Part shown: piece by piece, positions 1 through 35,703 of the stretch
Numbering within the stretch: position 1 is the stretch's first letter
How the letters are laid out: the number at the start of each line of letters is the position of its first letter
Assembly: GCF_020480685.1 (NCBI RefSeq)
Contig: NZ_JAJAFU010000024.1
Coordinates: forward strand, 1-35,703
Length of the DNA: 35,703 nucleotides
Direction of reading: 5' to 3'
Source of the DNA: Deferrivibrio essentukiensis
GTDB taxonomy: Bacteria; Chrysiogenota; Deferribacteres; Deferribacterales; Deferrivibrionaceae
Notes under the pieces: generated by a model
The model's input: the letters and a program-made list of their open reading frames with translations, nothing else
The model's database searches: none
What the model was told of the DNA's origin: nothing
Program-made: the position numbers and the translations under genes

Positions 1-39
1 AATTGTGTCACCCATCCCCCTTGAAATATTTTTATCCAT
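1..39 (-). CDS. 5' end of an unknown ORF running off the left edge
   Basis: An ATG whose complement lies at 37-39 opens a minus-strand frame that continues to the edge of the window; only 13 codons (beginning MDKNISRG) are visible. A very strong ribosome binding site (GAGGAGG on the minus strand) ends six bases upstream. The ATG overlaps the stop codon of the transposase remnant, so the site may once have been the second gene of a transposable element or may simply lie beside it. The product cannot be recognised from this fragment. Confidence 0.4.
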   Translation of the reverse strand, partial: MDKNISRGMGDTI

Positions 40-352
40 TAAATGCCTCCTCAAGAATATCTGAGTACCTTAATTTTTTTTGCTGATATTTCAAGCTCTT
101 GTCATTAAAAAATATATATAAAAACTTATTGGCGCTCTCTTCAGAATGAAAATAGCCCCTGACCCTAATATTATCCTTAAGCTCCTTAAAACACCTTTCA
201 AGCCAATTAGTCGTTCTAAAATAACTTCTTACCTTAGGGTGAAATTTAAAAAAGTAAGTGTAATTATTTATTTTATCTCTTATGTTGTTAAAATACCTAT
301 AAAGCTTGCTCCATTTGTTGATAAAAGCAATAAGCCTGTCTTTAGCATCTTC
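32..352 (-). pseudogene. IS256/Mutator-family transposase, C-terminal remnant
   Basis: The minus-strand frame gives about 106 codons ending at TAA (32-34). They contain the C-terminal signature of Mutator/IS256 transposases: an RTTNWLER element followed by FKELK, a basic stretch, then GYFHSEESANKFL. In intact members this is the part around and after the catalytic Glu, so the N-terminal two-thirds, including the catalytic Asp residues, is missing. The frame is closed upstream by TAA at 353-355, and nothing transposase-like was seen to the right of it. No terminal inverted repeats could be identified. It is read as a dead remnant of an insertion whose 5' part was lost at a junction near 353. 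Confidence 0.75.
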
Positions 353-372
353 TTAAACCCAAAGTATTTAAG

Positions 373-885
373 TTGGACCCTGATAACCATACTGTCTTAG
401 ATAGTTTTGTCCCTGATTCTGACATTAAAATAAATGGCCTGGTTGGCCACAACTTAATTAATTTATTGAGTGAAAGTGAATTTTTTTGCTATAAAATTGA
501 TAAATTTTTAACCAACATACTGGAACTTATAATAAACAAGGTAAAAAACAAAAAATATTCTTTCAAAACTATTTTTACAGCTTACGCCAATAACGAATTA
601 AAAATGTTAGAGATAAGGTTTGATTTTATAGAAGACTATATTCTATCATCCATAAGAAATGTTGCAAATATTGAAAATAGAGAAGAATGGGAAAAAAGGC
701 ATGATACCGGAGAATTTGTAAAGATATGTGCCTGGTGCAACAAAATTTTTTACAATTCAAAATTTCAATCTCTTGATAAAGTAGTTTACGAAACTGACTT
801 GTTTGAAAGGGGGGTAATTCCTACATTCACCCACGGAATATGTGGGGAATGCAAAAACAAGGTCTTTGGCGAATATCTGAATTAA
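373..885 (+). CDS. Small protein with C-terminal CxxC...CxxC motif (5' end uncertain)
   Basis: The 170-codon frame has a helical, featureless N-terminal half and a C-terminal segment with ICAWC near residue 118 and HGICGEC near residue 154. That arrangement (CAxC, about 35 residues, then HGICxxC) is known as a tail on many PAS and GAF sensor proteins, where it is thought to bind metal. The first possible start is a TTG at 373 with no visible ribosome binding site. The frame is open back to 346, right at the edge of the transposase remnant, so the gene may be the 3' part of a longer sensor cut by the insertion. A strong terminator follows. The function is unknown. Confidence 0.55.
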   Translation: MDPDNHTVLDSFVPDSDIKINGLVGHNLINLLSESEFFCYKIDKFLTNILELIINKVKNKKYSFKTIFTAYANNELKMLEIRFDFIEDYILSSIRNVANIENREEWEKRHDTGEFVKICAWCNKIFYNSKFQSLDKVVYETDLFERGVIPTFTHGICGECKNKVFGEYLN

Positions 886-917
886 TTATAATTCCGTAAC
901 TAAAGTTATGTAAGTCC

Positions 918-963
918 AACGGACATATTTTAGCCAAAAAGCTTTAAATATGCCCGTTTTTTT
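918..963 (+). terminator. Rho-independent terminator
   Basis: The arms at 918-930 and 946-958 pair over 12 of 13 positions around a loop that holds a further small AGC/GCT stem, and are followed on the plus strand by a run of seven T. It ends the transcript of the small Cys-rich gene, and separates it from the convergent tautomerase gene. Confidence 0.8.
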
Positions 964-965
964 GC

Positions 966-1160
966 TTATTTCCTGTTTTTATCAATAATGAGTCTGCCAC
1001 CTACACTTACATTTTGCGGCTCATTTTCCCTGATAAGAATAATTATTGACTCTTCTGGCATATTAAAATAGCTGGCGGTGGTTTTGGTTATTTCTTTTAC
1101 AAAATCTCTTTTCTTCTGAATATCTTCCACCTTTGGACCTTCAATTGTAATAATAGGCAT
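966..1160 (-). CDS. 4-oxalocrotonate tautomerase family protein
   Basis: This 64-residue protein is the normal length for a 4-OT subunit. Pro2 follows the initiator Met, so removal of Met would give the catalytic N-terminal proline of the family. The middle segment, KRDFVKEITKTTASYF followed by a PEESIIILI strand, and the later GG match the usual beta-alpha-beta fold. The physiological substrate of such orphan tautomerases cannot be told from sequence. The start is fixed by AAGGAGGTCC just upstream of ATG. It lies 21 bases behind the large phosphatase gene on the same strand and may share its transcript. Confidence 0.85.
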   Translation of the reverse strand: MPIITIEGPKVEDIQKKRDFVKEITKTTASYFNMPEESIIILIRENEPQNVSVGGRLIIDKNRK

Positions 1161-1181
1161 TGGACCTCCTTATACAAATTT

Positions 1182-4100
1182 TTATTTAAATTTTACTTTA
1201 AATGCTGTCATGGTAATGTCATCATTTTGGACTTTTGACCCCCTAAAATTTACTACATCATCAAAAATTAGTTTAAAAAGACCATTAAGAGATTCCTCGC
1301 GAGAATTTACGAGCGTATCTTTAAGCCTCTTAATACCGTAAAACTCCCTTTTATCGTTTTCAGTTTCAATTATCCCGTCAGTATACATAAATACAACATC
1401 ATTATCCTTCAAAGTATATGTCATTTCTTTATAGCTTATATCTTCCATAAGACCCAGCAAAGGATCACCAAAAATGAGCTCCTTAATCTCTTTTCCTTGC
1501 TGAAAAACAATAGGTGGATGATGACCGGCATTGGAAAAGGTAATTGTCCCGTTGTTGATGTTAACCCGCATATAAATCATTGTAATAATAAACTCAAGCT
1601 TTGTGAGGTCTCCATAAATCTCTCTGTTCAGTATTGACATAATTTTTGCTGGCGTAATGTTTTTTTGAAAATTTATTATCGACTTTATTATACTTCTAAG
1701 CTCAGTCATAATGAGCGCTGAGGCCACATTATGGCCTGAAACATCTGCAATAACCACATCAAAAACACCTTCTCTTATTTGATAAAAATCATAATAATCA
1801 CCACCTACAAATTCAGAAGGGTAACATACACCAAGCATCTGGACACCATAAACTTCAGGGTATTTTTCCGGCAATAACGATTTTTGAATTTGCTTGGCAA
1901 TCTCAAGCTCTTTTGCAACCTCTCTCATCTTGATAATCTCTTCAGTCTGATAGTGATTATTAATCATGTAAGCCATTTGATTGGCGATACTCTGCAAAAG
2001 ACTTATCATCTCCTTGCTGAATAAATTTTTAAAAAGCTTGCTATAACATGTTATAATTCCATGCACTTCTTCATTTATAATAAGAGGGATATGGGCAAAA
2101 GATATAACACCATGTTTTTTTAAATCTATGGAAAATTCATTAAGTTCAATCTGATTTATATCATTGACAGCAAGAGGTATTTTTTGGACGGCAGCTTTTC
2201 CGATATATGACCTTTTAGGGTCAATTAACCTGTAACTTGTAAGAAGGCTTGAATTAAGCTCGCCAGCATAAGAATATACTGCCAATACTTCCCCTATTTT
2301 TCTTCTCAATATCACAAGGTCAAAATGGAATGTGTCCTTAATTATCTCAAGTGCCTTAAAAAGTTTCGTCTCCAATGTATTTACACTCGAGAAAATTCTC
2401 GAAATATCAAGTATTACATTTAGTTCAGAGATTCTTTTCACAAGTGTCTCTTTCGATTCTCCCACTCCATAGGAAAGTAAATCCTTAAATACATCTATTA
2501 CTTTTGTCTCACCTTTACCCTTTATTTGTGCATAAGATTCAAATATCAATTTGGCAGCTCCTGGCCCTACTGCAGAAGAAAGCATCTCTTCCGCCTTATC
2601 CCTCAGCGTGGTCACTTCGGTCATATTTAAGTTTCCCCTGTTTTTATTGATTGTCTGAAGATAAGCTGTAATCTTTTCCTGAGAGGTCTTTTTACCAAAA
2701 AAGTTATTCAATATACTTTCAATATCATCAACAGTTAAACCTTCTATTACCGAACGCTTTCTGGCAATATAGCCAAAAGAAAATGAATCCACACAAAGGG
2801 AAGCAGTTTCAGATTCGACAACACTTTTTTCGCTCAGAGATGACACAAGCACAATACCTGCAATATTAAAAGCAAGACTCCAGAATAAGCTGTGACTCCA
2901 GATATCAAGAGTGTCAAGTCCAAATAGGGCTGTTGGCCGTAAAATTTTAACTCCAAAAAGGCCATTCAGTATTATGTTATAGTCTATCACCCCTGACTTT
3001 GCCATGTATGGAACTATAAGTGTATAAAACCAGAATAAAAAACCCAAAGATATCCCCGCCAATGCCCCTTTCTCATTTGCATCCCTCCAAAAAATTCCAA
3101 AAATTATGGCCGGAGCAAATTGAGACACAGCAGCAAACGATGTAAGGCCAAGATTTACAAGCGAAAATGAGCTGCCAACTTTTACAAAATAATAGTACCC
3201 TACCATTACTACAAAAAGGGTTGCTGCCCTCTTTAGGTGAGGAATAATCATACCCAAATTGATTTTGATAACATACCTTACGATAAATGTAAGAATAAAG
3301 TTATTTATAAACATATTGGCAAGACTCACAGAAGTAACGATAATCATTCCTGTGGCTGCTGAAAGTCCGCCAAGATATACGAGAATTGCTAACAGATAAT
3401 TTCCATTTTCGATAAGAAGTCCCATTGAATAATAATCCGGATTGCCTCCCCCCTCAAACTTAATCAGTCCGGCAAATGCGATGGGTATTACAAAAATGTT
3501 TATTACGAAAAGATATAATGGAAACAAATACATAGATTTTATTATGTGCTTTTCATCCGTATTTTCGATAACCGCCATATGAAACTGCCTTGGCAAAAAC
3601 ATTACGGCAAACATACTCATTACAATCAGCGCAAGCCACTCGCTGCTTGAAACATTGCTGCCACCTATTTTGAAAACTGTATCAAGCTTCCCTTTTATAA
3701 AAGGGCTTTGAGAGTTAACAACCTGGCTCAAAATATCCCTGAAACCATCGTACATAAAATAGGTTATAAAAATACCCGCAATAAGAAACACAATAAGCTT
3801 TATTATCGATTCAAATGCTATTACCCCGACAAGGGAAGGGTGTTTTCTATGGTCGCCAAAATGTCTTGTCCCAAAAAGAGCACCAAATATACCTATAATT
3901 ATCGATACATAAAAAGCAGTATCCTTAACTAATAATGTCTTGGTCCCAAGGTAGGGGGTATTGTAGGCAATAAGAAAAATTGTTTCATTTATCGCTTTAA
4001 GTTGAAGAGAAATATATGGAATTACACCTATTAAACAAAGCAGTGTCACAAGTATTCCAAGTCTTTTGGACTTTCCATATCTAAAACTTATAAAATCCGC

Positions 4101-4412
4101 CAAGGATGTAATACTGTGATTTTCCGCAATTCTGACAAGTTTTCTTAGAAAAAACCACCAGGTAAATATAATAAGCGTAGGTCCAATGTAAATTGCCAGA
4201 AACTCTATCCCATTTGATACGGCTCTCCCAACTGAGCCGTAGTATGTCCATGTTGTGCAGTAGACGGCCAATGTAAGTGAGTATACGTAAGGGTTACAAA
4301 TATATTTACTATTTTTTATATACAATTTTTCAGAAATATATCCGACTATATATAGTAAAAACAGATACAAAAGAGTAATAAAAAAAACAACCTCAAAATT
4401 ATTACTCATCAT
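1182..4412 (-). CDS. SLC5 transporter-like / STAC / GAF / SpoIIE-type PP2C phosphatase sensor
   Basis: The 1076-residue protein has a sodium:solute symporter (SLC5) core at about 1-525, with many membrane segments and a TWTYYGSVG element near 54-62 that is typical of the CbrA-type branch. A STAC-like linker follows at about 555-630. A GAF-like domain lies at about 665-820 and a short helical linker at 820-845. The C-terminal PP2C/SpoIIE phosphatase has GGDYYD (870-875), DVSGH (890-894), NAGHHPP (961-967), YTDG (1010-1013) and NDD (1063-1065), so the metal-binding acidic residues look intact. Relatives with this N-terminus usually carry a histidine kinase; here the output is Ser/Thr dephosphorylation. 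It probably senses a nutrient or ion through the transporter module and controls a partner-switch protein, but no STAS or anti-sigma gene is adjacent. The start overlaps the small upstream gene, implying translational coupling. Confidence 0.85.
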   Translation of the reverse strand: MMSNNFEVVFFITLLYLFLLYIVGYISEKLYIKNSKYICNPYVYSLTLAVYCTTWTYYGSVGRAVSNGIEFLAIYIGPTLIIFTWWFFLRKLVRIAENHSITSLADFISFRYGKSKRLGILVTLLCLIGVIPYISLQLKAINETIFLIAYNTPYLGTKTLLVKDTAFYVSIIIGIFGALFGTRHFGDHRKHPSLVGVIAFESIIKLIVFLIAGIFITYFMYDGFRDILSQVVNSQSPFIKGKLDTVFKIGGSNVSSSEWLALIVMSMFAVMFLPRQFHMAVIENTDEKHIIKSMYLFPLYLFVINIFVIPIAFAGLIKFEGGGNPDYYSMGLLIENGNYLLAILVYLGGLSAATGMIIVTSVSLANMFINNFILTFIVRYVIKINLGMIIPHLKRAATLFVVMVGYYYFVKVGSSFSLVNLGLTSFAAVSQFAPAIIFGIFWRDANEKGALAGISLGFLFWFYTLIVPYMAKSGVIDYNIILNGLFGVKILRPTALFGLDTLDIWSHSLFWSLAFNIAGIVLVSSLSEKSVVESETASLCVDSFSFGYIARKRSVIEGLTVDDIESILNNFFGKKTSQEKITAYLQTINKNRGNLNMTEVTTLRDKAEEMLSSAVGPGAAKLIFESYAQIKGKGETKVIDVFKDLLSYGVGESKETLVKRISELNVILDISRIFSSVNTLETKLFKALEIIKDTFHFDLVILRRKIGEVLAVYSYAGELNSSLLTSYRLIDPKRSYIGKAAVQKIPLAVNDINQIELNEFSIDLKKHGVISFAHIPLIINEEVHGIITCYSKLFKNLFSKEMISLLQSIANQMAYMINNHYQTEEIIKMREVAKELEIAKQIQKSLLPEKYPEVYGVQMLGVCYPSEFVGGDYYDFYQIREGVFDVVIADVSGHNVASALIMTELRSIIKSIINFQKNITPAKIMSILNREIYGDLTKLEFIITMIYMRVNINNGTITFSNAGHHPPIVFQQGKEIKELIFGDPLLGLMEDISYKEMTYTLKDNDVVFMYTDGIIETENDKREFYGIKRLKDTLVNSREESLNGLFKLIFDDVVNFRGSKVQNDDITMTAFKVKFK

Positions 4413-4596
4413 CTATCTTCCTTGAAAATATATATACGACAATTATAGATACAAGCCAGCCTGCAAAAAAATAAATATATAAAAGTGGATAGCCAAAAAC
4501 AAATATTTTTTTATCAAAAATTGAAATAAAAGGATAATTTATAAGTACAAATCCAAGAAAAAAAAGAAAAAGCCAAAATATAACCATTCTGCTCAT
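4402..4596 (-). CDS. Small two-TM membrane protein coupled to the SLC5-phosphatase sensor
   Basis: The predicted product has 64 residues (MSRMVIFWLF...) and two hydrophobic spans separated by a short polar loop, with a charged C-terminus. Its last codons overlap the ATG of the large sensor. The arrangement recalls the short hydrophobic gene cbrX in front of cbrA in Pseudomonas and the small partner subunits of other SLC5 transporters; that parallel is from position and size only. The start at 4596 is preferred over an upstream one because a TATAAT box lies exactly six bases before this ATG and an upstream start would lie inside or ahead of it. There is no ribosome binding site, so a leaderless mRNA is likely. 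Confidence 0.65.
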   Translation of the reverse strand: MSRMVIFWLFLFFLGFVLINYPFISIFDKKIFVFGYPLLYIYFFAGWLVSIIVVYIFSRKIDDE

Positions 4597-4602
4597 GCAA
4601 AA

Positions 4603-4631
4603 ATTATAACACAAGCTTTTTTAAATTTTAA
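4603..4631 (-). promoter_or_regulatory. Sigma-70-type promoter, leaderless geometry
   Basis: On the minus strand a perfect TATAAT (4603-4608) ends six bases before the ATG of the small membrane protein. A weak -35 (TTAAAA, 4626-4631) lies 17 bases upstream. The start of transcription would fall at or next to the A of ATG. Confidence 0.6.
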
Positions 4632-4710
4632 GCTAATTATGTCTATTACAAATTTTATTTGCCTCCCTATGCTTTTAAAAGTATTGACACAATTTTAAAC
4701 ATTTGCTCAA

Positions 4711-7134
4711 TTATACAAATGACTCATGTTCCGTTCTTTCAATTATTTCATTTTTCAATTTGTCGTTAAGATTGCAAAAATAATCGCTGTATCCTGCTAC
4801 TCTTACTATCAAATCTCTGTAGTTTTCAGGCTTTTCTTTTGCTTTTTTAAGAGTCTTGGCATCTATGACATTAAACTGAATGTGATGCCCATCAAACATA
4901 AAATATGTTCTAACAAGCTGCATCATTGCGGATAAGCCTTTTTCATCTTTTATTAAAGAAGGGGTTACTTTCATATTCAAAAGTGTCCCGCCGGTTTTTA
5001 AATGGTCCATTTTGGAAGCAGATTTAATAACTGCTGTTGGACCATTGACATCTGAACCCTGAACAGGTGATATCCCTTCAGAAAGTGGCTCAAAAGCCTT
5101 TCTGCCGTCAAATGTAGCTCCCACTACAGAGCCAAAGTAAACATGTACTGTTGTCGGAAGCATATTAATTCTGAACTGCCCCCCTTTATAATTAGGTTTG
5201 CCATCGACAAGACGATAAAACACTTCAAACACGTGTTTCATAATCTCATCTGCAAGTGGCTCATCATTCCCATATTTTTTTGTTTTGTTTTTAAGAATGA
5301 GCCTCTGGACTTCATAACCTTCAAAATTGTTTCTCAAGATTTCGATTACCTTACTTTTTGGTATAATCTTCTTCTCAAAAACGACATCTTTAAGTGCCGA
5401 CAAAATGTCAGTTATTGTACCGATTCCCACCCCCTGAATATATGAGCTGTTATATTTTGCCCCACCAGCGTTATAATCTTTTGCATTTTTTATGCAGTCA
5501 TCTATCAAAACTGACAAAAATGGCGCAGGCATCTTTTTGGCGTAAATTTCCTCTATTGCGAGATTACCTTGTAATTTTATATCCAAAAAATATTTAAGCT
5601 GTTTTTCAAAAGCATTCATCAGCTCATCAAAATTTTCAAAGTCATCAAAATAACCTGTTTCAAGGCCAAGCCTTTCTCCAGTCAACGGGTCAACGCCGTT
5701 ATTCATTGTTATTTCAAGTACTTTTACCAAATTAAAATAACCGGTAAGTGTATAGTTTTCCTTTCCAAATGCTCCTGACTCCACACATCCGCTCGTCCCT
5801 GAGAGTCTCGCATCCACAATATCTTTCCCCTGTCTTAAAAGCTCCTGAATCACCGCATCAGCATTAAATATTGCCGGTTGCCCAAATCCGGTGCGAACAA
5901 CTTCAAGTGCCCTTTTCAAAAAGCTGTCAGGATTTTTTTTGCTAATATGCACACTTGCATTGGGTTGGACTATCCGCATTTCCTCCACTACATCAAGCAG
6001 CAAAAAGCTCAAATCATTTACAGCATCCTGCCCATCTTTATCCACTCCACCAAAATTTATCTGGGCAAAATCTGTATAAGTGCTGCTCTCCTCCGCGGTA
6101 ACACCTACCTTTGGTGGTGCAGGATGATTGTTAAATTTTACCCAAAAGCATTCAAGCAGCTCTTTTATCTCCTCTTTTGTAAATACACCACTCTCGATGT
6201 CTTTTTTGTATAAAGGGTATAGATTTAAATCAAGTCTGCCAGGACTGAATGCGTCCCATCCGTTTAATTCAGTTATGACACCAAGATGGATAAACCAATA
6301 GTGCTGCAAGGCCTCATAAAAATTTCGTGGGGCATTTTCAGGGACATATTCGCAAATCTCAGCAATTTTAAGCAATTCTTGTTTTCTTATCGGGTCTTTT
6401 TCTTGAAGCGACATCTCTCGAGCTTTCTTTGCATGTCTTTTTGCATAATTAATGACCCCTTCGCATGCAATTTTCATCCCTGTAAGCTCGTCCAACTTTT
6501 CATTGTACTCTTCATCTGACTTATCAAGAGATGAAATACTGTCTTCAATGTCATTTATAAAATCTCTCAGCCCTTTATCATAAATCTTCCCATCTGCTAC
6601 AGTATGCCCCGGTGCCCTTTGCTCCATAAACTCAGTAAAGATTCCAGCTTTATAAGCTCTTTTCCATTCTTCACTAACCTTTTCAAAAATCTCTTCTCTA
6701 ATAGTTTTGCCTTCCCAATAAGGGATTATCTCCTCTTCATAAATTTTAAATGCCTCATCACTTACTTTGTAAGGGAGTTTCTCTCTTGAATTTAAAATTT
6801 GTAAATCACCCAAAGAATGTAGAGAAATTTCAGGGTAGCTTGGAGTAGCTTTTGGAAATTCGCCCCTTTCGCCGACAATCAGCTCATCCTCCCCGATATA
6901 AATAGCTTTATTTTCTAAAATATATTTTAACGCCATCCCCCTTTTGGTAGCTATGCCAATTTTCTTCCCTTCAACCGATTTGTAAAAGTCGGTCAAAAGT
7001 TTTGCTCTTTCGAATGAAAAGGTTTCTTCCGCTTCAAGGCTAAATTTTCTGAGCCTCTTGACCCTTTCATTCATTCCACGCTCATAATAATCCTGTCTAA
7101 AGCTTATCACTTTGCATTCAGCTTGCTTCTTCAT
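4711..7134 (-). CDS. hypD: Trans-4-hydroxy-L-proline dehydratase (glycyl radical enzyme)
   Basis: This glycyl radical enzyme should remove water from trans-4-hydroxy-L-proline to give 1-pyrroline-5-carboxylate. In the 807 residues the active-site loop GTSGCVESGAFGKE gives thiyl Cys450 and Glu452, and the radical loop RVAGYSDYF gives Gly781. Further blocks match what I recall of Clostridioides difficile HypD: EFMEQRAPGHTV (169-179), NGWDAFSPGRLD (291-302), NNHPAPPKVG (335-344) and YIQGVGIGTITD (565-576). The GTSGCVE loop separates it from pyruvate formate-lyase and from the diol and choline lyases. The ORF start has a good GGGAGTGAG ribosome site and overlaps the activase gene, but it adds about 20 residues compared with HypD; Met21 is the alternative start. 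No P5C reductase gene (proC) is visible nearby, so the fate of the product is open. Confidence 0.85.
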   Translation of the reverse strand: MKKQAECKVISFRQDYYERGMNERVKRLRKFSLEAEETFSFERAKLLTDFYKSVEGKKIGIATKRGMALKYILENKAIYIGEDELIVGERGEFPKATPSYPEISLHSLGDLQILNSREKLPYKVSDEAFKIYEEEIIPYWEGKTIREEIFEKVSEEWKRAYKAGIFTEFMEQRAPGHTVADGKIYDKGLRDFINDIEDSISSLDKSDEEYNEKLDELTGMKIACEGVINYAKRHAKKAREMSLQEKDPIRKQELLKIAEICEYVPENAPRNFYEALQHYWFIHLGVITELNGWDAFSPGRLDLNLYPLYKKDIESGVFTKEEIKELLECFWVKFNNHPAPPKVGVTAEESSTYTDFAQINFGGVDKDGQDAVNDLSFLLLDVVEEMRIVQPNASVHISKKNPDSFLKRALEVVRTGFGQPAIFNADAVIQELLRQGKDIVDARLSGTSGCVESGAFGKENYTLTGYFNLVKVLEITMNNGVDPLTGERLGLETGYFDDFENFDELMNAFEKQLKYFLDIKLQGNLAIEEIYAKKMPAPFLSVLIDDCIKNAKDYNAGGAKYNSSYIQGVGIGTITDILSALKDVVFEKKIIPKSKVIEILRNNFEGYEVQRLILKNKTKKYGNDEPLADEIMKHVFEVFYRLVDGKPNYKGGQFRINMLPTTVHVYFGSVVGATFDGRKAFEPLSEGISPVQGSDVNGPTAVIKSASKMDHLKTGGTLLNMKVTPSLIKDEKGLSAMMQLVRTYFMFDGHHIQFNVIDAKTLKKAKEKPENYRDLIVRVAGYSDYFCNLNDKLKNEIIERTEHESFV

Positions 7135-8002
7135 AACTCACTCCCAATATACTTGATTTCTCTTTTTTATAATATTTGTCAGGCTTAGCTAAATTATTTA
7201 GAGAATATTCCATTTCACAAAGCTCATATTTTCCTATCATTGTATCGTGATAAAAGACCGGCTCTAATATTATATCCCCCTTGAGCGATTCAACAAATTC
7301 CCTAATAGATCTCAGATTATCTTCATTGTCGGTAAGTGTCGGGATAATCGGGACTCTGACTATTATTTTTACTCCAGTCTTAGACAAAAGCTGCAAATTT
7401 TGCAAAATCAGACCATTTTCAACACCAGTGAGTTTTTTATGCCCTTCATTCTCAAAATATTTTATATCGTAAAGAAATATATCAGCAAATTCAGACACAT
7501 GTAAAATCCTTTCACTTGCAGCATACCCGCTTGTATCAATTGCAATATTTATATTTTTCTCTTTAAGAGTTTTCATAGCTTCTATCAAAAAATCATACTG
7601 CATTAAAGGTTCGCCGCCACTAAAAGTGACTCCTCCGTTGCTGTCGTAAAAATCAATATCTTTTTTTATAATTTTTACCAAATCAGGTACTGTGTAATAT
7701 TTTCCAACCGATTTTATACTCAAGGATGGACAAACTTCTTCACACTTCAAGCAATATTTGCAACTGCTTCGTACAATCCTGTTGTTTCTGAAAATTAAAC
7801 CGTTTGTGCTACAAGAAGAAGCACATAATTTACAACCGATACATTTATCCCTGTAATAAAAGAACTGGGGTTTTGGACTTTGGCTTTCTGGATTGTGACA
7901 CCATAGGCACTTCAAAGGGCACCCTTTCAAAAAGACTGTCGTCCTTATCCCCGGCCCGTCGTGAATACTGTATCTTTTTATATCAAAAATTAACCCTTTC
8001 AT
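7118..8002 (-). CDS. hypE: Glycyl radical enzyme activase (hydroxyproline dehydratase activating enzyme)
   Basis: This radical SAM enzyme should abstract the hydrogen from Gly781 of the neighbouring dehydratase. The N-terminal signature YSIHDGPGIRTTVFLKGCPLKC holds the CxxxCxxC cluster site (Cys28, Cys32, Cys35). Two ferredoxin-like 4Fe-4S motifs are inserted at Cys54-57-60-64 and Cys81-84-87-91, as usual in activases of the larger type. A GGEP-like segment (SGGEPL) follows in the core barrel. Its start overlaps the stop of the GntR gene and its end overlaps the dehydratase start, so all three genes are translationally linked. Its substrate is inferred from that linkage. Confidence 0.88.
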   Translation of the reverse strand: MKGLIFDIKRYSIHDGPGIRTTVFLKGCPLKCLWCHNPESQSPKPQFFYYRDKCIGCKLCASSCSTNGLIFRNNRIVRSSCKYCLKCEEVCPSLSIKSVGKYYTVPDLVKIIKKDIDFYDSNGGVTFSGGEPLMQYDFLIEAMKTLKEKNINIAIDTSGYAASERILHVSEFADIFLYDIKYFENEGHKKLTGVENGLILQNLQLLSKTGVKIIVRVPIIPTLTDNEDNLRSIREFVESLKGDIILEPVFYHDTMIGKYELCEMEYSLNNLAKPDKYYKKEKSSILGVSYEEAS

Positions 8003-8664
8003 TCTGTTTCCGTATAATATTTTAAAATATATTTAAGCTGATATTCAAATGACCAATGAACATTTTTTATAAATTTTGCAGCAAGGGCAAATTCCTTTTG
8101 TTCCAGTAAATTTATTAGTTCATCATGCTCTACAACAGAATCAAGCTCCCAATCCTTTACAAACTCCTTCTTGCGAGGGAAATCGTACAATCTCTCTTTA
8201 GCTACCCTTATCGTCTTTAGCATAGTTTTATTTTCCGTTAGATTTATATAAGTATTATGAAAATTGAGATTGTTTTTGTAATATTCATCAAAATTATCAT
8301 TCTTCAGAGCATCTTTCATGCTATTATTATATTTTTCCATGGCATCTAAGTGATCACCTGTCATTTTATTACCGTATTTTTCAAGAATATAGCTTTCTGC
8401 TGAGGCTATAACTTCGTAATACCACTTTATATCTTCCAAAGTTAGTTTGGAGACAATTATCCCTTTTCTTGGCAAAATATTGACAAATCCATCCACCTCA
8501 AGTTGAAGAAGAGCATCCCGCAGTGGTGTTTTACTTATATTAAATTTATCTGCCAGGGCATTCAGGTTTATTGTGTCACCGCTCTTTAGCTCTCCACTGT
8601 TTATCATCGATTTTAAATATTCATACACCTGTTCCCGAACAGAAAGTAGGTTCAACACACTCAT
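7999..8664 (-). CDS. GntR-family regulator with FCD domain
   Basis: The 221-residue protein has an N-terminal winged helix (about 8-72) with the GntR pattern LADKFNISKTPLRDAL and the wing RKGIIVSKL. A C-terminal all-helical FCD ligand-binding domain follows, with His residues in NFHNTYI, EHDELI and NVHWSFEY that are candidates for the metal site seen in this family. It is the first gene of the hydroxyproline operon and is likely to be its ligand-responsive repressor or activator; hydroxyproline is a reasonable but unproven ligand. A ribosome site AAAGGTG precedes the ATG. A perfect palindrome in its own promoter suggests autoregulation. Confidence 0.85.
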   Translation of the reverse strand: MSVLNLLSVREQVYEYLKSMINSGELKSGDTINLNALADKFNISKTPLRDALLQLEVDGFVNILPRKGIIVSKLTLEDIKWYYEVIASAESYILEKYGNKMTGDHLDAMEKYNNSMKDALKNDNFDEYYKNNLNFHNTYINLTENKTMLKTIRVAKERLYDFPRKKEFVKDWELDSVVEHDELINLLEQKEFALAAKFIKNVHWSFEYQLKYILKYYTETE

Positions 8665-8690
8665 AAAACACCTTTATAATACTATATTTA

Positions 8691-8719
8691 AAGATATCTG
8701 ATATATCAGTTGCAGTCAA
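8691..8719 (-). promoter_or_regulatory. Promoter of the hydroxyproline operon with palindromic operator in the spacer
   Basis: On the minus strand TTGACT (8714-8719) and TATCTT (8691-8696) are separated by 17 bases. The perfect 12-bp palindrome CTGATATATCAG at 8698-8709 fills most of that spacer, the classic place for a repressor to block RNA polymerase. The likely binder is the GntR protein encoded just downstream. Confidence 0.65.
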
Positions 8720-8785
8720 TATTTTTTTGGAAATTCACTTGATTCTTTTTTAGCAAAATTAAAGAGAATTTCGATTAGATTCTTA

Positions 8786-9409
8786 CTAATCTTCAATGTT
8801 ATCAATATATTTTTTTAGCCATACAGTTAATTTTTTACTTTTAACTTCGACATCATTCTCACCGAGAAATTCATAAATAGCATTAAAAAGGGTAATATAA
8901 ATATCTTTAACATATAGGTTAGATATGATTGGAACATTTTCCCCAAACGAAGCGGCTGCTATAACTTCTTTGCAGCTTTCAGCACTTATAGATGTAACCG
9001 AGCGGCAAAGTATAGGTCTTACCGGGTAAATACTGCAACTTGCATTTTCATCCAAAAATACACACTTTCTCCTGATTGAAATCCTCTCATCATCATCCAG
9101 ACCAACAACCATTATGTAATTTTCCTGTATCTTTGCTTTAAGCTCTACCCTTTTGTTTTTATCAAAGTGTTTATTTACATAATCAATAATATTTTTAATT
9201 TCAGGCTCAAGAGTTGCAATATTCAATATACAACAGTGTCCACAACCTGCCTTGCAGTCAATCTCTTTGAGGTTAAACTCATTGTGATTTTCACGAATGA
9301 TATTGTCGCAAATTGACAAAAGCTTATTCAGTTTTTCTTCAAGCGGAATATTGTAGTTTAACACTTCATCAAATTTGTTTTCTAATACTTTCAAATCAAA
9401 ACCACCCAT
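8786..9409 (-). CDS. YkgJ-family Cys-cluster protein
   Basis: The 207-residue protein (start MGGFDLKVLE) has the CKAGCGHCC motif followed later by CVFL, CSIYPVRPILCR and SCKEV, the pattern of the YkgJ/UPF0153 family thought to bind a zinc ion or Fe-S cluster. Its biochemical role is not known. A longer frame begins at 9439, but the ATG at 9409 lies exactly six bases behind a TATACT box and 28 bases behind a TTGAAT box, so the upstream Met would sit inside the promoter. There is no ribosome binding site before 9409, which predicts a leaderless transcript. It is divergent from the phosphodiesterase gene. Confidence 0.75.
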   Translation of the reverse strand: MGGFDLKVLENKFDEVLNYNIPLEEKLNKLLSICDNIIRENHNEFNLKEIDCKAGCGHCCILNIATLEPEIKNIIDYVNKHFDKNKRVELKAKIQENYIMVVGLDDDERISIRRKCVFLDENASCSIYPVRPILCRSVTSISAESCKEVIAAASFGENVPIISNLYVKDIYITLFNAIYEFLGENDVEVKSKKLTVWLKKYIDNIED

Positions 9410-9415
9410 ATTAAA

Positions 9416-9443
9416 AGTATACATTATTCTTACTGTCATTCAA
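9416..9443 (-). promoter_or_regulatory. Sigma-70-type promoter, leaderless geometry
   Basis: On the minus strand TTGAAT (9438-9443) and TATACT (9416-9421) are separated by 16 bases, and the ATG of the YkgJ-type gene follows after exactly six bases (9410-9415). Confidence 0.65.
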
Positions 9444-9496
9444 GTTTATTTAAAAAATAAGTTGCGAAATAGATTATTTTGTGCAAATTAAAAATA

Positions 9497-9976
9497 ATGA
9501 AAATAACCGTAATTTCAGATACACATACTGATTCGATAAAAAATATACCTAAAAAACTTTTAGACGACATAGCCTTATCAGATGCTGTTATACATGCAGG
9601 AGATATAGTAGGTTATACCCTGATTAAAGAATTAACCCTAATAAATCCTCTCATATACCCGGTAAAAGGGAATACTGACCCCTATCTCCCCGATTTACTT
9701 CCTAAAAAGAGGGAGCTTAACTTCAACGGTACAACAGTAGGAGTTATTCATGGTGACGGCTCACCATTTGGACTTGAGAATCGACTTTTATATGAATTTG
9801 AAAATACAGATTTGATTATTTACGGTCACACCCACAAGCCGTTTTACGGAAAATTTAGAAAGCAGTATCTTTTAAACCCCGGAAGCCCTACAAATAACAG
9901 ATGGACTGATAAAAACAGTTATGCTATACTGACCATTGAAAATAAAGCTTTCTCAGCTGAAATAATTTATTTATGA
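9497..9976 (+). CDS. YfcE/MJ0936-type metallophosphoesterase
   Basis: The 159-residue protein is a compact calcineurin-like phosphodiesterase. All metal-binding blocks are present in order: ISDTHTD near the N-terminus, HAGDIVG, GNTDPY, VIHGDG and YGHTHKP, ending with LNPGSPTNNR. These bind two metal ions and hydrolyse phosphodiester bonds in the YfcE/MJ0936 family; the natural substrate is usually unknown. The ATG at 9497 is chosen because the protein then begins MKITVISDTH, as in relatives. No ribosome site is visible before it. It is followed after 10 bases by the FAD dehydrogenase gene and probably shares its transcript. Confidence 0.85.
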   Translation: MKITVISDTHTDSIKNIPKKLLDDIALSDAVIHAGDIVGYTLIKELTLINPLIYPVKGNTDPYLPDLLPKKRELNFNGTTVGVIHGDGSPFGLENRLLYEFENTDLIIYGHTHKPFYGKFRKQYLLNPGSPTNNRWTDKNSYAILTIENKAFSAEIIYL

Positions 9977-9986
9977 GGTAATTGAT

Positions 9987-11330
9987 ATGAAAGTAGCTAT
10001 AATTGGTGCTGGTAGCGCAGGGATGTTTGCTGCCTACGAACTTATGAACAAAAAAGGGGTACAAGTCGACCTTTATGAAAAAGGGGCAGATATAAAAACT
10101 CGTACCAGAAAGGAAATTATGTCAGGATTTGGTGGTGCCGGAGCATACTCAGACGGTAAACTTACCTTAACTACCGAGTTTGGAGGATGGTTATCAGATT
10201 TCATGCCTGAGAGTGAGCTAAAAAATCTTATTGATAGGGCTGACAAAATATGGGTTGATGTTAGCGGCGTCTCTGAAATTGACACAAAATCTGATTATGA
10301 AAAAATAAAAGATTTGGAATATCTCTGCTCGAGGCACAGCATGAGACTTTATGCAGCAAAAATCCGTCATTTAGGTACTGATAACTGCTTAAAGTCAATT
10401 TTTAATATCTATGATAAATTTGAAAATTCAGAGAATATAAAAATGTATTGCAGCACAGGTGTTGCAGATTTAATAGTCGAAAATGGTGAAGCTAAGGGGC
10501 TTATAACAGAGTCAGGGGAAAAAAGATACTACGACAGGATTATAATTGCTGTTGGCAGAAGCGGGAATCAATGGATGCAAGAAATGGCGATTAAATACGA
10601 TATAGAATCGGATATCAACCCTGTAGATATAGGCGTGAGGGTTGAAATACCAAAGTCTGTTTCTGACAATTTTACGGAACAACTGTATGAATTTAAAATA
10701 AAGTATTATACGTCTGAGTTTGAAGATGAAGTCAGGACTTTTTGTGTAAACCCCGGCGGTTTTATTGCACAGGAAAAGAATCAAAACAACCTGATTACAG
10801 TAAATGGGCACAGCTATAAAAACAAAAAAAGCGAAAATACCAATTTTGCGCTTCTTGTTTCAACAAAATTTACAGAACCTTTCAGAGAACCTGTAAAATA
10901 TGGTCAGAATATTGCATATCTGGCAAATATGCTAAGTGGCGGCTCGATAATAGTTCAAAGGTTTGGGGATTTGTTACGAGGCAGAAGGTCTACAGAAAGT
11001 AGAATCCGCAAAAACTTTGTAGTCCCGACACTTAAAACTGCAATGCCGGGAGACTTATCTTTTGTTTTACCTTACAGATACCTTACAGATATAAAGGAAA
11101 CCATACTACAACTTGATAAGGTTATGCCGGGGATGGCTGACCCTAATACACTTCTTTACGGAGTAGAAGTAAAATTCTATTCTCTTAGGATAAAGGTTGA
11201 CAACAACCTAAAATCAATAAACCTGAAAAATCTCTACTGTGTTGGCGATGGCGCGGGGATAACCAGAGGTATTATCCAGGCTTCAGCATCAGGGCTTGTG
11301 GCAGCTGATGACATATTAAGCTCAATATAA
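9987..11330 (+). CDS. FAD-dependent dehydrogenase (COG2509-like)
   Basis: The 447-residue flavoprotein opens with the dinucleotide-binding fold VAIIGAGSAGMFAAYEL and has a GFGGAGAYSDGKLT segment around residue 48-61. Near the C-terminus it has NLYCVGDGAGITRGIIQASASG, the FAD-contacting element found in this family. The overall pattern is that of uncharacterised FAD-dependent dehydrogenases of COG2509, whose substrates are not established. A good ribosome site (GAGG) lies before ATG. It sits between the phosphodiesterase and ispG with gaps of 10 and 5 bases, so the three form one operon; a link to isoprenoid synthesis is only positional. Confidence 0.75.
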   Translation: MKVAIIGAGSAGMFAAYELMNKKGVQVDLYEKGADIKTRTRKEIMSGFGGAGAYSDGKLTLTTEFGGWLSDFMPESELKNLIDRADKIWVDVSGVSEIDTKSDYEKIKDLEYLCSRHSMRLYAAKIRHLGTDNCLKSIFNIYDKFENSENIKMYCSTGVADLIVENGEAKGLITESGEKRYYDRIIIAVGRSGNQWMQEMAIKYDIESDINPVDIGVRVEIPKSVSDNFTEQLYEFKIKYYTSEFEDEVRTFCVNPGGFIAQEKNQNNLITVNGHSYKNKKSENTNFALLVSTKFTEPFREPVKYGQNIAYLANMLSGGSIIVQRFGDLLRGRRSTESRIRKNFVVPTLKTAMPGDLSFVLPYRYLTDIKETILQLDKVMPGMADPNTLLYGVEVKFYSLRIKVDNNLKSINLKNLYCVGDGAGITRGIIQASASGLVAADDILSSI

Positions 11331-11335
11331 ACACT

Positions 11336-12391
11336 ATGACAAGAAGATATACCAAAACCATAAACGTGGGGAATGTTAAAATCGGGGGGGATTCCCCCAT
11401 TGTTGTCCAGTCCATGACTAATACAGACACAAGAGATGTTTTGAGTACGGTAAGTCAGATAAAACTTCTTGAGGATGCAGGCTGTGAAATTATAAGGGTA
11501 GCCGTGCCGGATGAAGAAGCCAGTAGCAAACTAAAAGATATAAGGAAAAACATTAATATACCACTAATTGCCGATATACATTTTGACTATAAACTTGCCA
11601 TAAATTCCATTATTAATGGAGCAGATTGTGTAAGGATTAATCCGGGCAATATTGGTGGATTTGAAAAGTTAAGAAAAGTTGCTGAAGTTGCCAAAGATTA
11701 CAATGTTTCTTTGAGAATAGGTGTAAATTCAGGCTCTCTTGAAAAAGATTTGCTAAAATCTTACGGTATTTCTGTTAAGTCTATCGTAGTTTCAGCATTA
11801 AGAAGTGTTGAATTTCTTGAAAGTATCGGTTTTACTAACTTTAAGGTTTCCCTAAAAGCAAGCAGTGTCCCTTTAACTATTGACTCTTACAGAGCCTTTT
11901 CAAAACTGACAAGTTACCCCCTTCACATTGGCGTTACAGAGGCCGGGACAACTTTTGCAGGTGCAATCAAATCGGCAATAGGTATAGGTACACTTTTATC
12001 TGAAGGGATAGGGGATACCCTAAGAGTCAGCCTGACCGGTGACCCGATAAAAGAGGTTGAGGTCGCCTATGAAATACTTAAATCATTAAACTTAAGAAAT
12101 AATGGCCCGGAATTTATATCCTGCCCCACATGCGGACGTACCGAGATAAATCTGGAAGAGCTCGCTGTCGAAGTTGAAAAAAAGCTTAAGCACATAAAAG
12201 ATAACATTACTATCGCCGTAATGGGTTGCCCTGTAAATGGTCCCGGAGAAGCAAGGGGCGCAGACTACGGTATTGCCGGTGGTAAAGGGGTTGGTCTTAT
12301 TTTTAAAAAGGGTAAAATATTAAAAAAAGTAAAATCCGAACACATCCTCGACGAATTTTTAAAGGTATTAAAGGAAGATAATATTTTATAA
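11336..12391 (+). CDS. ispG: 4-hydroxy-3-methylbut-2-en-1-yl diphosphate synthase (IspG/GcpE)
   Basis: This enzyme of the MEP isoprenoid pathway reductively opens methylerythritol cyclodiphosphate to HMBPP using a 4Fe-4S cluster. The 351-residue protein is normal length for the short bacterial form. The N-terminal TIM barrel includes VQSMTNTDTRD (24-34) and IADIHFDYKLA (78-88). The cluster ligands are Cys263 and Cys266 in CPTCGRTE and Cys298 in MGCPVNGPGEA, with Glu305 completing the set. It is the last gene of its operon. No clear ribosome site is seen before the ATG, so translation may depend on the gene just upstream, which ends five bases earlier. Confidence 0.95.
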   Translation: MTRRYTKTINVGNVKIGGDSPIVVQSMTNTDTRDVLSTVSQIKLLEDAGCEIIRVAVPDEEASSKLKDIRKNINIPLIADIHFDYKLAINSIINGADCVRINPGNIGGFEKLRKVAEVAKDYNVSLRIGVNSGSLEKDLLKSYGISVKSIVVSALRSVEFLESIGFTNFKVSLKASSVPLTIDSYRAFSKLTSYPLHIGVTEAGTTFAGAIKSAIGIGTLLSEGIGDTLRVSLTGDPIKEVEVAYEILKSLNLRNNGPEFISCPTCGRTEINLEELAVEVEKKLKHIKDNITIAVMGCPVNGPGEARGADYGIAGGKGVGLIFKKGKILKKVKSEHILDEFLKVLKEDNIL

Positions 12392-12561
12392 TTTAAAAGT
12401 CCGTTGCACAATTATTTTGATTTAAAAACGAACACAGAAAAAGCATGCCTTTTTTTAAACCGCATAAGGCACGAAAAATCACAGCGATTTTTTATTAAAC
12501 TCTCTATAAATTTAAATGTTTTTTTCTGTTCTTATCTTGTAATTTTTATCGTTTAGCACAA

Positions 12562-12596
12562 AGTACTAACGTTGAACATTGAACGTTGAACCTAAC
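12562..12596. repeat. Degenerate 7-base tandem repeat
   Basis: Five consecutive 7-base units occur in phase: agtacta, acgttga, acattga, acgttga, acctaac. The same type of heptad repeat occurs at 28203-28252 and 29286-29341, and a related mixed-period block lies at 34656-34770. The role is unknown. Confidence 0.65.
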
Positions 12597-12674
12597 TTTA
12601 CTATCACTACCCTCTATACTTTTATTTGCCATATCAGATAACTGTTTTTAAAACATCTTTACGTACAAAAAATT

Positions 12675-12700
12675 AAAGCCCCTGAAAAAGGGGCTTTTTT
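12675..12700. terminator. Bidirectional rho-independent terminator
   Basis: AAAGCCCC (12675-12682) pairs with GGGGCTTT (12690-12697) around a seven-base loop. A T-run follows on the plus strand, and A-rich sequence on the other side gives T-rich RNA on the minus strand. It can end both ispG and the convergent sfrA transcript. Confidence 0.9.
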
Positions 12701-12718
12701 ATTTGAATATTTTAAGAA

Positions 12719-14935
12719 TTAATTCTTTGGAATAAGGACTACACCTTTTGCCACAGAACTATTTAGAGTGCATTTACCATCAAAGCAAGCATCATCACCG
12801 CTTATAATCTCACCTTTTACATCAAAATAATACTTTCTGTATGCCTCACCATCTTTCTTTTCAAGTGCGGCTTTTCCTGTAAGAAGCCCGTTGTGATACC
12901 TTTCATTAACAATAAGTTCCACAGTCCCTTTAGGAAACTCTTTATAACTAAACTCAGTCTGCGAATATCCGCTTTGTACCACATTATAAAGGCAACCGTC
13001 TATTTCTCTATATTTTATTTCAGGGAATCCGAATTTACCTGAAACAAGGTTATCAAAAATCTCATCCGCACTTTTTGGTAATGTTACACCCTCTGCAGCA
13101 CCAATCTCACTTAAAATCTCATAAGCCGAATAAGCACCATCAGGTGCATCAATTATCTTTTCAGACTTTATCAACCTGTTATCTATTGTTACAAAAGTTG
13201 CTTCCTGCTCAAGATAGCTCTTTAAAGGAAAGAAAAAGTCTGCATTTCTCGAAAGGTTATCAGTAAACATGCCAAGACTCACTAAAAACTCAAGATTAAC
13301 AGCATTTTTCTGTATTGTTTTGTATAGCTTACCTACATTAAACGTATCAAAACCAACTGTCACAAGCGCCTTAATTTTCCCTTTTCCAAGTTCATCAAGG
13401 AAAGATGCAGAAGAATAACTGTCACCTATTACATTTAAAGCAGTAATAAAGTTTGATTTATCACTTGTAGTTATAAAGTTATAGAGTTTATCTTTACCGC
13501 CTGCATAGTCAAGAAATGCAAATACAGACTTAATTTGTTTTTCAGCCTGAATATACTCGTTACCAACAATAAACGAAATCTTTTTAGCATTTTTTATATA
13601 ATCTCTGATATCTGCATACAGCCTGTCATTATTGCTCTTTATCTTTTCAAATACGCCTGCAAAATCACCGTAATCTGCCTTTAACGTTGCATCAGCCATA
13701 TATTCATATTCACATTCAGTCAAAGTGATGGTAACAAGCTTGCCATCATTTTTGGTGACAGCATTCATGATATCCCATTTTACACCTAACGATTCTCTCT
13801 TTAAGTCAGCGCCAATAACAAATGTAAGTTCAGAATCTCTTAAATTTTCAAGTTTACCAATATTACTATAAGTATTGAATTTTTTGAAATACTCACTGAA
13901 GTATGCACCATACTCAAGCATAATGTCTGTGGTAACTTTACCATCAGCAATTTTATCCGCCAAAAGTTTAGTAGCCACAATATCTTCAGTAGAAAGACTA
14001 CTGCCGACTAAAAATGCCACAGAGCCTTCACCGTAATACTCTTTTACCTTATCAAGCTTTTCAGCAACTGCCTTTACAGACTCATTAAAATCAGCCGTCT
14101 CAAGATTATTGTTAACTCTTTTCAAGGTGTTTGTAACCCTTTCAGAATTATCGGTATATTTAAATGCATATCTTCCCAACGAGCATATAAACCCATTGTT
14201 TGCTGAAGTAGCTCTATAAATCTCACCTTGATGAAGACCATATTCAACCTTACATCCTACAGGACACATGGTACACACACTTTGTGCCTTATCCAAATCC
14301 CATGATCTGACGCTATGTTTATAAGGCTTATCAAGAAGTGCTCCCACAGGGCAATAATCGACGCAAATCCCGCAAAAATCACAACTGAGATTTGCGCCGT
14401 CTTTTGTATTTATAATATTCTCAAAACCCCTCTCCTGGATTTCAAGAGCACTGCAACCTGCTACCTCGTGACACAGCTTTACGCACCTTTCACAAAGTAC
14501 ACAAAGATTTGCATCATGGATAATCATTTCCCAGTCAAATTTAGGTTTGTTTGGTTTTTCTGTTTTAAATGTTTCCTCTTTTATCCCAAACCCGTATGCC
14601 GTATCTTGCAACATACATTCTCCGGCCTTGTCACAAACAGGACAATCAAGCGGGTGCTTCATAAGGACAAATTCCATCATTTTTTTTCTATTTTTTACGA
14701 CTTTTTCCGTATCGGTTTTAACCTTCATCCCATCAAGTGCATATGTAACACAGGCAGCCACAGGTTTGCCGACCCCTTCAATCTCAATAAGACAAAGTCT
14801 GCAAGCACCTGTAGGTGTGATATGTTCAAGATAGCACATCACGGGAATATCTATTTCATTCCTTCTGGCAACATCTAAGATTGTTTCCCCTTCTCTAAAA
14901 TCGTAAGCTTTATCGTTAATATATATCTGCCCCAT
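12719..14935 (-). CDS. sfrA: NuoG/SfrA-like iron-sulfur subunit of a soluble NAD(P)H oxidoreductase
   Basis: The 738-residue protein looks like the alpha subunit of Geobacter SfrAB, a NuoG-type Fe-S protein. An N-terminal 2Fe-2S domain has Cys34, Cys45, Cys48 and Cys62. A NuoG-type His-Cys cluster has His94, Cys98, Cys101 and Cys107. Two ferredoxin clusters use CVLCERCVKLC (145-155) and CDFCGICVDYC (185-195). An extra cluster uses Cys221, Cys224, Cys228 and Cys251 in front of a molybdopterin-oxidoreductase-like domain that appears to lack an active-site residue and probably has no cofactor. It likely passes electrons between NAD(P)H bound by the partner subunit and an acceptor. SfrAB was first described as a soluble Fe(III) reductase and later linked to NADPH balance during acetate oxidation. 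The 15-base gap to sfrB shows one operon. Confidence 0.8.
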   Translation of the reverse strand: MGQIYINDKAYDFREGETILDVARRNEIDIPVMCYLEHITPTGACRLCLIEIEGVGKPVAACVTYALDGMKVKTDTEKVVKNRKKMMEFVLMKHPLDCPVCDKAGECMLQDTAYGFGIKEETFKTEKPNKPKFDWEMIIHDANLCVLCERCVKLCHEVAGCSALEIQERGFENIINTKDGANLSCDFCGICVDYCPVGALLDKPYKHSVRSWDLDKAQSVCTMCPVGCKVEYGLHQGEIYRATSANNGFICSLGRYAFKYTDNSERVTNTLKRVNNNLETADFNESVKAVAEKLDKVKEYYGEGSVAFLVGSSLSTEDIVATKLLADKIADGKVTTDIMLEYGAYFSEYFKKFNTYSNIGKLENLRDSELTFVIGADLKRESLGVKWDIMNAVTKNDGKLVTITLTECEYEYMADATLKADYGDFAGVFEKIKSNNDRLYADIRDYIKNAKKISFIVGNEYIQAEKQIKSVFAFLDYAGGKDKLYNFITTSDKSNFITALNVIGDSYSSASFLDELGKGKIKALVTVGFDTFNVGKLYKTIQKNAVNLEFLVSLGMFTDNLSRNADFFFPLKSYLEQEATFVTIDNRLIKSEKIIDAPDGAYSAYEILSEIGAAEGVTLPKSADEIFDNLVSGKFGFPEIKYREIDGCLYNVVQSGYSQTEFSYKEFPKGTVELIVNERYHNGLLTGKAALEKKDGEAYRKYYFDVKGEIISGDDACFDGKCTLNSSVAKGVVLIPKN

Positions 14936-14950
14936 ATCTATACCCCAACT

Positions 14951-16891
14951 TTAATTTTCTAATCCAACCATTGCCATTCTAACACACCGTAAACAACGCG
15001 TTGCTTCAAGATAAGCCTGCTGCTCTGTATAAGGTTTTTCAATCTCTTCAAAATGCTTTATCCTTTCCTCAGGCGACAGCTTGGCCTGATGTACTCTGTG
15101 TATAGTATGTGGTTCACAAACTATCTCTTTTTTATCAAATACTTTATTTTTATAAAGGGTTAACTCTAATTTCTCTTTATCAGTAAGATATACATCCCCT
15201 TCCATCATATACCTATCCATCATAATTGCAGCCCATCTTCCTGCACCTATCGCCTTAACTACTGTGTTTGGACCCCATTCACAGTCTCCGGCGGAAAATA
15301 CGCCCGGAACATCGGTCATATATAAATCCTCTTTTACACTAATCGTATTCCATTTAGTAACCTTTATACCATCTTCCTCTTTCAGGAAGCTTAAATCCGG
15401 AAATTGTCCAATAGCAGGAATTACTGTATCACACTCAATTACAAAGTTTGACCCAGGGACAGGTTCAGGTTTCCTACGACCTGACTCATCAGGCTCACCA
15501 AGTTGCATCTTAATACACTCAAGCCCCACGACTTTCCCATCTTTTGCAATTATTTTAACAGGGTTAATCAAGAAGTGAAATTTAACTCCTTCTTCCTCTG
15601 CATCCGCTACTTCGTAATCCTCTGCAGGCATCTCAGCACGAGAACGCCTGTAAACAAGATTAACATCAGTAGAACCTAATCTTATTGCCGTCCTGACACA
15701 GTCAATAGCAGTGTTACCGCCACCGACCACGACAACTCTATTTCCAATCTTTATCTCTTCACCAAGTGAAAACTTTTGGAGAAAATCTATACCACTTTCA
15801 AGGACACCTTCGTAGCCGTCCTTTTCACCTTCAACACCCATATCTCTGCTTTTAAACGCTCCAATGGCAATTAAAACACTATCGTAATCTTTTTTGAGGT
15901 CATCAAGGAATATATCTCTACCAAGCTTTGTATTATACTGTATCTCTACACCGAGGGATTGAATAATTTCAACCTCCCTTCTTAGTAAAAATCTTGGCTC
16001 CCTATAATCAGGAATTCCCACAGCTACCATGCCACCTGGCTCAGGTAGCATCTCATATATTTTAACTTTATGACCAAGCTGTGCCAAGTAGTAAGCAGCC
16101 GTAAGGCCGGCTGGCCCGGCACCTACAATTGCAACCTTTTTATCTGTAGGCTCTCTATAAATTGGAATTTCAGGTTTTTTGTGGTGATAATACTCATAAT
16201 CCCAAGGTGTTCGTTTTAATACCATAATACTTACAGGCTCATCAACAAGCCCTCTTCTACAATTTGCCTCGCAAGGATGAGGGCAAACCCTCCCACAAAC
16301 ACCCGGAAGCGGCATTGTTGTCCTGATTATTGCAAGAGCTTCTAAGTATCTTGCATCTTTTATAGCTTCAATAAATTCAGGGATTTTTACGTTAGCAGGA
16401 CAGCCTGCTGTACAAGGAGCGGTCAAATGCTTCACATATTCTATTTCTTTATCTTTATTAGATGGATTTTTTAAATCTTTAAAATGCTCAATATATCTCA
16501 TAACAGGAATTACAGCTGTAGGAGCAACTGTACATTTAGCAGATTCGTTGATAGAAACCGCCATATCATATACATCATCAAAACTTGCGTCTTCATCCCC
16601 TCTTATAATCTTTTCGAGCCCTTCAGCCACAAGACGTGTACCCATACGACCGGGGAAACATCTACCGCAACAGCCGTAATCACTGATTCTGTACATGTAG
16701 TTTGCAAGTGCCTGTAGTACGTCCGCACCTTCTTCAAAAACTAAAAAACCATCCCAGTTAACAAAGACATCGAGCTTTTTGCCATTAAAATTTTCGTCAA
16801 TCTTTATGGGAGCTTCGGTCCACTCCTCATGAGGTTTACCTCTGTTATCTATTACTTTGTCCTTAAAAACTCCAAAGAAAACTTTAGCCAT
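14951..16891 (-). CDS. sfrB: SfrB-like NAD(P)H-binding flavoprotein (GltD-type) subunit
   Basis: The 646-residue protein starts with a NuoF-like C-terminal cluster region (GCCGRCFPGRMGTR at 73-86, Cys120). A GltD-type region follows, with Cys160, Cys164, Cys199, Cys203, Cys207 and Cys211 forming the 4Fe-4S sites. The FAD fold has GAGPAG at 257-262, the later NADPH fold has VVVVGGGNTAID, and a GVFSAGDCEWG element binds FAD. This order of domains is that of SfrB, the beta subunit of the Geobacter enzyme, and not of plain glutamate synthase, which lacks the first region. It should oxidise or reduce NAD(P)H and hand electrons to SfrA. A ribosome site CGGAGTG precedes the ATG. The exact nucleotide preference cannot be read from the sequence. 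Confidence 0.8.
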   Translation of the reverse strand: MAKVFFGVFKDKVIDNRGKPHEEWTEAPIKIDENFNGKKLDVFVNWDGFLVFEEGADVLQALANYMYRISDYGCCGRCFPGRMGTRLVAEGLEKIIRGDEDASFDDVYDMAVSINESAKCTVAPTAVIPVMRYIEHFKDLKNPSNKDKEIEYVKHLTAPCTAGCPANVKIPEFIEAIKDARYLEALAIIRTTMPLPGVCGRVCPHPCEANCRRGLVDEPVSIMVLKRTPWDYEYYHHKKPEIPIYREPTDKKVAIVGAGPAGLTAAYYLAQLGHKVKIYEMLPEPGGMVAVGIPDYREPRFLLRREVEIIQSLGVEIQYNTKLGRDIFLDDLKKDYDSVLIAIGAFKSRDMGVEGEKDGYEGVLESGIDFLQKFSLGEEIKIGNRVVVVGGGNTAIDCVRTAIRLGSTDVNLVYRRSRAEMPAEDYEVADAEEEGVKFHFLINPVKIIAKDGKVVGLECIKMQLGEPDESGRRKPEPVPGSNFVIECDTVIPAIGQFPDLSFLKEEDGIKVTKWNTISVKEDLYMTDVPGVFSAGDCEWGPNTVVKAIGAGRWAAIMMDRYMMEGDVYLTDKEKLELTLYKNKVFDKKEIVCEPHTIHRVHQAKLSPEERIKHFEEIEKPYTEQQAYLEATRCLRCVRMAMVGLEN

Positions 16892-16987
16892 ATAACACTC
16901 CGCTATCTATAGACTTTTATTAAACACAAAAACTCTAACTAACTCTTAAACTTAAACCTGCAAACACCTTTATTACCAACTGAAAAC

Positions 16988-17017
16988 GGTATACTGTATA
17001 CAATTCGTATAACACAA
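16988..17017 (-). promoter_or_regulatory. Promoter of sfrBA with repeated GTATAC half-sites
   Basis: On the minus strand TTGTGT (17012-17017) and TATACC (16988-16993) are 18 bases apart. The perfect inverted repeat GTATAC-T-GTATAC lies at 16989-17001, over the -10 box, and a third half-site GTATAA lies at about 17007-17012. Such overlap is typical of a repressor operator. The regulator is not visible nearby. Confidence 0.45.
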
Positions 17018-17080
17018 AATTATTTCAATGTCCATATTTTTATTTCCCCCAACTTAAAACATTTTTCTATTTTAGGAATC

Positions 17081-18364
17081 TTACCTTATGGGAAAAAGAG
17101 GATTTTTCCCGGATAAATATGCATCTTTTATACGGTTAAGGTCATAGCCTAAAAAGGCGGACAAAAGTACGCATTGATTTAAATATGTAGTTTTCAAAGC
17201 TCCATACTTTTTCCATCTTCTACCAGAGGTTTGCAGATATTCATCAGTGCAGGCTATTTTTCCACAACTTTTAGCCTTTTTAACAAAAAACAAATCCTCC
17301 ATGATTGGAACATCAGGGAAAGAGCCCAACTTAAAAAAGTCATTCTTTCTGATGAAAAACCCTTGATCTCCATATGGTTTTTTAAACAGATTAGCTCTGA
17401 TATTTGTTCCAAACTCAATAATCTTTTTCCCCGTAAAATCTTCCGATATTTTAAATTTAAAAAAACCAAGCAATACTTGCTTCTTCACAATAGTTTCCCT
17501 TATACAAACATCCCAATTATCCGGTAAAACTGAATCTGAATGCAAAAATAGCAAGATTTCACCAGTTGAAATTTTTACTCCTTTATTCATCTGTAATGCT
17601 CTTCCGGGCTTAGATTTAACTACAATCACCCCTAAATCAAGTGCTTTTTTTACAGTATTATCACTACTTCCCCCATCGACTACAATTGTCTCTACATTAA
17701 AGCCTTCATTAGTTTGTTGAATAACTTTTTCAATGTTATCTTCTTCGTTTAAAGTGGGAATAATAACGGAAATTTTTTTAGGGATATCCTCAAATTCATC
17801 AACATCATTTAATTCTTTGAGTAATTTATAATCTTTAATCTTACTAATAGTCTGATTTAATACTTTTTCACTCCCCCAGTCTATGTTTTCAAAAAGCTTT
17901 GGATTAGGCTTATTTAAACCAATTAAATAATAACCACCATCTTTGGCAGGTCCAATCACGCAGTTATTTTTTTCAAGAGATTGAAATGCTTTTAAAATTA
18001 AATCAGCTCTCAAATCAGGGCAATCACTTCCGATTATAACAATCTTGCTAAATCCACTTTTAAAGCCTTCTTCAAAGGCATTTTTCATTTTCTCCCCTAA
18101 ATCATTATCAACTTGCTCAGAATATTCAATACTACTCCCAAGCCAATTTTCCATATCAGCTTTTGTACCGCCAAAATATTTAATTTTAAAAGGGATTTTG
18201 GTTTTTTTAACCTGAGAAACTACAAATTCAGTCATCATCTTTTGCAGATTTGCAGCATTAATAGCGCCAATTTTAGGAATTAGACGAGTTTTTGCCTTGC
18301 CGGGGACAGGATATCGGGTAAAAATTATAATAAGTGAGTCATTTTGTTCAGCAAATAAAGTCAT
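17081..18364 (-). CDS. Fused double glycosyltransferase (TIGR04282 + TIGR04283 type)
   Basis: The 427-residue protein joins two enzymes that are usually separate. Residues 10-195 form a DUF2064/TIGR04282-like nucleotidyl- or glycosyltransferase domain with RYPVPGKAKTRL (17-28) and GSDCPDL (112-118). Residues 198-427 form a GT2-type domain of the TIGR04283 group with IIPTLNEEDNI (201-211), VDGGSSDNT (229-237) and a late RRWKKYGALKTT. Both families are named for co-occurrence with arsenosugar-type or radical SAM/selenodomain clusters, where they are thought to build or transfer the sugar part. It is the last gene of the operon led by the DUF547 gene, overlapping the flavoprotein gene by four bases. 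The fusion supports sequential action of the two domains. Confidence 0.8.
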   Translation of the reverse strand: MTLFAEQNDSLIIIFTRYPVPGKAKTRLIPKIGAINAANLQKMMTEFVVSQVKKTKIPFKIKYFGGTKADMENWLGSSIEYSEQVDNDLGEKMKNAFEEGFKSGFSKIVIIGSDCPDLRADLILKAFQSLEKNNCVIGPAKDGGYYLIGLNKPNPKLFENIDWGSEKVLNQTISKIKDYKLLKELNDVDEFEDIPKKISVIIPTLNEEDNIEKVIQQTNEGFNVETIVVDGGSSDNTVKKALDLGVIVVKSKPGRALQMNKGVKISTGEILLFLHSDSVLPDNWDVCIRETIVKKQVLLGFFKFKISEDFTGKKIIEFGTNIRANLFKKPYGDQGFFIRKNDFFKLGSFPDVPIMEDLFFVKKAKSCGKIACTDEYLQTSGRRWKKYGALKTTYLNQCVLLSAFLGYDLNRIKDAYLSGKNPLFPIR

Positions 18365-19887
18365 CTTCTTTGAAACTTAAACCACCATTTTAAAATCTTT
18401 GCAACTCTTGGTGTAAGTCTACTTTTATTATATAGACCTGACACACGTTTTATAGCTTCACTCTGAGTAGGATAAGGGTGTATTACATTTGCAAGCTTTC
18501 CAAGTCCGATATTATTAACAATTGCGATAGTAAATTCATTAATCATTTCACCTGCATGTGCTGCAACAATAGTTGCCCCTAAAATTTTGTCAGTCCCTTT
18601 TTTGACCATTACCTTAACAAAACCTATTGTTTCTCCGTCAGCCTGAGCCCTGTCATTTTCATTCATATCAAATTTGAAATGCTCAACCTCAATCCCTTGA
18701 CTTACAGCCTCTTCTTTATACATTCCCACATGAGCAACTTCAGGGTCAGTATAAGTGCACCAGGGCATAACAAGAGAGCTTAAACGTTTTCTCCCTTTAA
18801 AAAGGGCATTTTGTATCACAATCTGAGCTGCTGCATCTGCCGCATGAGTAAATTTCCATTTCATACAACAATCCCCTGCAGCATAAATATTTTTATTTGT
18901 AGTTTGTAAATAATCGTTAACCTTAACCCCTTCCCTTAAATCATAATCCACATTAACCATATCAAGATTCAGCCCTTCCACATTTGGAGCTCTCCCCGCA
19001 GCAGCAAGGATTTCATCAATTTCAATATTTTTTGAGCTACTTCCATCTACAGTTTGAACAGTGACTAACTTTTTACCGTTTTCTAATAGTTTTACTTCAG
19101 CTACTTTTGAGTTAGTTAAAATCTCAACGCCATCATTTTTTAAAACATCTTCTATTATTGATGCTGCTTCAATATCCTCTCTTGGTAAAATTCTTGAATG
19201 TTGAACAATTGTCACTTTTGCTCCAAATCTTTTAAAAGATTGAGCAAGCTCACATCCGATAGGGCCTCCACCAATTACAAGAAGATGTCCGGGAAGTTTT
19301 TGAAGATTAAAAATATTTTCGTTTGTCAGATACCCACTTTCTTTTAACCCCGGTATATTTGGAGCTACAGCTCTTGCCCCTGTGGCGATAACGGCTTTTT
19401 TAAATTTTAAAATCTTTCCATCAACTTCAATTGAATTATCTCCGACAAAGTGCCCTTTTCCTAAAAATACATTTACGCCAAGCTCAGAATACCTTTTTAC
19501 AGAATCGTTATGGCTTATGTCTGCCCTTATCTTTCTCATCCTTTCCATTATTTTTTCAAAATCTAAACTTGAGAAAGTATGGTTTTCAAAACCATACTTT
19601 TCGGCATTTTTTATTATATGTGCCACCCTTGCTGATTTAATAATACTTTTTGAAGGGACACAGCCAACATTCAGACAATCGCCGCCCATCAAATCTTTTT
19701 CCACAAGAGCCACTTTCCCGCCCAATGAGGCAGTTATTATCGCACTTATAAGCCCCGCAGTACCAGCACCCAAAACAACAAGATTATAAATTGGCTCAGG
19801 TTCAGGATTCACCCAGTCTTTTGGATGAACATTGCTCAAAAGTTTTTCATTATAAATATCTTTTGGTGATAGATTAAGGCTGCTCAT
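18361..19887 (-). CDS. Mercuric-reductase-like FAD/NAD(P) disulfide oxidoreductase
   Basis: The 508-residue class I flavoprotein has an N-terminal extension of about 33 residues, then GAGTAG (40-45) for FAD and the redox pair in CLNVGC (Cys71, Cys76). The NAD(P) fold follows (VIGGGPIGCELAQ), and the dimerisation domain ends with HPYPTQSE, where His and Glu form the usual catalytic dyad. There is no N-terminal heavy-metal domain and no C-terminal Cys pair, both expected in a true MerA, so mercury reduction is unlikely. Close relatives usually sit beside TVP38/DedA genes, as here, and their substrate is unknown; a small disulfide or an arsenic-bound thiol is possible. Only two bases separate it from the TVP38 gene. 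Confidence 0.8.
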   Translation of the reverse strand: MSSLNLSPKDIYNEKLLSNVHPKDWVNPEPEPIYNLVVLGAGTAGLISAIITASLGGKVALVEKDLMGGDCLNVGCVPSKSIIKSARVAHIIKNAEKYGFENHTFSSLDFEKIMERMRKIRADISHNDSVKRYSELGVNVFLGKGHFVGDNSIEVDGKILKFKKAVIATGARAVAPNIPGLKESGYLTNENIFNLQKLPGHLLVIGGGPIGCELAQSFKRFGAKVTIVQHSRILPREDIEAASIIEDVLKNDGVEILTNSKVAEVKLLENGKKLVTVQTVDGSSSKNIEIDEILAAAGRAPNVEGLNLDMVNVDYDLREGVKVNDYLQTTNKNIYAAGDCCMKWKFTHAADAAAQIVIQNALFKGRKRLSSLVMPWCTYTDPEVAHVGMYKEEAVSQGIEVEHFKFDMNENDRAQADGETIGFVKVMVKKGTDKILGATIVAAHAGEMINEFTIAIVNNIGLGKLANVIHPYPTQSEAIKRVSGLYNKSRLTPRVAKILKWWFKFQRR

Positions 19888-19889
19888 AT

Positions 19890-20543
19890 TTATTCCTTAA
19901 TTTTACTCTTTGCTTTTTTGACAAGCAAAAATAGGATTGCAAATATCAGTAATACCACAGCTACAAGCACCCAGGGGATTTTACCTTCCCTGATTGCAGT
20001 AGTTACAGCATCCGTCCCAACTACATAAAGGACTGTCCCGGGCAGCATACATATAAAAGACCAAAAGACGTACGTCATAAAAGGTACTTTTGTAAGTCCG
20101 AAACCATAGTTAAGGAGATTAAAAGGGAAAAGCGGAACAAGCCTTGTAATAGCTACAATTATTGCTCCATTTTTCTCAGTCATATCATCTAATTTTTTAA
20201 ACTTTTCACTTTTTGACAAAAGTGATACTACAAAATCCCTTGCAAAATATCTTGAAATCAGAAAGCACAGCGATGCGCCAATGGTTGCTCCAAATATAAC
20301 CGTCACAACCCCTACAATCGAGCCAAAAATCGCTCCTGCCATTATGGTCAACGCAGAACCCGGGATTGCCATCACTGTTGCTAAGGCATAAACTCCCATA
20401 AAAATAATAGGTCCTAAAGCTCCTTTTGAGGCAACCCACTCTCTAAAATCACCAAACTTTTCTGAAAGCCCATAATATTTACCGGCAAAAACAAGCAATA
20501 AAATAATCAGTGTGGCAAGCAGTAGCTTTAGATATTTTTTCAT
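19890..20543 (-). CDS. TVP38/TMEM64 (DedA-like) membrane protein
   Basis: The 217-residue protein has about five or six membrane spans: one at 5-22, a group from 45 to 120, two from 150 to 175 and one near 188-208, followed by a basic tail (KKAKSKIKE). The motif GPIIFMGVYALATVMAIPGSALTIMAGAIFG is cut here to its key parts: an IPG turn near 60-62 and a GxxxG-rich stretch near 72-90. A second loop has FPFNLLNYGFGLT (138-150). These are hallmarks of the VTT domain family, now linked to lipid flipping across membranes. It is sandwiched between the methyltransferase fusion and the flavoprotein with gaps of zero and two bases. Confidence 0.85.
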   Translation of the reverse strand: MKKYLKLLLATLIILLLVFAGKYYGLSEKFGDFREWVASKGALGPIIFMGVYALATVMAIPGSALTIMAGAIFGSIVGVVTVIFGATIGASLCFLISRYFARDFVVSLLSKSEKFKKLDDMTEKNGAIIVAITRLVPLFPFNLLNYGFGLTKVPFMTYVFWSFICMLPGTVLYVVGTDAVTTAIREGKIPWVLVAVVLLIFAILFLLVKKAKSKIKE

Positions 20544-22568
20544 TTAACAACCACAGGCATTTTTCGGTTCATCATTATTTTGTTTATCATCACCACAATC
20601 AAATAGCCCATAATGGATTGAACGGTCACCAAACACTTTAAAATGTTTTGCGTATCTTGTTTGAGATAGCATTGATGCTGTATTGCCACATACTAGCATT
20701 GGTTTGCCTTTTTCAAATATATGATGGTCATCTAAAATAAAAGAATTAGGCTCTTCTGTTATTGTGCCGAGATAAGTGGCAACCTGCCCATAATCTTCAC
20801 ATTTATCTTCTAAATCATCTATTTTAAATACCCTTACTGTTTGGGAATAAAGTTTTGCCAATCCTACCTTTTGCTTTATTTCTTGATTTGTTATTTCTAT
20901 CTCTCTCGATGAAACAACTCTTACGTCAGGATAGCCAAGCTTTGTTACAGCTCTTCTGAAATCTTCAATATAAAAAGCTCCAGCTATACATTCTCCTATA
21001 AGCACAGGGTCTGTTTTTAATTCTTCAGGGATTCTTCTTGACGCAAACACATCAGAGAAATAGAGTTCACCGCCTGGTTTTAAAACCCTAAAAATTTCTT
21101 TTAGAAGTTTTGATTTATCAAAGGAAAGGTTTACCACACAATTTGATATCACTATATCTACTGAATTATCCTCTATACCTAATTTATCAAGCTCTTCAAT
21201 ATAACCTTTTTTAAACTCGATATTAGGTTTTTTAAAACCAAATTTTTCAGTCATTACATCTATATATTTTTTAGCCACATCAAGCTGCTCATCAGTCATA
21301 TCAATGCCGATTACTCTGCCATTTTCGCCCACAAGTTTAGAAAGAATATATGCGTCTCTTCCTGTGCCACAACCAAGGTCAATTACTGTGCAACCTTCTA
21401 CTGCCAGAGGAATCGGAGAGCCACACCCATAAAATTTATCCAAAATCTCCTCTTCAATATCCAAAAGTATACTTTTTACATAGTCAGGAACCGACTCGGT
21501 AGAGCAACAAGCTGATGTTTTTAAATCATATTTTGTCTTTAAAACCTTACCATAGTACTCTTTTATATCATCTTTATTCACAGCTGCTTCTTTCGTAATC
21601 ATACCTTCCTCTCTTTGCTTTTTGGCTATTTTACTGCTTAATTGACTACACAACACCCCATCAGAATAGCATATAAAACATCTATGATGCTTAAGAGATA
21701 CTTTTGCCTGCATTGCCTCTTTAAGTGTGCTGCCCAAATCATATTGTTCGTCATCATCTACCAAAGTGCATGCATAGACACTTACTTTACCATCTTTTTT
21801 CAAAACCATTTTGCTGTAACTACACATTAAATTTTCTATCTCTTCATCACTTTTGGTGGAATAAAGCTGGGCTTTTGTTATTTCAGGTACTTTTACTTCA
21901 GCATTTGGTCGCTTTAAATCCACAAAAGATACAATTTCCATTGTTTCAAGTAGTCCTGACTGATTAAAAAGTTTCACAAAGTTTTCATTTATATGCGAAG
22001 TAGATTCATTTGCTGCAGACTGACAGGCAACTGATACGTTAAAGCCAATTTCATGCAATTTTTTCAATAATTCAAGAGAAAGCCTGAATTTATCAGCCCC
22101 CCTATTTTTATCGTGCAGTGCCTCGTCATAAGAATCAAGGCTTATTCTAAAAGTTAATTTATAAGGTTTGTTGACAAAAGATTTAATCTTGTCTAAATTT
22201 TTAAGTAGTGGTTCAGTAGCATTTGTCAAAACCAGACAATCCTTGAAATTAAGCGCATAGTCAAGTATCTTAATAAACTCTTTATTTACAAAAGGTTCAC
22301 CACCGGTAAAAGAAAACCTTTCTACACCTATCTCCAACGCTTCCTCTATAAAAGGTTTAATATCAGAAAGTGTCAGCTGCTCTATCCTGTTGTTGTTGGG
22401 TGATGAGCCTTCAAAGCAAAATGGACACCTCAAATTACAAATTGTTCCCGTGTGAAACCAGAGCTCTTTTAACTTAGCCGGTTTTACGTATGCCCTCATC
22501 TCCCCATTTTCAGTAAAATTCCAGCTATAGTCTTTTAAGCGATGTTTCTCATTTAAAATTTCCTGCAT
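20544..22568 (-). CDS. Radical SAM / arsenite methyltransferase (ArsM-type) fusion
   Basis: The 674-residue protein carries two modules. Residues 30-310 are a radical SAM domain with CNLRCPFC (Cys44, Cys48, Cys51), TGGEP at 88-92 and a SPASM/twitch-like tail with Cys249, Cys267, Cys297, Cys300 and Cys307. Residues 345-674 are an ArsM of the arsenosugar type: Cys354 and Cys355, the SAM motif DLGCGTGRD (397-405), SNCVVNLS (475-482) with Cys477, RVLKPGGELYFSD and GECIAGAFY with Cys527. A C-terminal extension (EDYGQVATYLGTI, VCGNTASML) follows, as found in arsenosugar-type ArsM. It should methylate arsenite and may add a carbon group by radical chemistry. It is not ArsS. Ribosome site GGAGG precedes ATG. 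It is followed with no gap by the TVP38 gene. Confidence 0.85.
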   Translation of the reverse strand: MQEILNEKHRLKDYSWNFTENGEMRAYVKPAKLKELWFHTGTICNLRCPFCFEGSSPNNNRIEQLTLSDIKPFIEEALEIGVERFSFTGGEPFVNKEFIKILDYALNFKDCLVLTNATEPLLKNLDKIKSFVNKPYKLTFRISLDSYDEALHDKNRGADKFRLSLELLKKLHEIGFNVSVACQSAANESTSHINENFVKLFNQSGLLETMEIVSFVDLKRPNAEVKVPEITKAQLYSTKSDEEIENLMCSYSKMVLKKDGKVSVYACTLVDDDEQYDLGSTLKEAMQAKVSLKHHRCFICYSDGVLCSQLSSKIAKKQREEGMITKEAAVNKDDIKEYYGKVLKTKYDLKTSACCSTESVPDYVKSILLDIEEEILDKFYGCGSPIPLAVEGCTVIDLGCGTGRDAYILSKLVGENGRVIGIDMTDEQLDVAKKYIDVMTEKFGFKKPNIEFKKGYIEELDKLGIEDNSVDIVISNCVVNLSFDKSKLLKEIFRVLKPGGELYFSDVFASRRIPEELKTDPVLIGECIAGAFYIEDFRRAVTKLGYPDVRVVSSREIEITNQEIKQKVGLAKLYSQTVRVFKIDDLEDKCEDYGQVATYLGTITEEPNSFILDDHHIFEKGKPMLVCGNTASMLSQTRYAKHFKVFGDRSIHYGLFDCGDDKQNNDEPKNACGC

Positions 22569-22591
22569 CTTACCTCCAAAACAAACCGTCC

Positions 22592-23320
22592 TTACTTCTC
22601 ATTTAAGCTCCAGTCATACTTTATCCATTTTTTATTAAAATTTTTTATATCTATTAAAGAATATTTTTTAATAAAATCATCTATCGAGTTAAAATCTTCA
22701 CTGTACCATTTAAATATTGAGGACAAAAATACCGTATTTTTTTCATAGTCCACCACCATTCCATAGTTTGACTGTAAATATTCTTGTACTTGCTCAGTAA
22801 GCTGTGCATCAAGCTTCTCCCCTGTATAGGCTTCGAAGCGAAGCGGGGGACACCCTTTTGCAGCACATACAAGGGCAAAATGAATTCGTGGTTCATTAAA
22901 CTCTTTTCGAATAATATCGTGCTCAAGGTTATCAAGAGAAATTTTATTACCAAACAGTTTGACAACCTTTTTATCCCATGGACCGCTAAAAATATTACCG
23001 ATATCCTTTATCGATTCCACCGGGTAATTATCAATGATTAACTGTAAGGTTGCAGCATTGTAAAAGTTAATCAAAAAGGCAAGTTTTGCGTGGTTGTCCC
23101 ATTTATTGTATGTATTCAAATCAACATTAGAGAGCGTTTTTAGATATTCATCAAGCAAGTATCTATCTTTTTTCAAACTTTTATAATCTACCAATCCACT
23201 ATTGACATATCTTTTGAGCAAAATATCGTATTTTTGGTGCAAACTATTTTCCGATGAAAACCCATTTACTGCAATCAAGAATACACTCAAAAAAAATATA
23301 AACCTCGGCAACCACTTCAT
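22592..23320 (-). CDS. Exported DUF547 protein
   Basis: The 242-residue protein begins MKWLPRFIFFLSVFLIAVNGFSS, a clear signal peptide with likely cleavage near residue 21-23. The DUF547 domain covers most of the rest, with AFLINFYNAATL, SIKDIGNIFSGPWD, LEHDIIRKEF and PRIHFALVCAAKGCPPL as its conserved blocks. The His and Cys residues of the last block could bind a metal, but no activity is established. It leads the arsenic-type operon, 23 bases before the radical SAM fusion, and DUF547 genes are known companions of such clusters. The start at 23320 is chosen over a longer frame because it gives the signal peptide and lies six bases after a TATAAT box. Confidence 0.82.
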   Translation of the reverse strand: MKWLPRFIFFLSVFLIAVNGFSSENSLHQKYDILLKRYVNSGLVDYKSLKKDRYLLDEYLKTLSNVDLNTYNKWDNHAKLAFLINFYNAATLQLIIDNYPVESIKDIGNIFSGPWDKKVVKLFGNKISLDNLEHDIIRKEFNEPRIHFALVCAAKGCPPLRFEAYTGEKLDAQLTEQVQEYLQSNYGMVVDYEKNTVFLSSIFKWYSEDFNSIDDFIKKYSLIDIKNFNKKWIKYDWSLNEK

Positions 23321-23326
23321 GAAGAT

Positions 23327-23354
23327 ATTATAATTAAAATAATTAAATTCACAA
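23327..23354 (-). promoter_or_regulatory. Sigma-70-type promoter, leaderless geometry
   Basis: On the minus strand TTGTGA (23349-23354) and a perfect TATAAT (23327-23332) are 16 bases apart, and the ATG of the DUF547 gene follows after exactly six bases. No ribosome site is present. Confidence 0.65.
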
Positions 23355-23376
23355 TATAAAACAAACAACTATACTT

Positions 23377-23417
23377 TTGTAGAATATTCTCCAATACCTT
23401 TGCAGAATATTCTACAA
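23377..23417. promoter_or_regulatory. Two copies of an 18-bp palindrome, probable enhancer sites
   Basis: Sites at 23377-23394 and 23400-23417 both fit TTGnAGAATATTCTnCAA, with a perfectly palindromic core and outer arms, and centres 23 bases apart. They lie about 110 and 87 bases upstream of the predicted start of the sigma-54 promoter for the plus-strand operon, the normal distance for an NtrC-type activator. They also lie just upstream of the -35 box of the divergent DUF547 operon. Confidence 0.7.
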
Positions 23418-23467
23418 TATTTAGAATCAATTTCAAATAAATATCAATACACCAACGATTTATAATT

Positions 23468-23484
23468 TTGGCAAAGAGATTGCT
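23468..23484 (+). promoter_or_regulatory. Sigma-54 (-24/-12) promoter
   Basis: TTGGCA at 23468-23473 and TTGCT at 23480-23484 place GG and GC exactly ten bases apart, fitting the TGGCAcg-N4-TTGCw consensus except for the two bases after TGGCA. The start of transcription would be near 23495, giving a leader of about 20 bases that holds the ribosome site. A sigma-70 reading (TTGGCA, 17 bases, TAAAAA) is weaker. Confidence 0.65.
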
Positions 23485-23514
23485 TAATATTAAAAAAAAT
23501 CGTGAGGTGAGTTT

Positions 23515-23940
23515 ATGAAAAAACTTTTTTTAGGACTAATTGCTTTAATTTTTCTTGCAGGTTGCCAGAGTGGCAAATATGAAAAAGTAAAAGCGGAAAA
23601 TGGAATCGTTAAAATACCCGTTTCCAAAGTAAGTGACGGTAATATTCACTACTATGAATATGATAACAATGGCAAACCTGTTAAATTTTTTGTATTGCAA
23701 AGCAATGACAGGACCATAAGAGCAGCTTTTGATGCTTGCGACGTATGCTATCCGGAAAAAAAAGGGTATCGTCAGGAAGGTGATTTTGTAATTTGTAATA
23801 ATTGCGGGCAAAGATTTCACGAATCAAAGATAAATGTGCAAAAAGGTGGTTGCAATCCAGCACCATTAAACAGAAGTGTAAATGGTAGCTTTCTTGAAAT
23901 ACAAGTTGCCGACATTAAAAAAGGCTCATTCTATTTTTAG
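23515..23940 (+). CDS. DUF2318 Fe-S-like lipoprotein
   Basis: The 141-residue protein has a lipoprotein signal peptide with lipobox LAGC (acylated Cys17). The DUF2318 domain has AFDACDVC (Cys75, Cys78), ICNNCGQRFH (Cys94, Cys97, His102) and GGC (Cys113), proposed to bind a metal or cluster outside the cytoplasm. In other bacteria DUF2318 proteins accompany P19/FTR1-type iron uptake genes; in Campylobacter jejuni such a protein lies beside FtsX-like permeases and an ATPase. Here neither P19 nor FTR1 is seen. A strong GAGGTGAG ribosome site precedes ATG. It is the first gene of a five-gene operon and may shuttle electrons or metal to the permease. Confidence 0.8.
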   Translation: MKKLFLGLIALIFLAGCQSGKYEKVKAENGIVKIPVSKVSDGNIHYYEYDNNGKPVKFFVLQSNDRTIRAAFDACDVCYPEKKGYRQEGDFVICNNCGQRFHESKINVQKGGCNPAPLNRSVNGSFLEIQVADIKKGSFYF

Positions 23941-23949
23941 GGTAAAAAT

Positions 23950-25110
23950 ATGAATATTTTTACGATTCCGTTTAAAAACCTGAAGGTAAAGTTTTTTAAA
24001 ACAGCTATTTTAATATTCGTATTTGCAATAGGCATTACTTCTTCTGTCGCACTTAACAAAGTCTCTTCCACAGTTTCAGAAGCTCTGGAAGAAAAGATGA
24101 ATAAATTTGGTGCGAACATACTTGTGTACCCGAAAACGGATGAGATAAATATTTCTTACGGCGGGGTACAGCTTGGAAATTTGTCTTACGAGGTTAAATA
24201 CCTTCCTGAAACTGATGTTGTAGAAAAAATAAGAAACATTGAGTTTAATAAAAACATAAGTGCTGTAGCTCCAAAACTAGTAAAAGCAGCTAAATTAGAA
24301 GATAAATTGGTAGGCGTAGTTGGTATCGTCCCACAAGAAGAGATAAAAATAAAAAGCTACTGGAATATTTCAGGAAAAATGATTGAAAGGGGAGATGAAG
24401 TAATTATAGGTTCAAATATTGCCAAAAAACTTAATAAAAATATGGGTGATAAAATACAGCTTTATGACAGCAATTTTACAATCTCAGGTGTAATTGAAAG
24501 TACCGGTTCTGAAGAGGATAATCTTATTTTTGCTAACCTGCACCAATTGCAAAACCTCACAGGTGAAACCAATAAAATTAACTTTGTCGAAGTATCAGCG
24601 CTTTGTGCAGGGTGTCCTATTGAAGACATAGTCAATCAAATTAAAGTCGCCATTCCAGATTCAGAAATCAATGCCGTCCAGAAACTTGTAAAACAAAGAA
24701 TGTCCGCAGTACACTTTGTTGAAAAACTCGCTGCTATTTTAAGTGGAGTAATTATTTTTATTGCATGCTTTATGCTTGCTATATTTATGCTCTCTTCCGT
24801 TACAGAAAGGAAAAAAGAGATCGGCATATTAAGAGCGGTGGGATATTCCAAGTCAAATATATTTATAATTTTTATTACCGAGGCTCTCTTAATAGGTATA
24901 ATGTCAGGTCTGGTTGGTTATACAAGCGGATATTTTTTAAGTTTCAAAATACTTGATATTCTGCACATTGAAGCTGGAAAAATAACATTCAGTTTCCTGG
25001 AAAGTGTCCTGGTTGTTATTGCTGTTGGCTTAATTGCCATAATCTCATCAAGTCTACCAGCAGCAAAAGCAGCAAAAATAACTCCGTCTGAAGCACTTAT
25101 TGCATTATAA
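23950..25110 (+). CDS. FtsX/MacB-type ABC transporter permease
   Basis: The 386-residue protein has the MacB/LolC plan: one N-terminal membrane span (about 18-36), a large extracytoplasmic domain (about 40-258), then three spans (about 263-284, 305-330, 350-372). Between the second and third spans lies ERKKEIGILRAVGYSKSNI, the coupling segment that meets the ATPase, and the end has AAKAAKITPSEAL, typical of FtsX-like permeases. The extracytoplasmic part contains CAGC, an unusual Cys pair that could touch metal or the DUF2318 lipoprotein. Such permeases often do mechanical work and do not move a solute. It starts nine bases after the lipoprotein gene. Confidence 0.85.
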   Translation: MNIFTIPFKNLKVKFFKTAILIFVFAIGITSSVALNKVSSTVSEALEEKMNKFGANILVYPKTDEINISYGGVQLGNLSYEVKYLPETDVVEKIRNIEFNKNISAVAPKLVKAAKLEDKLVGVVGIVPQEEIKIKSYWNISGKMIERGDEVIIGSNIAKKLNKNMGDKIQLYDSNFTISGVIESTGSEEDNLIFANLHQLQNLTGETNKINFVEVSALCAGCPIEDIVNQIKVAIPDSEINAVQKLVKQRMSAVHFVEKLAAILSGVIIFIACFMLAIFMLSSVTERKKEIGILRAVGYSKSNIFIIFITEALLIGIMSGLVGYTSGYFLSFKILDILHIEAGKITFSFLESVLVVIAVGLIAIISSSLPAAKAAKITPSEALIAL

Positions 25111-25122
25111 AAGAGGTATAAT

Positions 25123-25788
25123 ATGTTAAGTACAGAAAATCTAAATAAATTTTACTATAACGGAAAAATTGAAACACATGTCTTAAAAGATTTGACCCTT
25201 GAAATTGATGCGGGGGAATTTGTAGCCATTTTAGGTAAATCCGGCTCAGGCAAAAGTACACTATTAAACATCCTGTCAACACTTATGAAAGCTGATTCTG
25301 GCAAAATATGTTATAATGACATTAACTACTTCGATGTAAAGGAAAAAGAGTTGAACAAACTGAGAAATGAGGAATTTTCTGTTATCTTTCAGTTTCACTA
25401 TCTTATCCCATATCTGACTGCACTTGAAAATGTACTTTTACCTTGCTCAAAAAGTTTTACACCGGTAAAAAAAGAAGATATTGAGTATGCAAAAGAGTGT
25501 CTTGACAAAGTAGGCTTGAACGGAAAGTACGACAGACTGCCAAATCAGCTTTCGGGTGGTGAGCAGCAAAGAGTGGCAATAGCAAGGGCGCTTATAAAAA
25601 AGCCAAAGGTGATTTTTGCTGACGAACCTACAGGGAACCTTGATGCTGAAAACAGTATGATTGTAGCAAATATTTTCAAGCAACTTAACAATGAAGGTTA
25701 CACTATATTGATGGTAACACACGATAAAAGTATGGCTGACTTTGCAGAAAGGATAATTACAATGAAGGATGGGCAGATTGTCAATTAA
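25123..25788 (+). CDS. LolD/MacB-type ABC transporter ATPase
   Basis: The 221-residue protein is a complete single ABC ATPase: Walker A GKSGSGKST (about 38-46), a Q-loop in VIFQFHYLIPYLTALENV, the signature LSGGEQQR, Walker B VIFADEPTGNLD and a switch His in MVTHD. The sequence groups with LolD/MacB/YknY-like enzymes that pair with FtsX-type permeases. An AAGAGG ribosome site lies before ATG, 12 bases after the permease gene. Its 3' end overlaps the kinase gene by 20 bases, so transport and sensing parts are made together. Confidence 0.92.
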   Translation: MLSTENLNKFYYNGKIETHVLKDLTLEIDAGEFVAILGKSGSGKSTLLNILSTLMKADSGKICYNDINYFDVKEKELNKLRNEEFSVIFQFHYLIPYLTALENVLLPCSKSFTPVKKEDIEYAKECLDKVGLNGKYDRLPNQLSGGEQQRVAIARALIKKPKVIFADEPTGNLDAENSMIVANIFKQLNNEGYTILMVTHDKSMADFAERIITMKDGQIVN

Positions 25789-26890
25789 AAATTATTATAT
25801 TCCCGGCAATAAATTTGTCGGGATTTTTTCTCTTATTTTCTTCCTTGTAATAATGTTTTTTCATCACACCACCCCTTCGGATTTCAGTATAATTCACATA
25901 GTTCATTACTACATGCTCTACATAATTGTCATAATAATGGCAATGAATTACGGACTTATTGGCGGGATATTGGCTTCATTTGTAATTACCATATCTTATG
26001 CCCCCAACATTTATTTTAACATATTTGAGCTCAAACACTATCATTTGCGAAGCTTTGTGGAAGTTTTGATGATGTATACACTTGGTATATTTGCAGCATT
26101 TTATTCCCAAAAACTTTATCTTGAAAAAATAAAAGTTCAAAATGCCTATAAAAAGCTGGAAGCAGCGACAGAAGAAAAAATTAGAATGGAAAAGGAATTT
26201 GCCAAATCTGAAAAACTCAGGGCGTTAGGTCAGTTATCTGCAGGTATAGCACATGAAATAAGAAATCCGCTTGCATCTTTAAAATCTGCAGCAAAACTAA
26301 TCAAAAGTGGAAAAAATATAGAACAGCTTACAGATATTCTTGTTACAGAAATTGACAGACTTAACAGTTTTATTGAAAGATTCTTACAATATGCAAGATT
26401 TGGAAGGATTGAAAATAAAAATATATTCATCAAAAATTTTTATATGGAGCTTCTTGAATGGCTTAAACTCGCCACAAAATCTACCAATGAAAATATAAAA
26501 ATAATAGAAAATTATCAATGTGACGAAAACGCACAAATAAAAGGGGATATCAATAATTTAAAACAGGCATTTATCAATATCTTTTTAAACAGTGTTGAAG
26601 AATTGAAAAGCAACAATTCCGATAGAAAAATCATCGAATTTGCTGTAAATTGCGAGGATGAAAAGATTATCTTTTGCATAAAAGACAATGGAAGAGGTAT
26701 CTCTGAAAATATCAAAGAAAAAATTTTTGAGCCTTTTTTTACCACAAAAGAATCAGGCTCAGGATTAGGTTTGACAATAACTTCAAAGATAATTAGTGAA
26801 CACGAAGGGGATTTAAAGATATCAAATAATAACGGAGCACAATTTACTATTTCTTTAAAGAAGGCAACAGATGAAGATACTGCTTGTTGA
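25769..26890 (+). CDS. Membrane histidine kinase, NtrB-like
   Basis: The 373-residue kinase has four predicted membrane spans in the first 113 residues (about 17-32, 43-59, 62-82, 94-113) with very short outside loops, so it probably senses within the membrane or through the neighbouring transporter. A coiled linker (114-150) leads to the H-box LSAGIAHEIRNPL with phosphoacceptor His162. The ATP-binding domain has N-box NIFLNSVEEL, DNGRGIS and GSGLGLT. The kinase core resembles NtrB/HydH/AtoS-type partners of sigma-54 activators, which agrees with the next gene. It overlaps the regulator gene by 20 bases. Confidence 0.9.
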   Translation: MGRLSIKNYYIPGNKFVGIFSLIFFLVIMFFHHTTPSDFSIIHIVHYYMLYIIVIIMAMNYGLIGGILASFVITISYAPNIYFNIFELKHYHLRSFVEVLMMYTLGIFAAFYSQKLYLEKIKVQNAYKKLEAATEEKIRMEKEFAKSEKLRALGQLSAGIAHEIRNPLASLKSAAKLIKSGKNIEQLTDILVTEIDRLNSFIERFLQYARFGRIENKNIFIKNFYMELLEWLKLATKSTNENIKIIENYQCDENAQIKGDINNLKQAFINIFLNSVEELKSNNSDRKIIEFAVNCEDEKIIFCIKDNGRGISENIKEKIFEPFFTTKESGSGLGLTITSKIISEHEGDLKISNNNGAQFTISLKKATDEDTAC

Positions 26891-28199
26891 AGATAATGAA
26901 ACCCTTGCAACCCTTATCAAAATCATGCTTGAAGATGAAGGGTTTGAAATTGAGCATCTAAATCGTGGTGATAAAGCATTAGAGCTTTTAAAAAAAGAAA
27001 GCTTTGACATTATTATTACCGACATAAAATTACCCGGCTCAAGCGGGCATGATATTTTGGATTTCTCTATTAAAAATCAGTTAGGTTCAATCGTAATAAT
27101 AATAACCGCCTATGGAAATATAGCTGATGCGGTAAATGCCATCAAGTCAGGAGCTTACGACTACATTCCAAAGCCGTTTGAAAATGAAGTATTAGTCAAT
27201 ACAGTAAAAAAGGCAGCAAAATTCAAAACTATTGAGAATGAAAATATTCAGCTTAAAGATTTTGTAAAAAGCTCTCTAAAACCAAACATTATCGGCAGTA
27301 GCGTAAAGCTAAAAAGTGTAATGGAATTAATAGAAAAAGTCGCACAAACTGATGCACCGGTATTGTTCTTAGGGGAAAGTGGTACAGGGAAAGAGTTATT
27401 TGCAAAGCAACTTCACTTTATCAGTAATCGTAGCAGCAAACCCTTCGTGACAGTAAACTGTGCAGCTATCCCTGAAAATCTTTTTGAAAGTGAACTTTTT
27501 GGGCATAAAAAAGGAGCTTTTACCGGGGCGGACAAAGATAAGACAGGGAAAATAAAATCTGCAAACAAAGGTACACTTTTCTTAGATGAAATTGGGGAGC
27601 TACCATTTGAGACACAAGCAAAACTTCTCCGCTTTTTACAGGAAGGGGAGATACAGCCGGTAGGGGGAAATTTTGCTGAAAAAGTTGATGTAAGGATTGT
27701 AGCTGCCACAAATAAAGATTTAAAAACATTGGTAGAGCAAGGCAAATTCAGAGAAGACCTATATTACAGGCTAAATATTTTCCCCATCAATATCCCGTCA
27801 CTTCGCGAAAGAAGTGAAGATATTCATGAGCTTGCCGCATATTTCTTACAAAAATATGGATACAAACATATAAAACTCGATGATAAAACATTAGATAAAT
27901 TGAAAAATTACGACTGGCCTGGGAATGTCAGAGAGCTTGAAAACACTATTTACAGAATGGCAATCTTGTCAAAAGGGGAAAAACTAAATACAGACTTTTT
28001 TATGGGCAGTAGAGGGAATGTAAAATCCTGCCTTTTGCTTGAGCTTCCTGAGGATAATTTTGATATTATCGATTTTGAAAAAAATATAATTTTAAAGGCT
28101 CTTGAAAAATTTAATTGGAACAAGAAAAAGACTGCGGAATATCTGTGTATCCCAAGACATGTGCTGCTTTATAGAATGGAGAAGTATAAACTACACTGA
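26871..28199 (+). CDS. NtrC-family sigma-54-dependent response regulator
   Basis: The 442-residue protein has a receiver domain (1-120) with Asp51 as the phosphorylation site and conserved Lys101. The AAA+ domain (about 138-365) has Walker A GESGTGKE (168-175), the sigma-54 contact loop GAFTGA (215-220) and Walker B GTLFLDEIGE. A Fis-type helix-turn-helix lies at about 403-440. All key residues are intact, so it should activate sigma-54 promoters after phosphorylation by the kinase encoded just upstream. A sigma-54 promoter and paired palindromes lie before the first gene of this same operon, so autoregulation is likely. It is the last gene of the operon. Confidence 0.93.
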   Translation: MKILLVEDNETLATLIKIMLEDEGFEIEHLNRGDKALELLKKESFDIIITDIKLPGSSGHDILDFSIKNQLGSIVIIITAYGNIADAVNAIKSGAYDYIPKPFENEVLVNTVKKAAKFKTIENENIQLKDFVKSSLKPNIIGSSVKLKSVMELIEKVAQTDAPVLFLGESGTGKELFAKQLHFISNRSSKPFVTVNCAAIPENLFESELFGHKKGAFTGADKDKTGKIKSANKGTLFLDEIGELPFETQAKLLRFLQEGEIQPVGGNFAEKVDVRIVAATNKDLKTLVEQGKFREDLYYRLNIFPINIPSLRERSEDIHELAAYFLQKYGYKHIKLDDKTLDKLKNYDWPGNVRELENTIYRMAILSKGEKLNTDFFMGSRGNVKSCLLLELPEDNFDIIDFEKNIILKALEKFNWNKKKTAEYLCIPRHVLLYRMEKYKLH

Positions 28200-28202
28200 T
28201 TA

Positions 28203-28252
28203 TTTTCAACGTTCAATATTCGATGTTCAAGGTTTTTAGTACAAGGTACAAC
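28203..28252. repeat. Degenerate 7-base tandem repeat
   Basis: Read on the minus strand, about seven units of seven bases follow each other, with a TTGAA or TTGTA core (for example ccttgaa, catcgaa, tattgaa, cgttgaa). It fills the gap between the convergent response regulator and HEPN genes. Confidence 0.6.
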
Positions 28253-28263
28253 ACTGAGACTCT

Positions 28264-28680
28264 CTATAATTCAACTCCAAGAGCCTTTTTAACAATCATT
28301 TCAATCTCTTTAGCCCAGTCTATGGCCTGTTGCGCCTCTTCTGTTGAGTATTCCTCAGAAGGTATCCAATCTTCCATGCCATAAAAGGAAAGTTCCCTTT
28401 CTTTGCGTAATCTTCTTGAAATATCTTTTAAACGTTCAAGATTATCATTTACTACCTGAGGAAAAACTTCTTTATTCATCTCTATGTATCTTGAAACATC
28501 ATGAACTTTAGGCACTTCTATTCCAAATGCTATTATAAGTGCTTTCAAGAGAAGTTCTACAACCTCCTGAGCCTCTCTGACCACATCAGCATAAGATTCT
28601 TCAGATTTTAAAAACTCCAAAGCCTTTATCCTTTTTTGTGCCCTAAAAATATAATCATCTACTAATCTCATCCTTTGCAT
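28264..28680 (-). CDS. HEPN-domain protein
   Basis: The 138-residue all-helical protein has the HEPN plan: a helix with FRAQKRIKALEFL, a second with VVREAQEVVELLLKALI, a VPKVHDVSRYI turn and a last helix starting YSTEEAQQAIDWA. HEPN RNase toxins normally carry R-x4-6-H; at the matching place this protein has RKERELSFYG without His, so RNase activity is doubtful. It overlaps the nucleotidyltransferase gene by 26 bases, the usual MNT/HEPN pair arrangement (type VII toxin-antitoxin when active). The start at 28680 has GGAG eight bases upstream; Met4 is an alternative. Confidence 0.8.
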   Translation of the reverse strand: MQRMRLVDDYIFRAQKRIKALEFLKSEESYADVVREAQEVVELLLKALIIAFGIEVPKVHDVSRYIEMNKEVFPQVVNDNLERLKDISRRLRKERELSFYGMEDWIPSEEYSTEEAQQAIDWAKEIEMIVKKALGVEL

Positions 28681-29119
28681 ATAATATTCTCCAGTATTTT
28701 TTGGGATAAGAGTGCTCTAAAATTTCACCATTATCTATCTTTTCTTTTATCACACTAACCACTTTGTTTATTAAACCAGCCTTATCATATAGGGTAATAT
28801 AATTTTCAAAAATCCCTAAATAAAATGAATGAAACACATCCAAATCTTCTACTGTTAAGACTATTGGGCTAAGAAAATGCTCTTCGAAATAATACCCGAT
28901 TTTTTTGTAAAACTCATCTATTCTTTTTTTAAAAGTAATATTACTTTTATTGAGTACAATTAAAATGTCTATATCAGAATATGTTGCGAAATCACCCCTT
29001 GCTACTGAGCCAAAGAGTACTGCGGCCATAAGATCATTACCGTAAGCTTTTTTTAAAAGCTCAAGTAAATAGTCTTTTTTTTCTATGAGATTCTTTTGAA
29101 AAAAAGTTTGTAACGTCAT
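28655..29119 (-). CDS. mntA: MNT-type minimal nucleotidyltransferase
   Basis: The 154-residue protein has the minimal nucleotidyltransferase motif GSVARGDFATYSDIDILIV, with Gly-Ser and the paired Asp residues of the active site. In characterised MNT/HEPN pairs this protein adds AMP to the HEPN toxin and silences it. It is also possible that the pair has another role, because the HEPN partner here lacks the expected catalytic His. A GAGGTGA ribosome site lies about eleven bases before ATG. The upstream gap to the exporter gene holds 7-base repeats. Confidence 0.85.
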   Translation of the reverse strand: MTLQTFFQKNLIEKKDYLLELLKKAYGNDLMAAVLFGSVARGDFATYSDIDILIVLNKSNITFKKRIDEFYKKIGYYFEEHFLSPIVLTVEDLDVFHSFYLGIFENYITLYDKAGLINKVVSVIKEKIDNGEILEHSYPKKYWRILYAKDEISR

Positions 29120-29285
29120 TTTTAATTTTTCACCTCATCTAAGACTTAATTTATCATTGATCTTTTAAATTTTAATTTTTCATTTCATAATTACATGAAA
29201 ATCAACTATCTTATATAATAAATTATATACCATTTCTTCAACTTTTAAAGAAAATTTGTATTTACTTTTGAACATTTTATTCTTG

Positions 29286-29341
29286 AACATAGAATTTAGA
29301 ACTTCTAACCTTGAACATAGAACGTAGAACGTTGAACGTTT
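29286..29341. repeat. Eight perfect-phase 7-base repeats
   Basis: Eight units in a row share phase: aacatag, aatttag, aacttct, aaccttg, aacatag, aacgtag, aacgttg, aacgttt. They end directly in front of the promoter of the exporter gene. Units just to the left continue the pattern with a one-base slip. Confidence 0.75.
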
Positions 29342-29346
29342 ACTTC

Positions 29347-29374
29347 TTGAAGTTTCCCTAAAAAATTTTATAAT
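29347..29374 (+). promoter_or_regulatory. Sigma-70-type promoter, leaderless geometry
   Basis: TTGAAG (29347-29352) and a perfect TATAAT (29369-29374) are 16 bases apart, and the ATG of the exporter follows after exactly six bases (29375-29380) with no ribosome site. Confidence 0.7.
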
Positions 29375-29380
29375 GACCAC

Positions 29381-30772
29381 ATGCATACTAATAACGACTC
29401 AAACAAAAATACTGCCCTTTTCATTGCCGCACTTTCTTCATTTTTAGCTCCATTTATGACATCCTCAATAAATGTTTCTTTGCCAGATATTGAGAAAGAT
29501 TTTATAGTCGATGCTGTCCTTCTCGGTTGGGTAGCCTCTTCATACATTTTGGCGGCAGCCATTTTTTTAGTCCCATTTGGCAAGATTGCTGACATTTACG
29601 GCAGAAAAAAATTATTTTTGATTGGGATAGCTACTTATACAATATCCACTATTTTAATCGGACTATCTCACTCTATATCCACACTTTTAACCTTCAGAGT
29701 TATTCAGGGAATTGGCAGCTCTATGGTATTTAGCACAAATATTGCAATTATCACATCCGTTTTCCCTTTGGGTGAAAGGGGGAAAGCACTTGGTATAAAT
29801 GTTTCAGCTGTTTACGTAGGGTTGTCACTCGGCCCTGTGTTAGGTGGGGTATTGACCCAGCATTTCGGTTGGAGAAGCTTATTCCTCTTTCAGATTCCAT
29901 TTTGCATACTTATAATTTTTCTTACTTTTAGTAAATTAAAAGGGGAATGGGCAGAGTCAAAGGGTGAAAAGATTGATACAATTGGTGCAACCCTTTACGT
30001 GCTTTTTATCGCCTGCATAATGTATGGTTTGACGGTTATTACAAATGCAAAATCCATACTTTTTATAATATCGGCAATGATATTATTTATTATGTTAGTC
30101 CAGATAGAAAAAAGGGCTCAACATCCAATAATTGATTTTAATATTTTTAAAACAAATATCACATTTACATTTTCAAATGCAGCAGCATTTATAAACTACT
30201 CTTCCACTTTTGCGGTAAGCTTCTTATTAAGTTTGTACCTTCACTATATTAAAGGGTTAAGTGTTCAAAATGTTGGGATGATTTTGCTATTTCAACCCTT
30301 AATGATGGCTATATTCTCACCTATTGCAGGGAGGCTTTCCGATAAAATAGAGCCAAGAATAATTGCATCAATCGGCATGGGACTTATGTCTGTAAGCCTT
30401 TTTATTTTTTCTACGATAAATTTTCAGTCAAGTATTCAGATTATTGTTTTCACTTTGGCACTTCTTGGCCTTGGGTTTGCTCTATTTTCATCCCCTAATG
30501 CCAATGCAATAATGAGCTCAGTAAAAAAGAAAGATTACGGCATCGCCTCTGCACTGCTTGGCACGATGCGGCTTACCGGGCAGATGTTTAGCATGGCTAT
30601 AGTTATGGTAGTATTCACTTTGATTATAGGCAAAGTAAGAATCACACCGGAATATTATGACGGCTTTGTTTCAAGTACCAAAATATTATTCTTAATTTTC
30701 GGATTTTTAAATTTTATAGGCATCTTTGCCTCAATTACCCGGGGGGATATAAAAAATATCAACAGATCTTAA
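29381..30772 (+). CDS. MFS exporter, DHA2 (EmrB/QacA) family
   Basis: The 463-residue protein has about 14 hydrophobic spans, as in the DHA2 drug:proton antiporters. The N-terminus has FLAPFMTSSINVSLPDIEKDF, motif A appears as GKIADIYGRKK (67-77) and motif C as SLGPVLGGVL. It should export small organic compounds using the proton gradient; the substrate cannot be told. It is a single gene, between the divergent MNT/HEPN pair and the convergent ATPase gene. The last codons (ITRGDIKNIN) lie in a 24-base stretch that recurs almost exactly at 32282-32305. Confidence 0.88.
   Translation: MHTNNDSNKNTALFIAALSSFLAPFMTSSINVSLPDIEKDFIVDAVLLGWVASSYILAAAIFLVPFGKIADIYGRKKLFLIGIATYTISTILIGLSHSISTLLTFRVIQGIGSSMVFSTNIAIITSVFPLGERGKALGINVSAVYVGLSLGPVLGGVLTQHFGWRSLFLFQIPFCILIIFLTFSKLKGEWAESKGEKIDTIGATLYVLFIACIMYGLTVITNAKSILFIISAMILFIMLVQIEKRAQHPIIDFNIFKTNITFTFSNAAAFINYSSTFAVSFLLSLYLHYIKGLSVQNVGMILLFQPLMMAIFSPIAGRLSDKIEPRIIASIGMGLMSVSLFIFSTINFQSSIQIIVFTLALLGLGFALFSSPNANAIMSSVKKKDYGIASALLGTMRLTGQMFSMAIVMVVFTLIIGKVRITPEYYDGFVSSTKILFLIFGFLNFIGIFASITRGDIKNINRS
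30733..30756 (+). repeat. 24-bp direct repeat, copy 1
   Basis: The stretch aattAcccggggggat followed by ataaaaaa matches the copy at 32282-32305 in 23 of 24 positions and in the same orientation. The two copies bracket the DUF4143-type ATPase gene. Confidence 0.6.
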
Positions 30773-30828
30773 ATTTACAATTTTACAATTTAAACTTACA
30801 ATTAACCTTTTTATAAAACTATTTCCCT

Positions 30829-32013
30829 TTAATATATAAATCCGATTAGCCATAATGGGATTTTTCTGTCATAACCAACTTCAATGTCATCTGTCAGGAG
30901 ATACCCGTTATTACCAATTTTGGAATAATTTTTATTTTTACCGCCAATTTCAATTAAATATTGATTGTTTACAAGAAGATCCCCTTTTTTAGGATAGCTT
31001 AAATTATAAAGATTTTTTAGTTGCGAAACTACAAAAGTTTCTCTAATTGTTCCAATTTTTCGTTCTTCACAATAACAATAGTTTAAGTTTGTATTATTCA
31101 AATATATTTTTTCAGGCTTTGTAAAAATGGCATCACCTTTTACATTTGGTTTTAACGATGTTAGGATATTGCCAGAGTTTAAATATTCAATATAACGATA
31201 TAAAGTATGTCTGTTAATCTCAATTTTCTGGGCAAGTTTAGAGAGATTAAGCTCATAAGGCTCTGGGAAGCATATTAATTTAATAAGTTTTTTTAGCTTA
31301 ATTATATTCTTTGGTTCAATTTTATATATCAGTGGCAAATCAGACTCTACAACAACGTTTATCGTTTCTTCTAATTTCTTGTAATAAGTGTTTGGGTTTT
31401 CAAAATAAAAAGGATAAAATCCATACTGTAAATATTCCTTAAAATGCTCCAGTGGTTTTATTGACTTTAAGATATTGTAAGCTATTTCTACATGATTTTT
31501 TAAAATCTCTTCCAGTGGAATACTTTTGAATTGTTTTCCTACTTTTAATTCTAAAAACTCTCTAAATGAAAGACCGTTTACTTTATATAATACTGCACGT
31601 CTACTCAAGTCATCCTTTGCATGCTCTAATCTTAAAGCACTCGACCCTGAAATTAAAACTTTTATGTCAAGAAAGTCATATATCTCTTTTAATTGTCTTG
31701 CAAAATCAGGATATTTGTGAATTTCATCTATAGCTAATACCTTACCGCCTTTTGCTGAAAACTCTTTTGCTAATTCAAATAGCGACAAATTACTCATTTT
31801 TATAGAATCAGCGGAAATATAGAGCTTTTTATTTAAAGGTAGATTTATCTCTTTTAAATATTGAAGTAGAAAAGTAGTTTTGCCTACTCCCCTCGCACCT
31901 AAAATCACTATTAATTTGTCGTTGAAATCAACTTTATTAAAAAAATACCTTTTATATTGAATGTTTAAGCTACTAAGTAGCAATACAAACCTTTCATAAA
32001 AAAAATCCAGCAT
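30829..32013 (-). CDS. AAA+ ATPase (AAA_14/DUF4143 type)
   Basis: The 394-residue protein has Walker A GARGVGKTT (39-47), Walker B KVLAIDEIHKYPD (91-103) and a sensor-like LISGSSA. A winged helix at about 245-290 (LSKLAQKIEINRHTLYRYI) is followed by a C-terminal domain with LIEIGGKNK, a possible degenerate PD-(D/E)xK core. Such proteins are common in archaea and thermophiles, and their role is not known; links to mobile DNA and antitoxin-like regulation have been proposed. A GAGGG ribosome site precedes the ATG. Its promoter holds an inverted repeat. It may repress itself through the winged helix. Confidence 0.8.
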   Translation of the reverse strand: MLDFFYERFVLLLSSLNIQYKRYFFNKVDFNDKLIVILGARGVGKTTFLLQYLKEINLPLNKKLYISADSIKMSNLSLFELAKEFSAKGGKVLAIDEIHKYPDFARQLKEIYDFLDIKVLISGSSALRLEHAKDDLSRRAVLYKVNGLSFREFLELKVGKQFKSIPLEEILKNHVEIAYNILKSIKPLEHFKEYLQYGFYPFYFENPNTYYKKLEETINVVVESDLPLIYKIEPKNIIKLKKLIKLICFPEPYELNLSKLAQKIEINRHTLYRYIEYLNSGNILTSLKPNVKGDAIFTKPEKIYLNNTNLNYCYCEERKIGTIRETFVVSQLKNLYNLSYPKKGDLLVNNQYLIEIGGKNKNYSKIGNNGYLLTDDIEVGYDRKIPLWLIGFIY

Positions 32014-32042
32014 ATCAACCCTCTAAGCCAACTTGCCCAACC

Positions 32043-32081
32043 TATTAAACAAATTATATAATAATTGTTTAATATATTCAA
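32043..32081 (-). promoter_or_regulatory. Promoter of the AAA+ gene with inverted repeat
   Basis: On the minus strand TTGAAT (32076-32081) and TATAAT (32053-32058) are 17 bases apart. Perfect 10-bp arms TATTAAACAA (32043-32052) and TTGTTTAATA (32065-32074) flank the -10 box and fill the spacer, with a 12-base centre that is itself nearly palindromic. Confidence 0.6.
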
Positions 32082-32341
32082 CAATTATTCTTATTACTAT
32101 AATCCCTTTTATCTTACCGCTAAACTAAAAGTAGACTCTTCTTTTTTTATTTTTTTAAACCTCATAGGATACCGAGTAGCACGGAGATTTTTTAAATTTT
32201 ATTTCTTTAAACTTAAATATTTTCCCTTCTGTCTTTTTTTGGCTCAATGTTTGTTAAATATGTTCTTTATGCAAAATTATAAATTGCCCGGGGGGATATA
32301 AAAAAAATTAATTTAATGTCTATATATTGGCTATGCCCTAG
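32082..32341. other. AT-rich gap between the two ATPase genes
   Basis: No gene is supported. The plus-strand frame at 32065-32301 has no ribosome site and biased Phe/Leu/Lys content typical of chance frames in AT-rich DNA. The only structure is the second 24-base repeat at 32282-32305. Confidence 0.5.
32282..32305 (+). repeat. 24-bp direct repeat, copy 2
   Basis: Same orientation as the copy at the end of the exporter gene, 23 of 24 identical. In frame it would read ARGDIKKIN, close to the exporter's C-terminal RGDIKNIN, so it may be a remnant of a related gene end. Confidence 0.6.
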
Positions 32342-33733
32342 TTATACACTTTCAATATCTCCAAGCCCAAACAAAATTATATTTGAATTATCTTCTGCAA
32401 ACTGTAAAACCTTTTCATCAAATCCGCACTTTGAAAAAAATACATAATATTTATTTCGTTTATCAAACAGCGCCCCCTTTTCAATCAATTGCGTTAAAGC
32501 GCCCATGCCGAGTTTGCTGTTTTGCCACTTACATTCACCTATAATCAAATTATTCTTATCATAGGCAACAATATCTATTTCCTCCTCCCTTTTCTTAGCG
32601 GGATTATTTCCCCACCACTTTCCAATCCTTTCAAAAACAAAAGGTAATTTATTTTCTTTGTTCAATATTTTTAAATAGTCAGCGGCAATCTCTTCAAATA
32701 TTAAGCCAATATATTCGTTTAGATATGGTTTAATTTTCTCTTCTATAACGTATTGAACCATACCTTGCTCAATCAAACTTTTATTCTCAAAAATAAACCT
32801 GTACCAAAATCTAAAAAAGTTATCCTTAATTCTGTAAATGCTGCTCCTGCTACATTTAGCCAATTTTTCAGGTCTTAACTGCTCTACAATTCTCAATTCA
32901 ATCAGCGTGTTTAAATATTTAGCGGCTTTGCTGGAGTCTAACACTACCTTCGTCGCAATCTCATTTAGCCTTGTATAACCACAAGCAATTGATTCTAAAA
33001 TTGAATTATACACTGATGGCTCTCTTAATTCCTGTTTTAAAAGAAATTTAGGTTCTTCATACAAATATGATGTTCTATCTAATATTTTTTCTCTAATATT
33101 ATCAAAAATATCAAGTTTAGGCTCAAATGATATAAGATATTGTGGAGTCCCACCAAAAATACTAAAAATACTAATTTGATTTTCTGTAGAAGTACCAGAA
33201 AAAAAATCTCTGCTTTCAAAAAAATTAAAAGGTACTATCTCCATCTGGGCAGTCCTTCTGCCATAAAGTGGACTTTTGTACCCCAGCACCTCTTTTTCCA
33301 TAAAGCTTATGTAGGAGCCACATAGTATTAGAAATAATTTTGTATCATTAAAATAATGATCTATAATTTTCTGCAATACAGAAGGTATATTTTTTTCTGA
33401 ATATGCCAAATATTGAAATTCATCAATGACTAATACCAATCTTTCATCTTTTGCTCTTTCAGCTATGAATAAAAAAGCACTTTCCCATGTATCAAAGTTA
33501 CTTAACCCACTTAACTTGAAAAATTTAAATATACTTTGTGAGAAATTTCTAAGAGCCATTTCATTGCTATATTCCTCAGGAATAAAAAATATTGATTTCT
33601 TATCCTTACAAAATTCTGACAATAAAGCTGTTTTACCAACCCTTCTTCTACCATACATAACTACAAAATTAAAATTATCGCTATAATAAAGCTCATTAAG
33701 CTTTTTTAGCTCATAATCTCTTCCAACAAACAT
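32342..33733 (-). CDS. AAA+ ATPase with DUF234-type nuclease-like tail
   Basis: The 463-residue protein has Walker A YGRRRVGKT (27-35), Walker B LVLVIDEFQ (99-107) and a sensor-like ILCGSYISFME (136-146). A winged helix lies at about 245-300. The tail has EEEIDIVAYDKNNLIIGECKW (383-403 region) with Asp387, Glu400 and Lys402, a convincing PD-(D/E)xK core; DUF234 is known for this fold. The cellular role is unknown, though the combination of ATPase, DNA-binding and nuclease-like parts suggests action on DNA. An AGGGTGAG ribosome site precedes the ATG. A 15-base tandem repeat array lies immediately upstream and may be its own binding site. Confidence 0.8.
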   Translation of the reverse strand: MFVGRDYELKKLNELYYSDNFNFVVMYGRRRVGKTALLSEFCKDKKSIFFIPEEYSNEMALRNFSQSIFKFFKLSGLSNFDTWESAFLFIAERAKDERLVLVIDEFQYLAYSEKNIPSVLQKIIDHYFNDTKLFLILCGSYISFMEKEVLGYKSPLYGRRTAQMEIVPFNFFESRDFFSGTSTENQISIFSIFGGTPQYLISFEPKLDIFDNIREKILDRTSYLYEEPKFLLKQELREPSVYNSILESIACGYTRLNEIATKVVLDSSKAAKYLNTLIELRIVEQLRPEKLAKCSRSSIYRIKDNFFRFWYRFIFENKSLIEQGMVQYVIEEKIKPYLNEYIGLIFEEIAADYLKILNKENKLPFVFERIGKWWGNNPAKKREEEIDIVAYDKNNLIIGECKWQNSKLGMGALTQLIEKGALFDKRNKYYVFFSKCGFDEKVLQFAEDNSNIILFGLGDIESV

Positions 33734-33743
33734 TACTCACCCT

Positions 33744-33802
33744 AAAAACTAACTTTATAGTTACTAACTCATAAGTTACTTACTTTAGAGTTAGTAACTA
33801 TA
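33744..33802. repeat. Array of 15-base repeats with palindromic units
   Basis: Four 11-bp units begin at 33744, 33759, 33774 and 33789, exactly 15 bases apart: AAAAACTAACT, AGTTACTAACT, AGTTACTTACT and AGTTAGTAACT. Each approaches the palindrome AGTTAnTAACT. The second and fourth also form a perfect 14-bp inverted repeat (33756-33769 and 33789-33802). The array lies just upstream of the DUF234-type ATPase gene. Confidence 0.75.
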
Positions 33803-33930
33803 AAAATATATCAAAAGCTACTTCTTTTGCAAGAAAATTTTCTGTTTTTTTATAAAATAGTCATACACACATTAATTATTCAAAAATCCACCAATCCCGC
33901 TTTTGACTTTATCCTCTAGCTTGTTTTTAT

Positions 33931-33983
33931 CATAACACCCACAAGACACCTTCTTTCAGGTAGGTGATATAGTGGGTGTTATG
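33931..33983. repeat. 12-bp perfect inverted repeat at the 3' end of the DUF2062 gene
   Basis: CATAACACCCAC (33931-33942) and GTGGGTGTTATG (33972-33983) are perfect inverted copies with a 29-base centre that holds a further small stem. One arm lies within the last codons of the DUF2062 gene and the other beyond its stop. No T-run follows on the minus strand, so it is not a standard terminator. Confidence 0.6.
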
Positions 33984-34459
33984 ACAAATGAGTTTTTAAA
34001 TTTTGCAAACCAAGAAAGATTGCTATCAACTTTATCCATTGAGTATCTATATATTTTTGAGAGATAATAAATAATTAGACCCATCAGAATGCCAATAACG
34101 ATCCCTACAGCAAGTCCACCAGATGTCAGGTAATATTCAAACCCAAAAAAAGCTAATACGGGCGCATTGATAATTTTTGCAAATAAACCGGTTGCCACAT
34201 TGTCAAGCAACACCCCACCAAAATAAAAAATAAATGGAGTTGCAAGATAAAAAAGTAGTTTTGAGATTGAAAACACAAAGAGGAATATACCCAAATTTGC
34301 ATTCAGCACAATAAAAAGCAAAACTATAGAAGCAGATAGCCCAAAAGCTCTGTCAAATCCAGGAGTAAATCCTAAAATAGCACCTAAAATACAGGCAAAC
34401 ATTATTTGCAGAAAACTCAAATTTCCCCTTAATATCTTTGCAATCTTTTTAATAAACAT
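33956..34459 (-). CDS. DUF2062/TIGR03546-like membrane protein
   Basis: The 167-residue protein has three or four membrane spans (about 15-35, 40-75, 100-135) and the conserved opening RGNLSFLQIMFACILGAILGFTPG, shortened here to its key FTPG turn near 32-35. This matches the small DUF2062 family called TIGR03546, whose function is unknown. The ATG at 34459 has AAAGGAGG just upstream; a TTG one codon earlier is unlikely. Transcribed away from the Wzz-type gene. Confidence 0.7.
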   Translation of the reverse strand: MFIKKIAKILRGNLSFLQIMFACILGAILGFTPGFDRAFGLSASIVLLFIVLNANLGIFLFVFSISKLLFYLATPFIFYFGGVLLDNVATGLFAKIINAPVLAFFGFEYYLTSGGLAVGIVIGILMGLIIYYLSKIYRYSMDKVDSNLSWFAKFKNSFVITPTISPT

Positions 34460-34854
34460 CAAACTACCTCCTTTACCGTCAGGGATATTTTGACTTAAAA
34501 TTAAATATACCTACCCTAAAACGGTATTGAAATAATTTAGTCATATTTAATTGTAGCTGAGAAATTTTAAGATTGCAAAAGAAGTAGAAATAAGTTCTAA
34601 GTTCTAAGAAATTTCACTTTTCGTTAAATATGTCAAGAATTTATATATCCGTGATTCGGTTCACAGTACCTTAACGTTTGTACGTTTCAACGTTTTAGCG
34701 TTCACACGTTTCTAGGTTCACTGTTCACGGTTTACAGTTTCCGGTTCACGGTATTTTAATGTTTACAAGTCTTAACATTTTAAAATAACCATTGCAATTT
34801 TTCAGTATAATTGTTAAAAGTTTGTTGCTTTTTAAATATGATTTAGGAGTGGCC
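34460..34854. other. Repeat-rich gap before the Wzz-type gene
   Basis: No gene is supported. It holds short repeats near 34591 (agttcta twice), a long mixed-period block at 34656-34770 and a TATAAT at 34806-34811 that may be the -10 box of the Wzz-type gene, although no good -35 was seen. Confidence 0.5.
34656..34770. repeat. Tandem block with 8-base then 7-base period
   Basis: Units acgtttgt, acgtttca, acgtttta, gcgttcac, acgtttct and aggttcac are eight bases long; then tgttcac, ggtttac, agtttcc, ggttcac and ggtattt are seven bases long. It resembles the heptad repeats elsewhere in the window, read on the other strand. Confidence 0.65.
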
Positions 34855-35697
34855 ATGGAAGAAAAAAATAAACAACAAATTATACCTGTGCAATATGTAC
34901 CAATACATACATACGAAGAAGATGAAATTGACCTTAAAGAACTTATAAGAACTATTTTAAAACACAAATATTTCATACTAATATTTACATTAGCAATAGC
35001 TTCTTTGGCGGGTATTTATGCTTATTTAAAAACGCCAATTTATGAAATAAAGTCTAATATACAAGTTGGATATATTAGTAATAGTAATAGTAATAGTAAA
35101 ATATATCTCATAGAACCAAATGCTTTGCAACTGTACATAAAGGGCAATTTTGATAATTCTGAAAATGAAAATGACAAATACCCTCAAGTAGATGTTGAGA
35201 TAATCAATAAAACAAATGACTTACTTGGACTTAAAATAAGAGATTTTTCAAATGAGGCAGCATTAGATTACCTCAACAAAATACTCGATTCTGTCAAAAA
35301 AGAGGAAGATAAAAAACTTACTTCCTATACCGAGAATATTAAATCTCAAATAGAAATATTGGAAACTCAACTGACAGAAACTGAAAAACAAATAACAGCT
35401 CTTGAGATTCAGCTTAAATCGACTAAAGACCCATTAATTTATCAAACAATAGCAAATAATATCAAAGAATACAATGACAAATTATTAAGGACAAAGCTTA
35501 ATATAGTCCAACTAAACTCACAAATTTCTCCACTAAATATAACAAGAGCAAGCACCTTAGGTAAACTATTAACTTACGAAGAACCTATAAAACCGAAAAA
35601 AAAGCTTATCATTGTCGTAGCTTTAGTCACAGGGTTTTTCTTGTCGATTTTCATGGTATTCTTTATGGAGTTTGTGAGAAGTTTCAAAGAAGAATAG
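34855..35697 (+). CDS. Wzz-family polysaccharide chain-length determinant
   Basis: The 280-residue protein has a cytoplasmic N-terminus (EEDEIDLKELIRTILKHKYFIL), a first membrane span at about 38-60, a periplasmic region with a coiled coil (about 165-235) and a second span at about 250-272 preceded by a Pro-Lys-rich PIKPKKK. This is the Wzz/PCP plan, setting the length of O-antigen or exported polysaccharide. It is a little shorter than typical Wzz and lacks a tyrosine kinase domain. The start at 34855 follows TAGGAG; the longer frame upstream lacks a ribosome site. A 6-base repeat at 35077-35099 encodes Ser-Asn pairs. A surface polysaccharide locus probably continues to the right. Confidence 0.8.
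   Translation: MEEKNKQQIIPVQYVPIHTYEEDEIDLKELIRTILKHKYFILIFTLAIASLAGIYAYLKTPIYEIKSNIQVGYISNSNSNSKIYLIEPNALQLYIKGNFDNSENENDKYPQVDVEIINKTNDLLGLKIRDFSNEAALDYLNKILDSVKKEEDKKLTSYTENIKSQIEILETQLTETEKQITALEIQLKSTKDPLIYQTIANNIKEYNDKLLRTKLNIVQLNSQISPLNITRASTLGKLLTYEEPIKPKKKLIIVVALVTGFFLSIFMVFFMEFVRSFKEE
35077..35099 (+). repeat. In-frame AGTAAT microsatellite
   Basis: Three perfect AGTAAT units and a partial fourth encode SNSNSNS in the periplasmic part of the Wzz-type protein. Copy-number change would add or remove Ser-Asn pairs and keep the frame. Confidence 0.6.
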
Positions 35698-35703
35698 GCT
35701 TGT

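Follow-up and report, generated by a model that had tools for sequence, protein, structure and literature searches.

The window, by which we mean the whole 35,703-nucleotide stretch that was analyzed, contains an intergenic region from which two sets of genes diverge, so that regulatory elements within it could in principle serve either side. To the left lies a DUF547/arsenosugar-type operon that begins at 23320, and to the right a tight operon (intergenic gaps of 9, 12, -20 and -20 nt) whose last two genes encode a histidine kinase and an NtrC-family response regulator. The features are as follows.

17081-23320, minus strand: divergent operon (DUF547, radical-SAM/ArsM-like fusion, TVP38-type, MerA-like reductase, arsenosugar-type glycosyltransferase)
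23377-23394, no strand assigned: distal palindrome TTGTAGAATATTCTCCAA, predicted activator site 1; exact match, pair conserved at ten orthologous operons
23400-23417, no strand assigned: proximal palindrome TTGCAGAATATTCTACAA, predicted activator site 2; exact match, core placed 65-66 nt ahead of the -24 GG in the ten genomes
23470-23483, plus strand: predicted -24/-12 (sigma-54) promoter GGCAAAGAGATTGC; sole GG-N10-GC between the sites and ftrD, conserved
23515-23940, plus strand: FtrD-like (DUF2318) lipoprotein carrying the motifs CDVC and CNNC; match to PF10080 at E 4.6e-33, with a lipoprotein signal
23950-25110, plus strand: MacB/LolC-type ABC permease (PF12704, PF02687)
25123-25788, plus strand: LolD-type ABC ATPase (PF00005)
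25769-26890, plus strand: histidine kinase (HisKA, HATPase_c), its N-terminal ~110 residues forming a membrane sensor
26871-28199, plus strand: NtrC-family response regulator (receiver, AAA+ with GAFTGA, Fis-type HTH)
28152-28175, plus strand: codons of the recognition-helix signature PRHVLLYR, common to all palindrome-linked regulators found

The regulator carries PF00072, PF00158 and PF02954, with GAFTGA at residue 215 and the Walker A motif GESGTGKE at residue 168, and these domains agree with an earlier note on this DNA, which had placed a kinase and a regulator with an intact GAFTGA loop at the end of the operon. This architecture, together with the palindromic sites and -24/-12 promoter upstream, assigns the protein by sequence to the NtrC family, which has at least 28 matches in the source genome. 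The rpoN gene is present in the source genome and in 20 relatives examined, one relative giving a partial match below the cut-off. Elsewhere in the window, the divergent operon encodes a radical-SAM/ArsM-like fusion of 674 residues and a glycosyltransferase in which TIGR04282 and TIGR04283 are joined, and two small overlapping genes on the minus strand at 28264-29119, between the regulator and an MFS transporter, resemble a HEPN/MNT toxin-antitoxin pair by appearance only and have no counterpart at the corresponding loci of G001 and G002.

TTGTAGAATATTCTCCAA and TTGCAGAATATTCTACAA are both exact matches to TTGNAGAATATTCTNCAA, and their centres lie 23 bp apart, the distance that had been noted earlier; TTGnAGAATATTCTnCAA has exactly these two copies in the window. 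The well-spaced -24/-12 promoter proposed in the earlier note was recovered as TGGCAaagagatTTGC, the only GG-N10-GC element between the palindromes and ftrD, with its GG at 23470, its GC ending at 23483 and ftrD next at 23515. From this position a transcript start is expected near 23494, which places the palindrome centres near -108 and -86, in line with earlier estimates of about 110 and 87 bases. Allowing up to three mismatches, TTGNAGAATATTCTNCAA matches the window four times, against a mean of 0.86 in shuffled sequence and with four or more matches in 0 of 100 shuffles. No further exact copy of the palindrome was found in the 2.36 Mb genome, where a single pair of AGAATANTCT cores with a separation of 8-38 bp was found and the reversed control pattern gave none. 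Copies with one mismatch do occur elsewhere, at least one of them within coding sequence; the site G000:C9:41611 was rejected as a regulon member on that ground. In the spacer between sites and promoter, one exact and two 8-of-9 matches to an IHF site share a common offset in G002, G040 and G032, with nothing convincing outside these three genomes.

Conservation within the Deferribacterales was assessed on 60 genomes, in 14 of which the regulator has a clear orthologue, with identities of 52-92% in the relatives. The pair and the -24/-12 element lie upstream of the orthologous FtrD-ABC-kinase-regulator operon in ten genomes, once per genome, so that the pair is present in 10 of the 14 genomes with an orthologue and in 0 of the 46 without (10/0/4/46; Fisher p 1.3e-8, relatedness ignored). 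Of the 60 genomes, 12 contain the pair pattern and one contains its reversed control; ten of the twelve matches are those at the orthologous operons, and the remaining two (G004 and G011), which have a 37-bp gap and lie off the operon, were left out for their irregular geometry and distance from it. The centres are 23 bp apart in G000-G002 and 33 bp apart in G014, G027, G032, G034, G036, G038 and G040, spacings that differ by one helical turn, and in every one of the ten genomes 66 or 65 nt separate the start of the proximal core from the -24 GG. In G001 and G002, BLAST similarity resumes at window position 23378, inside the first palindrome, beyond a flank of only 52-56% identity. An eleventh, decayed operon (G018) has the pair at a spacing of 22 and a -24/-12-like element before a broken ftrD. 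The search of orthologous operons that the earlier note recommended thus yielded the pair and promoter in fixed geometry at ten operons and at a decayed eleventh, and the lack of conservation it had named as counter-evidence was not found.

Several relatives depart from this arrangement. The ABC genes have decayed in G004 and G011 while the kinase and regulator are intact and in frame, and G004 has two degraded palindrome copies at the old place; the regulator in these genomes may have outlived its original operon. An exact palindrome and -24/-12 element precede a gene for a secreted Met/Gly/His-rich protein in G004, and an exact palindrome with a TGGCA-type element precedes a different operon in G009, from which we conclude that the retained regulator probably serves other targets. 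G010 has both regulator and operon, with the helix PRHKLIYR in place of PRHVLLYR, and the palindrome pair was not found upstream of its operon. Scans for a palindrome plus -24/-12 element returned the known operons and then mostly scattered single matches, the G004 site being the one clear addition.

We also recorded four observations on these loci. Decay of ftrD and ABC genes is seen at L037, L038 and L070 (G011, G004 and G018, respectively). A palindrome with a -24/-12-like element precedes small secreted Met/His-rich proteins at L071 1504-2105 (G004:C4) and L047 10434-10876 (G010); their C-terminal parts are alike and have no Pfam match, and they are a possible second regulon member. At L064 1400-1700 (G009:C9) the exact palindrome has a degenerate second copy upstream, and the second gene of the operon resembles a cytochrome c maturation gene. 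Finally, window positions 19801-20400 and 23701-25800 are 96-100% identical to L036 (G002) in two patches that include most of ftrD, the permease and the ATPase, in congeners that are otherwise 60-80% identical nearby; the pattern suggests that genes were exchanged recently or that the assembly is a mosaic.

Beyond the order, we scanned GTDB species genomes with a DNA-only pattern of two cores 11-24 bp apart that contained no protein information, obtaining at least 117 loci. Among the matches listed, the pair occurs in Thermodesulfobacteriota, Calditrichota, Chlorobiota, Krumholzibacteriota and others, the core gaps cluster at 11-13 (64 of 117 loci), and two outer-arm bases to the left of the core, a T and a G outside the search pattern, are also conserved (0.89 and 0.86). 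At L090, L098, L172 and L175 (Sumerlaeota-type), the same cores are separated by a 20-bp gap with an extra TTCTACA half-site in between, possibly a third site arrangement. Linked regulators were defined as NtrC-family genes scoring above 100 bits against the window regulator, on the same stretch as a pair and outside the Deferribacterales (at least 16 loci). The recognition helix PRHxL(I/L)YR was found in 16 of 16 linked regulators among the matches listed, all of them with the C-terminal pattern [IV]PRH[VTI]L[IL]YR..K, and in 0 of 16 control activators drawn from relatives and outgroups of the source genome, which have other helices such as ISRRTLHSK. The PRH regulators cluster in a single supported group (100/97), within which one control (ITRPTLIYR) also falls, and the window regulator shares the features of this clade, having both the PRHxL(I/L)YR helix and paired AGAATANTCT sites nearby. 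In a second order, comprising 116 genomes, site and helix are again associated (23 with both, 2 with site alone, 26 with helix alone, 65 with neither; Fisher p 8e-9, relatedness ignored); the strict pair is absent from 26 of the 49 helix-bearing genomes, and one of the two genomes with site alone, G163, shows a truncated match to the helix next to its site.

On this combined evidence we consider it highly probable that the regulator whose gene closes the operon uses the paired palindromes as its upstream activating sequence; the best reading is a sigma-54 autoregulatory circuit for metal stress in the envelope. The earlier suggestion that the palindrome is the enhancer of the operon's own activator is thereby supported by sequence conservation and by the cross-phylum association of site and helix. 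In the proposed circuit, the membrane kinase would sense a metal-related signal in the envelope and phosphorylate the regulator, which would occupy the two adjacent palindromes from the same side of the helix and oligomerize. By DNA looping it would then contact sigma-54 polymerase at the -24/-12 promoter and open it, and the resulting increase in FtrD-like lipoprotein, ABC transporter and the kinase-regulator pair would amount to positive autoregulation. Regulator binding, sigma-54 dependence, autoregulation and the signal are all features that we infer from sequence.

The nature of the signal is suggested by the genes that adjoin or lie downstream of the sites elsewhere. These encode an outer-membrane efflux protein, CusB with a heavy-metal-binding domain and a CusA/CzcA RND pump; an HMA protein, a YHS protein, a YtkA-like protein, and FtrD with an ABC transporter of the same type also occur beside sites. 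Among the matches listed, the site-regulator pairing thus extends beyond what the earlier note described, spanning several phyla and accompanying heavy-metal efflux genes there. Since the same site stands beside CusA/CusB-type efflux and heavy-metal-associated genes in other phyla, we favor a response to metal stress; given the Cus-like targets, excess copper or silver would be our guess, and only a guess, at the likeliest signal for the source organism. The FtrD/ABC genes themselves could point to a signal other than metal excess, as a DUF2318 protein, FetA, works together with an ABC transporter when iron is limiting in the Campylobacter Fet cluster, which is concerned with iron uptake (PMC10783030). 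It is accordingly conceivable, though on balance unlikely, that the circuit operates as proposed but answers to iron limitation or envelope redox stress as for that cluster; the absence of FetM and FetP genes from the operon argues against this, as do the CusA/CusB-type, HMA and YHS neighbors of the site.

A different objection concerns the identity of the activator. Physical linkage is by itself no proof of cognate binding, and with some 28 sigma-54 activators in the genome the site might serve another of them, or several related ones, with the operon's own regulator acting elsewhere. We regard this as very improbable, however, because the site is associated across phyla with one helix signature, which is what supports its assignment to the operon's own regulator, and because the PRH helix is absent from the sampled other activators of relatives. 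It is likewise most doubtful that a different regulator binds the palindromes as the operator of the divergent operon. The distal palindrome is just 57 bp from the DUF547 start, a minus-strand sigma-70-like element overlaps the proximal one, and the divergent operon is retained in G001 and G002; in the seven genomes with a spacing of 33, however, the pair stays with ftrD and the -24/-12 element while the divergent arsenosugar operon was not found beside it, the distance of the sites to the -24 element is fixed, and the sites are linked to NtrC-family genes in other phyla. We therefore rejected the divergent operon as the main target, the site and promoter remaining with ftrD where it was not found. 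Chance palindromes, which the AT-rich region and the one-mismatch copies elsewhere might suggest, are a negligible prospect, since the geometry is conserved, the site recurs across phyla and the control counts are close to zero.

Returning to the autoregulatory circuit, its sensor is the ~110-residue N-terminal region of the kinase, for which no Pfam model scored above cut-off (MASE1 and DUF4118 were sub-threshold). In a 13-row alignment of the kinases beside these regulators, His32, His43, Gly62, Gly65, Gly66 and Pro79 do not vary, and Pro36, Tyr51 and Glu98 are almost as strictly conserved; one close relative excepted, the aligned sensors are 17-34% identical to the window kinase. The AlphaFold model of the sensor is all-helical (pLDDT 86.5) and has no fold match in the PDB; in it His32 sits close to where the first long helix ends, and His43 close to where the second begins. 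We hypothesize that a metal site may lie near the outer membrane face.

More tentatively, and with somewhat less than an even chance of being right, these results may outline a widespread, undescribed class of sigma-54 two-component systems for periplasmic copper or silver stress, in which the sensor would bind metal via His32, His43 and Glu98 and a PRH-helix regulator would read one nearly invariant site across several phyla. If so, the regulon could be read directly from DNA. The analysis as a whole provides a DNA code for one multi-phylum clade of NtrC-family regulators and a probable metal-stress role for otherwise generic pairs of sigma-54 regulator and histidine kinase; it ties poorly understood FtrD-like/ABC genes to metal efflux via a common site, and it draws attention to a sensor region outside current Pfam assignments with conserved His and Glu residues.

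The sigma-54 regulons of Desulfovibrio vulgaris are described as many and small, with mostly palindromic sites tied to -24/-12 promoters (PMC4641369, PMC3333781), and in so far as the text of these reports conveys them they resemble the arrangement in the window. The running text of the same two papers, motif logos aside, contains neither the AGAATATTCT motif nor a copper or efflux regulon (PMC4641369, PMC3333781). The text of a report on the Geobacter RpoN regulon makes no mention of efflux, copper or the motif, and open-licence articles containing the motif string appear unrelated by title and abstract. As the earlier note had surmised, the pairing of this regulator with this site may be undescribed, judging by the text of the open-licence literature, motif logos aside.

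The mechanism itself, of the NtrC/ZraSR type, is classical. ZraSR (HydHG) of E. coli and Salmonella is a metal-responsive sigma-54 two-component system with paired enhancer sites and positive autoregulation that responds to zinc and lead. The window system resembles it in combining a kinase with an NtrC-family regulator, the latter matching the ZraR model and the ZraR structure 1ojl, but its scores fall well short of the curated cut-offs (regulator, 350.8 against 760 bits for ZraR; kinase, 147.6 against 479 for ZraS). It also differs from ZraSR in its sensor and in its targets (FtrD-ABC, with Cus-type efflux in other phyla, where ZraSR has ZraP), and the ZraR site is not known to match the window palindrome. 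In the copper two-component systems CusRS/CopRS, a membrane kinase controls CusCBA-type efflux, and Cus-type efflux likewise lies beside PRH-linked sites in other phyla; CusR-type regulators, however, belong to the OmpR family and act at sigma-70 promoters, whereas the window regulator is of the NtrC family and its operon has a -24/-12 promoter. With the Fet system of Campylobacter jejuni (fetMP-fetABCDEF) the operon shares a DUF2318 protein and an ABC transporter (PMC10783030), but it has no FetM, FetP, second permease or thioredoxin genes and thus falls outside that system, and where Campylobacter jejuni has a Fur site, the window has a predicted sigma-54 circuit.
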